Shown: piece after piece, positions 1-40,236 of the stretch
Position numbering within the stretch: the stretch's first letter is position 1
How the letters are laid out: each line of letters begins with the position of its first letter
Source: a virus
Reading direction: 5' to 3' (one strand)
Virus record (IMG/VR): IMGVR_UViG_3300032288_003025
Coordinates: 1 to 40,236 of that record
DNA length: 40,236 nt
Made by a program: the position numbers and the translations under genes
Notes under the pieces: model-generated
The model's input: only the letters and a program-made list of their open reading frames with translations
Databases searched by the model: none
Told to the model about the DNA's origin: nothing

Positions 1-123
1 CGGCAGCTGACCCGGCGGGAGAGAGGGCACACTGGCGGCGCCAGGGCCAGCCGGGAGGCCACCCTCCGGCGTCGGCGCCGGCGGTGCTCCACCTCCCTGC
101 TTCTGCATGGCCTGATTGGCCAA
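1..123. repeat. Terminal 123-bp direct repeat, left copy
   Basis: Bases 1-123 are identical to 40114-40236. Both copies lie inside the portal gene, and the reading frame is continuous when the two ends are joined. That fits a circular assembly of a circularly permuted or concatemeric genome better than a physical direct terminal repeat, which would normally avoid the middle of an essential gene. A true terminal repeat cannot be excluded from sequence alone. Confidence 0.97.
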
Positions 124-2103
124 TGCCGTCCACCGCTCCTGCGCGATGGCTATGATTTGTGGGTCAAGGTCGTCCTGGAGCAGAATCTCGCGCTCCAAGA
201 CGTCCTGATGAATCGCTTCGTTATCCTGCCAGCGCATCTCGGGGACCGCCCCGCCCATACGGATCGCATCCGCGACCCGCTTCGCGCGGGCTTCCTGGTC
301 CTCGTCTGGCGTGGAGATGTCCTTGGCGATGGCGAACATCTGCCGGCGCCGATACTCCTTCGCATCAATCACCCCGGTCTGGAGCCAGTTGTCGAGCAGG
401 TAAAGCCGGAAGGCCATCGGCATCGGCATCATCGTCGACGGCTCGACCTTGACGTCCGACTGCCCGTCGAAGTCAGTAGTGCTGATGGCACGGGCCAGGT
501 CCGGGCGGCCCTTGCCAACGGCGCCCAGCGAGCGGGGGACATCGTAGCCCCACGCCATCCCCGCCATCGCAATCTTGCACCAATCGGTGTACGCCTGCGC
601 GAGGGCGTTGACGGCGGGCGAGAACACCCGCTCCAGCTGCTCGCGGCTGGCGATGATGGCGCGGCCCGACTCGCCGGTCACCTGCCCACGGCTGACGGCG
701 TTCCAGCCCGACGCATCCTCGAAGGCCGTCTTCTCCAGCGCCAGCGCCTCCTTCACATCCTGCCCGACCGAGAAGCCCTGCACGGGCTGAATCGAGTCGG
801 ACATCGGCCCGGCGCCTCGAATCTCGATCATCGAGGTGACGCCGCCCATGAACGTCTCGGTGGCGATGGTGTTCGGGCGGGTCAGGAAGCGCCCACCCGC
901 GTTGACGCGGATATTCTCGACCCACTTGGAGAGCAGGGCATTGACGCGCATCTGGTGGTCAATCCACTGCTCCATCACCGGACGCGGATAGAAGGACGGG
1001 TCCGAGGAGCCGTCCCGAATCGGCACGACCGGGATGGTATTCCACAGCAAGGGCGACGGCCCGAACACGACCTTGTCGCCGACCACGATGAGATGCAGGC
1101 CCTCAGGCAGCGCATCGGCGTGGGGCGCGACATAGATGGTGAAGCGCTCGGTGACGTCCTCATCGCGGAGCCGCTGGCCCTCGCCAATGGTCGTCTGCGT
1201 CAGCACCCACGCCCCCATCCCCTCCGCGCCGGAGTAGGTCGGGGTGTTGCCCGTCGTCAGGCTCGTATCCGAGGCGTCCAAGCCCGTGATGCCGTAGCGG
1301 AACGCGGCCTCGGCCTTGGAAATCACCTCACGGATGACGACCCAGTGGGGTGGCTGCGTGACGGTGGCGTTGGGGCTGACGCGAACCTGCTCGACGCGGA
1401 GCGTCTGGCAGCCGATGTCACCCAACGGCTTCCGCTGGCCCGGCATTTCCCCTAGGCGCTCGTCCCACGGCCCACGATCCGGGTCCCAGAACATGTGCCA
1501 GAAGCTGATGCCGTCCGTCTGCGCCCAGAAGGCGGCCTCACGGGCGAGGCGTGGCATCTGGAGCTGCTCGTACTGGTACTCCAGCGCCATCTGCTGGGCC
1601 TGCGCCTTGCGCTTATCGTCCGGGTCCTGGGTGACCGGGGTCACCGAGAAGCCGGGGCGCTGGTCGACGATGATCTGGAGGCGCTGGTCGAGCGCCTTGT
1701 CGATCATGTTGTAGACCACGCGGGCCGCATCACGCGGGCGGGCGGGCTCACGCCACGGCCCCAAGCCCGAGGCGGAAATCCACTGCTGGCCGGCCCGGAA
1801 CAGCCGGTTCCGCTCGACCAAGTGGAGGTGCATCTGCACGGATTCACGCCGGCCGGTCCACAGGCCACGCGCCCACGAGGCCCAGGCGTTCAGGTCCTCG
1901 GCGGTATTCGGGTCGGCGCCGGGGTAATCCGCGCCATAGAGCGCCCGCTGGAGGGCCTGCACGTCCTCTTCGGGGGTGCGGCCGGTGTCCTCGGGCGGAT
2001 TCGGGGCGACCTGCTCATTCGGGTCCTCGGGGGTGTTGCTCAACCCCTCCATGGCCCGCGTGAGCGCGTCCTCGATGAGCGCGTCGGTATAGGGTACAGT
2101 CAC
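1..2103 (-). CDS. Portal protein, N-terminal 701 codons (gene continues across the circular join)
   Basis: Portal: the dodecameric channel at the capsid vertex through which TerL pumps DNA and to which the tail attaches. I read it from a GTG at 2103 directly after the TAA of the upstream gene (2106-2104). It stays open to base 1 and continues in frame at 40113 down to a stop at 39997, giving about 739 residues. That size is typical of P22/podophage-type portals. The protein has an acidic N-terminus, a long alpha/beta body and a helical segment near residues 590-660. The tail end is Pro/Gly/Ala-rich. The call rests on length, composition and position between TerL and the scaffold/capsid genes; the overall fold is inferred. 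The window edge splits the gene artificially. Confidence 0.85.
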   Translation of the reverse strand, partial: MTVPYTDALIEDALTRAMEGLSNTPEDPNEQVAPNPPEDTGRTPEEDVQALQRALYGADYPGADPNTAEDLNAWASWARGLWTGRRESVQMHLHLVERNRLFRAGQQWISASGLGPWREPARPRDAARVVYNMIDKALDQRLQIIVDQRPGFSVTPVTQDPDDKRKAQAQQMALEYQYEQLQMPRLAREAAFWAQTDGISFWHMFWDPDRGPWDERLGEMPGQRKPLGDIGCQTLRVEQVRVSPNATVTQPPHWVVIREVISKAEAAFRYGITGLDASDTSLTTGNTPTYSGAEGMGAWVLTQTTIGEGQRLRDEDVTERFTIYVAPHADALPEGLHLIVVGDKVVFGPSPLLWNTIPVVPIRDGSSDPSFYPRPVMEQWIDHQMRVNALLSKWVENIRVNAGGRFLTRPNTIATETFMGGVTSMIEIRGAGPMSDSIQPVQGFSVGQDVKEALALEKTAFEDASGWNAVSRGQVTGESGRAIIASREQLERVFSPAVNALAQAYTDWCKIAMAGMAWGYDVPRSLGAVGKGRPDLARAISTTDFDGQSDVKVEPSTMMPMPMAFRLYLLDNWLQTGVIDAKEYRRRQMFAIAKDISTPDEDQEARAKRVADAIRMGGAVPEMRWQDNEAIHQDVLEREILLQDDLDPQIIAIAQERWTALANQAMQKQGGGAPPAPTPEGGLPAGPGAASVPSLPPGQLP

Positions 2104-2376
2104 TTAATCGATTCTCCCGATGCCAAAGGCGGACCGGACCTTGTTCCAGTCCCGCAGTTCCTCGTACCGTTCCCGCACCGCCCGCAGGACTTCCTCCTGC
2201 GCCCAGCTTTCCCGCTCCTGCATCCCCACGGCCATCAGGTCCTCAGGGATGTCGACGAGTGGTTCCACGGGCGGAACCATCGCCTCGGGCCGGACGGGCG
2301 CAAAACGCTCCAGCACGGCACTCAGCCGGTGGAGGGCATACACCGCGACGGCGGCCCAGAGGAGATGGACGAGCAT
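2104..2376 (-). CDS. Small single-pass membrane protein, 90 aa
   Basis: The ATG at 2376 shares a base with the upstream stop (TAATG), and the gene ends one base before the portal start, so all three genes are translationally coupled. Residues 1-17 are hydrophobic (MLVHLLWAAVAVYALHRL) and look like an N-terminal membrane segment. The rest is charged and helical, with Glu/Arg-rich stretches. Family not recognised. A longer in-frame upstream start at 2475 exists but would overlap the preceding gene by 100 bases, so I prefer the coupled start. Its position in the packaging/portal operon suggests a head or tail-assembly accessory role, but nothing in the sequence shows this. Confidence 0.7.
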   Translation of the reverse strand: MLVHLLWAAVAVYALHRLSAVLERFAPVRPEAMVPPVEPLVDIPEDLMAVGMQERESWAQEEVLRAVRERYEELRDWNKVRSAFGIGRID

Positions 2377-2702
2377 TACTCGGCGGTATAGCGGATGGTG
2401 ACGACCGGCGAGCCAGACGTATACGCCGAGCACCGCGCCCGGAAGGCGCTGTAGGCGCCGGTGGACTTGGTCCACGCCCCAGCCGACGTCGCCGTCGAGG
2501 CATCGGTGCCCGAGTTGGAGGGCGTCATGTTGAAGGCGACGTAGTTCGTGCCATCGACCGACGCCTCGAACGTGATGGTCGCGCTCATCGTGCCGACAAT
2601 CTGCACGGCGATGAAGCCGGGCGACGGAAGCCCCGCGACACTGGCGGCGTCATTCTCCGCCGCGATGGTCACGCTGTTCGTCTTGAGGAGGGTCGCTGCC
2701 AT
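2376..2702 (-). CDS. Beta-rich putative virion protein, 108 aa
   Basis: The sequence alternates hydrophobic and Thr/Ser/Gly residues, with segments such as SATITFEASVDGTNYVAFNM and PVVTIRYTAE. This resembles the beta-sandwich pattern of small phage decoration or tail-associated proteins. There is no signal peptide or membrane segment. The ATG at 2702 overlaps the stop of the upstream gene (TAATG), and its own stop overlaps the next start, so it is part of a tightly coupled run between terL and the portal. A structural role, for example head decoration, is inferred from the fold pattern and context; no specific family is claimed. Confidence 0.7.
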   Translation of the reverse strand: MAATLLKTNSVTIAAENDAASVAGLPSPGFIAVQIVGTMSATITFEASVDGTNYVAFNMTPSNSGTDASTATSAGAWTKSTGAYSAFRARCSAYTSGSPVVTIRYTAE

Positions 2703-2974
2703 TAGTTACAATCCCAAGCCCGGAGGCTTTTGTTGATGCGCGAGTTCGGGTCGTTTGCCGTCTTCGCGCTGGTGAGTTTGGCCTTCATGCCCTTCATGCG
2801 TCGGCAGAACGCCACCCGACGCTTTGCTGCGGCTGGAGACCGCTTGGCCTCCCCTGCTTTTACCGGGCGCTTGATGTCGCGGCCTTCCGCACGCAAGCTG
2901 GCCCGGCCCTTCTCGTTCAACCCACCCTCGGGGTTCTTCCCCTCAGCGCGCTGCCAGGCCGGGGACTTGGCCAC
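2702..2974 (-). CDS. Basic DUF6321-like phage protein, 90 aa
   Basis: Short, very basic protein with the pattern SPAWQRAEGKNPEGGLNEKGR near the N-terminus and ANDPNSRINKSLRAWDC at the C-terminus. This arrangement is common to a small family found beside packaging genes in many podophages, which I recall as DUF6321. Its function is not established. The high Lys/Arg content and two conserved short blocks suggest nucleic-acid or capsid-interior contact. The start is an ATG at 2974, two bases after the upstream gene ends at 2976. The end is coupled to the next gene. Confidence 0.75.
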   Translation of the reverse strand: MAKSPAWQRAEGKNPEGGLNEKGRASLRAEGRDIKRPVKAGEAKRSPAAAKRRVAFCRRMKGMKAKLTSAKTANDPNSRINKSLRAWDCN

Positions 2975-2975
2975 G

Positions 2976-3314
2976 TCAGTCTTCCTCGTCCTCGTCCTCG
3001 TACTCCGACTCGTCCTTGGACCCCTCTTCCATCTCGGACTCGTCGTCCATCTCGTCCTCGTCTTCCAAGAGCGCCAGCTCGGCCTTCAAGGCGGCGATCT
3101 TCTCCTGGAGCATGGCGATCTTCTCAGCCTTGGGCATCTTCTCGTCCTCGCCCATCGCGTCCTCCTGCTTGCCCAGCATGGGCTTCTTGGGGGCGCCGAT
3201 GGCGATGACGACCGACGGCGCGCTGCCGGTCAGCCCCTTCCGGCGCATCATCGGCTTCCGCTTGGCGCCGACCTTTGCGGCCACGGCCTCCATGAATCGC
3301 TTCTCCTTGTCCAT
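2976..3314 (-). CDS. Acidic-tailed coiled-coil protein, 112 aa
   Basis: Strongly two-part protein. The N-terminal third is basic (KRFMEAVAAKVGAKRKPMMRRK). The middle (about 65-83) is a heptad-like coiled coil (AEKIAMLQEKIAALKAELALL). The final 28 residues are almost all Asp, Glu, Ser and Met. Family not recognised. The polarised charge resembles small scaffold or DNA-mimic-like proteins, but no function is shown. The ATG at 3314 overlaps the stop of the upstream gene (TAATG). It lies in the terL-portal operon. Confidence 0.65.
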   Translation of the reverse strand: MDKEKRFMEAVAAKVGAKRKPMMRRKGLTGSAPSVVIAIGAPKKPMLGKQEDAMGEDEKMPKAEKIAMLQEKIAALKAELALLEDEDEMDDESEMEEGSKDESEYEDEDEED

Positions 3315-3631
3315 TACTTGCTCCGGCTGTACTTTTTCACGTTAGAAGCGAACCCACGCGGGCCGCCATTGGCTGTTAACAGCTCAAGCATAGAAGCAAG
3401 CGTATTGGGCCTGCCTTGAATAAATTCGGTTTCCGGCCCACGCGATGCCCCATACATGCCAGACGCATACCCACGCGATCCGCCGCCAGATAGATATTCG
3501 TCAAGCAACCTTTCTTGACGCATCTCCTGCTCTCGACGACGATTGTACTCTTCAATCGTTTCGTCTGCGTATGGATCATCCGGCATGGTTGCTCTCGCTG
3601 CCGGCCTTGGTGTTGGCTTTTTCTGTGGCAT
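3314..3631 (-). CDS. Hypothetical protein, 105 aa
   Basis: Basic Pro/Arg N-terminus, then an acidic helical stretch (ADETIEEYNRRREQEMRQERLLDEYL), then a Gly/Ser/Tyr-rich disordered segment. No known domain is recognised. It lies two bases after the terL stop and is coupled to the next gene by TAATG, so it is likely co-expressed with terminase. Third codon positions here are less G/C than in neighbouring genes (many ATA, TAT and CAA codons), which may reflect recent acquisition or weak selection. Confidence 0.6.
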   Translation of the reverse strand: MPQKKPTPRPAARATMPDDPYADETIEEYNRRREQEMRQERLLDEYLSGGGSRGYASGMYGASRGPETEFIQGRPNTLASMLELLTANGGPRGFASNVKKYSRSK

Positions 3632-3633
3632 CG

Positions 3634-4929
3634 TTACCAGCCCTCCGAGGGCAACTGCGAGGTGAAATCGCCCGCCATCGCTGGCTGGGGCTTGGTGGTA
3701 TCTAACGCGGGGTCGTCGGCAAAGACGAGGCCCATCTTGGCGGGTTCGGGCTTGACCGCCTGCACCCGATCCCAGCCGTGGATGCTCAAGGCCAGCGCCA
3801 TGACGCCGTCATCGTGGTAGCCTTTCGGCGCCTCGTAGCGGACGCCGTTGGCCGTGTAAGTGAACTCGAACGCTTCCAACTCGGACTGAAGCCAGCCGTC
3901 CGGGATTTTTAATTCGCCGGCCTGAAAGGTGGCAATCAGCCGCTGCATCAGCCGGAGCTTGCTCGACTGGGTGAAGACATGTGGGCTCACGTTGACGCCC
4001 ATCTGCTGCAAGTCCGCCACAATCGCGTCGCCGACCCCGGTGGCGTCGGCCACGATGGGCACGTCGCCGACCAGCGCCTTGATCCGGGTCTTCGTCTCGG
4101 CCCATGGCGACTGCCAGCGCTCCAAGACACAGACCTGCATCCAGGCGTCCACGCCACAGACCACGGTGTAGTCCATGGACCGAGCGAGGTCGACGCCAAA
4201 GACGACCGGCCTCTTGTCCGACAGGGCGCTGACGGCCTTGCGGATGGCGTCCAGACCGAAGGGGTTGGCGCCGTCGTCGGTCGGGATGCCCTCGAACTCC
4301 TGCTGGAAAATCTCGGGCGGCAGCTCATTTCTGGCCGCTTCGACTTCCTCGGCGGGAATGTAAGGGTTGGTCAGCGTGGAGGCACGGAAGCTGGCCCAGT
4401 CCGGGTCATCCCCCCGCTCTCCCCGATGAAACAGCACCACGAACCCGTGCCGGCGTCCTTTCGGGGTGCCGAGAATCAGCGCCCGCCCGCCCAGATCGAC
4501 CAGCGTCGGGCGGATAGCGGCCTGCCAGACGGCCAGCAGGTCCTTCGCAATCCCCGCCTCGTCGATGATGGCCAGCGCGTATTTGCGGCCACGGGCCGGA
4601 TCGGGGCTGTCCAAGGTCCAGACCTCGATGACCCCGCCGGTTTTGAGCTCCAAGCGCTTATCCTGCTCCGACTGCCGCTCGACTAAGCCACCCAACCGCT
4701 GGACCAGCTCCCGCCAGGCTTCCAGCGCCAGCTTGTAGGACGGCGCGAACCAGCCGACGGGCTGACCCTTCAAGGCGGCATCGCAGGCCAGCCGGATGCC
4801 TAAGGCCGACTTTCCGAACCGCCGGCCACACATCACGACCCGGAACCGGGCCGGGTGGTCGGCGATGGCCTTCTGGCCGGGGTGCAACTTGTGGAGCCGG
4901 ATTTCCAACGTCTTCGCAGACTCCGTCAT
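3634..4929 (-). CDS. terL: Terminase large subunit
   Basis: ATP-driven DNA-packaging motor with a nuclease that cuts the concatemer. N-terminal ATPase: Walker A at residues 35-41 (GRRFGKS) and Walker B with catalytic Glu at 119-126 (LAIIDEAG). A coupling-type motif, LILGTPKG, follows at about 151-158. The C-terminal RNase-H-like nuclease shows its acidic residues in VVFGVDLA (D247), IVADATG (D295) and YHDDGVMA (D373/D374). At 431 residues it is a normal length. The ATG at 4929 has GGAG a few bases upstream. Unusually, terS is not adjacent but 890 bp away across a non-coding block. Five small genes and the portal follow on the same strand. Confidence 0.95.
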   Translation of the reverse strand: MTESAKTLEIRLHKLHPGQKAIADHPARFRVVMCGRRFGKSALGIRLACDAALKGQPVGWFAPSYKLALEAWRELVQRLGGLVERQSEQDKRLELKTGGVIEVWTLDSPDPARGRKYALAIIDEAGIAKDLLAVWQAAIRPTLVDLGGRALILGTPKGRRHGFVVLFHRGERGDDPDWASFRASTLTNPYIPAEEVEAARNELPPEIFQQEFEGIPTDDGANPFGLDAIRKAVSALSDKRPVVFGVDLARSMDYTVVCGVDAWMQVCVLERWQSPWAETKTRIKALVGDVPIVADATGVGDAIVADLQQMGVNVSPHVFTQSSKLRLMQRLIATFQAGELKIPDGWLQSELEAFEFTYTANGVRYEAPKGYHDDGVMALALSIHGWDRVQAVKPEPAKMGLVFADDPALDTTKPQPAMAGDFTSQLPSEGW

Positions 4930-5159
4930 GCCGCTCCGAAAGGAAAGCTAGGTCCAGGTCGCTCACTGGGCATGGTCGGCAAGGTCATGACCCTCATCTC
5001 GCCATGCACATCCCCCTGAGGGGTCCCTATAGACAGTGCCCTCGATGCCTAGCAGAAAGTGCGTTTGATCACGCCGCAACCGCAAGGGGGTGCTGCGTTG
5101 CCCCACCCGCGCGGCAGCAAACAACGTCCCATCCGAGGCCCAGCCAAATGGCTCGCTGA

Positions 5160-5200
5160 TGCGTAGAGTGCCTCAGTGTATAAATTTAATCAGTCAAGAC
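5160..5200 (-). promoter_or_regulatory. Candidate promoter for the terL operon (AT-rich patch)
   Basis: In a GC-rich genome this stretch is conspicuously AT-rich. Read on the minus strand, it has TTGCGT-like -35 sequences and TAAATT/TATACA -10-like hexamers at workable spacing, pointing at terL about 230 bases downstream. Matches to the sigma-70 consensus are only partial, so this is a candidate based mostly on base composition and position. Confidence 0.3.
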
Positions 5201-5254
5201 GCAAAACGCAAGGGGGAACTTCCACGAATTTTTTTTGACGCGGGGTTGCGTTGT

Positions 5255-5280
5255 GTCGGTACTTCTGCGCCGATACCGAC
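5255..5280. repeat. Inverted repeat (hairpin) 5255-5261 / 5274-5280
   Basis: GTCGGTA and TACCGAC are perfect 7-bp arms around a 12-base loop. A further TTGT/ACAA pairing outside (5251-5254 with 5286-5289) would extend the stem past a small bulge. It has no T-run on either side, so it is not a standard terminator. A role as operator, packaging-site element or RNA structure upstream of terL is possible. Confidence 0.5.
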
Positions 5281-5320
5281 GTTTCACAACACCCCTCAGT
5301 CCTACCGCTGTCCAGCGAAT

Positions 5321-5338
5321 ATGAACTGGGTTGACATG
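5321..5338 (+). repeat. 18-bp direct repeat, copy 1
   Basis: ATGAACTGGGTTGACATG occurs here and again, without mismatch, at 5529-5546. Each copy ends in TTGACATG, the left half of the operator-like palindrome upstream of terS (6318-6335). A perfect 18-bp repeat 208 bases apart in non-coding DNA is unlikely by chance and suggests a protein-binding site. Confidence 0.8.
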
Positions 5339-5377
5339 CCCCAAGTAATCCCGAATCCCGCTCTCCCCTTTCCCACC

Positions 5378-5475
5378 CCATGTGCACATGGACCATGTCC
5401 CATGTGCACATGGAACAAGTAACACTCCATGTTTACATGTCACCATGGTACCATAGGACCACTCCATGTTCCATG
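5378..5475. repeat. CCATG palindrome array with two identical 14-bp palindromes
   Basis: The perfect palindrome CCATGTGCACATGG occurs at 5378-5391 and 5400-5413, start to start 22 bp (about two helical turns). The word CCATG also occurs at 5393, 5427, 5443, 5464 and 5471, making seven in under 100 bp. It resembles a cooperative binding array for a dimeric HTH protein. TerS, the initiator and the small HTH protein encoded at 17856-18053 are candidate ligands. No ligand can be assigned from sequence. Confidence 0.7.
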
Positions 5476-5518
5476 TTCCAGTGTTTCTAGTGTTACTAAC
5501 TACCTAACATCGTTCGTG

Positions 5519-5578
5519 GTTCATCTGAATGAACTGGGTTGACATGTACCCGGTTCATCTAGGTGAACTGGGTCCTGC
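5519..5578. promoter_or_regulatory. Initiator-type iteron site (two GTTCATCT dyads)
   Basis: Two 16-bp dyads are present: GTTCATCTGAATGAAC at 5519-5534 and GTTCATCTAGGTGAAC at 5553-5568. The second dyad with its flank (5551-5578) matches 24 of 28 bases of 17379-17406, inside the replication-initiator gene. The same half-site, AGATGAAC in reverse, appears again at 17364-17371. I infer that the same protein, most simply the initiator, binds both places. The second copy of the 18-bp repeat (5529-5546) overlaps the first dyad. Confidence 0.65.
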
Positions 5579-5747
5579 TCCTCCCGCTCGCTCCAGCGCT
5601 GTCGCGCTGTCACTCACGCCGATCTCGACCCTCGGCTGCGCCAGCGGGTCTCGCTCGGGGACGCGATAGGGTAAATTGGGGGGTATTCAGCGCAGAAGTG
5701 TGGGTTTTCCGCCTTCCCGCGCCTAGATTGGCGTATAACGCCACGAA

Positions 5748-5775
5748 GGGGGCTAGGGCTACCCATGTAGCCCCC
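5748..5775 (-). terminator. Hairpin downstream of terS (possible terminator)
   Basis: GGGGGCTA (5748-5755) pairs with TAGCCCCC (5768-5775) around 12 bases. An alternative shorter stem, GGGCTA/TAGCCC, uses 5756-5773. It lies 45 bases past the terS stop on the minus strand and would isolate terS from the long non-coding block. There is no clear U-run after it, so termination strength is doubtful. Confidence 0.45.
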
Positions 5776-5819
5776 GCCCCCCGTTTGGCCCGCTGACGCC
5801 GTTTTAGGCGATTCTAGCG

Positions 5820-6305
5820 CTATTCCTCGCGCTTGGGTGCTGGCAGCGCCACCACCGACGTGGTTTGGGCGAGGGTTGACGCCACCACCGCCTCCTTCAA
5901 CGCCTGGACATTGCGGACGGGCGCATCATCCTCGATGACCTTGACTTGCAGGGTCTGCTGGCCCTGGTGCTCGACCACCTGCTTCTCGCCATACTCCATC
6001 GGCGCCGCCTTCGCCGCCGCCCACTTGAGCGTGTCGATGAGGGTCCGGTCCTGCGCTGAGGTCGCGTTACTGCTCTCCCGCGCCACCCGGATGGCCTCCT
6101 CCGCGAACGCCGCCCCCAGCAAGGGCCGCATGCGCCGATACTCGGCCCACAGCGCCGGGTCCGCCGCGATCCACTGCCGAATGGTCCCCGCGCGGACTTT
6201 GAGCTCACGGGCCGTGTCGGCCACCGTGCGGCCACTGGACATCCCCTCCAACACCTGCCGCACAATCGCTACGCGCTCCTCGGCGCTATGCTCACTCTTG
6301 CCCAT
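5820..6305 (-). CDS. terS: Terminase small subunit
   Basis: DNA-recognition subunit of the packaging machine; it binds the packaging site and hands DNA to TerL. After an N-terminal charged stretch, a helix-turn-helix is visible (SGRTVADTARELKVRAGTIR). It is followed by the hallmark small-terminase block DTLKWAAAKAAPMEYGEKQ and a C-terminal tail likely involved in oligomer or TerL contact. I choose the ATG at 6305 (161 aa) because GGAGG lies six bases upstream. A longer in-frame start at 6377 would run through the palindrome at 6318-6335. The gene is transcribed away from the DnaA-box cluster and separated from terL by a non-coding block, which is uncommon. Confidence 0.88.
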   Translation of the reverse strand: MGKSEHSAEERVAIVRQVLEGMSSGRTVADTARELKVRAGTIRQWIAADPALWAEYRRMRPLLGAAFAEEAIRVARESSNATSAQDRTLIDTLKWAAAKAAPMEYGEKQVVEHQGQQTLQVKVIEDDAPVRNVQALKEAVVASTLAQTTSVVALPAPKREE

Positions 6306-6317
6306 CCCGCCTCCACG

Positions 6318-6335
6318 TTGACATGTACAGGTCAA
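6318..6335. promoter_or_regulatory. 18-bp operator-like palindrome upstream of terS
   Basis: TTGACATGTACAGGTCAA is symmetric apart from one mismatched base pair on each side (TTGACnTGTACAnGTCAA). It lies 13 bases upstream of the terS ATG, just before its Shine-Dalgarno. The half GTTGACATGTAC also occurs at 5538-5549, and TTGACATG at 5331-5338. It probably binds a dimeric regulator of terS; the regulator is unknown. Confidence 0.6.
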
Positions 6336-6434
6336 TTTAGCGCTGACTGCGCTATGGGGCAAGTGGACTTGTACCAAGCGAACTGGCTGCGTGGTGGGGT
6401 GGATACGTCACCGCTCCCCGCTCCACCGGACATA

Positions 6435-6456
6435 CCCCCCCCTCCCCCCCCTCCCC
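6435..6456 (-). other. G-quadruplex-capable tract
   Basis: The plus strand reads C8-T-C8-T-C4, so the minus strand carries G4-A-G8-A-G8, enough G-runs to form a quadruplex. It lies between terS and the DnaA-box cluster. Such a tract could stall replication or transcription at the origin, or could be only a homopolymer artefact prone to length errors. Confidence 0.5.
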
Positions 6457-6483
6457 TTCGGTGCCTGTTCGCCCCAGGCCCAG

Positions 6484-6587
6484 TTATCCACATTCCCCAC
6501 TTATCCACATATCCACATAGTTATCCACATGTGTCGATTTGACACAGGCCAGGGTCAGTTATCCACATGGCGCATGAGTTATCCACA
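6484..6587 (+). other. DnaA-box cluster, probable origin of replication
   Basis: Five perfect copies of TTATCCACA lie at 6484-6492, 6501-6509, 6521-6529, 6559-6567 and 6579-6587, with a one-mismatch copy at 6509-6517. All are on the same strand within 104 bp. TTATCCACA is the strong DnaA box of Gram-negative bacteria. An AT-richer stretch (about 6630-6700) follows and could be the unwinding element. The phage has no DNA polymerase gene, so recruiting host DnaA here is a reasonable inference. The cluster also lies in the divergent space between terS and the early operon, so DnaA might regulate those promoters as well. Confidence 0.8.
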
Positions 6588-6740
6588 TGGAACGCGCGCG
6601 CGGAGCGTTATACATGGGGGGAGAGTGCGCCCATTTTTCGTTACAAACGATTCGGTTTCTTTTCGGTGTCAAAAGACTTGCGCCCATTGTATCATTGACT
6701 CACGCGCAACGGAGCGCGGAACCTTTACAAGGGGGACAGG
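6588..6740 (+). promoter_or_regulatory. Upstream region of the early operon
   Basis: This 150-bp stretch must hold the early promoter for the plus-strand genes. It is AT-richer than its surroundings (6630-6700), with a TATCAT hexamer at 6690-6695 and a TTATAC at 6608-6613. I cannot pair either with a good -35 box, so no exact promoter is claimed. It also doubles as the candidate DNA-unwinding element next to the DnaA boxes. Confidence 0.35.
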
Positions 6741-7001
6741 ATGGCAACGCTACGGCAGACACTAGAGGCGCACGGCTTCCGCGCCAACGGACTAGGGGGC
6801 AATCTGCGCGGATATGTCCTAGAGGCGGGGGGCGCGGAGTATGTCATTACCGCGGAGCGCAACGTGGCGCGGCTTCCGGTTCGGTGGGACGAAGGGCTGC
6901 GGCTCACAGTGTGGCGCGATTGTGCGCCGTATAGGGAGAGCGTCCTGCAAGGGTTCGACGCGCCGACCTTCCTCGCCGACTACGGCATCACGCCGCGCTA
7001 G
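6741..7001 (+). CDS. First early protein, 86 aa, unknown
   Basis: First gene of the plus-strand early operon, with a strong AAGGGGGA ribosome site nine bases before the ATG. It is a small mixed alpha/beta protein containing EYVITAERNVARLPVRWDEGLRLTVWR written in overlapping blocks near residues 33-60, and has no cysteines suited to metal binding beyond one. No family is recognised. Its position directly behind the origin and promoter suggests it is among the first proteins made after infection, so host takeover or counter-defence roles are possible; none is shown. Confidence 0.7.
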   Translation: MATLRQTLEAHGFRANGLGGNLRGYVLEAGGAEYVITAERNVARLPVRWDEGLRLTVWRDCAPYRESVLQGFDAPTFLADYGITPR

Positions 7002-7110
7002 TCGGAGATCTCCCGCCCCGCTTTCAGGCGGCGCCCCGTTCACGGCGGGGGGCGGGACCTAGCACGACCGCGCCGGACGGATTCCGGCACCACAACGCAA
7101 GGGGGACACG

Positions 7111-7269
7111 ATGCTAGAAATCACGGAAGCCAACCTTGACGCCATGATTCGGGAGTATCAGGCGCTCACCTTCTCTAACCTCTACCGCAAGCTATCGGAG
7201 AAAGATACGGCGAGGATGCGGGAAATCGAGGAAGCGTTAGAGCGCATCCCGCTAGAGGAGCCGAACTGA
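7111..7269 (+). CDS. Small helical early protein, 52 aa
   Basis: MLEITEANLDAMIREYQALT is followed by SEKDTARMREIEEALERI: a short, acidic, helical protein with no known domain. The leader ACGCAAGGGGGACACG directly before the ATG closely resembles that of the first early gene, which supports real translation. It is separated from the preceding gene by about 110 bases that I see nothing in. Its stop is coupled to the next start (TGATG). Confidence 0.65.
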   Translation: MLEITEANLDAMIREYQALTFSNLYRKLSEKDTARMREIEEALERIPLEEPN

Positions 7270-7397
7270 TGCGCCCATGGCAATGGGAACCCGCCCCCCG
7301 TTACACACCCCCAACCCTCTGGCGCCGTGTGTGGGAGTGCGCCCCCTTTTGGATCCCCCTCGCCATCCTCACGATAGCTGACGTTTTGGGCCTGTAA
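7269..7397 (+). CDS. Tiny membrane protein, 42 aa
   Basis: Starts at an ATG overlapping the previous stop. The N-terminus is Trp/Pro/Arg-rich (MRPWQWEPAPRYTPP). A hydrophobic C-terminal helix, FWIPLAILTIADVLGL, is enough for one membrane pass. Small early inner-membrane proteins of this kind occur in many phages, often as exclusion or host-modifying factors, but no specific role can be read here. Confidence 0.5.
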   Translation: MRPWQWEPAPRYTPPTLWRRVWECAPFWIPLAILTIADVLGL

Positions 7398-7482
7398 GGG
7401 TTCCCCCGACTTGCGCGATATTGACACCTGACCCCATCTTGACACCGTAGCACACCCCAACCCCACAGAGGAGAGTAGACCG
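7398..7482 (+). promoter_or_regulatory. Intergenic leader with repeated TTGACACC
   Basis: TTGACACC occurs at 7421-7428 and 7439-7446, 18 bp apart, in the 85-bp space before the DUF7249-like gene. Each could supply a -35 box, but no good -10 follows at 16-18 bp, so this may be an operator or a weak internal early promoter. Confidence 0.3.
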
Positions 7483-7743
7483 ATGACACAGCACGGCGAG
7501 AAATACAACGGGTGGACCAACTACCCCACCTGGCGCGTCAACCTGGAAATCTTCGACGGGTACGAAACCGACTACCCAGTAGACGCTGACGGCTGCCGCG
7601 AGATGGTCGAGGAAATCATCTACAGCACCACGCCCGAAGGGTTGGCGCGGGACTACGCCCTGACCTTCCTACAGCCGGTAGACTGGCACGAGATTGCCGA
7701 CCATGTGAACGAAGCGAACGACCTAACCGAAGCCGAAGCGTAA
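7483..7743 (+). CDS. DUF7249-like small phage protein, 86 aa
   Basis: Carries the signature YNGWTNYPTWRVNLEIFD near the N-terminus, followed by an acidic helical C-terminal half. This N-G-W-T/S-N-Y-x-T-W motif marks a widespread family of small phage and plasmid proteins of unknown function, which I recall as DUF7249. The start ATG has a GAGGAGA ribosome site. It is a useful landmark because the family commonly appears in early or accessory gene strings. Confidence 0.8.
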   Translation: MTQHGEKYNGWTNYPTWRVNLEIFDGYETDYPVDADGCREMVEEIIYSTTPEGLARDYALTFLQPVDWHEIADHVNEANDLTEAEA

Positions 7744-7773
7744 CCCCACCCCACCCCAGAGGAGCCTAGACCC

Positions 7774-7962
7774 ATGCCCACCACGACCGCCCCGACCTAC
7801 TGCCCCGCCTGTGGCGCTGACGAGCCGCCAGGCCTCCCGATCCATGCCGACGAGTTGGGGCCGTATGTAATCTGCCCCACCTGTGACGGGTCGCACGACT
7901 GCGACACCGAATCCCCCGACCTCGACGCCCCCCACATCCTCCCTGAGGACTTCGCCGTATGA
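7774..7962 (+). CDS. Zinc-ribbon early protein, 62 aa
   Basis: Two CxxC knuckles, CPAC (residues 9-12) and CPTC (about 34-37), form a probable zinc ribbon, followed by an acidic tail. The leader CAGAGGAG...TAGACC before the ATG nearly repeats that of the preceding gene. Zinc ribbons of this size act as nucleic-acid or protein-binding adapters; the partner is unknown. The stop overlaps the next start (ATGA). Confidence 0.7.
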   Translation: MPTTTAPTYCPACGADEPPGLPIHADELGPYVICPTCDGSHDCDTESPDLDAPHILPEDFAV

Positions 7963-8222
7963 GCCGCCGTGACCTTATCAACCGCATCGCGTCCCTGGAG
8001 GGCTCCCGCGATTACTGGCTCCAGGATCGCCCCGAGATGACCGCGACCGATTGGGCGAACCTCTGCGAGGAGGACGCCGACGAGCTGCGGGAGCTTCAGG
8101 CCCAACTCGACGCCGACGAACCGGACAATCTCGGCCCCCGTGCCTATTGTGCGCGGTGCGAGTGTATCCTGACGTATCATGAGGAGCGGGTCTGTCAATC
8201 CTGCGCGAGGGCCGAGCCATGA
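7959..8222 (+). CDS. Helical protein with C-terminal zinc ribbon, 87 aa
   Basis: The N-terminal half is helical and charged (LRELQAQLDADE). The C-terminus holds CARC (about 67-70) and CQSC (about 81-84), a second zinc ribbon in this operon. It overlaps both neighbours by four bases, so it is translationally coupled. An adapter-type role on nucleic acid is inferred from the fold only. Confidence 0.7.
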   Translation: MSRRDLINRIASLEGSRDYWLQDRPEMTATDWANLCEEDADELRELQAQLDADEPDNLGPRAYCARCECILTYHEERVCQSCARAEP

Positions 8223-8416
8223 GCCAACCCCGCCGTTGGTGGCGCGTGTGGGTCCGGGCCGACGATCCCCCGCGCCATGAGGACACCTTGCGTATCTTCG
8301 CCACGGATGAGCACAGCATCTACAAACAATGCGCGAGCGAAGGGCGCCAAGTGACCGCCTGTTTTCCCGAGTATCACACCCACCCGCACGGGGACTTCGG
8401 TCCCGAGGAGGAGTAA
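8219..8416 (+). CDS. Small early protein, 65 aa
   Basis: Begins with a Trp/Arg-rich strand (RRWWRVWVRADD), followed by a mixed segment and an acidic, His-containing tail (HTHPHGDFGPEEE). The WRVWVRADD...TLRIFATDEHSI pattern looks like a small beta-alpha-beta ferredoxin-like unit, similar in layout to the next gene product, so the two may be distant duplicates. Unknown function. Confidence 0.65.
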   Translation: MSQPRRWWRVWVRADDPPRHEDTLRIFATDEHSIYKQCASEGRQVTACFPEYHTHPHGDFGPEEE

Positions 8417-8586
8417 TGCGCGAGTACTTTGTGACCTTCCACATTCACCTCACCGTCGAGGCGCCCGATTACGAGTCTGCCGAGCTTCGCGCTCATGAAC
8501 AGCTCTCGCGGATCGCCGCGAACGGGGACATCCTCGACTATGTGTCGGACTATGCCGATGTGGAGGGCTCGACGAATGTCGGATGA
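8416..8586 (+). CDS. Small early protein, 56 aa
   Basis: A beta strand (EYFVTFHIHLTVEA) is followed by a helix (DYESAELRAHEQLSRIA) and a second strand: a compact beta-alpha-beta layout as in many small phage proteins that sense or bind partners. The ATG overlaps the upstream TAA (TAATG). Unknown function. Confidence 0.65.
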   Translation: MREYFVTFHIHLTVEAPDYESAELRAHEQLSRIAANGDILDYVSDYADVEGSTNVG

Positions 8587-8743
8587 ATCCCTGATGGGCG
8601 GCACCTATCACGGCCCGAGCAACGCGCCAGGGCTGACCCGCCGCGAGTACGCCGAGCTCCAGGCCGACTATCGGTCGCCGTATGACGACCTGGACCCCAA
8701 CGAGGGGCGCGACGACTACGCTGACGAGGGGGACGACGAATGA
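8576..8743 (+). CDS. Acidic early protein, 55 aa
   Basis: Very acidic (DDLDPNEGRDDYADEGDDE at the end), with an L-T-R-R-E-Y motif in the middle. I place the start at the ATG at 8576, which overlaps the previous gene by 11 bases; a longer upstream start at 8495 would overlap far more. Strongly acidic small phage proteins sometimes mimic DNA, but this is only a compositional remark. Confidence 0.55.
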   Translation: MSDESLMGGTYHGPSNAPGLTRREYAELQADYRSPYDDLDPNEGRDDYADEGDDE

Positions 8744-9003
8744 CCGCCCGATATGACGCCGAGGTCGCCCTGCTCCGCGACCAGCCGCTTGCGTATGGGG
8801 CGGTGAAGGTGCCCGAGTTGCGGGTGCTCCACGATGCCGACGAGTTGCGGCGGTTAGCGGATTGGCTCCGCGCCCTCACCACCGAGGGGCTGCCCGATGC
8901 CAACGGGATCGCCCTCGATTACTTCCGCTTGTCGGCGCGGCTCTTGGAGCTGTCCTCCGATACGCACGACTTCGCCCTCTCCCTGACCCGAGTGATTCCA
9001 TGA
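8740..9003 (+). CDS. Helical early protein, 87 aa
   Basis: Mostly helical, with leucine-rich segments (LRRLADWLRALTTEGL, FRLSARLLELSSD) and no metal-binding or catalytic motif. It overlaps both neighbours by four bases. Unknown family. Codon use (G/C third positions) agrees with it being a real gene. Confidence 0.65.
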   Translation: MTARYDAEVALLRDQPLAYGAVKVPELRVLHDADELRRLADWLRALTTEGLPDANGIALDYFRLSARLLELSSDTHDFALSLTRVIP

Positions 9004-9221
9004 CCGCCCACGGTGTCGCGTCCCGCCTGACCGCCAAGTATGGCCCCTACTGGGCCCGAGAGCTGGCGATGTCGTCGGCCTACGGCCCCCGCTTGGCCCT
9101 GGCCCTCCGCTTCCATCTCCCCCCCGAGCGCGTCGAGCGCCTCAACCGCATCCGCGCCTTCTGGGAATCGGTCGTGGCGCTGCTGCCCGAGGTGCCCGAG
9201 CCCGAGGAGGCACTCGCATGA
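9000..9221 (+). CDS. Helical early protein, 73 aa
   Basis: Charged helical protein (HGVASRLTAKYGPYWARELA, PPERVERLNRIRAFWESV) with an acidic tail. The ATG at 9000 overlaps the previous stop. No domain is recognised. Coupled translation with the next gene (four-base overlap). Confidence 0.62.
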   Translation: MTAHGVASRLTAKYGPYWARELAMSSAYGPRLALALRFHLPPERVERLNRIRAFWESVVALLPEVPEPEEALA

Positions 9222-9412
9222 CCGCCCCCAAAGACCATAACGATGGCTGGCGCTCGATCTACAAGCTCTTGGAGGACTACCTGAATCACACCCCGCTGCA
9301 CAGCGACGACCGCCGGCGGCTCGTGCTCCTGGCGGGGCACATCATGGACACCCACCGCAACAACTGGCCCAACCACATCCCCCAGACCGAGCTCGAGGAC
9401 GTTGACCTGTGA
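9218..9412 (+). CDS. Small early protein, 64 aa
   Basis: Helical protein with many His, Asp and Asn residues (DYLNHTPLHSDDRRRLVLLAG, MDTHRNNWPNH). No family is recognised. It overlaps the previous gene by four bases and the next by four. Confidence 0.62.
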   Translation: MTAPKDHNDGWRSIYKLLEDYLNHTPLHSDDRRRLVLLAGHIMDTHRNNWPNHIPQTELEDVDL

Positions 9413-9789
9413 CACCACGCAACACACCGAAGACCAGCGAGCCGCCCGAGGGGTGGGTGACCACCCACGAGGCGGCACGGATGTGGGGCTGCTCGACCAA
9501 GAGTCTCCGCACCTGGATGCAAGAGGCGGGGATTAGCCCCATCGTGGGCCGCAGCACCCAGCGCCAGGGTCGGAGCTACTACTGGGACCCCGCCGAGGTC
9601 ATGGCGGTGCGCGCCATCCACGCCAAGCGCCGATCCCCCACCCCCAAGGCGCTGACGCAGAAGGAACAGCGCTGGCAGGAGGCGCACCACCGAGGACGCA
9701 TCGCCGTGTTCCAGCAGAAGCGGCTGGAGTGGCTGCGCGGCTACTACCTCGACAAGGCCAAGCGCCGCAGACAAGGGGAAGGCCGATGA
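9409..9789 (+). CDS. MerR/excisionase-type HTH DNA-binding protein, 126 aa
   Basis: The GTG start at 9409 overlaps the previous stop. Residues 16-60 form a winged-helix of the MerR/excisionase kind (GWVTTHEAARMWGCSTKSLR, then a wing ending in YYWDPAEVMAVRA). The C-terminal half is long, basic and helical. It is the largest early protein and the best candidate for a transcription regulator of this operon or of the replication operon that converges on it. No integrase is present, so a true excisionase role is unlikely. Confidence 0.7.
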   Translation: MTPRNTPKTSEPPEGWVTTHEAARMWGCSTKSLRTWMQEAGISPIVGRSTQRQGRSYYWDPAEVMAVRAIHAKRRSPTPKALTQKEQRWQEAHHRGRIAVFQQKRLEWLRGYYLDKAKRRRQGEGR

Positions 9790-9881
9790 TCTTAGCCCTC
9801 CTGCTCTTCCCCGTGGCGCTCGTGCTCGGCGCCGTGCTGCTGGAGGCCGCGATCGCGGCGGTCTGGCCTGATGACCGATAA
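9786..9881 (+). CDS. Tiny single-pass membrane protein, 31 aa
   Basis: MILALLLFPVALVLGAVLLE followed by AAIAAVW and a short charged end: essentially one transmembrane helix. The ATG overlaps the upstream stop (ATGA), which supports translation despite the length. Last gene of the early operon, directly before the terminator hairpin. Confidence 0.5.
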   Translation: MILALLLFPVALVLGAVLLEAAIAAVWPDDR

Positions 9882-9883
9882 CA

Positions 9884-9920
9884 CAACACCCCACGCGCCA
9901 GAACGGTTCGTGGGGTGTTG
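9884..9920. terminator. Bidirectional terminator between converging operons
   Basis: Perfect 12-bp arms (CAACACCCCACG at 9884-9895, CGTGGGGTGTTG at 9909-9920) enclose a 13-base loop. It lies exactly where the plus-strand early operon and the minus-strand replication operon meet, starting three bases after the last early stop. There is no long T-run on either side, so it may be a structured barrier as much as a classical intrinsic terminator. Confidence 0.75.
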
Positions 9921-10021
9921 CGTCAGAGGAGGAGAGCGACAGACGGGGCCCAGGATGGGCTCTACCATTCGGCAGATTCGACCCCTCGAATCCCGCCTGC
10001 CACCCCCAAGTATAACAGGGC

Positions 10022-10168
10022 CTACCAGGAAAGCAAGGCCCAGACCAGCTTGAGGCCCATCCAGGTGCCCCCGATGAAGCACCAGCCCACGATCACGAAC
10101 GTGAGGAACACCCCCCACGCCTCGACCTGGAGCCTACGCCGACTCGGGGGCCGGTAGGGTCGGCTCAT
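10022..10168 (-). CDS. Small membrane protein, 48 aa, last gene of the replication operon
   Basis: Basic N-terminus (MSRPYRPPSRRRLQ), then a hydrophobic, Trp-rich stretch (WGVFLTFVIVGWCFIGG, LKLVWALLSW) that could form one or two membrane passes. The ATG at 10168 overlaps a TGA (10167-10165) in the frame of the RusA start, and the gene also overlaps the other RusA frame by 35 bases. Function unknown. About 100 bases between its stop and the terminator hairpin hold nothing I can identify. Confidence 0.55.
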   Translation of the reverse strand: MSRPYRPPSRRRLQVEAWGVFLTFVIVGWCFIGGTWMGLKLVWALLSW

Positions 10169-10448
10169 TGTGCACGCTCGTCACGATGGGATGCGCGGGG
10201 GGCTTTGGCTTGTGCACGAACAGGGCGAGCTTGAGCTTCTGCCGCACCTTCCCCGGCCTCGACAGCGCGACGCGGGCGACGTTGGCGGGCAGCGCCTGAC
10301 GGCTGGCGTCCGCCGCCCGTCCCCCCTGGAGCCGGCCCAGCGGGTTCGTCGGAGGCTGCGGGCCGTCGGCGAACACGCCCCGAGCGTTGTAGTCCGTCGG
10401 CAGCCGGTCGCTGAAGCTCTCGGGATCGTCCCATCGGGGCGTGGGCAT
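10134..10448 (-). CDS. Probable true C-terminal coding frame of the RusA locus, or an overlapping gene, 104 aa
   Basis: From the ATG at 10448 this frame has almost exclusively G/C third positions and a protein-like composition (RWDDPESFSDRLPTDYNARG, then KVRQKLKLALFVHKPKPP). The frame used by the RusA N-terminus does not. There is no Shine-Dalgarno before 10448, so independent translation is doubtful. A +1 shift near 10450-10460 would join it to the RusA domain. It ends at 10134, overlapping the small membrane gene by 35 bases. Confidence 0.55.
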   Translation of the reverse strand: MPTPRWDDPESFSDRLPTDYNARGVFADGPQPPTNPLGRLQGGRAADASRQALPANVARVALSRPGKVRQKLKLALFVHKPKPPAHPIVTSVHNEPTLPAPESA

Positions 10449-10854
10449 CGTCGGCAATATCGGGGATGTCCTTGAATCCGTCAAGGGTGCGGATGGTGAC
10501 CGTCGCGCCAGCCAGCGCCTTATCCGGCGGCCCCTCCTCGCTGAAGCGCCACAGCTCCCACCGCACCTGGCTATCATCCCACCACACGCCCTCCCCCGCC
10601 GTGATGCCGTCCTTGGCGTTCTTGGACCAGTTGAGATCGCGGCGCCGTCGATCCGGCTCCCGCACCACCACCTCCAGCGCCAACGGCCCCTCGGCCCGAA
10701 CCCACTTGGCCTTCCGAGCGGCAGCGACCGAGAGGAGCCCGATGGCTTGCTTGCTCTCACGATACTCTTTCGACAGGATGAACTGGCCCGAGATGAACTT
10801 GCGATTGTCGGAGCAGAGCGCCGACCAGGGCACGGTGAAGGTCAGGTCAGACAT
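10165..10854 (-). CDS. RusA-type Holliday-junction resolvase (C-terminal part in doubtful frame)
   Basis: Resolves branched DNA during recombination and packaging. Residues 1-140 are a good RusA match: an N-terminal strand/helix, then DRRRRDLNWSKNAKDGI and VWWDDSQV, which carry the spaced acidic residues and Lys of the RusA active site. After about residue 137 this frame turns Arg/Pro/Gly-rich with poor third-position G/C. The overlapping +1 frame (10448-10134) has normal codon bias there. A frameshift (natural, programmed or an error) or an overlapping second gene is therefore likely. The start overlaps the methyltransferase stop by eight bases. Confidence 0.75.
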   Translation of the reverse strand: MSDLTFTVPWSALCSDNRKFISGQFILSKEYRESKQAIGLLSVAAARKAKWVRAEGPLALEVVVREPDRRRRDLNWSKNAKDGITAGEGVWWDDSQVRWELWRFSEEGPPDKALAGATVTIRTLDGFKDIPDIADDAHAPMGRSRELQRPAADGLQRSGRVRRRPAASDEPAGPAPGGTGGGRQPSGAARQRRPRRAVEAGEGAAEAQARPVRAQAKAPRASHRDERAQ

Positions 10855-12058
10855 CGATCACCTCGTAGGCATCAGGGTGCTTCCCTTCCAGCGCCGCTCG
10901 GAGCCGGAAGCCAATCCATTGCGCGACGGGGGAGGCAACGCCATTCCCGCACGCCTTGTACCGCGCCGTGTCCGACAGCGCGTAGGGCTCGCCGTCCTCA
11001 TCCACCCCACTCGCCGTCCAGCCATCCTCCCACCCCATCAGTCGTTCACACTCGACGGGCGTCAGACGGCGCGGGATGCCCCCTGCGACGGACAGGTCCG
11101 TCGCGTCTTTGTAGTCGCGGGCTTTGATGGCCGACGCGGTGCCGTCCTCGGCGTACTCCCCGAAGGCGACCATGCGATAGGCAGGGAAGACCACCTGATC
11201 GTTGGCCGTCCCGAGCGTTCGCTCACGCTCGGGACTCAGGAGCGGCCCCTTCCCGCCGCCTGGCTTCCCCTCGCGCTGTCGCAGGATGATGGCGGTGTAG
11301 TCGGTCACGCGGTTGTTGTGGTCGCCTGTAAGGGCGTTGTCGTCAACGCCCTCGCCGTTCCCTCGGGCGTCAAACGTGAGCGCAAGGCCTGCTCCAGCAT
11401 CGGCGGGAGCGGCTTGTGGCGTCGCTCGGCGCGGCGCAGGATGCCCTGACACGCCTTCGAGGAGAGATAGTACTTGGGCGGGATCGACGCGGGGGTCACG
11501 AGTACCGAGGACAAAGACGCGGCGGCGGCGCTGCGGTACCCCGAAGTACTGAGCGTCCAGTACCCGCCACGCGGCGACTCCGCGACGACCACGCACGATA
11601 CCTCCGCCGCCCTTCCATCCTCGGGCGGGAACAGCGACAGAGTCTCCGACGAATACGGAAAGGATACTGGCAAAATCGGCTCCTTGGTTTGAGGATAACA
11701 TACCTACGACGTTCTCATACAGCGCCAGCGGTGCCCCCGACTCTTCCCAGATGCGGAGCGCATCAAGCACGAGTACCGATCGCTCGCCATCCATCCCATC
11801 CCGCTTCCCCGCGATGGAGAAGTCTTGGCACGGGGCGCCGAAGGTCAGCATCGTGAACGGCCCGACCTCCTGCACGATGTCATGTCCGTTCAACTTCGAC
11901 ACATCGCCCCACAGCGGGACGTGCGGCCACTGCTTGCGGAGCACGGCGCGGGGATGGTCGTCCCACTCCGCGTGGCCCGCACACCGCCAGCCCGCTCGTT
12001 CGAGTCCTAAGCTCAAGCCGCCTACGCCAGCGAACAGCTCAACGAAGGTCAAGTCCAT
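10847..12058 (-). CDS. DNA cytosine-C5 methyltransferase
   Basis: Transfers methyl from S-adenosylmethionine to C5 of cytosine in a specific site. The classical motifs are in order: I FAGVGG (9-14), IV with catalytic Cys PCQ (76-78), VI ENV (115-117) and VIII QRRRRVF (176-182). Near the C-terminus come RRLTPVECERLMGW (IX) and GNGVASPVAQ (X). The region between VIII and IX includes the phage-type LTFDARGNGEGVDDN stretch and serves as target recognition. No restriction endonuclease neighbour is seen, so it is an orphan, probably masking phage DNA from host restriction. The ATG at 12058 overlaps the primase-helicase stop (TGATG). The upstream in-frame extension to 12157 runs back into that gene and is rejected. 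Confidence 0.93.
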   Translation of the reverse strand: MDLTFVELFAGVGGLSLGLERAGWRCAGHAEWDDHPRAVLRKQWPHVPLWGDVSKLNGHDIVQEVGPFTMLTFGAPCQDFSIAGKRDGMDGERSVLVLDALRIWEESGAPLALYENVVGMLSSNQGADFASILSVFVGDSVAVPARGWKGGGGIVRGRRGVAAWRVLDAQYFGVPQRRRRVFVLGTRDPRVDPAQVLSLLEGVSGHPAPRRATPQAAPADAGAGLALTFDARGNGEGVDDNALTGDHNNRVTDYTAIILRQREGKPGGGKGPLLSPERERTLGTANDQVVFPAYRMVAFGEYAEDGTASAIKARDYKDATDLSVAGGIPRRLTPVECERLMGWEDGWTASGVDEDGEPYALSDTARYKACGNGVASPVAQWIGFRLRAALEGKHPDAYEVIDV

Positions 12059-13797
12059 CAGCGCATCCTCCCGTAGCGAGTGAGTCGTCCGTGTTCGTTT
12101 TCCTGCTCCTCGATGGTCTGACTGCGCGGCAAGAGCCGCAGATTCGTGTAGTCCCATTGCACGGGGATGTCCGTCACCGCCCCGTGGCGGTTCTTGTCGA
12201 TGATGAGCCAGGTGTTCGCCGTCTGCCCCTGCCGCTCGAATCTAGAGTGATCGAAGAGGAGCACCTGATGGCTGTCGTTCTCGATCGCCGAGCCACCCAT
12301 CAACCCCTGCGCGGTCGGACGCTCGGCCCGTGCCGCTGACGTCTGGCGGTTGAACTGCGAGAGGCCGATCATCGTGACGTTCAGGGTATGCGTCAGGTCC
12401 CGGAGCTGGTGCGCGACCACCTCCATCCGGTCGTGGATGCTACTGCTATTCGCCGTCCACGCCAGCTGCAAGTAGTCCACGATGAAATACTTGGAGCCGT
12501 GCACCTCGTGATAGTACTTGATGCAGGCCACGACATCGGACAGCTTGGAGAGGGGCCGGCGGTTCATCAGCACATGCCCCCCGCTCATCTCCCGAATCCC
12601 GTTCAGCTGCGCCGAGGCCCGCTTGAACGTATCGGGATTGAAGTGGGCGCCCTGTTCCAGCTGCACCACAGGCAACCCCGACGCGATGGCGAGGTAGCGG
12701 GTCGCCAGCTCCGAGCGCCCCATCTCCAGCGACAGGAACGTGACCACCTCGCCATGCGTGACGGCGGTGTGCGCTAAGTTGAGGCCAATCAACGACTTGC
12801 CCGTGCCGGTGTTGGCGCCGATGGTGATGAACCAGCCCCGCGCCAAGCCAACCCCGCCGCCCCCGCCATGGCAGAGGCCGTTCCAGCCGGGGAGCATCGT
12901 CGGCACCGCGTCGATGGGCGCCAGCTTCTCATCGAGTATCTGCTGGAGCGTATCGCCGGAGAGCGAATCGAACGTGACGCTCGGGCCCTCGGCGCCGATG
13001 GGCGTGGCGTGGTCGAAGAGCGAGAGCATCTGCGCCTCGAACGCCACGCGGTCCACGCGCTGGTGGAGATCGCAGAGGTCCTTGACGGGGGTGCCGTCAA
13101 TCGAGACCTCCCGAATCACTCGCGCCTTGGGCATGTCCTTCGCCACCGCGCTGACTAGCGTCGCCCCACCCTCATCCGGCTCCTGCCAGACGTAGACCGT
13201 GCGGCCTTGCAGCAAGGGCGCATACTCGGTGCGCCACTGCGAAGCGCCGGGAAGCCCGACCACGCAGAGCCCGTGCTGCCATCCCGCGTGACAGTCACTC
13301 TCGCCCTCGACGATGAGGACGGGCACTTCCTTCGGCGTCTTCGCCAGCACATCCTGCCCATAGAGCGGAGCGCCAGTGCCGTCCTTGTCCCAGAAGGTGC
13401 CGGTGCGGGTGCGGAGCTTGGTGCGAATGACGCGCCCCTCGGCGTCCCGATACGGGATGGCCACCAGCGCATCACCGAACTTGCCGACCCGCTCTTCTAC
13501 GCCAGCGGCGTAGAGTGTGTCGAGGTTCAGGCCCTTCCGTTCCGCATACTCCACGAGGCTCAAGCCCCGCGACGCCTTCTCTTCGGGCAGGCTCACCCCG
13601 AGCGCCTCAGCGAGGGTGTCGAAGTGCTCCGTGAAGCCGCACGCCGAACACCCCCACTGATGGTCACCCAACCACGCGCTAGCGGTCCCGTCGTTATGCC
13701 TGGGGCATGTGAAGGCTAGGGTCTTCCCCGTCTTCTTGCTGCCGGGGCGGTTCCTGAGGGCCTGCACCAGCACACCACGCCGATCCATCGTTTGCAT
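12058..13797 (-). CDS. Bifunctional primase-helicase (T7 gp4 / Twinkle type)
   Basis: Unwinds the fork and lays primers. Zinc-binding primase module: CPRH (31-34) and CSAC (50-53), i.e. C, H, C, C. TOPRIM domain: VLIVEGESD (161-169), with EPDEGG at about 206-211. RecA/DnaB-like helicase: Walker A GANTGTGKS (327-335), LEMGRSELA, Walker B FIVDYLQL (438-445), GLSQFNRQ and GGSAIENDSHQ. At 579 residues it is a normal length. I start at the ATG at 13797, with GAGGAGAGG upstream; a second ATG nine bases later is also possible. No DNA polymerase accompanies it, so it must work with the host polymerase or an unrecognised one. Confidence 0.93.
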   Translation of the reverse strand: MQTMDRRGVLVQALRNRPGSKKTGKTLAFTCPRHNDGTASAWLGDHQWGCSACGFTEHFDTLAEALGVSLPEEKASRGLSLVEYAERKGLNLDTLYAAGVEERVGKFGDALVAIPYRDAEGRVIRTKLRTRTGTFWDKDGTGAPLYGQDVLAKTPKEVPVLIVEGESDCHAGWQHGLCVVGLPGASQWRTEYAPLLQGRTVYVWQEPDEGGATLVSAVAKDMPKARVIREVSIDGTPVKDLCDLHQRVDRVAFEAQMLSLFDHATPIGAEGPSVTFDSLSGDTLQQILDEKLAPIDAVPTMLPGWNGLCHGGGGGVGLARGWFITIGANTGTGKSLIGLNLAHTAVTHGEVVTFLSLEMGRSELATRYLAIASGLPVVQLEQGAHFNPDTFKRASAQLNGIREMSGGHVLMNRRPLSKLSDVVACIKYYHEVHGSKYFIVDYLQLAWTANSSSIHDRMEVVAHQLRDLTHTLNVTMIGLSQFNRQTSAARAERPTAQGLMGGSAIENDSHQVLLFDHSRFERQGQTANTWLIIDKNRHGAVTDIPVQWDYTNLRLLPRSQTIEEQENEHGRLTRYGRMR

Positions 13798-13897
13798 CGT
13801 GCTTATCCTCTCCTCTGAAGATGCGTTCCCAGTTCGCCTGCCATTCCGCCTCTGAAACGGCGGCAGGGCGTCGTGCACTACCCTTCCCGTTACTCAT
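13694..13897 (-). CDS. Small NGKGS-type phage protein, 67 aa
   Basis: Begins MSNGKGSARRPAAVSEAEWQ and continues ANWERIFRG, the recognisable pattern of a family of tiny phage proteins of unknown function. AGGAGG lies five bases before the ATG. The C-terminal 35 residues overlap the primase-helicase start in another frame, which is unusual. The first 32 residues match the family and the rest may be unconstrained. Its start overlaps the glycosyltransferase stop by four bases. Confidence 0.7.
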   Translation of the reverse strand: MSNGKGSARRPAAVSEAEWQANWERIFRGEDKHDANDGSAWCAGAGPQEPPRQQEDGEDPSLHMPQA

Positions 13898-15189
13898 TCG
13901 GTCCTCCTAAGCTGTGTCAGTAGCATGTCCAGCACCATCCGCGCCGCTCGCACCTGGGCCTCGACTCCCCTGGCCCCCTCGCGCCGGATGACGGCGACAC
14001 TGGGGTACCAGACGGTCGTCGGGCTACTCGGCCAGCCCGTGTAGCGCCAGTCCACGGTCATCGGCGGGAGCACGATGGTCGGGATGTTGGCGCTCCCCGC
14101 CAGGTGCAAGATGCTCGTGTCCACGGTGACCACAATATCACACCGCGCCACCTGATGCAAGGAATCCAAGAGGTCCCCCGCCGGCATCGCCTCGAACGGC
14201 GCCCCCTCGGGTGGCGTCACGCCATGCTGGAGCGAGACCCACTCGACGCCGGGCAGGTCCGTCCACAGCAGCGCCGCCAGCGCGGGGTCAATCGAGCGGT
14301 CAAAGTTGTGGAAGGCGCCCGCGTTCCCCTGCCAGCACACGCCCACCCGAATCGGGCGCTCTGGCGTCAGCGGCTCGCGGGTGACGGCCGGCGCCAGTGG
14401 GGCAGGCACCGTCTCGAAGGTGCAGTCGGCCAGCATCGGGAGCGACATGGCGCGGACGTAGCACCCGCCATTGATCAGTGAGACCGTGCCCTGGTCATCC
14501 ACCTGGAACGTCCCCTCCCCTGTCGTCGCCTGCCCCACGCCCGGCATCGCGGCCATGTAGCGGTGGAAGAGCGGCTCGCCGACCCAGTGCACCGGATGCC
14601 CCGAGCGCTCGGCGACCCACGGCAGCCAGCGGGCAACCAGCACCGCGTCGCCGATCCCCTGCTCGTGGCAGACCACGACGGGCTGGTCCGTTGGGCCACC
14701 ATCCCAGAGGGGGATACCGGGGAAGCGGGCCGCTGGGCTCCGCACATCATCAAGCCGCGCCTCGTGCTGGCGCCATGCCTTGCGCCACTGCTTCGGCTTG
14801 ATGGCAAGCCGGAGGTGGGCCTGCGAGGCGACCGAGGCAGGGTTCAGGACCGGCACCCGCAGCGCCCGCCGCAACGCCCGCATCGCGTCATCCGTCCGGC
14901 CCGCCGTGGCCAGTGCCTGGCCGAGCGAGGAGAGCGCGGAGTAGTGCGGCACCGCACTCGGATCGAGCGCATGCTTGGGGGCGGGGATGGCTTTCACCGC
15001 CGCCTCCGCCCACTGCACCGCCTCCTCGAAGCGTCCCACCCCCTGCAACCCCGCTGCCCGGAAGTGGGCCGCCGTGGCCGGCAACTGCCCCCGCTCGGCG
15101 ATCCACGCATCGGTGATGGCCACCATGTCCGCCCACCGCTTCGCATCGAAGGCGGCGATCAAGACGTCAACGACTTCCGCGTCGGTCAT
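13894..15189 (-). CDS. TPR-glycosyltransferase (GT9/heptosyltransferase-like), 431 aa
   Basis: The N-terminal third (1-145) is a run of TPR-like helical pairs (FRAAGLQGVGRFEEAVQWAE; SSLGQALATAGRTDDAMRAL). The rest resembles ADP-heptose/GT-B family 9 transferases. It shows EQGIGDAVLVARWLPW (176-191), IRVGVCWQGNAGAFHN (280-295) and a sugar-nucleotide-site block DIVVTVDTSILHLAG (351-365) followed by WYPSV. Such enzymes add sugars to lipid, protein or modified bases; the acceptor is unknown. The location between small replication-operon genes and the primase-helicase, with four-base overlaps on both sides, makes DNA or host-surface modification worth considering. Confidence 0.8.
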   Translation of the reverse strand: MTDAEVVDVLIAAFDAKRWADMVAITDAWIAERGQLPATAAHFRAAGLQGVGRFEEAVQWAEAAVKAIPAPKHALDPSAVPHYSALSSLGQALATAGRTDDAMRALRRALRVPVLNPASVASQAHLRLAIKPKQWRKAWRQHEARLDDVRSPAARFPGIPLWDGGPTDQPVVVCHEQGIGDAVLVARWLPWVAERSGHPVHWVGEPLFHRYMAAMPGVGQATTGEGTFQVDDQGTVSLINGGCYVRAMSLPMLADCTFETVPAPLAPAVTREPLTPERPIRVGVCWQGNAGAFHNFDRSIDPALAALLWTDLPGVEWVSLQHGVTPPEGAPFEAMPAGDLLDSLHQVARCDIVVTVDTSILHLAGSANIPTIVLPPMTVDWRYTGWPSSPTTVWYPSVAVIRREGARGVEAQVRAARMVLDMLLTQLRRTE

Positions 15190-15740
15190 TCACAGCTCCA
15201 GACTTGTGTCTGCCGTTTGATGCGGGGGATGCCCGCGTACTTGGTGAAGCTATGCTCCTGCACCAGCACCATGTCCTGCGGCACACAGGTGAAGCTCCCG
15301 TCCGCGAGCGCGACAATCCAGTGGATCTTGTGCTGCCCCGGCTCCAGCGAGTAGCCATCCCGCACATGGTCCACGCAGAACCAGAGCGTGCCCTTCCCCA
15401 CCACCTCGGCATGATCCTCCGCCAGCACCTGGCAGTTGCAGTCCGTCAGGTACGCCGGCTCATACGTCTCCAGCGACCAGCCATAGGCGTTCCAGCGCTG
15501 GGCCTCCCACGGCATCCGGCGCTGGGTGGCATCGGCCTTGTGCCGGAGCGCATGGAGCGGGAGATCGACCACCATCGCGCCGGACTCCAGCAGGATATGG
15601 CACCCGAACATGCGGCCCGGCGTCGCACTCATCCCCCACCAGACGCAGGGCAGGGTCTTCTCCTGGCTGCCACCGTGGATGACCGCTGCCTCGATGACGA
15701 AGCAGTAGCGATGGCGCGGGAGGTCAACGTTGTGGGCCAC
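15186..15740 (-). CDS. Hypothetical protein next to the glycosyltransferase, 184 aa
   Basis: Family not recognised. Mixed strands and loops rich in Trp, Cys and His (PCVWWGMSATPGRMFGCHIL, WNAYGWSLETYEPAYLTDCN), with no membrane segment. The GTG start at 15740 overlaps the previous gene by 17 bases, and its stop overlaps the glycosyltransferase start. The tight coupling suggests that the two products act together. The many Trp/His/Cys residues suggest a metal- or sugar-handling fold, which is only a guess. Confidence 0.65.
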   Translation of the reverse strand: MAHNVDLPRHRYCFVIEAAVIHGGSQEKTLPCVWWGMSATPGRMFGCHILLESGAMVVDLPLHALRHKADATQRRMPWEAQRWNAYGWSLETYEPAYLTDCNCQVLAEDHAEVVGKGTLWFCVDHVRDGYSLEPGQHKIHWIVALADGSFTCVPQDMVLVQEHSFTKYAGIPRIKRQTQVWSCE

Positions 15741-15876
15741 GCAGCGTCTCCTGATAGCGGTAGATGAGGGCTTCCAGCTCGCGGAGCAGGTAGTCTTGGC
15801 GTACCTGGTTCTGCTCGGCCCAGATTTCGCGCAACTTGGCCATCAGCGCCTTGAACTCAGGACTGGACTGGCTCAT
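15724..15876 (-). CDS. Small coiled-coil protein, 50 aa
   Basis: MSQSSPEFKALMAKLREIWA followed by EQNQVRQDYLLRELEAL: a single long charged helix. GAGGAG precedes the ATG at 15876. No family is recognised. It overlaps both neighbours by about 17-20 bases. Confidence 0.6.
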   Translation of the reverse strand: MSQSSPEFKALMAKLREIWAEQNQVRQDYLLRELEALIYRYQETLRGPQR

Positions 15877-16042
15877 ACGCACTCCTCGTGCCGCGAGCGA
15901 CCAGCACCCGCGCATAGTGGTGGGGGTAGAAGCGGTGATCGATACGGCTGCCCTTGTAGACATCGCGCCACTCGACCACCGGCTCCTCGGCTTGCAGGTC
16001 CGCGATGGACTTGGGTTCCTCGGTCTCACAGCGCCATCTCAT
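15857..16042 (-). CDS. Small protein, 61 aa
   Basis: Charged N-terminus (RWRCETEEPKSIADLQAEEP), then strands rich in Tyr/Arg/His (RIDHRFYPHHYARVLVARG). The leader ACGCAAGGGGG lies directly before the ATG at 16042, the same leader found before an early gene at 7111. Unknown function. Confidence 0.6.
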   Translation of the reverse strand: MRWRCETEEPKSIADLQAEEPVVEWRDVYKGSRIDHRFYPHHYARVLVARGTRSAYEPVQS

Positions 16043-16263
16043 TCAGCCCCCTTGCGTAAGTCAATGTTGACAACACGCATTGCACGCGGATGCTCAAACC
16101 GCATTTCAACACCACCGCGTTCGTCTGCCTCAATCACAAAGTGGGTGAGATATTCGTTCATTTGCACAAGGTAAGAGATAAGGTCGTGAATCTCGCCAGA
16201 GATTTTGCGGGTGCCGCTGACGATAGCGTGATTGCCAGAGACTATCAGTTCGCTGTCCGTCAT
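16039..16263 (-). CDS. Small protein, 74 aa
   Basis: Helix and strand pattern (GEIHDLISYLVQMNEYLTHF, then a C-terminal strand MRFEHPRAMRVVNIDL). Lower third-position G/C than its neighbours, so perhaps a later acquisition. Coupled by four-base overlaps. Unknown function. Confidence 0.6.
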   Translation of the reverse strand: MTDSELIVSGNHAIVSGTRKISGEIHDLISYLVQMNEYLTHFVIEADERGGVEMRFEHPRAMRVVNIDLRKGAE

Positions 16264-16559
16264 TCCGCCACCTTGCGTGGGTCGTGCTTGGCGATGGCGT
16301 CAAGGATAGTGGTATACATTGCATGCGTATCGAGTCGAATGACCAATGGTGCGTTCATCACCGCCGCTTTAATCGCATCGTATTGCGCGATGAGGGCGGC
16401 TTGCAGGTCCGCCTGTGCCTCGTTCTCGGCATAGCCGGACTGCGCGGCGAGGGCGGCTTTTGCTTGGTCTGCCTCACGCTCAAGCTCGGTCAATTTGCTA
16501 CTGCGAACTATAGTCCAGCTATCGACCGGCAGTTCGATGAAATCTTCGTTGTCCATCAT
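16260..16559 (-). CDS. Helical small protein, 99 aa
   Basis: Starts with an acidic segment, then a long Ala-rich coiled coil (LTELEREADQAKAALAAQSG and onward to about residue 68) and a C-terminal domain (IRLDTHAMYTTILDAIAKHD). I use the ATG at 16559, overlapping the upstream TGA. Codon use is less GC-biased, as in the neighbouring gene. Unknown function. Confidence 0.6.
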   Translation of the reverse strand: MMDNEDFIELPVDSWTIVRSSKLTELEREADQAKAALAAQSGYAENEAQADLQAALIAQYDAIKAAVMNAPLVIRLDTHAMYTTILDAIAKHDPRKVAE

Positions 16560-16756
16560 ATCGCACTCCTCCCCAATCGGGCGGGTTGGGGATCGCGGTA
16601 CCAGCCGTCCTCCTCCAGCGCCACGCCAGGAGGCATCTGCTCCTCCACGCGGCGGAGCCCCAAGCAGGTGGGGCAGTACACGGTCACGCCGTTCACCTGC
16701 GTGATCTCCCCCTCGCCTTCGCAGCGCGGGCAGGGGATACTCCGGGTCGTCTTCAT
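16556..16756 (-). CDS. DnaJ-type zinc-finger protein, 66 aa
   Basis: CPRCEGEGEI (9-18) and CPTCLG (28-33) reproduce half of the DnaJ cysteine-rich repeat (CxxCxGxG), probably binding one zinc. Stand-alone versions are common in phages and likely bind protein or nucleic acid. Coupled to both neighbours by short overlaps. Confidence 0.75.
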   Translation of the reverse strand: MKTTRSIPCPRCEGEGEITQVNGVTVYCPTCLGLRRVEEQMPPGVALEEDGWYRDPQPARLGRSAI

Positions 16757-16959
16757 GGCGCCTCCGATGCTTCGGGTGAAGTAGCGTCAAGCATGGCTTC
16801 GCGCCATTCCTTTTCCGTGTATCCCATCGCCAGAGCCAGCAACTCAAGTTCACGCAATAGTTGGCTAGCGGTAGCGCCCAAGAATGGCGTCTGGATTGTC
16901 ACGGTACGTCGATGCTGTGTTGAAGATAGATGCAAAAAATCGCTTCGGTCGATGTTCAT
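16753..16959 (-). CDS. Small protein, 68 aa
   Basis: N-terminal strand-rich part (RRTVTIQTPFLG), then a helix (SQLLRELELLALAMGYTEKE). No family is recognised. The ATG at 16959 overlaps the stop of the initiator gene by four bases, so it is probably made together with it. Confidence 0.6.
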   Translation of the reverse strand: MNIDRSDFLHLSSTQHRRTVTIQTPFLGATASQLLRELELLALAMGYTEKEWREAMLDATSPEASEAP

Positions 16960-17660
16960 CTCGCCTCCTCTAGTAAGCGGTCAAACTCCAAGACATCCTG
17001 CCCCGACCGCGCCCACTCCTCGCGCGTCCGGCCATGCACGGTCTTGACATCATACACCTCCCACGCGCCATCTGTCAAGAATCGGTGCAGACTCTTCACA
17101 TACTTGGGGTCCACCTGATTCAGCGCACACTGCGTGGCGTACCGGTGTGCGGCCCGCACCAGACGTTCACCGCTCACCCCCGATCGGAGGAGCGTCAGCG
17201 CGGCGTTCCGCACCGGGATGAAGGGGGGCGGCTCCGGCCGTTTGGGGTACACCTTCCACAGCGCATCGACGATTTCTTGCTCTTCTGCGCTATAGACGTT
17301 AGGTGGGGTCGTTCTCTTGGGTCGTTTGGGGGTCACAGCTATGACCTGACCCCCAGGTCGTCCAGATGAACTGACCCCCGGTTCACCTAGATGACCTGGG
17401 TCCAGCACCACCTCGTACAGGTGTGTGGTGCCGGGGCGTTCGGTGCGGCGGAGGTAGCCACGGGTCTCCAGCTCCTCGCAGGCCCGCTTGACCGTGCTCC
17501 GGCTCACCCCTGCCTCGTCGGCCAGGGTGTTCAGGCTTGTCCAGACCCCGCCTCCCAGCTTGTTGGTGTGGAGGCCGATGGCACACAGCACCCGGAGGTG
17601 CGTGGCCGTCAGGTCCCGATCCATCACCGCCTGCGCGGGGATGATGGACAGGTTAGGCAT
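16956..17660 (-). CDS. Lambda-O-like replication initiator, 234 aa
   Basis: Binds the origin and recruits the helicase. N-terminal winged HTH (about 18-82): LTATHLRVLCAIGLHTNK, then LADEAGVSRSTVKRACEELE and a YLRR wing. C-terminal domain (about 130-205): LWKVYPKRP...A, then PKYVKSLHRFLTDGAWEVYD, the pattern YPxR...WL/FL...W shared by phage O-type/replisome-organiser proteins. Between them, residues 85-107 form a Gly/Pro/Ser linker whose DNA (17341-17406) holds iteron-like inverted repeats. This is where the lambda O gene carries its origin. The start overlaps the previous gene by eight bases. Confidence 0.8.
   Translation of the reverse strand: MPNLSIIPAQAVMDRDLTATHLRVLCAIGLHTNKLGGGVWTSLNTLADEAGVSRSTVKRACEELETRGYLRRTERPGTTHLYEVVLDPGHLGEPGVSSSGRPGGQVIAVTPKRPKRTTPPNVYSAEEQEIVDALWKVYPKRPEPPPFIPVRNAALTLLRSGVSGERLVRAAHRYATQCALNQVDPKYVKSLHRFLTDGAWEVYDVKTVHGRTREEWARSGQDVLEFDRLLEEAR
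17341..17406. repeat. Iterons inside the initiator gene (candidate second origin)
   Basis: Three related units occur in 66 bp: GACCTGACCCCCAGGTC (17343-17359), the half-site AGATGAAC with GACCCCC and GTTCACCT (17364-17388), and AGATGACCTGGGTCC (17389-17403). They form nested inverted repeats. 17379-17406 matches 5551-5578 at 24 of 28 positions, although one is coding and the other is not, so the conservation is of DNA rather than protein. The location in the linker of the initiator gene parallels lambda ori. Confidence 0.7.
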
Positions 17661-17811
17661 GGGCGCCCTCGTTAATCACCTTGTAATACACCGACCGCCG
17701 GTGCCGGAGCGCCCGCTTGTCCGTGTCGTTGGCCTCTCGGTAGAGGCGGTCTTCCAGCTGCGCCACGCGGTACTCCAGCGCGTCAATGATCTGCTCTGTC
17801 CGTTCGTCCAT
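17653..17811 (-). CDS. Small coiled-coil protein upstream of the initiator, 52 aa
   Basis: MDERTEQIIDALEYRVAQLE, then DRLYREANDTDKRALRHRRS: a charged single helix. GAGGAGACG precedes the ATG at 17811. Its end overlaps the initiator start by eight bases, so it is co-translated. It could be an initiator partner; the family is unknown. Confidence 0.6.
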   Translation of the reverse strand: MDERTEQIIDALEYRVAQLEDRLYREANDTDKRALRHRRSVYYKVINEGAHA

Positions 17812-17855
17812 CGTCTCCTCTGGGGGTAAGTGTCATACAGTGTAGTACAGCCGTG

Positions 17856-18053
17856 CTACGAGCGGTGCCGGGAGTGGCTCCCTTGGTTGCCGCCACGGGC
17901 CCGCCTCGGGATGCCGCGCCGGGCGAGCATCGACTGGACGGCTTGGAAGGTCACCCCCATCCGCTCGGCCACCTGGCGGATGGACAGGCCCTCGGTCACA
18001 TACAAGCGCTCGACCATCTCGCGCTTCTCGGCATGCGTGCGTCGAACTTTCAT
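17856..18053 (-). CDS. Small HTH DNA-binding protein, 65 aa
   Basis: A helix-turn-helix fills the middle (LSIRQVAERMGVTFQAVQSM), with a basic N-terminus (KVRRTHAEKREM) and a very basic tail. It resembles sigma region 4 or Trp-repressor-type HTHs and is the best small-regulator candidate in the replication operon. GGAGG lies four bases before the ATG at 18053. Likely ligands include the operator-like palindromes at 5378-5413, 6318-6335 or 19926-19980; none is shown. Confidence 0.7.
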   Translation of the reverse strand: MKVRRTHAEKREMVERLYVTEGLSIRQVAERMGVTFQAVQSMLARRGIPRRARGGNQGSHSRHRS

Positions 18054-18292
18054 TCCGCCTCCACTCCTGGCATAGAGATGAGATAATACCATCTGTGCGT
18101 CTTGTCATACCCCACATGTCCATCCATCCGCAAGACGCGCACCGCATACCGCACCTGCTCGTCGGATGCGCCGATGTCGTATCCGACCACCGCCTGAATC
18201 CCAAACAAATCGTCGGGCTTCTGCGCGAGATGCCGTACAACAGAGGAGCGCACCGCTCCGGTGTAGGCTCGCTTGTCAATCATCGTAATCAT
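18050..18292 (-). CDS. Winged-helix-like small protein, 80 aa
   Basis: A helical part (AYTGAVRSSVVRHLAQKP), then SDEQVRYAVRVLRMDGHVGY and WYYLIS, which looks like a winged helix recognition helix and wing. A DNA-binding role is inferred. It overlaps the nuclease stop and the HTH start by four bases each, so it is co-expressed. Confidence 0.6.
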   Translation of the reverse strand: MITMIDKRAYTGAVRSSVVRHLAQKPDDLFGIQAVVGYDIGASDEQVRYAVRVLRMDGHVGYDKTHRWYYLISMPGVEAE

Positions 18293-19140
18293 TCTGCCTC
18301 CTCACTCGTATCGTGGTGGGTTTCGGCCCACTGGGTACACCACTGGGCCACGTCGCAATACTTCTGACAGCGGTTGTAGGTGCCGGGCCGGTACTCGACG
18401 TACTGGTCCTCCGGCAAGCGCGAGAGCTTGGGCTCCGTGTCGTAGAGCCGGATCGCGCGCTTCCGGCCATGCTGCATCAGCGCCCACTTGGCCGGGGTCA
18501 TCCAGCGCTCCTCATCCGTGCAGAGGACCCGCTGCCCCAAGGCCGCCTGCTGGTGGGCCGTCACCTGCCGCGTGACATACGCCTTCGTCTCGCCCATCGG
18601 CCAGAGCGGGATGGGGATGAGCTGGGCGCGGGCGGACGGGTAGCCGCTCTCCGTGGCCGCCTTGCTCGGCATCCAGTCGCGGTAGATGGCACAGATATAC
18701 GCCGTGTCGACCTCGACGTTGTTCTGCAAAGCCAGCCAGCGCAGGACGTTGAGCTGCTTGTCCCACTTCTCATCGCCCTTGGCCTTGTAGACAGTCGTGA
18801 CCTTGTAGTCGATAAGCACCCGCGCCTGCGGATGGAGCCAGTCGGCCTGCCCCGACACCTTCCAGCCCTGCACGTCGGCAAAGAACCGATGCTCCAGCAT
18901 CGCGCCGGGGAGGGCCGCCCGCTCCAGAATCAGGTGGATGGCCTGCCCCATCAGGGCCGGGATCATGTCGGTCACATCGACCGTGATCTCATGCTCGTGC
19001 GCCTTGCGGAGCACGTTGATCTGTGGGCTGTCGATGAGCTTGGTGACGCTGATGTCGGCGCCGCCGCTGTCGTAGGGGTCGTTCTCCACGGCCCGCACGA
19101 GGGCATCGGGCAGACCGTGGAGGTTGGTGATGTTAGCCAC
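18289..19140 (-). CDS. PD-(D/E)XK nuclease (Cas4/RecB-like), 283 aa
   Basis: Probable DNA exonuclease acting in recombination. Catalytic core visible: E83 (LEHRF), D100 (VSGQADWL), then D111-x-K113 (LIDYK), with a later helix that packs as in RecB/Cas4 nucleases. Four Cys residues that could hold an Fe-S cluster are not clearly present (the C-terminus has CQKYCDVAQWC only), so cluster binding is uncertain. The GTG start at 19140 overlaps the upstream gene. First enzyme of the replication operon. Confidence 0.82.
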   Translation of the reverse strand: MANITNLHGLPDALVRAVENDPYDSGGADISVTKLIDSPQINVLRKAHEHEITVDVTDMIPALMGQAIHLILERAALPGAMLEHRFFADVQGWKVSGQADWLHPQARVLIDYKVTTVYKAKGDEKWDKQLNVLRWLALQNNVEVDTAYICAIYRDWMPSKAATESGYPSARAQLIPIPLWPMGETKAYVTRQVTAHQQAALGQRVLCTDEERWMTPAKWALMQHGRKRAIRLYDTEPKLSRLPEDQYVEYRPGTYNRCQKYCDVAQWCTQWAETHHDTSEEAE

Positions 19141-19297
19141 GGGCCTTCCGCAGGTTGTCTTGTAGCTGCGTCAGGTCCACGTCGAGCATCAGGCACCACT
19201 GCTCCATCTTGGTGATGATGTCGCGCAGGCCACGGACCTCAGCCAGTAGCTCCTCGTACTGCTCGCGCTCGACGGTGGGGTGCGTCAGGGTCGCCAT
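19133..19297 (-). CDS. Small coiled-coil protein, 54 aa
   Basis: MATLTHPTVEREQYEELLAE, then VRGLRDIITKMEQW and LTQLQDNLRKARG: a charged helical protein. GAGGAGGAGACT precedes the ATG at 19297. It overlaps the nuclease start by eight bases and follows the SSB-like gene after 34 bases. No family is recognised. Confidence 0.6.
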   Translation of the reverse strand: MATLTHPTVEREQYEELLAEVRGLRDIITKMEQWCLMLDVDLTQLQDNLRKARG

Positions 19298-19331
19298 AGT
19301 CTCCTCCTCTGGGGTGATGGGTTAGCTCGGG

Positions 19332-19799
19332 TTAACGGCCCTTCGTGGCGATGAAGAGTGTGGCGGCAGCGGCCTGAATGGCCGAGGCATCCACGGGGAT
19401 TTCCGACAGCTCACAGCGCTTGGCCAGCTGGTTCAGCGCGGCCTCCACGCAGCGGCCATACAGCTCGACCGCGTCCTCGAACGAGAGCGCGGAGGGTGCC
19501 GCCGTCGAGGTAGTGCGGGTCGCCGGGGCCGACACCGCGCCGACCACCCCGCCCTTGTTGATGTTCGTGAAGGTCTTGCCATCCTTCCGAATCTGCTCGA
19601 AGGTCAGCGTCTCGCCGATCGCCGACTCCGGCGTCAGGTTGAGCCTGGCCAGCCCCTTCGCGCCCGACAGCTCGGAGATGAAGACGTCCACCCCGCTGTC
19701 CGAGGTGAAGACCATCTGCGGCCCGAACTTGCCCTCGGCCGCCTTGATCCCGCCCACCACCATCGTGATAGGCCCATCCGCCAACTTGTGAAACGGCAT
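19332..19799 (-). CDS. Putative single-stranded-DNA-binding protein, 155 aa
   Basis: The N-terminal 80 residues are strand-rich (ITMVVGGIKAAEGKFGPQMV, VFISELSGAKGL, then GKTFTNINKG) in an OB-like order. The Gly/Lys/Asn pattern GKTFTNIN occurs in phage SSB-like proteins. The C-terminal part is helical, with no acidic SSB tip. The role is inferred from the fold pattern and from leading the replication operon. A dedicated promoter (19847-19875) lies upstream, and GGGAG lies 11 bases before the ATG. Confidence 0.5.
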   Translation of the reverse strand: MPFHKLADGPITMVVGGIKAAEGKFGPQMVFTSDSGVDVFISELSGAKGLARLNLTPESAIGETLTFEQIRKDGKTFTNINKGGVVGAVSAPATRTTSTAAPSALSFEDAVELYGRCVEAALNQLAKRCELSEIPVDASAIQAAAATLFIATKGR

Positions 19800-19846
19800 A
19801 CGGTGTCTCCCTGAAAGGAGTGAAATGCGGACTGTTCCGCACCAGG

Positions 19847-19875
19847 AGGATAGTCAATGTCCCGCCATAAGTCAA
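19847..19875 (-). promoter_or_regulatory. Sigma-70-type promoter for the replication operon
   Basis: On the minus strand, TTGACT (19875-19870) and TATCCT (19852-19847) are separated by exactly 17 bases. It directs transcription into the SSB-like gene, whose ATG lies 48 bases beyond the -10, and onward to the replication genes. This is the clearest promoter in the window. Confidence 0.65.
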
Positions 19876-19887
19876 GAGATGCACAAA

Positions 19888-19914
19888 ACCCCCACCCCGG
19901 CGAGGGGTGAGGGT
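19888..19914 (-). terminator. Intrinsic terminator ahead of the replication-operon promoter
   Basis: ACCCTCACCCC (19914-19904) pairs with GGGGTGGGGGT (19898-19888) around TCGCC on the minus strand, one mismatch in 11, followed by a short U-run (TTTT). It stops read-through from the lysis/zincin genes just before the new promoter. Confidence 0.65.
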
Positions 19915-19925
19915 CTTGGATAGCG

Positions 19926-19980
19926 GGTATATACTTACCCATTATGTGACATATGTCCCAATAACGGGTACATATATACC
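19926..19980. repeat. 55-bp operator-like dyad
   Basis: An AT-rich imperfect inverted repeat: GGTATATA/TATATACC, TACCC/GGGTA and TTAT/ATAA pair across a common centre, 17 of 22 arm positions plus a core. The core GACATATGTC (19948-19957) is itself a perfect palindrome at that centre. Each arm contains a smaller palindrome (GGGTATATACTTACCC at 19925-19940). It lies between the zincin stop and the terminator/promoter pair, so it is most likely a regulator-binding site. Confidence 0.7.
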
Positions 19981-19989
19981 TGTTATGGG

Positions 19990-20346
19990 CTACTTCTCTT
20001 TCGGGTCCAGCTTGAGGTGCTTGGCCATGGCGCGGGTCATGGCCGTGGCCAGGGTGTCACACACCACCTCGACGTTCCGTTCCAGCTCCGCGTCGTTGGC
20101 GCCGTGGAGGAGGTTGGGGAGGCCGGCGTCGATCAGCCACGCATGCGCCCACTCGTGGAAGAGGGTGTGCCAGCGGAGCGCGGGGGGCATCCCACCCGCC
20201 AAGGCAATCGTGCGCTTGGGCGGGAGGTAGAGCCCCCAGCAATCTTCCCCATCGGGCGCCTTGAGTGCGCCACGGCGCTGGCTGACCTTGAGTGGCCCAG
20301 CCAGCCCATCAATCCGGCGCGGAATCGCAGGCCACCGCCGCGCCAC
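19990..20346 (-). CDS. ImmA/IrrE-like zinc metallopeptidase, 118 aa
   Basis: Zincin core: H64-E65-x-x-H68 (FHEWAHAW), with E93 in NVEVVCDTLA as a likely third ligand. ImmA-type enzymes cleave phage or element repressors. Here, without an obvious repressor, it may cut a host or phage regulator. The GTG start at 20346 is used. Directly downstream lies the large operator dyad, which makes a regulatory role plausible. Confidence is good for the fold, low for the target. Confidence 0.72.
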   Translation of the reverse strand: MARRWPAIPRRIDGLAGPLKVSQRRGALKAPDGEDCWGLYLPPKRTIALAGGMPPALRWHTLFHEWAHAWLIDAGLPNLLHGANDAELERNVEVVCDTLATAMTRAMAKHLKLDPKEK

Positions 20347-20349
20347 CGC

Positions 20350-20556
20350 TTAGAACCCAGCGATGAAGCGGACGATCCGAAGCCCCAGCCCCAGCGCGGT
20401 GCCGAAGAGCACGGCCTGCACGAGCAGGGCGCTGGCGGTCACGAGGAGCTGCTCGCCCGCCGACGGCTTGATGGGGTTGGTCGGCATCTGCGAGCGGAGG
20501 TCGTCCAGGAACTTCTCGACGCGGGCGGCGTCGGGGGTACGCTTCTTGGCTGCCAT
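20350..20556 (-). CDS. Small membrane-anchored protein, 68 aa
   Basis: Basic helical N-terminus (MAAKKRTPDAARVEKFLDDL), then a hydrophobic C-terminal segment (LLVTASALLVQAVLFGTALG) long enough for one pass. I start at the ATG at 20556, two bases after the phosphoesterase stop. Located between the metallophosphoesterase and the zincin. A membrane-bound accessory of either is possible; unknown family. Confidence 0.6.
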   Translation of the reverse strand: MAAKKRTPDAARVEKFLDDLRSQMPTNPIKPSAGEQLLVTASALLVQAVLFGTALGLGLRIVRFIAGF

Positions 20557-20558
20557 AC

Positions 20559-21647
20559 TTAACCCTCGATGGTGGTAGCGAGGGCGGCCACGGTCGCACG
20601 GCCCTCGATGATATTGACCAGCTCCACGGCGTAGGAGGACCCTGCCCCCACCACGACCGCGAAGCCCTGCGACCAATCTGGCACCGCCGTGTAGCCGGGG
20701 TTGAGCTGGCACATGCACCCAATCTCGTAGGCGCGGATGACCTGCTCCCCCCGGAGACCCACGGCCGGCACGCGCCGGACATGGCTCCCCATGCGGTGCG
20801 TGTGTCCGTGCATCACGGAGTTGACGTAGCGCTCACTGTGGGCCTTGGCCGTGTAGCCGCCCCACTTCCGCGCCATATCGCCGTGCGTGACCAGCAGGTC
20901 GTCATGCAGGACGATCTCCGGCAGCATCTCGATCCGGCTCCAGTCCGGGTGCCACCAGCGCTGGTAGGTCATCTCCGTCATGGCGCGGGGGTGCTGCAAG
21001 AGTTCCGGGATGCGCTCGGAGAGGTAGCGCCACCAGCGGGACTCGGTGCCATTCCCCGAGTGGTTGGCGTCAATCTCGATGAGTTGGGCGTCCTTGGGCA
21101 GCACCTGCTCCAGCTCGTACAGGAACTTGCTATACGTCTCCGCCTCGTCCTTGAGGCCCCAGACATGCCGCACGTCCTTGGGGTAGCGGGAGAGCGCCAA
21201 GAGGTCGGGGAGGTCGCCGTTGAGGATGACCCGCTCCGGCTTGAGGCGCCGCACCGTCTCCAAGAAGATGCTGACCGCCGCGTCGTCCTGGAGCGGGAAG
21301 TGGAAGTCGGAGGCCACCACGGTGACCCCAGCCTCGGCGGTCTTGGCCGACCGCTTGGGGGGCGGGGTCACGGTCACGGGCCGGAAGCGGTCCCAGAAGT
21401 CCTCGATCTGTGTCGCCTTCTGCTCGTTAATCTCGATGACCTTGTTGACCGCCCGGTCCACGGCCGAGAGCTTGTACACCTGCATGGCATCGCGCCAGGC
21501 GTCCCGATGCTCCCGCTGGAGGTGCATGCGGACGGCCTCGGTCTTCCGCCCCGTGGCCTTGGCGTGGCGGGCAAACCCCTCCGCTCCATGCGCCCGGACC
21601 AGGTCCAGCGCCGAATCGACCTCCGACTGCGTCCATGCCTGCTTCAT
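20559..21647 (-). CDS. Metallophosphoesterase with N-terminal HTH, 362 aa
   Basis: The N-terminal 45 residues look like an HTH (WTQSEVDSALDLVRAHGAEG, KTEAVRMHLQREH). From about 125 a calcineurin-like phosphoesterase follows: D-x-H in VVASDFHFP, GD in ILNGDLPD, ANHSGNGTESR in place of the usual GNHD, THGD, and HGHTHRMG. These bind two metals and hydrolyse phosphodiesters, possibly nucleic acid or cyclic nucleotides. Pairing an HTH with this enzyme suggests a DNA-acting role. It follows the spanin-like gene with a four-base overlap. Confidence 0.85.
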   Translation of the reverse strand: MKQAWTQSEVDSALDLVRAHGAEGFARHAKATGRKTEAVRMHLQREHRDAWRDAMQVYKLSAVDRAVNKVIEINEQKATQIEDFWDRFRPVTVTPPPKRSAKTAEAGVTVVASDFHFPLQDDAAVSIFLETVRRLKPERVILNGDLPDLLALSRYPKDVRHVWGLKDEAETYSKFLYELEQVLPKDAQLIEIDANHSGNGTESRWWRYLSERIPELLQHPRAMTEMTYQRWWHPDWSRIEMLPEIVLHDDLLVTHGDMARKWGGYTAKAHSERYVNSVMHGHTHRMGSHVRRVPAVGLRGEQVIRAYEIGCMCQLNPGYTAVPDWSQGFAVVVGAGSSYAVELVNIIEGRATVAALATTIEG

Positions 21648-22231
21648 CTGAGCACCCCCACGAAAAGGCCCAGGATCAATCCTCCCAGCGCGGCTTGCGT
21701 GGGGGTAGGGCAGGGTACCCCCAGCACCGTACAGGGCTTCTGGGGGGCTTCTAGGGCCGTTATCAGGGCCTTCTGGGCCGCGATGGTCGAGTCAGCGGCC
21801 CTGGCCAGCGCTCGGGTGGCTTTCCGCTCCGCCACCAGCGCCCGGTTCAGGGTGTCCAGCTCGGCCACCACGGCGACATAGGCGGTCTGGATGGTGTCCA
21901 GCTCCATGGTGAGGTGGGTCACAATCCGCTGGGCGGTGGTGTCCTGAAGGGGCGGGACGGTCTTGACCTTGCGCTGGGTGCGGGTTAGCCGGACGCCCAT
22001 CTCGTCCAGCGATCGCTTCAGCGCTCTGGCCTCCTGCTGGGCCATGACCATGGTGCCGTCCATCTGCGCCTTGGCGTCACTATACTTGAGGAACTCGGCG
22101 GTGGCCTTCTGGCGTTCCATGGTCAGCTCCCTCCGTAAGCCGTGCGCGTCCCGCGCAGAGACGAAAAACGCCGCTAGTGCAATCAGTGCACCAGCGGCCA
22201 AGAGAAACCGTAGGTCGCGCGAACTAGGCAT
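21644..22231 (-). CDS. Spanin-like (Rz-type) protein with hydrophobic segments at both ends, 195 aa
   Basis: Disrupts the outer membrane at the end of lysis, if the call is right. An N-terminal membrane helix (LRFLLAAGALIALAAFFVSA), then a long coiled coil (about 35-150), then PCTVLGVPCPTP and a second hydrophobic helix (ALGGLILGLFVGVLR). Classical i-spanins have only the first helix, and u-spanins have a lipobox, which is absent here. Start at the ATG at 22231, overlapping the amidase stop by eight bases, in normal Rz position. No separate Rz1 lipoprotein is seen. Confidence 0.65.
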   Translation of the reverse strand: MPSSRDLRFLLAAGALIALAAFFVSARDAHGLRRELTMERQKATAEFLKYSDAKAQMDGTMVMAQQEARALKRSLDEMGVRLTRTQRKVKTVPPLQDTTAQRIVTHLTMELDTIQTAYVAVVAELDTLNRALVAERKATRALARAADSTIAAQKALITALEAPQKPCTVLGVPCPTPTQAALGGLILGLFVGVLR

Positions 22232-22679
22232 AATCCTCCAGCCGGAAATGGGGAGCCAAGTAGGGGTCAGTCTTGCGACGCGGCGCGACATCCCGGTGGC
22301 CCACCACCTCGATGATGTCGTACCGCTGCCGCCAATACTGCACCACCGCCTGCGCGATGTCAAGCTGGGCCTGCGTCAGCGGCTCCTTCCCGTCATGCCG
22401 ATTGGCGAACGCCAGCCCCAGGCTGATGCTGTTCACATCCGTCTGTCCGCACCACTGGCTCTTCCCGGCATGCCAGGCCCGGCGCTCGTCCGGCACGATC
22501 CGCGAGACCCAGCCGTCGCGGTGGACCAGCGCATGATAGCTGACCTTGCTGGCCGGGTTGGCCAGCCAGTGCAGTGTGGCCTTCTCGCTGGGGCTCGCAT
22601 CGCAGTGGAGCACGATGAGCTGGATGCGGCCCTTCCGCTCGTTGTGGTGCGGCGACAAGACCCAGTCAGTCTTCGTCAC
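22224..22679 (-). CDS. N-acetylmuramoyl-L-alanine amidase (endolysin)
   Basis: Cuts peptidoglycan between muramic acid and the stem peptide. An Amidase_2/T7-lysozyme-type fold, with zinc ligands visible at H25 (LHCDAS) and H128 (VVGHRD) and likely D138 in KTDP. The catalytic-region residues YHALV and WHAG are in place. At 151 residues it is a single-domain enzyme without signal peptide, so it depends on a holin. It overlaps the holin-like gene by 14 bases and the spanin-like gene by eight. Confidence 0.93.
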   Translation of the reverse strand: MTKTDWVLSPHHNERKGRIQLIVLHCDASPSEKATLHWLANPASKVSYHALVHRDGWVSRIVPDERRAWHAGKSQWCGQTDVNSISLGLAFANRHDGKEPLTQAQLDIAQAVVQYWRQRYDIIEVVGHRDVAPRRKTDPYLAPHFRLEDYA

Positions 22680-22947
22680 GGTCCATGCCGGGGAAGGGTG
22701 GGTTGAGCGAGCCGACTCCCTCCTTCAGCGCAGGGGCCAGCAGTCGGGCACGGTCGATGGGCACCTTGATGATGGCCAAGATGAGCACCGAGACGATGTT
22801 GTTGCTCACCGCCACGATGAACGCTGGCCCACCACCCATCGCGCCGACGACGGTCAGTCCCGCGCCCAGCACCAAATGCACACCCAAAAGCACCCAAAGC
22901 AGGTCGAGGTCGCCGTCTTTGGTGCGGAGCAGGGTGCCCTTAGGCAT
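22666..22947 (-). CDS. Holin-like protein, 93 aa
   Basis: Two hydrophobic segments (LLWVLLGVHLVLGAGLTVVG; AFIVAVSNNIVSVLILAII) with a charged C-terminus (RARLLAPALKEGVG, ending in MDRDED): the layout of a class II holin. I use the ATG at 22947, overlapping the preceding stop. Directly upstream of the amidase, so a lysis role is likely. Confidence 0.7.
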   Translation of the reverse strand: MPKGTLLRTKDGDLDLLWVLLGVHLVLGAGLTVVGAMGGGPAFIVAVSNNIVSVLILAIIKVPIDRARLLAPALKEGVGSLNPPFPGMDRDED

Positions 22948-23215
22948 CAAGCTTCCCCTCAATCCGGGCGACCCGGTCGGAGGCGTCGCGAATCAAGTTG
23001 AACACTTGGCCCAGGTCCTGCCGCATCTGCGCCACGTCCCGCTCCATACTCTGCACGGTCCCGCGCAGGATGCCATAGCTCAAGGCCCCGCCGACCAAGG
23101 CGGAGATGATGGGCACGAGTAGGGAGATAGCGGGGGCGGCGTTGGTAGACTGAATCACGGTTGAGCTGGCGCCGGTGATGAGGGCGATGGCGAAGGGGGC
23201 GGTATGGTCGGTCAT
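22940..23215 (-). CDS. Second small membrane protein, holin/antiholin-like, 91 aa
   Basis: N-terminal and central hydrophobic helices (PFAIALITGASSTVIQ; AISLLVPIISALVGGALSYG) and then a coiled coil (MERDVAQMRQDLGQVFNLIR). The coiled-coil tail is more like phage DUF-type holin accessories than a pore. It overlaps the ejection-protein stop by four bases and the holin start by eight. It may be an antiholin or a holin partner. Confidence 0.6.
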   Translation of the reverse strand: MTDHTAPFAIALITGASSTVIQSTNAAPAISLLVPIISALVGGALSYGILRGTVQSMERDVAQMRQDLGQVFNLIRDASDRVARIEGKLDA

Positions 23216-26200
23216 GGGACGATGACTTCGGGAAAGGGAGCAGGAAAGGACTTGCCGACATCGCCCTTCACGCGACTAATAACGTCATCGAGGACGTATC
23301 GCTGGAAGCGCGTGCGAACCTGCGCGTCATCCATCTTTGAGGTGTCGATGCGCTTCGAGGCGAGAATCTGCCGGATTTCCATTGGGTTCATCCGCTGGAT
23401 GTCCCGGTACTGCTGATTCTGCGTGACATCGGAAAGCACCTGCCGAATCACTCCGCCAGTCGTGCGCTGGCGCTCAGCGAACGTAGCATCGCTCTCGCCC
23501 TTGCGCTGTGCCAGCGCCGTCGGGACCGCACCCGTCCGCTCAATTTCACGAAGCAGTGGGTCAGTGGCCGTCTTTACGCGGCTCGTCTGTACCGGGCTGA
23601 GGAGCGACTGAAGCAGCCCGCCCTGCCGCTGGAGTGGTTCACCCAGCGCCGTCAGACGCTCTGGCAACTGCGCGGAAGCGCCCGGCAAGCCAGACTGTAT
23701 CATGCGGCCGACGCTCGTCCCCTCTCCTGTCCGGGTCTGGCGCACCGTCTCGTCCATCCCGCGCGCCACGCCACGCACCAAGCCCGACGCGGGGATGAAG
23801 CCCTGGGCCATCCGGCCGAGGTACTTGGTCGCCGCCTCACCACGTCGCCCGGCGGCACTGGGCCGGAAGATTTCAATCAGATCGCGCACGCCCGACACCA
23901 TCGGCAGGTCATACACCGCGCTGGCCGGGGCGGTCGCCGCCCCCACCACGAGCGCAGCCACATCCGGGTCCTCCTGTTCCAGCTGGTGCATCGCCGCGCC
24001 GATGGTCATCAGGTTGCCGAACGGCGACAGGCGATTGATCTGCACCCAGTCGTTCCCAATCTTGGCGCTGCCTTCGGTGCGGCCAGTTAACTCCCACTGC
24101 TGGCGCGTTTTCTGGTCCGACGGATAGAAGCCGCTCATCCGGTCGTTCTTCGCTAGGAGGTAGCCCGCCGCGATGGCGGCCGTCCCGACCGATGACCGAC
24201 CGAGGCCTTCGACGATGCGCTTCTGAAGCGCGGCGTTCGGCGCGCCTTTGCTAATCATCTGCGAGAGGTTAATCAGCGGACGGATGCCGCCAATCGGGCT
24301 ATAGTCGATGATGGTCGAGGCGATGTTGGCCGGCGTTTTGACGAAGGGCATCACCAGCGACGCCGCTTCCTTCGAGATGCCGAAGCGCTGCATCACCTTG
24401 CCCAAGCTCTCGCGGGCACCCGAGGCAGCCTGCGCCAAGTCCGAATCCTGCCGGAACGTCGACACATCCGCATCGAGCATCGCCTGCGCCTCCATCTGCG
24501 CTGACGGCTTGCGGACCAGCGTCTGCACTTCGTCGGCCAGCGCCGCACCCTTCAGGCCACGCGCCTTGGCTAGGATACGCGCCTGCTCTTCCAGCGAGCG
24601 CGTATAGGCCACGGTACGGAAGAACTTGTCTTCCGCCGCGAGGCTTCGCATCACGCCCTGAAAGTAGGCGTTGGCGATGGGCGAATCGAAGTTGACCTGG
24701 CGCGGGATGTCCATCTTGGACAGGTCGACCTCGCCCCGGCGCAAGACATCCAGTGCATCGATGACGCCCTGCTTGGCCCCCTTCATGCCCATCGTCGCCA
24801 GATCGGATAGGTCGAGGTCCTTGGTGCGCTGGCCCGTCACGCGGCTCAGGAGTGCATCAAAGAAGGCGGCTGGCACATCCTTGGCCGTCTCCAGTCCACG
24901 CATGCCGACGTTGCCGGTCATGTTGATGATGTGCGTCTTCGGATTGGTCAGGAGGTTGGCGCGGAAGATAGCGGCCACCTTCTCGCCAAACGTCGCCTTC
25001 TGCACATCCCGCCCCAGGCGCATGAGCGTGTCGAGGTCCTTCTCGTCCGCTGCCTTGTAGATAGCGGCTCGCTCCGCGTCCGACAGCGTGCGCTTGGCTA
25101 GGTTCTGCAAGCGTCCCAGCCAGACCGATGGGTCTGCCGTCTCTAGTGCCGACATCCGCATCGCTGACAGGTCTTGGGCGGTCATCGTACCCTGCTTGGC
25201 GATGACATTGATGAGGCCGTTCGACTCCTTCTGGAGCCGCTCCAACACCACCCGCGACGTCGCGGCATCCTCCGCACTCTCAAACGCGCCGGCGGTGAGG
25301 CGCTTGTACAGCTCATTCTCTTCAGCCAGCACCTGCTTGAGCGCCGTGCGGACGCGCAACAGGTCGTCACGGCCGATGCGCTCGCCGTTCTTGGTCCGCA
25401 CCATAACCTCGGCCGGCGAGATGCCCATCTCCTTGGCGACACGATCCCGCAGGTCGAGGAAGGTCTCTGGCGTTTCCAGTCGGCCGAGCTTCTCCCCCGG
25501 ACGCGCCGGGAGTCGGCCTGCGATATCTGTCTCCTCGACGGCTCGCTGCGTGGCTGTCAGGAGCCGGCGCTGCACATCTGGGTCATCACTGAACCGCGCG
25601 ACGTTGATATAGTCTTCCGGCGTCACGTTGGCGGGGACTTCGCCCGCCCGCGCAATCCGTGCCGTCTGTGCGTCAAGCTGACGGCCCGTCGCCTCCACAC
25701 CCTCCTTGAGCGGCGCAGCAGGCACCTCAGCGGCCTTCGCCGCCTGACGTCCAGGGACGGCGCCACCCACCGCCGAGAACAGGAGGTTCTCTGCCACGGC
25801 ACCCGCCCGGCCGGGGAGGACCATCCCACCCCCCTGCTCGCTCAGGCCCTGCAACACATCGACCGGCGCATTAACGGCGGTCTGCGCCAGCACGCGCTGA
25901 CCCATGGGGGCGGCTCCGCGCAACGCAGCGGCGGCCCGTGGCGCGAAGCCACCAATGACGCGGCCCGCCGTGCCGGCCGTGCCAATCCCCGTGGCTATCC
26001 CGCCCAGCGCCTGCCCGGCAAACTGACCAACCTTGCCCGCCGTCCCTCGCGGATCGTAGAACTCCTGCGCCAATGCCTCTTGCTCACGGGCAAAACGCTG
26101 AAGCACATTGTCTTCGGCGCCGAGCTTCTCTCCGAGATACCCCGCGCCACCAATCAGCGACGTCCCGGCTTTTGACAGGCCAGACGCCACGCCGCGACCA

Positions 26201-26436
26201 AACTCCTCGATGGCACCGCGCCCCTCCTCTGCTGGCGGAGCTGGCGCCTTCACCGGCTCCGGCTCGGCAGTGGCCGTGCGGAGGCGGTCGTACTGCCGAT
26301 TGACGAACGCCTGATAGCCGCTATCCGTCCGATACCGCTGAAGGTTCATGCCGAGCTTGGCGGCATTACCATCAACGAACGACCGATAGCCGGCGTCCTG
26401 ATCATAGCGCGTGAAGTTGATGCCTAAGCCTGACAT
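23212..26436 (-). CDS. Large internal virion (ejection) protein, 1074 aa
   Basis: Largest gene. The N-terminus holds two copies of a roughly 24-residue repeat (LGINFTRYDQDAGYRSFVDG and LGMNLQRYRTDSGYQAFVNR). Then come a Gly/Ala-rich hydrophobic region (about 75-190) and a long helical body with many Arg/Glu/Ala. This composition fits the podophage proteins stored inside the capsid and ejected with DNA (T7 gp16 position). No transglycosylase or protease motif is seen. Last of four such genes; its end overlaps the lysis genes by four bases. Confidence 0.75.
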   Translation of the reverse strand: MSGLGINFTRYDQDAGYRSFVDGNAAKLGMNLQRYRTDSGYQAFVNRQYDRLRTATAEPEPVKAPAPPAEEGRGAIEEFGRGVASGLSKAGTSLIGGAGYLGEKLGAEDNVLQRFAREQEALAQEFYDPRGTAGKVGQFAGQALGGIATGIGTAGTAGRVIGGFAPRAAAALRGAAPMGQRVLAQTAVNAPVDVLQGLSEQGGGMVLPGRAGAVAENLLFSAVGGAVPGRQAAKAAEVPAAPLKEGVEATGRQLDAQTARIARAGEVPANVTPEDYINVARFSDDPDVQRRLLTATQRAVEETDIAGRLPARPGEKLGRLETPETFLDLRDRVAKEMGISPAEVMVRTKNGERIGRDDLLRVRTALKQVLAEENELYKRLTAGAFESAEDAATSRVVLERLQKESNGLINVIAKQGTMTAQDLSAMRMSALETADPSVWLGRLQNLAKRTLSDAERAAIYKAADEKDLDTLMRLGRDVQKATFGEKVAAIFRANLLTNPKTHIINMTGNVGMRGLETAKDVPAAFFDALLSRVTGQRTKDLDLSDLATMGMKGAKQGVIDALDVLRRGEVDLSKMDIPRQVNFDSPIANAYFQGVMRSLAAEDKFFRTVAYTRSLEEQARILAKARGLKGAALADEVQTLVRKPSAQMEAQAMLDADVSTFRQDSDLAQAASGARESLGKVMQRFGISKEAASLVMPFVKTPANIASTIIDYSPIGGIRPLINLSQMISKGAPNAALQKRIVEGLGRSSVGTAAIAAGYLLAKNDRMSGFYPSDQKTRQQWELTGRTEGSAKIGNDWVQINRLSPFGNLMTIGAAMHQLEQEDPDVAALVVGAATAPASAVYDLPMVSGVRDLIEIFRPSAAGRRGEAATKYLGRMAQGFIPASGLVRGVARGMDETVRQTRTGEGTSVGRMIQSGLPGASAQLPERLTALGEPLQRQGGLLQSLLSPVQTSRVKTATDPLLREIERTGAVPTALAQRKGESDATFAERQRTTGGVIRQVLSDVTQNQQYRDIQRMNPMEIRQILASKRIDTSKMDDAQVRTRFQRYVLDDVISRVKGDVGKSFPAPFPEVIVP

Positions 26437-26441
26437 GGGGC

Positions 26442-27587
26442 TTACAACCCGAAGTTGCGGAGCTGGCGCTCAATCGTCGCCAACTGGCTCCGCATGTTTA
26501 GCTTGTCGATGGAACTACCGAACCGGCCAGACGACTCGACTTCCTGAAGCGCCGCCTGCAACTGATCCCGCTGCCGCACGAGGGAATCCGACGTCCGCTG
26601 CCGGGCCGCGCTCAGTCTCGGACGCGCGGGCTCGGCTGCACGCGGAGCGGCCGAAGAAGCCTGCGGCGGCGCTTTCTGGGTCGCCTTCAACGTATCCGCA
26701 TAAGCCTGGTCACTAAAATCTATGCCAAGCCTACCGAGCGTATCGGGGATGGCGCTATCTTGCGAAGCCTTTTGCCGCACGGGAGACCCAGTGCCAGTCG
26801 TATCTAATCCGCCCTTCGTATCGGCGGCCACGGCAGTCCCCATGGTAGCCGCTTCACGAATCTGCCTTGCCGCCGCCTTCAGCTCATCTGCGTCATATGC
26901 TGTGCGTGACCCAGCATAGCCAGGCTTGCCCTCGCGCACCATCGTGGCGATGGTAGATTCGACCAGTCGCTGAACACGATCTCCCTCGTCAGCTCCGGCT
27001 CGCGTTGCGAGGCTCTCACGGATGGCACGATATTCCCTCTCATCCGCGGTGTAGCGCCCATATTCAGGATCAAACTCGCCCTTCACCTTCCCAGCCTTCT
27101 TGAGCACATTGAACGCCTTGCGCTCCTCCTTGAGCGTATCAGCTGTCTTGAACTCTTCCAGCACCCCACGCTCCGCTCGCGCCGACTCCAGTGCGTTGGC
27201 GAGGGCAGCGGCCCGCGTCTCGGCGGCACTGGGGAGCATAAACGTCTGCCCGCCCACCGTCTGCCGCATGGCGCCACGGCTGCTGGCCGGGCCACCGGCC
27301 TGCTCTGCGGCGGCAAAGGCGTTGCCGACCCCAGACAGCGGGATGGCGCTCGGCACGGGGCCAGCGACCTCCTCGCCCATGCCGGCAATCTGCGTCCCAC
27401 CTGAGCGCAGGATGTCCCGCTGCTCGGCTCGGATGCCAGCCTCTTCGAGCGCCTGACGACGCTTGCGCTCCTCGTCCTCCATCTGCTGCTTGCGCTTGCG
27501 CTCTTCCATCTGCACATAGCCGCCCGCCGCGCCCCCGATCCCCGCCAGGGCCGCCTGCAAGGCCGTCATCACACCACGTCGTGCCAT
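26442..27587 (-). CDS. Internal virion protein, 381 aa
   Basis: N-terminal Gly/Ala hydrophobic stretch (MTALQAALAGIGGAAGGYVQ), then a charged coiled coil (about 27-60, MEERKRKQQMEDEERKRRQA) and an Ala/Arg-rich helical rest. No catalytic motif. Similar in style and position to T7 gp15-type ejection proteins. Six bases separate it from the 1074-residue gene. Confidence 0.65.
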   Translation of the reverse strand: MARRGVMTALQAALAGIGGAAGGYVQMEERKRKQQMEDEERKRRQALEEAGIRAEQRDILRSGGTQIAGMGEEVAGPVPSAIPLSGVGNAFAAAEQAGGPASSRGAMRQTVGGQTFMLPSAAETRAAALANALESARAERGVLEEFKTADTLKEERKAFNVLKKAGKVKGEFDPEYGRYTADEREYRAIRESLATRAGADEGDRVQRLVESTIATMVREGKPGYAGSRTAYDADELKAAARQIREAATMGTAVAADTKGGLDTTGTGSPVRQKASQDSAIPDTLGRLGIDFSDQAYADTLKATQKAPPQASSAAPRAAEPARPRLSAARQRTSDSLVRQRDQLQAALQEVESSGRFGSSIDKLNMRSQLATIERQLRNFGL

Positions 27588-27619
27588 TGGTTCATGTCCT
27601 CAAAGTGTCGAGTGGTGGG

Positions 27620-29662
27620 TTACTTGGTGCCAGACTTCTTGCCGCCAGGGGCGCCGGTATCGCCACCGCCGGGGGCGCCACCCGTATCATCCTTGGGGCC
27701 ACCCGCGTCCTTGCCGCGCTTACGCTCCATTTCCTTGTCATCAGCCGTTTCATCCTGGCCACCGATGTTGGCGTTCGGCACCCCCAGCGCCTTCATCAGC
27801 TGGTTCAGGAAGCCTGCCGTGCCGGTCGAGCCGGACTGCGCCAAGATGCCGGCCAGCTGGATGAAGAGCTGGTTCTGCTGCTGCTGCTGGTTGAACGCCT
27901 GCTGCTGGGCGGCGAGAGTGTCCTTGCCCCCAACCTGCCCCGTGAGCTCGCCCATCCCCAGCGTCTCGCGGAGCTTGATGTCAGCGTCGAACTGCTTCTG
28001 AGCCGCCGTCAAGCGCTCACGGTCCACGGCGATGCCCTCACGGCGCAGCGCCTCTTCGGTCGTCAGCTGATCGCGCTGGAGGCCAATCGTCGCCTCGTTC
28101 CGTGCCTGCTCGATGTCCAGCGACCGACCCTGCAAGGCCGCCTGCTGCTGGAGGGTCTGCGCCCGGTAGTCCACCTCGGCCGCGTCACGGGCTTCCTGCA
28201 AGGTGAGCGAGCGGCCCTGCAACTCCGCGTCCTGCTTGATGCGCGTGGCATCGAGGTCCAGCTGGCGCGTCGAGATACCGAGCTGTTGGAGCCGCGCATC
28301 CTGCTGCTCCTTGAGGGTGCGGACGAACCGCTGTTCCTCCGCCCCGAGGGTGGACTGGAACTGCGCCTCACGCTGCCCCAGCTCCTTGAGCTGGATGCCC
28401 TGCCGCGCCTCTTCCAGTCGGCCTTCCTGCGCCAGCCGGGCCTGCGCGAGCGTCTGCTCGCCACGACCAAGGTCGCCTCGCAGCGCCAACTCCTCGCGGT
28501 TGAACCCGAGCTGTTCGCCGAACTGCGCCTGCTGGGCCGCCAACCGCTCGCGCTCCAGCTCTGTCGTGACCCCGAACTGGGCGGCCTGCTGGGCCTGTGT
28601 CGCCGCGAACTGCTGCTGCTGGGCCTGTAGCCGCGCCTCTTCAATGGTCAGCTGGCGGCCCTGCGTCGCGGCCTCCTGCTGGAGCTGCTGGGCGCGGAGG
28701 TCCAGCTCGCGGCCAGAGAACCCGGCCTGCTGGAGACGGGCCGCTGTCTGCTCGGCCAGCGTCTGCCCGAACTGCTGCTCCTGCGCCGCCTGCCGACGCT
28801 CGGACAGCCCTAGTTCACCCAAGCCCAGCGCCTGCCGAAGCCCCAGCTCCATCTCCTGGAACCCACCCGCCTGCTGCGCCTGCGCGGCGGCCAATGCCTG
28901 CCCGCGCTCGAACTCGGTCTGCTGCTGGCCGAACTGGGCGGCCTGCAAGCCCTGCTGGAACTCGGCCGCCTGCGCCACGCGGTTGGCCTCGAACTGGGCC
29001 AAGTCCTGCGCCCCCGCCAGCTCGGCGAACTGGCTGGCCGCCTGCATCGCGGCAAGGCGATCCTGGGCCTGCGTCTGGGCCGCCTGCTGGAGGAGCTGGA
29101 CATCAATGTCGGCCAAGGCGCGGGACTGCGCCCCTGCCAAGCGCCCGAGGCCGGAGCCGGCGATATTAGACGCCGACAGCCCACGCCGCGCCAAATCCTC
29201 GTTCAGCTGGCGCTGCTGCTCCGCGTACTCCGACTGGAGGTTCGCGGCCTGCGCCCCGCGAATCTGCTGGAAGGCTTGCGTATCGAAGCGGGTCGGCTGC
29301 GCCAGCTGCTGCTGGAGGGCGCCAAGCATCCCCGTCCGAGCCTGCTGGGCCTGCTGGGAGCCGCCGAACTGGGCGAAGGGCTGGCCCTGTGGGGCGGCCG
29401 GCGCCGGACGCGCCATGCCCTGCTTCTGGAGCTGGGCGAAGGTCTGCGCGGGCTGTTGGTCTTGGGTCTGGCGAGGGCGGGGCTGCTGGCCGAACATCGT
29501 GCTGATGCCCGCCCTAGAGCCCTGCTGGCCAGCGCCAGTGGTGCCGAAGAGGTTACTGTAGCTGCTGGTCGATGGCTGAAGCTGGCGCGGCGCCTCCTGC
29601 GGCGCTGGCGAGGTGCCATAGGTGCGCCGATATTCATCCTCGTTCATTACGATTTGCGACAT
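27620..29662 (-). CDS. Glutamine-rich coiled-coil internal virion protein, 680 aa
   Basis: Almost wholly Gln/Ala/Glu/Arg/Leu coiled coil. A block at 310-346 (LQQAGFSGRELDLRAQQLQQ) recurs at 458-494 (LQQLGISTRQLDLDATRIKQ), and LGLGELGLSERR near 280 echoes LGMGELTG near 569, so it grew by internal duplication. The N-terminus (1-100) is Gln/Pro/Ser-rich and the C-terminus is Gly/Asp/Lys-rich and disordered. It probably forms a long fibrous bundle inside the head or as part of the ejection channel. Confidence 0.7.
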   Translation of the reverse strand: MSQIVMNEDEYRRTYGTSPAPQEAPRQLQPSTSSYSNLFGTTGAGQQGSRAGISTMFGQQPRPRQTQDQQPAQTFAQLQKQGMARPAPAAPQGQPFAQFGGSQQAQQARTGMLGALQQQLAQPTRFDTQAFQQIRGAQAANLQSEYAEQQRQLNEDLARRGLSASNIAGSGLGRLAGAQSRALADIDVQLLQQAAQTQAQDRLAAMQAASQFAELAGAQDLAQFEANRVAQAAEFQQGLQAAQFGQQQTEFERGQALAAAQAQQAGGFQEMELGLRQALGLGELGLSERRQAAQEQQFGQTLAEQTAARLQQAGFSGRELDLRAQQLQQEAATQGRQLTIEEARLQAQQQQFAATQAQQAAQFGVTTELERERLAAQQAQFGEQLGFNREELALRGDLGRGEQTLAQARLAQEGRLEEARQGIQLKELGQREAQFQSTLGAEEQRFVRTLKEQQDARLQQLGISTRQLDLDATRIKQDAELQGRSLTLQEARDAAEVDYRAQTLQQQAALQGRSLDIEQARNEATIGLQRDQLTTEEALRREGIAVDRERLTAAQKQFDADIKLRETLGMGELTGQVGGKDTLAAQQQAFNQQQQQNQLFIQLAGILAQSGSTGTAGFLNQLMKALGVPNANIGGQDETADDKEMERKRGKDAGGPKDDTGGAPGGGDTGAPGGKKSGTK

Positions 29663-29665
29663 CGG

Positions 29666-30571
29666 TTAGCCTCGGGGCTGGGTGGTGCCAACACGGCCCA
29701 TCTGGGACTGGAACATCGGCATCAGGAGCTGGGCCAACCGATCCCGCGCCTCCTGCTCGCGCTGGGCCTGCTCTTCCTGGAGCTTGAGCTTCCGCTCCTC
29801 AATATCCTGCTCCATCCGTCCCCCGATGACGGCCGCCAATGGGGTGGCCGTGGCCTGAATTAGGGGGGCGTACTCCTTGGCACCCCTCATCGTCGCAGAG
29901 CCGATGTTGCCGAGCCCAGTCAGCACCTTCTGCAACCGGCCGGGCTCTGGCATCGGCGTCGGAGTAATGGCTGGCGCCGACGACACAGGCGGCGGAGTCA
30001 CAGCGCCCGGCATACGCGGCGCCACCGTCGTCGTGCTCGGCCCAGCAGGGGGAAGCGCCGGCATCCCGCTAGGTCCCGCCATCCGAGCGACCATCTCTCG
30101 CGCTTCGGCCGGGTTGGCCGAGGCCAGTCGCCCGGCCTCCGTCACGCCTTCAGGGAGCGGTCGTGCGGCTGCCGCAGGCGCAGGGGCCGCCGCAGCGGCC
30201 TGCCCGGCCCCGAGCTTCGCGCCAGCCATCCCACCAAGCTGGCCGAGGCCATACCCCGTCACGGCCCCACGCGCAGCCTGCCCAAGGTCAAGACCAATCC
30301 CGCCCTGTCCGGGCCGGTCCAGCCCACGGGCCAGGCCACCCGTCACCGCGCCAGCAATCCCAGCGCCAGCCCCCGGCACCAACAATCCGGCGAGCACCGG
30401 CGCCGCCGCCTGCACAATCGCCTTGTTGCGGTCATAGGCGCCCGCGAGCCCCCCACGCTTCCGCTTCTCGGCCTCCATGCCATACTTGGCGCGGACAGCG
30501 TTACGGGCCGCGAAACGCTCCTCGCGGCTCTTCAGTCGGTTTGCAGCAGCCATCTCATCAGCGTAAGCCAT
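29666..30571 (-). CDS. Small internal virion protein, 301 aa
   Basis: N-terminal charged helix (MAYADEMAAANRLKSREERF), a Gly/Ala-rich hydrophobic central part (about 45-110, APVLAGLLVPGAGAGIAGAV), a Pro/Thr-rich linker and a C-terminal coiled coil (MEQDIEERKLKLQEEQAQRE). The layout matches T7 gp14-like inner-core proteins that insert into the outer membrane on ejection. First of the four ejection genes in transcription order. Confidence 0.65.
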   Translation of the reverse strand: MAYADEMAAANRLKSREERFAARNAVRAKYGMEAEKRKRGGLAGAYDRNKAIVQAAAPVLAGLLVPGAGAGIAGAVTGGLARGLDRPGQGGIGLDLGQAARGAVTGYGLGQLGGMAGAKLGAGQAAAAAPAPAAAARPLPEGVTEAGRLASANPAEAREMVARMAGPSGMPALPPAGPSTTTVAPRMPGAVTPPPVSSAPAITPTPMPEPGRLQKVLTGLGNIGSATMRGAKEYAPLIQATATPLAAVIGGRMEQDIEERKLKLQEEQAQREQEARDRLAQLLMPMFQSQMGRVGTTQPRG

Positions 30572-30594
30572 GGGGGTACTCGGGGGATCAGGGG

Positions 30595-30807
30595 TTAGAC
30601 AGCAGGGGCCGGCTCGGCCGCCGGCTGAATCTCAGGCTTCACATACACGGCATTGAACACGTCCAGCCGATAGCCCTCGGCCGGGTCCAGCTTGTCCGTC
30701 TCAAAGGCAATCTTGGCCAGCTGCTCCTGCTCCAGCACGAAACGCTGGACGACCTGCTGGCAGAGGATCTGGACGGCGGGGCTGACGGGCTTGGTCTCTT
30801 GCGACAT
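30595..30807 (-). CDS. Small protein, 70 aa
   Basis: Helical start (VSPAVQILCQQVVQRFVLEQ), then PAEGYRLDVFNAVYVKPEIQ and a Pro/Ala tail. Unknown family; positioned between basic small proteins and the ejection genes, and probably virion-associated. Confidence 0.6.
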   Translation of the reverse strand: MSQETKPVSPAVQILCQQVVQRFVLEQEQLAKIAFETDKLDPAEGYRLDVFNAVYVKPEIQPAAEPAPAV

Positions 30808-30817
30808 ACGAGGCTCC

Positions 30818-30997
30818 TTAGCGGCTCTTCCGCTTTAATGCGGCCTTGCGCGATACCCGCTCGGGCATCTTGCCATAGGCCGACTTGGGGGTAGCCTCAA
30901 TATACTCTTTGGCCACAGACTTGGGCATCCCATCCTTGACCTTCCCGGCCGCAGCGGCATACGCCATCCGGGCCTGTGCTTTGCTTTTCAGGGGCAT
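30818..30997 (-). CDS. Small basic protein, 59 aa
   Basis: MPLKSKAQARMAYAAAAGKV, then GKMPERVSRKAALKRKSR: Lys/Arg/Ala-rich, of the kind found across podophages near the tail genes and often packed with DNA. The ATG overlaps the previous stop (TAATG). Function unknown. Confidence 0.65.
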   Translation of the reverse strand: MPLKSKAQARMAYAAAAGKVKDGMPKSVAKEYIEATPKSAYGKMPERVSRKAALKRKSR

Positions 30998-31161
30998 TAC
31001 TTGCTCCTCGCCACGGCGGCGTTATCGACCAAATTCGGCCAGACGCGCCCCGCCGCCTTGGCTCTCGCCTTGGCCCTGGCCTTCTCCTTGGGGGTCAGCG
31101 TCGTGGGCTTCGTATCCTTCGGCGCCTCTTTGCGCCAGAAGGCCATCTTCCGCTTCGCCAT
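30997..31161 (-). CDS. Small basic protein, 54 aa
   Basis: Extremely basic and Ala-rich (KEKARAKARAKAAGRVWPNL). It may bind DNA or act inside the head. The ATG at 31161 overlaps the previous stop (TAATG), and its stop overlaps the next start. Confidence 0.6.
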   Translation of the reverse strand: MAKRKMAFWRKEAPKDTKPTTLTPKEKARAKARAKAAGRVWPNLVDNAAVARSK

Positions 31162-31562
31162 TACGGTAGCTCCAGTGATGATCCGTTGAACCACGCCGCC
31201 GGGTGCGCCTCGGTCCCCAGCACATCGTGCCGACACTCATGCGCCCACAGCGCCGTGTTGCGTTCGTGCCGCTTCAGCACCACGATGACCCGGCTGTGCT
31301 TCCAGTACTTGCCCCAATGCGGACTGCCGTCGGGGAAGCGGTCGCCCTGATAGACCCCGTAGCGCAGTCCCTCGGGATTCGCATACGCCGCCGCCGTCCC
31401 GCGACCCGTGACGATGGCGTGCTGGGTCCACCACAGCGCGTCAATCGGCGCACGGTCGGTCACCGGGAACACCGAGACGCCCCACTCGAACGGCTGGGCT
31501 TTGGCCCCCAGCCCGAAGGCGCGAAGGACTTGCCGCCCGATGGACGCCAGCCAGCGTATCAC
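31161..31562 (-). CDS. Putative zincin next to the tail fibre, 133 aa
   Basis: Contains H108-E109-C-R-H112 (LWAHECRHDVLG) and H120 (TEAHP), giving a plausible HExxH plus third His zinc site. A short hydrophobic/basic N-terminus (IRWLASIGRQVLRAFGLGA) may be a membrane-active helix. It could be a virion protease or a surface-acting enzyme, though zinc binding without catalysis is equally possible. The ATG at 31562 overlaps the fibre stop by four bases. Confidence 0.55.
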   Translation of the reverse strand: MIRWLASIGRQVLRAFGLGAKAQPFEWGVSVFPVTDRAPIDALWWTQHAIVTGRGTAAAYANPEGLRYGVYQGDRFPDGSPHWGKYWKHSRVIVVLKRHERNTALWAHECRHDVLGTEAHPAAWFNGSSLELP

Positions 31563-34408
31563 GCTTCCAGCGCCTCAAGGCGGGCTTCCAGCGCCTCGAT
31601 GGTTCTCTGTTGCTTCTGTATCGCGCAGACCAGATACGCCGCCACGCGGTCATAGGTGACGTAGTTTGGCGTCCCCGCTTCGCCGCCCTCATCGTAGGTG
31701 CAGAGTAGGGGGGCAATCTCTTGCATCTCTTCCGCAAGGAACCCGATATACCGCCGCTGGTCCTCGTCCGTCTTGCCACGATAGGTGATGGGCCGCATCG
31801 CCAAGACCGCATCGAAGGCATCCTGCTCGTCCACACTTTCGATGTCGTGCTTGTAGCGCACGGACGAGGTGGAACGCGCCATATCCCCGCCCGCCCCAAC
31901 CCACACGTTTGCCGCGCTACCCGTCGTGTTGTTGTACGCACCAAGCGCCTTGAACTGGCTTGAGGCCACATATAGCGACTCACTACCGCCGGTATAGAGC
32001 GAGGCCACGTTGGTCGCAGATTCAATCAGGTAGGTATCACCCGTTGCCGCCGAGCCGTCGATGTAAAACTTATTATTTGAATTGATAGCAAAATCGCCCC
32101 CCGACGTGATGCGGGCGTGTGAACTTGCTACGCCGTTCGCACCGAAAATCAACGCGCCAGACCCCACGCTGTTGATATAGGCATTGCTGGATGACCCTGC
32201 GTTCAGTTGCAGGTATGCGTTGCCGCCCGTACCACCAGTGACCTTGACAGTGGCATCGCCTGAACCAGATACCTCAACGGTCTTTCCGGTGCCACTCGGA
32301 CTCGCCGTCCCCACGCCCAGATTCCCACTCGCATCCAGCTTCATCAAATCCGTGAACGTGATGGCATTGCCCGCAGTGCCGGAAACGGCGCTCGACCACG
32401 TATGTACGCCAGCTTCCTGCGCGTAATTGGACGCCGCCCCCGTGCCACCGTACTTCCAGCCGCTGTTGTAATACGCATTGGTCGTGCGGTACGAGCTGGC
32501 CTGCGAGAAGCCCCAGTCTGCCGTGCCAGCGAACCCACGCTCGATGGCCTTGCCAGCCGACCACGTTGACGGCGTCACCCCGAGGCCGAGGTTGCCGCTG
32601 GCGTCGAGGGTCATCCGAACGGTGCCGTTCGTTGTGAACTGCGTTGGATAGTTGGCTTGGTTGCCAAAGACGGCGGCGTAGGCCGATGTGCCAGTCTGAA
32701 TCGCCTGCCCAGCCGACGACTCAATGCCAATACGCATATCGCCGCCAGTATTGTTCAGGCGGAATTGCGTGGCGTTTGTCCCGCCAGACGTATTGGTGAG
32801 TACAATCCCGCTGGTCAGCGTTGAAGTAATCGCCCCGCTCACCGTCAGCGAGGACAGGGTGCCGACCGAGGTGAGGGATGAGGCCGTGACGCCGCTCCCG
32901 AGGGTATTGCTCGACAGGACGCTGGTGCCGCCAATCTGGTAGTCGCCCGAGACGACGTTCATCGAGTCGCCCGAGGCCAAGTCGAGCCGGTTGGCCGCGC
33001 CACGGGACAGGACCACATCGGCCCCGAGCGTCAGGTTCCCCGTGACCGCCAGCGAGGAGAGCGTTCCCACCGAGGTGATGTTCGTCTGGGCCGCCGTGGA
33101 GAGCGTCCCGCCCAGCGTGGTGGCGTTGATGGTCGCCGCCGTCACCGTCCCTGTCAGCGTGGGGCTGGCCGACATCACCACGTTCCCCGTCCCTGTGATG
33201 GCGTTGGAGACGAGGCCCTTGGAGCTATCGGTGAAGACGGCCTGCGAGGCGGTCAGGGACGAGAGGATAGGCTGTTGGGCGATGGTCGCCACGCCCGTGC
33301 TGGCCAGCGTCACCGCCAACGTGCCGTTGTTGGCCGAGATGGTATCGACCTCGATGTCGGTCGCGTTGACCACATCGTCCTTGAGCAGGACCGAGTCGAT
33401 GGTGACGCCAGCCGCCGCCGTCGTCTCGGCGATGGTGTCGGTCGTAATCTTCTGGCCCGCCGTGACGATGATGTCGTTGGCGCCCGTGGTGTTGCCGTTG
33501 GCCAGCACCTCGGCCAGCGTGTCCACCGTGGCGACCTTGGCGTCCACATACGCCTTGATGCTCTGCTGGGTCGCCAGCGCCGTGGCGCTGTCCGAGGCCA
33601 TATTGTCCTCGTCCAGAATGTTCGTGACCGTCGTCGCCCCGGTCCCCTTGAGGCTGGCGAAGGTGACGAGGCCCGTCGAGGTCACGGCTCCCGCCGTGAT
33701 GGTCCCCGCCGAGAAGTTGCCCGAGGCGTCACGGAGGACGATGGTGCTGGCCGTGTTGTCCGACCGCTCCACGATCCGAGGCGCCGAGAACTCGACGTAG
33801 AGGACGCCGTTATTGCTGTTTGAGCGCAGGACAAACGCGGACGGCTGGTAGTTGCCCGAGGTCGGCTTGGTGGTCGTCAGCCCGCCAGAGGTGTTGGGAT
33901 ACAGGATGTCGCCCACCGCGAAGGTGTTGGTGGCGACATCGGCGATGATGCCGGTGTTGGTCAGGTAGCCCGTGGCGCCTGAGGCGATGGTCTGGTTGAT
34001 GATGCCGAACGCCACATCCGAGGCGCTGGACACCTTGGCGACCCGAGGGGCGCCGGCGCCGCTGTTGTACCCGGTGACCTTGACGATGTCACCCTTGACC
34101 AGGTTCTCGTCGGCGATGACGAAGACGTCGATGTTTGCCGTCCCGACCTCATGCCAGGTCGTGCCGTCATCGTACCAGAGCTTGTAGCTCCCCGTGTCGA
34201 CGGTGATCCACTTGCGCCCAGCGGTCCCGGCCGTAGGGCGGGAGGCCAGCGACGAGGACTGGACGTGGATGCCCGTGTCGGCGTCGTGCGCGACGTAGGC
34301 GGTACGGATGGTGTTATCGTTCCCGCGCACCACGTTGGCGTCGAGCGGGCCACCATTGACCGGCGTGGCAAAGGCAGAAACAGAATGTGAACCGACGGTC
34401 GTAGCCAT
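31559..34408 (-). CDS. Tail fibre/tailspike with C-terminal S74 intramolecular chaperone, 949 aa
   Basis: Host-recognition fibre. The N-terminal ~150 residues likely attach to the tail (SSLASRPTAGTAGRKWITVD). The middle is a long Thr/Ser/Gly/Ala/Asn/Val-rich repetitive beta region with recurring TSVGTLSSLTVSG-like units. The last ~100 residues are a peptidase S74 chaperone (SVRYKHDIESVDEQDAFDAV, RRYIGFLAEEMQEIAP) ending in a coiled coil. The Ser and Lys of SSVRYK are the self-cleavage residues. The start overlaps the tail-hub stop by one base. Confidence 0.9.
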   Translation of the reverse strand: MATTVGSHSVSAFATPVNGGPLDANVVRGNDNTIRTAYVAHDADTGIHVQSSSLASRPTAGTAGRKWITVDTGSYKLWYDDGTTWHEVGTANIDVFVIADENLVKGDIVKVTGYNSGAGAPRVAKVSSASDVAFGIINQTIASGATGYLTNTGIIADVATNTFAVGDILYPNTSGGLTTTKPTSGNYQPSAFVLRSNSNNGVLYVEFSAPRIVERSDNTASTIVLRDASGNFSAGTITAGAVTSTGLVTFASLKGTGATTVTNILDEDNMASDSATALATQQSIKAYVDAKVATVDTLAEVLANGNTTGANDIIVTAGQKITTDTIAETTAAAGVTIDSVLLKDDVVNATDIEVDTISANNGTLAVTLASTGVATIAQQPILSSLTASQAVFTDSSKGLVSNAITGTGNVVMSASPTLTGTVTAATINATTLGGTLSTAAQTNITSVGTLSSLAVTGNLTLGADVVLSRGAANRLDLASGDSMNVVSGDYQIGGTSVLSSNTLGSGVTASSLTSVGTLSSLTVSGAITSTLTSGIVLTNTSGGTNATQFRLNNTGGDMRIGIESSAGQAIQTGTSAYAAVFGNQANYPTQFTTNGTVRMTLDASGNLGLGVTPSTWSAGKAIERGFAGTADWGFSQASSYRTTNAYYNSGWKYGGTGAASNYAQEAGVHTWSSAVSGTAGNAITFTDLMKLDASGNLGVGTASPSGTGKTVEVSGSGDATVKVTGGTGGNAYLQLNAGSSSNAYINSVGSGALIFGANGVASSHARITSGGDFAINSNNKFYIDGSAATGDTYLIESATNVASLYTGGSESLYVASSQFKALGAYNNTTGSAANVWVGAGGDMARSTSSVRYKHDIESVDEQDAFDAVLAMRPITYRGKTDEDQRRYIGFLAEEMQEIAPLLCTYDEGGEAGTPNYVTYDRVAAYLVCAIQKQQRTIEALEARLEALEA

Positions 34409-35934
34409 TAGCGACGTCCCAAGGCAAAGGTTTCAACTTGCATGCGACTAAAGACGGGGAGCGCGGCCCCGGAATCCGTGATGGTCAGATCGATGTAATA
34501 CCCCGTCCCGCCCATCGGCACCCGATAGCTCCGGCTGCCCGACCCACCCCAGACCCCCGTGTCCCAGCTCTCCAGCACCGACCAGATGCCGGCCGAGCTG
34601 GGGGGCAGCTGGTACGTCCCGAACGCCTCGTCCGTGGCCCACGAGACGGAACAGTTCTTGGACCCCTTGAGCTGGGCCGTGACATAGCCCCACCGCAGCG
34701 CCTTGGCCAGCGCATCGTCCCCGCAGTAGAGGCGGTGCATCTGCGCGGTCAGGGCGTACATCGAGCCGCCCGTACCGTCGGCATTGACGTTGTCGGTGTA
34801 GACCAGCGGGGCGTCACAGAGCGAGACGAAGCCATCCGCGTCCCCGCGCAGGACGACCGGCAGGCCGTCATCGTCGATGGCCTCGAAGAAGGCCGTCGTG
34901 TCGGGGCTGATGAAGGCGTTATCCCACGGCCCCGACCAGGCGTTCAGCACCAGATGGTACTGGTAGCACCCGATGCCCGGGATGGAAATCCACAGCTCCT
35001 TGGTCGCCCGGTTGACGATACACCGGATGTTATCGAACTCGGCGCTGGAGAGGCTGCGGATCAGGGGGAGGAGCGGGTCCGGCGTCTCTGGCGTCCCGAC
35101 CGGCGCCACCTCCATCTCGTTACAGCGGTACAGCCCGCGCTCGGAGATGAAGTAGGCCACGTTATTGCTGGCCACGATGGACTTGCTGGCGATGGTGCCA
35201 ACGTCGGCCGTCAGGGCCGCCGGCTGCACCGTGATGTCGTCCTGCCCATAGCCCGTCAAGCGGGAGATACCGCGCCGGTGGAAGATGAGCAGGCTGGTGT
35301 TGATGGAGGCCAGCCCGACAATCACCTCATCTCCGAAGGTGCGGACGATGATCTGCCCGCCACCCCCCGCGCCGTAGCCCAGCGTGTCCCCGTTATTGAG
35401 GTCCGAGTAGAAGATGCTGTCCGGGAAGCTGCTATTGCCGGTCGACCAGAGCCGCTCGTTATGGACCTGAATGACGCTGGCGTCGACCGTGTTGGCGATG
35501 TTCGTCGTCAGGGTTGAGCCGTCCCACTTATTCAAGAGTCCGCCGTCGGCGATATACACCACATCGGCGCCGGTCCCGTCCCGGAACTGGGCGAAGGTCG
35601 GCGCCACGCTGGTCGACAGCGTGCCGGTCTCCTGCGTCCAGGTCCACGGGAAGGTGGCGGCATAGGTCGTGGTGAAGAGCTTGCCGTCGCAGACCGCGAG
35701 CAGCTCCTCGGCGCCGCTGTCCTTGCTCCAGTTGTAGCCGTTGAGGACCGGGTCGCCGGCCGACAAGGCGGCGGCCGTGCGCTGGGTGCCGCCCCGCTTC
35801 GTGATGGCGCCGTAGTCCGTGAGCCGGGCGTTGGCGGTCTGGCGGAGCTGGTTGGGGAGAAGCGCGACGTCGTCCGAGATGCTGTTCAGCCCGCCGTTCA
35901 TCTGGGGCTGTTGATCGACCAGACGCTCCCGCAT
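34408..35934 (-). CDS. Tail hub / P22-gp10-like stabilisation protein, 508 aa
   Basis: Beta-propeller-like protein with repeated strand motifs (VVYIADGGLLNKWDGSTL; NNVAYFISERGLYRCNEMEV; ELWISIPGIGCYQYHLVLNA). It begins with MRERLVDQQPQMNGGLNSIS, a start typical of podophage tail stabilisation/hub proteins, where it closes the head and links to the needle or fibres. Coupled by one-base overlaps to the adaptor before it and the fibre after it. Confidence 0.8.
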   Translation of the reverse strand: MRERLVDQQPQMNGGLNSISDDVALLPNQLRQTANARLTDYGAITKRGGTQRTAAALSAGDPVLNGYNWSKDSGAEELLAVCDGKLFTTTYAATFPWTWTQETGTLSTSVAPTFAQFRDGTGADVVYIADGGLLNKWDGSTLTTNIANTVDASVIQVHNERLWSTGNSSFPDSIFYSDLNNGDTLGYGAGGGGQIIVRTFGDEVIVGLASINTSLLIFHRRGISRLTGYGQDDITVQPAALTADVGTIASKSIVASNNVAYFISERGLYRCNEMEVAPVGTPETPDPLLPLIRSLSSAEFDNIRCIVNRATKELWISIPGIGCYQYHLVLNAWSGPWDNAFISPDTTAFFEAIDDDGLPVVLRGDADGFVSLCDAPLVYTDNVNADGTGGSMYALTAQMHRLYCGDDALAKALRWGYVTAQLKGSKNCSVSWATDEAFGTYQLPPSSAGIWSVLESWDTGVWGGSGSRSYRVPMGGTGYYIDLTITDSGAALPVFSRMQVETFALGRR

Positions 35935-36617
35935 CAGCCACCCGCCCAGTCATACTTCTGGTCGGGATAGGCGAGCATCGTCGGGTTGATGGTGCGCCGC
36001 CGGATGTCGTCCAGCATCCCCGCCCGGAGTTCCGCCGCCTCGCGCTTCAAGACCTGCGCCGCCCCCGACTCGGCCCCGCCCTTATTCAGGAGCCGGCCGC
36101 CCGCCTCGTTGGCGATGATCCACTCCCCGCCGAGCGGGAAGGTGATGGTGGAGGCGTCGGAGATGAGGTCCGACAGCGGGGTCGGCTTGTAGTTGACGGC
36201 CACATACAGGCTCGTCCCGCTCGCCACCGGCAGAATCTGCACCTGCTCGCCCGCGATGTAGTAGAGGCGCGGATAGGTCGGCAGATAGTTGGTGGTGGTC
36301 GCCAGCGGGACATCCTGGAACCGGGTCTGGGCGTACAGCACGTTCCCGTCCGAGACGGACAGGATGCGGTAGAAGTTCTGCTGGCTGTCGCCGCCCCCGG
36401 TATTGAGGTCGGCAAAGGCCACCACGCCGTTCGCGTCCGTGGTCACCGTCCGCATCGCATAGGTGTAATACTGCGAGGCGTTGAGGAGATTCGACCACTC
36501 GTCGTCATAGACGACGTTCAGCACACTCTTGATGAGGCTATCGGACCAGCGCGTCGAGTCGACGGCGTCCATCGCCTCGCGTGTGAGTTCGACCAGTTCT
36601 GCCCGACTGATGGCCAT
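35934..36617 (-). CDS. Head-tail adaptor (gp6-like connector), 227 aa
   Basis: Helical N-terminus (RAELVELTREAMDAVDSTRW) followed by strands and a C-terminal helical segment (AAQVLKREAAELRAGMLDDI). This is the pattern of phage adaptor proteins that sit beneath the portal. Position between capsid-associated genes and the tail hub agrees. Confidence 0.75.
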   Translation of the reverse strand: MAISRAELVELTREAMDAVDSTRWSDSLIKSVLNVVYDDEWSNLLNASQYYTYAMRTVTTDANGVVAFADLNTGGGDSQQNFYRILSVSDGNVLYAQTRFQDVPLATTTNYLPTYPRLYYIAGEQVQILPVASGTSLYVAVNYKPTPLSDLISDASTITFPLGGEWIIANEAGGRLLNKGGAESGAAQVLKREAAELRAGMLDDIRRRTINPTMLAYPDQKYDWAGG

Positions 36618-36628
36618 GCGAGCCTCGG

Positions 36629-37057
36629 TTAGCGAAGTTTCTTGGGCCGGCCCCGCTTCTGCGGCAGAACCGGCGTCTCCAACGCCTCAGTCAACGCCTC
36701 CTCAACGGCGGCGGACACGGGGGCGTCGGCGTTATACTGCTCGACATAGTCCGCCATGTTGCGGACCTCGTCCTTGGGATACTGCCGGAACATCCGCTCC
36801 AGATAGGCCGGGGCCTCATCCACGGGGCAGTCCAGCGGCAGATACCCGATAATGTCATGGGCGCTCTGGGGACCGATCTCCCCCTGCTGCACCCGCTCCC
36901 ACCGGCGGTCATCCCCCTCCCACGCCATACAGACGGCCCAGTGCTGCGCCGTGTACTCCAGGAACTTGAGATGCAATCCGGCGTGGAGCGCCCGGAGCCG
37001 CGCCACGACATGCGTGGGCGGCTCGGGCTGGCCGGCTGCGTTCAGCAGCACGGCCAT
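36629..37057 (-). CDS. Hypothetical head-region protein with AT-hook tail, 142 aa
   Basis: Mixed helical protein (VVARLRALHAGLHLKFLEYT, PQSAHDIIGYLPLDCPVDEA) ending in LPQKRGRPKKLR. RGRP flanked by Lys/Arg is a textbook AT-hook DNA-binding core. Found in the head-completion region, so it may contact packaged DNA or aid packaging. Family unknown. Confidence 0.65.
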   Translation of the reverse strand: MAVLLNAAGQPEPPTHVVARLRALHAGLHLKFLEYTAQHWAVCMAWEGDDRRWERVQQGEIGPQSAHDIIGYLPLDCPVDEAPAYLERMFRQYPKDEVRNMADYVEQYNADAPVSAAVEEALTEALETPVLPQKRGRPKKLR

Positions 37058-37059
37058 AC

Positions 37060-37497
37060 TTAGACCTCCACGAACAGCTCGACGTTGACCATGAGGTCAA
37101 CCGCTGCCGTGCCGACCGTGCTGGTCGTGGTCACCACAAACTGGAGCGTGTCGCCGGTGTCCAGCGTGCGCTGGGCATCGGTCAGGGTCGAGAGGAGCGC
37201 GACCGCCGTCCCCTCCTTCGCCGTCAGCGCCTCAAGGTCCACATCGGCCGTGAGGGTGACCGCCGCATCCGCCGAGGCGTCATACTTCTGGAGCACGCCA
37301 AGGATCGTGCCGCCGGACGAGGCCGGCACCGTCCCCGCCGAGACCACGGCGCGGTTGATGTAGCACTTGGCCGGGTGCGAGCCGAAGTTGTAGGTCGTGG
37401 CACCGCTGTTCCCGATGGCCGCATCGCAGCGCCCGACGAGAAGGTTCGGCAGCACGCCCAAGCGCCCCGGCGTCGGAGCAAAGATGTTATAGGGCAT
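37060..37497 (-). CDS. Probable head decoration protein, 145 aa
   Basis: Beta-rich protein immediately after the major capsid gene (KCYINRAVVSAGTVPASSGG, ILGVLQKYDASADAAVTLTA, VDLMVNVELFVEV), the usual place and fold pattern for a decoration or head-stabilisation protein. Separated from the capsid gene by a strong hairpin (37514-37539), which may lower its expression. Confidence 0.65.
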   Translation of the reverse strand: MPYNIFAPTPGRLGVLPNLLVGRCDAAIGNSGATTYNFGSHPAKCYINRAVVSAGTVPASSGGTILGVLQKYDASADAAVTLTADVDLEALTAKEGTAVALLSTLTDAQRTLDTGDTLQFVVTTTSTVGTAAVDLMVNVELFVEV

Positions 37498-37513
37498 GAA
37501 TTATCCTCGGGTT

Positions 37514-37539
37514 GGGGCAGGGGCCGAAGCCCCCACCCC
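37514..37539 (-). terminator. UUCG-capped hairpin after the major capsid gene
   Basis: On the minus strand GGGGTGGGGGC - TTCG - GCCCCTGCCCC forms an 11-bp stem with two G-U pairs and an extra-stable UUCG tetraloop. It has no U-run, so it is more likely a partial terminator or a 3' stabiliser of capsid mRNA than a full stop. Confidence 0.65.
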
Positions 37540-37552
37540 GTCCCAGTGAAGG

Positions 37553-38866
37553 TTACGCGACGTGGCTGTAGCGCGCCGTGTCGGTGTACCCGGTGATCGA
37601 GCCATGCGCGTTGCGCGCGAGGCAGGCGAGGTTGCCATAGAACCCATAGGTCGTCTCGAAGGCATCACGCCCCTGGAGCCAACGCCACGGGCCCGCGCCC
37701 TCGAACTCCACGAAGCCCCAATCCTTCGCATCCACCCACGAGAGCGAGGGGATGTGGAGGAGGTAGATGGTGCCGGCGGGGACGTAGTAGTCCTGCACGA
37801 GCGGGATGCCGCACACCTCAAGCGCCTTGTAGCCGCCCTTGATGGTGGTGGCGAACTCGCCGGCGGTGAAGCGCCGCTGCCCGACCATCGACTCCATGAG
37901 CTTCTTGGCAAGCCCCGGGGTGGTCATGAGGAGGAAGTCCTTCGGACGCACCATCGCGTCCTTGCCCGAGCGCCCGGCAATCTTCTGGATGAGATCCCAG
38001 ATGTCCGACTCGGTCGGCTGGTTGACGTCCGGGGTGTCGGTGCCCGCGACCATGCGGGTGGCGTCCCAAATGCCGTAGGTGGCCGACGAGATGTTGTGGA
38101 GCGAGGCGTAGGACCCGCCACGGTTGGTGATGTTGATGAGCCCGTTCATGGCGCTGTTGAACGAGGTGTCCGAGGCAGTCGCCTTGACAATCTTGTCCGT
38201 GGAGGCCATGCCGCTGATCGAGGACCCGAGGGTCAGCGTCGCGTTGTCGCCGCTGTTGGTGATCGCGGTGATCTGCGCCCGCCCGAGGACGGCGTTCGCG
38301 TTGTCGGTGTCGAGCACCGCGATGTAGTCGCCGACGGAGAGGAGGAGCGAGCCCTGGCCCGCGCTCGCCACGCCGTAGGGCGACGACACGATGATGCTGG
38401 TCGTGTTGGTGGCGGTCCCGATGAGGGCCACGACACCGTCCGACTTGTTGTGGAGTGCCTGCTGCATGAGCAGGGTGGACGCCTCCTTGATTTCCTCCAT
38501 CGTCTTCTTGGCGATGGTGGTGAAGGCGGCATCCTTGGACTGCGTGCCGACGAAGGCGAGGCCGTCAATCTGGCGGGTCGTGTACGCGCGGACCACGCCG
38601 ACGTTCGCCTGGACTTCGGTGGCGGTGGTGTCAGGCGGGAAGTACCCGGCCTGGGAGAACGTGGCGCCAGCCGGGCGGCCGGTCACGACGTCGAAGAACA
38701 CGTTGTTACCACCCCAGCGCATGTTGCGGGGGCCGCCAGCGCGACCCTTCTCAAGCTGGGCGAGGAGCGGGGTGACGAGGTTCTGCACCTTCTCGCGGAA
38801 CTGCGAGTAGACGTTCTTCAGAAGCCCGGTCAGCTCCGCATCCGTGATGATCGTAGGAGCAGGCAT
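37553..38866 (-). CDS. Major capsid protein (HK97 fold)
   Basis: 437 residues. N-arm (ITDAELTGLLKNVYSQFREK), a central part and a C-terminal P/A-domain-like series (KDAMVRPKDFLLMTTPGLAK, FTAGEFATTIKGGYKALEVC, GIPLVQDYYVPAGTIYLLHI). The sequence and length match podophage-type HK97-fold capsid proteins. It lies between the scaffold and the decoration-like gene. No strong Shine-Dalgarno is visible before the ATG at 38866, which is odd for the most abundant virion protein. Confidence 0.9.
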   Translation of the reverse strand: MPAPTIITDAELTGLLKNVYSQFREKVQNLVTPLLAQLEKGRAGGPRNMRWGGNNVFFDVVTGRPAGATFSQAGYFPPDTTATEVQANVGVVRAYTTRQIDGLAFVGTQSKDAAFTTIAKKTMEEIKEASTLLMQQALHNKSDGVVALIGTATNTTSIIVSSPYGVASAGQGSLLLSVGDYIAVLDTDNANAVLGRAQITAITNSGDNATLTLGSSISGMASTDKIVKATASDTSFNSAMNGLINITNRGGSYASLHNISSATYGIWDATRMVAGTDTPDVNQPTESDIWDLIQKIAGRSGKDAMVRPKDFLLMTTPGLAKKLMESMVGQRRFTAGEFATTIKGGYKALEVCGIPLVQDYYVPAGTIYLLHIPSLSWVDAKDWGFVEFEGAGPWRWLQGRDAFETTYGFYGNLACLARNAHGSITGYTDTARYSHVA

Positions 38867-38892
38867 GTGTTAGTACTCTGGTGTTGTGTGTG

Positions 38893-39987
38893 TTAACGGA
38901 TTGACGACAGGATTTCGTCCATCGCACTGTCGAGGGCGTCATCCAGCGTCTTGGGTTTTCCAGCCTTGGGTTTCCCCTTGTCCGGCGTCGCGGCACGACC
39001 CACGGGCTTAGTGGCTTGGCCTAAGGCCCGCTTCGCCTTCTGCGCTTCGACTTGGGCTTTCACCGCAGCTTTCTGCGCCTCGACCACTTGGGGCGGGGTA
39101 GCAGTCTCGCTGCGACGGGCATGGGTCATCTGCGCCCACATGGCGAGGTCATTCACGATGTACTGCCGAGCGGCGTCGAACTGGGACGCGGGGAGATAGG
39201 GCTGGCCATTGGGCCCCACCTGTGCGTGCAGTTGCATGGCATACGCCATCCGCTCTTCCAACTCCTCTGGCGTCACCGAAGGCAGGGTCTGGGCAATCAA
39301 ATCCAGAGCTGGCTTCACTTCCGCCTGATAGAACTGCTGTCCCACTTGCTGAATCTGGGTCATCTGCGCTTCGACCCGGACCCGTTCCACCTCTCGCTCC
39401 GCGCGTTCGGCCCGCTTCTCGGGGCTGTTCTCCGCCTGATAGGCATCGCGCACGGAGAGGAAAAAGTCTTCATCTTGGAGCAGGCGCTCCAGCTGGGCTT
39501 CGCGTTCGGCCAAGAGCTGCGCGTACTCCTCGCGCTCGGTCTGCAACGCTTCGGCCTGCTGTTCGGTCTGCTTGTACTGCTGCTCGCGGGCCTCGTTATA
39601 GACGCCGAACTGCGCGAGCTTGACCACCTGGTCCAGCCGGTCCTTGCGGACCTTGCCGTTCGCCTTGTACTCGACGATCAGCGCCGGAATCTCGACCTCG
39701 CCTTCCGCATCACGGAGGGTGAACTCGGTCGCCAGCTGGTCCTCGACCACCGGCACCGCGACATAGCCGTCGGGCAGCGCGGGGTCGGTCTCGGAGTCCT
39801 CGCCCTCGACCTCGGGCGCCTCCTCCATGGTTTCGTCCCCTTCGTCTGGGGCGATCGCCTCAGTGGGGGTGGGGTCCGACTTCGGCGCCTCGGGGGCGTC
39901 CTCGGCCGGGGGTGCGGGGGGAGGGGCGACTGGGACTGAGGAAATCGCAGCCTCAGCGGCCTCCGACAACGCGGTACTGATGTCCAT
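38893..39987 (-). CDS. Capsid scaffolding protein, 364 aa
   Basis: Very acidic, Pro/Ala/Glu-rich N-terminal half (APPAEDAPEAPKSDPTPTEA), then a long charged coiled coil (about 130-215, YKQTEQQAEALQTEREEYAQ) and a basic Lys/Pro C-terminus that would touch the capsid protein. This is the standard design of a phage scaffold, directly upstream of the major capsid gene. AAGGAG precedes the ATG at 39987. Confidence 0.85.
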   Translation of the reverse strand: MDISTALSEAAEAAISSVPVAPPPAPPAEDAPEAPKSDPTPTEAIAPDEGDETMEEAPEVEGEDSETDPALPDGYVAVPVVEDQLATEFTLRDAEGEVEIPALIVEYKANGKVRKDRLDQVVKLAQFGVYNEAREQQYKQTEQQAEALQTEREEYAQLLAEREAQLERLLQDEDFFLSVRDAYQAENSPEKRAERAEREVERVRVEAQMTQIQQVGQQFYQAEVKPALDLIAQTLPSVTPEELEERMAYAMQLHAQVGPNGQPYLPASQFDAARQYIVNDLAMWAQMTHARRSETATPPQVVEAQKAAVKAQVEAQKAKRALGQATKPVGRAATPDKGKPKAGKPKTLDDALDSAMDEILSSIR

Positions 39988-39996
39988 CCGAACTCC

Positions 39997-40236
39997 TTAG
40001 GATTGGCGGGACAGGATGTCCGCCTGCCGTGCGGCGACCTCCGCTTCTGGCGCCCCCGCGAGCTGCTGTTGCAGCATCGGGGCCACGCCAATCGGGGGGT
40101 TACCGGACGCCAGCGGCAGCTGACCCGGCGGGAGAGAGGGCACACTGGCGGCGCCAGGGCCAGCCGGGAGGCCACCCTCCGGCGTCGGCGCCGGCGGTGC
40201 TCCACCTCCCTGCTTCTGCATGGCCTGATTGGCCAA
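39997..40236 (-). CDS. Portal protein, C-terminal 79 codons (in frame with the gene at 1-2103)
   Basis: Open from the window edge to a stop at 39997, in the same frame as the portal N-terminal part once the 123-bp overlap is joined. Gly/Pro/Ala/Gln-rich, so probably the flexible inner tail of the portal. Bases 40114-40236 duplicate 1-123. Confidence 0.88.
   Translation of the reverse strand: MANQAMQKQGGGAPPAPTPEGGLPAGPGAASVPSLPPGQLPLASGNPPIGVAPMLQQQLAGAPEAEVAARQADILSRQS
40114..40236. repeat. Terminal 123-bp direct repeat, right copy
   Basis: Identical to 1-123; see the left copy. It marks the point where the circular genome was opened by assembly. Confidence 0.97.

Follow-up and report, generated by a model that had tools for sequence, protein, structure and literature searches.

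Matching repeat arrays within the initiator gene and between the terminase genes of an uncultured phage suggest two origin-type sites

The DNA analysed here, which we call the window, comprises 40,236 bp and is a virus record of IMG/VR. An exact direct repeat of 123 bp is present at its two ends (1-123 and 40114-40236), and therefore the record looks like a closed genome, very probably one of 40,113 bp. Terminal repeats of a like kind are also found in the related contigs G002, G033, G034 and G039. The genes relevant to the repeat arrays are all on the minus strand. They encode a replication initiator of 234 aa (16956-17660; Pfam HTH_36, 1.3e-11; PHROG replication initiation protein, 4.2e-21), TerS (5820-6377; PHROG terminase small subunit, 1.5e-15), TerL (3634-4929; PHROG terminase large subunit, 6e-44) and a primase/helicase with a DnaB-type C-terminus (12058-13878; Pfam DnaB_C, 9.8e-33; PHROG DNA primase/helicase, 1.7e-48). 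A metallophosphoesterase gene of the window lies at 20559-21647, outside the terS-terL gap. When genome contigs were searched with TerL, one 5-kb contig binned as Verrucomicrobia was found, which is too short for naming a host. The gap of this terL relative (L128, 700-1960) has TGCA-class iterons, AACG and A+T-rich DNA, and an apparent inserted HNH-type endonuclease gene stands ahead of its terL.

The winged helix-turn-helix (HTH) domain at residues 16-70 of the initiator (17451-17615, minus strand; HTH_36 match) is the presumed reader of the repeats. In the AlphaFold model, the helices and strands of the winged-helix half occupy residues 9-84. They are followed by a disordered linker at residues 90-120 (pLDDT <50; 17301-17393, minus strand) and by a helical C-terminal half. 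A PHROG 270 / O-like profile match spans residues 5-201 (4.2e-21), and several other "replication initiation O-like" PHROG families also match. By profile and fold the winged helix is of a generic MarR/GntR-like type, and Foldseek with the model gave generic winged helices, none with E below 0.001. A sequence search of solved structures gave none for the initiator. Used as a single-protein query, the initiator had no match in viral contigs and no relative in genome contigs, and its best match in phage records was 34%, at the HTH level only. No match to a helicase loader was found among the ORFs neighbouring the initiator gene.

The predicted disorder of the linker coincides exactly with the stretch of the gene that bears the iterons. 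An earlier note on this DNA had described three inverted repeats here, and we find three imperfect dyads, all read on the minus strand, at 17380-17396 (GGTCATCTAGGTGAACC), 17356-17371 (GTTCATCTGGACGACC) and 17328-17346 (GGTCATAGCTGTGACCCCC). Together with a direct repeat of 25 nt (76% identity), they lie within 17327-17406. An AACG box with two more AACG at 13-nt spacing (AACGACCCAAGAGAACGACCCCACCTAACG; 17297-17329, minus strand) is the counterpart of a conserved CACCC-N-AACG box, of which the window's variant is CCCCCAAACG. The dyads of the window follow approximately the pattern G(G/T)TCA-N6-TGA(A/C)CC, which is imperfectly repeated three times in the gene and occurs twice in the terS-terL gap. 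The 80-bp linker stretch ranks within the top 0.12% of the window for combined direct and inverted self-similarity. By the count of near-palindromes alone the linker is unremarkable, with 33% of random stretches scoring as well, and this, like the G+C-rich character of the coding DNA, is what one would expect if Pro/Gly/Ser-rich linker codons merely resembled repeats through coincidence and protein constraint. The A+T enrichment at the in-gene site is mild in the window (48% over 60 nt, 96th percentile); among the relatives it reaches the 99.6th percentile, and G002 has no enrichment. Three AACG within 60 nt after the linker array are seen in nearly all cases, a feature of only 0.3-0.9% of stretches.

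The second array is in the non-coding gap between terS and terL. It has two copies of the repeat, at 5552-5569 (AGTTCACCTAGATGAACC) and 5518-5535 (AGTTCATTCAGATGAACC), and an AACGA box at 5503-5518 (CACGAACGATGTTAGG), all on the minus strand. Directly after the box comes an A+T-rich, palindrome-rich tract (5385-5512, minus strand), which has the highest A+T of the window and is a candidate unwinding element. A third, half-site-like copy (AACCCAGTTCAT; 5315-5332, minus strand) is found on the far side of the tract. The 80-bp intergenic stretch is in the top 0.22% of the window for combined direct and inverted self-similarity. At all ten gap sites measured, the A+T content of the 100 nt that follow the box ranks at the 99.5-100th percentile of the respective genome. 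The intergenic copy looks more complete as an origin because it adjoins the most A+T-rich DNA of the genome, and the gap array, consisting of iterons, AACGA box and A+T-rich tract, has the layout of a replication origin. A second set of palindromes is present in the tract (5380-5480; CCATGTGCACATGG twice and CATGTTTACATG), in G002 too, and these are possible extra binding sites or cruciform-prone sites.

The in-gene and gap sites are about 11.8 kb apart. The earlier note reported that the 28-bp piece 17379-17406 matches 24 bases of 5551-5578, and the 24/28 identity is confirmed; the shared element is near-palindromic, so the match is valid on both strands. The window was compared with itself exhaustively, as ungapped 28-mers, and pairs with at least 24/28 identities were listed; the other pairs were the 123-bp terminal repeat and two local ones within other long ORFs (32846/33050 and 28657/29065). 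Thus, this is the best long-range pair, and the genome has no further one as good. About 0.2 equally good pairs are expected by chance in 40 kb by our own estimate, which leaves some room for coincidence, and for 24-mers the best match, 21/24, equals the top of the background, which is 18-21 per random 180-bp window. The pair in the window alone is only modestly beyond chance and is insufficient to settle the matter. It is because of the comparison with relatives that we take the match to be more than chance. GC skew, put forward earlier as an origin marker, marks neither site: there is no turn at either of them, and one-strand coding confounds the skew.

The survey of relatives covered 46 loci from TerL searches. 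Initiator relatives were then obtained via the TerL relatives and initiator alignments, G002 and G011 first, then G019-G023 and then 16 more contigs. A repeat array is present in the linker of every full-length initiator gene, and it ends in CACCC-N-AACG in all 18 examined contigs that encode the initiator. Outside the two sites the box occurs only six times over all 18 contigs, and no iterons were found around these extra occurrences. The box is in codon phase 0 in five initiators, where it gives HPND and similar peptides, and in phase 1 in the rest, where it gives SPKR and similar ones. In one case 26 identical nt (GTCACCCAAACGAGAAGAAGAACGAT) encode SPKREEER in L090 and HPNEKKND in L092. One DNA word is used in two frames for different peptides, and therefore it is the DNA that is constrained, not the protein. 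This bears out the earlier suggestion of a binding site rather than protein constraint, since the linker protein and even its frame vary while the DNA repeats and CACCC-N-AACG stay. When the relatives were checked for loss of the repeats with the protein linker kept, the opposite pattern was found. Pure coincidence or protein constraint is contradicted by this reading-frame result, and the same word is also found in non-coding DNA.

The same box, with iterons before it, is present in the terS-terL gap of 9 of the 16 relatives with TerL, and gap arrays are also present in the window and G002, each with its own class of repeat. Six relatives counted as distinct (G022, G024, G026/G027, G028, G033 and G034) lack the gap array, though they keep TerS, TerL and the linker array, and therefore the gap site is not essential. 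G008 lacks the HTH half of the initiator and retains just the C-terminal part; the repeats are gone at both places, yet terS is kept. Because the linker array is universal, the gap array is optional and G008 is without both, the repeats follow the initiator and not TerS. This pattern is hard to reconcile with pac/cos-like packaging sites that TerS would recognise in the gap and, as a second copy, in the initiator gene. Packaging signals are often in or near terS, and the location of the gap between terS and terL would suit them. However, the linker array comes with every initiator (18/18) and the gap array is dispensable to relatives that have both terminase subunits, so we regard a packaging role as very improbable.

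Several other features of these relatives are of note. In G008 and G007 (L053 and L052, ~1500-1866) the C-terminal half of the initiator stands alone with a separate small HTH-like protein before it, and iterons are absent there; this arrangement is a natural domain replacement. From our reading of the DNA, a metallophosphoesterase-like gene is in the terS-terL gap of G008, G024, G026, G027 and G033, and a tRNA-like sequence precedes it in G008, G024 and G026/27. In contigs G020 and G024, terL is on the strand opposite the initiator.

The repeats differ in class among the genomes. The bulk have GTGAC-N6-GTCACCC, G002 has GGGTGCANNAGCTNNTGCGGGGGT, and the window has TTCA/TGAA. By our reading of the alignments, 10 of 11 genomes have linker and gap repeats that agree with each other; the exception is G011, where the linker is of the TGCA class and the gap has GGGGGTGAAGCGGGCTTC three times. 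In three genomes, namely the window (21/24), G002 (22/24) and G020 (21/24), the terS-terL gap holds the best match to the linker DNA genome-wide, and the sequences of these three matches all differ. Among 120 permutations, the pairing of each linker with the gap of its own genome came first at K=22 and third at K=18, though these ranks overstate independence as the genomes are related. A scan of 2.9 million viral contigs for the G002 iteron pattern found it twice in the G002 linker, once in the G002 gap and in two other contigs of the same TerL group, and nowhere else. The idea of a shared binding site is thus well supported by the linker-gap match within genomes across different repeat classes. 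For resemblance by coincidence, the agreement of differing repeats between the two sites is a further difficulty, and we give that explanation almost no weight.

The recognition region of the HTH domain also varies. In the bulk it is (S/N)-x-R-(T/S)-V-Q-R (RTVQR-type), which goes with GTGAC/GTCAC repeats. ERTVQM/ERTIQS is found in G002 and G011 with TGCA repeats, and the window has RSTVKR. In these sequences helix and repeat class are correlated and may be coupled, but the class also follows protein relatedness. A more speculative possibility, to which we give less than even odds, is that the recognition code of the initiator and the two origin arrays (one in coding DNA, the other optional and next to terS and terL) evolve together as a cognate set. 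On that view, the array near the terminase genes would link the start of packaging to late replication or to fork arrest, and G011 would be a recombinant between codes.

The region between the gap site and terL has to be considered as well. A promoter-like TTGAC...TACACT is found there (5175-5197), and the gap site is upstream of terL. With a generic MarR/GntR-like winged helix in the protein, these features could mean that the repeats are operators and that the HTH protein represses its own gene, to which it would bind as a roadblock, and regulates late genes from a site before terL. However, the in-gene site is ~260 bp inside the initiator gene and not at a promoter, and the promoter-like stretch is ~320 bp from the gap site. 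In addition, for 10/10 gap sites the neighbouring DNA has the highest A+T of the genome, and the PHROG families matched are replication initiators. We therefore consider operators unlikely, and both the TerS/pac and the autorepressor readings rank below an origin function. The promoter-like stretch is followed by a conserved leader upstream of terL (5072-5180 in the window, minus strand; core GGATGGGACGTTGTTTGCTGCCGCGCGGGTGGGGCAACGCAGCACCCCC). Its first stem is 100% paired in 12 sequences, with both-side changes at 3 of 5 pairs, and the covariation score was reached by 0 of 500 shuffles. Single copies of the leader occur in 19 viral stretches, all of them from contigs of terL relatives, and a search of Rfam gave no match. 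It is a candidate structured leader RNA, e.g., an antiterminator or a regulator of the late operon.

We suggest that the arrays at 17297-17396 and 5385-5573 are two origin-type sites bound by the phage's own initiator (16956-17660), and we put the probability of this at about three in four. At the level of sequence, the shared repeats, the constraint on the DNA, the association of the sites with the initiator and the A+T-rich flank are established. The initiator would be the binder, with its N-terminal winged helix contacting the dyad iterons. The A+T-rich tract would open after iteron binding, and the C-terminal half of the initiator would help to load or recruit the primase-helicase (12058-13878), so that replication would start at these sites. 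The gap array would provide the origin layout and the in-gene array a second origin-type site. As to which of them would fire first, the evidence is split, since the gap has the better unwinding tract and the gene has the universal array.

It is also conceivable, though we think it doubtful, that the in-gene array is the sole origin and that the gap array is an initiator-binding site for fork arrest or copy control (titration/handcuffing). The gap array is optional and the linker array universal, which would fit, and in SPP1, oriR with G38P has been proposed to stall forks (PMC6316719). However, of the two sites it is the gap that has the stronger A+T-rich candidate for an unwinding tract. With two origin-type sites, as we prefer, the terminase-side site could instead, or also, stall forks to shift replication to concatemers, which is the role proposed for SPP1 oriR. 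We speculate that a location between terS and terL would be well suited to this. In-gene origins are already known from a few model phages. The pairing of initiator with origin repeats has many natural variants in this uncultured clade, and one DNA word is kept in two frames; therefore, the recognition code is testable by swapping repeats and helices. The clade also raises the question of why terS and terL should have between them a second origin-like site that can be lost.

The earlier note had called the locus lambda-O-like. In lambda, four iterons, which are imperfect inverted repeats of ~19 bp, are inside gene O at 39034-39118, and an A+T-rich region is beside the iterons of ori-lambda (PMC7466680). 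The likeness holds for the in-gene iterons, which in both phages lie midway along the initiator gene, with the DNA-binding domain on one side and the C-terminal domain on the other. There are also differences: lambda has no second distant site, and no adjacent P-type helicase loader gene is recognised next to our initiator. BLASTP gave no similarity between lambda O and the initiator (E 1.1), and hhalign gave a 29-column match in the first helix only, with a probability of 3%. The initiator matches O-like PHROGs at the HTH level only, and its likeness to PHROG 270 / O-like initiators is one of profile match and family name. Thus, with no BLAST or convincing profile homology and no P-like loader, membership of the lambda O family is not supported.

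The closest precedent is SPP1 G38P, for which oriL is inside gene 38 and oriR is in a non-coding gap of the late region ~13 kb away, with direct repeats and A+T-rich DNA at both (PMC6316719). At oriR this replisome organiser is proposed to stall forks and to start concatemer synthesis (PMC6316719). As in SPP1, the initiator gene bears, judged from its sequence, its own candidate binding repeats, and a distant non-coding site has the same repeats and A+T-rich DNA (~11.8 kb away, compared with ~13 kb). Unlike in SPP1, the distant site is between terS and terL, is optional among the relatives and has repeats that vary in class. SPP1 has a separate loader, G39P, and a DnaB-type helicase; here a DnaB-type primase-helicase is present, and no loader is recognised among the neighbours. 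A described two-site system of this kind was not found in the literature searched. In our best reading, the arrangement resembles oriL/oriR of SPP1 in the layout of its sites, and its in-gene half resembles ori-lambda.
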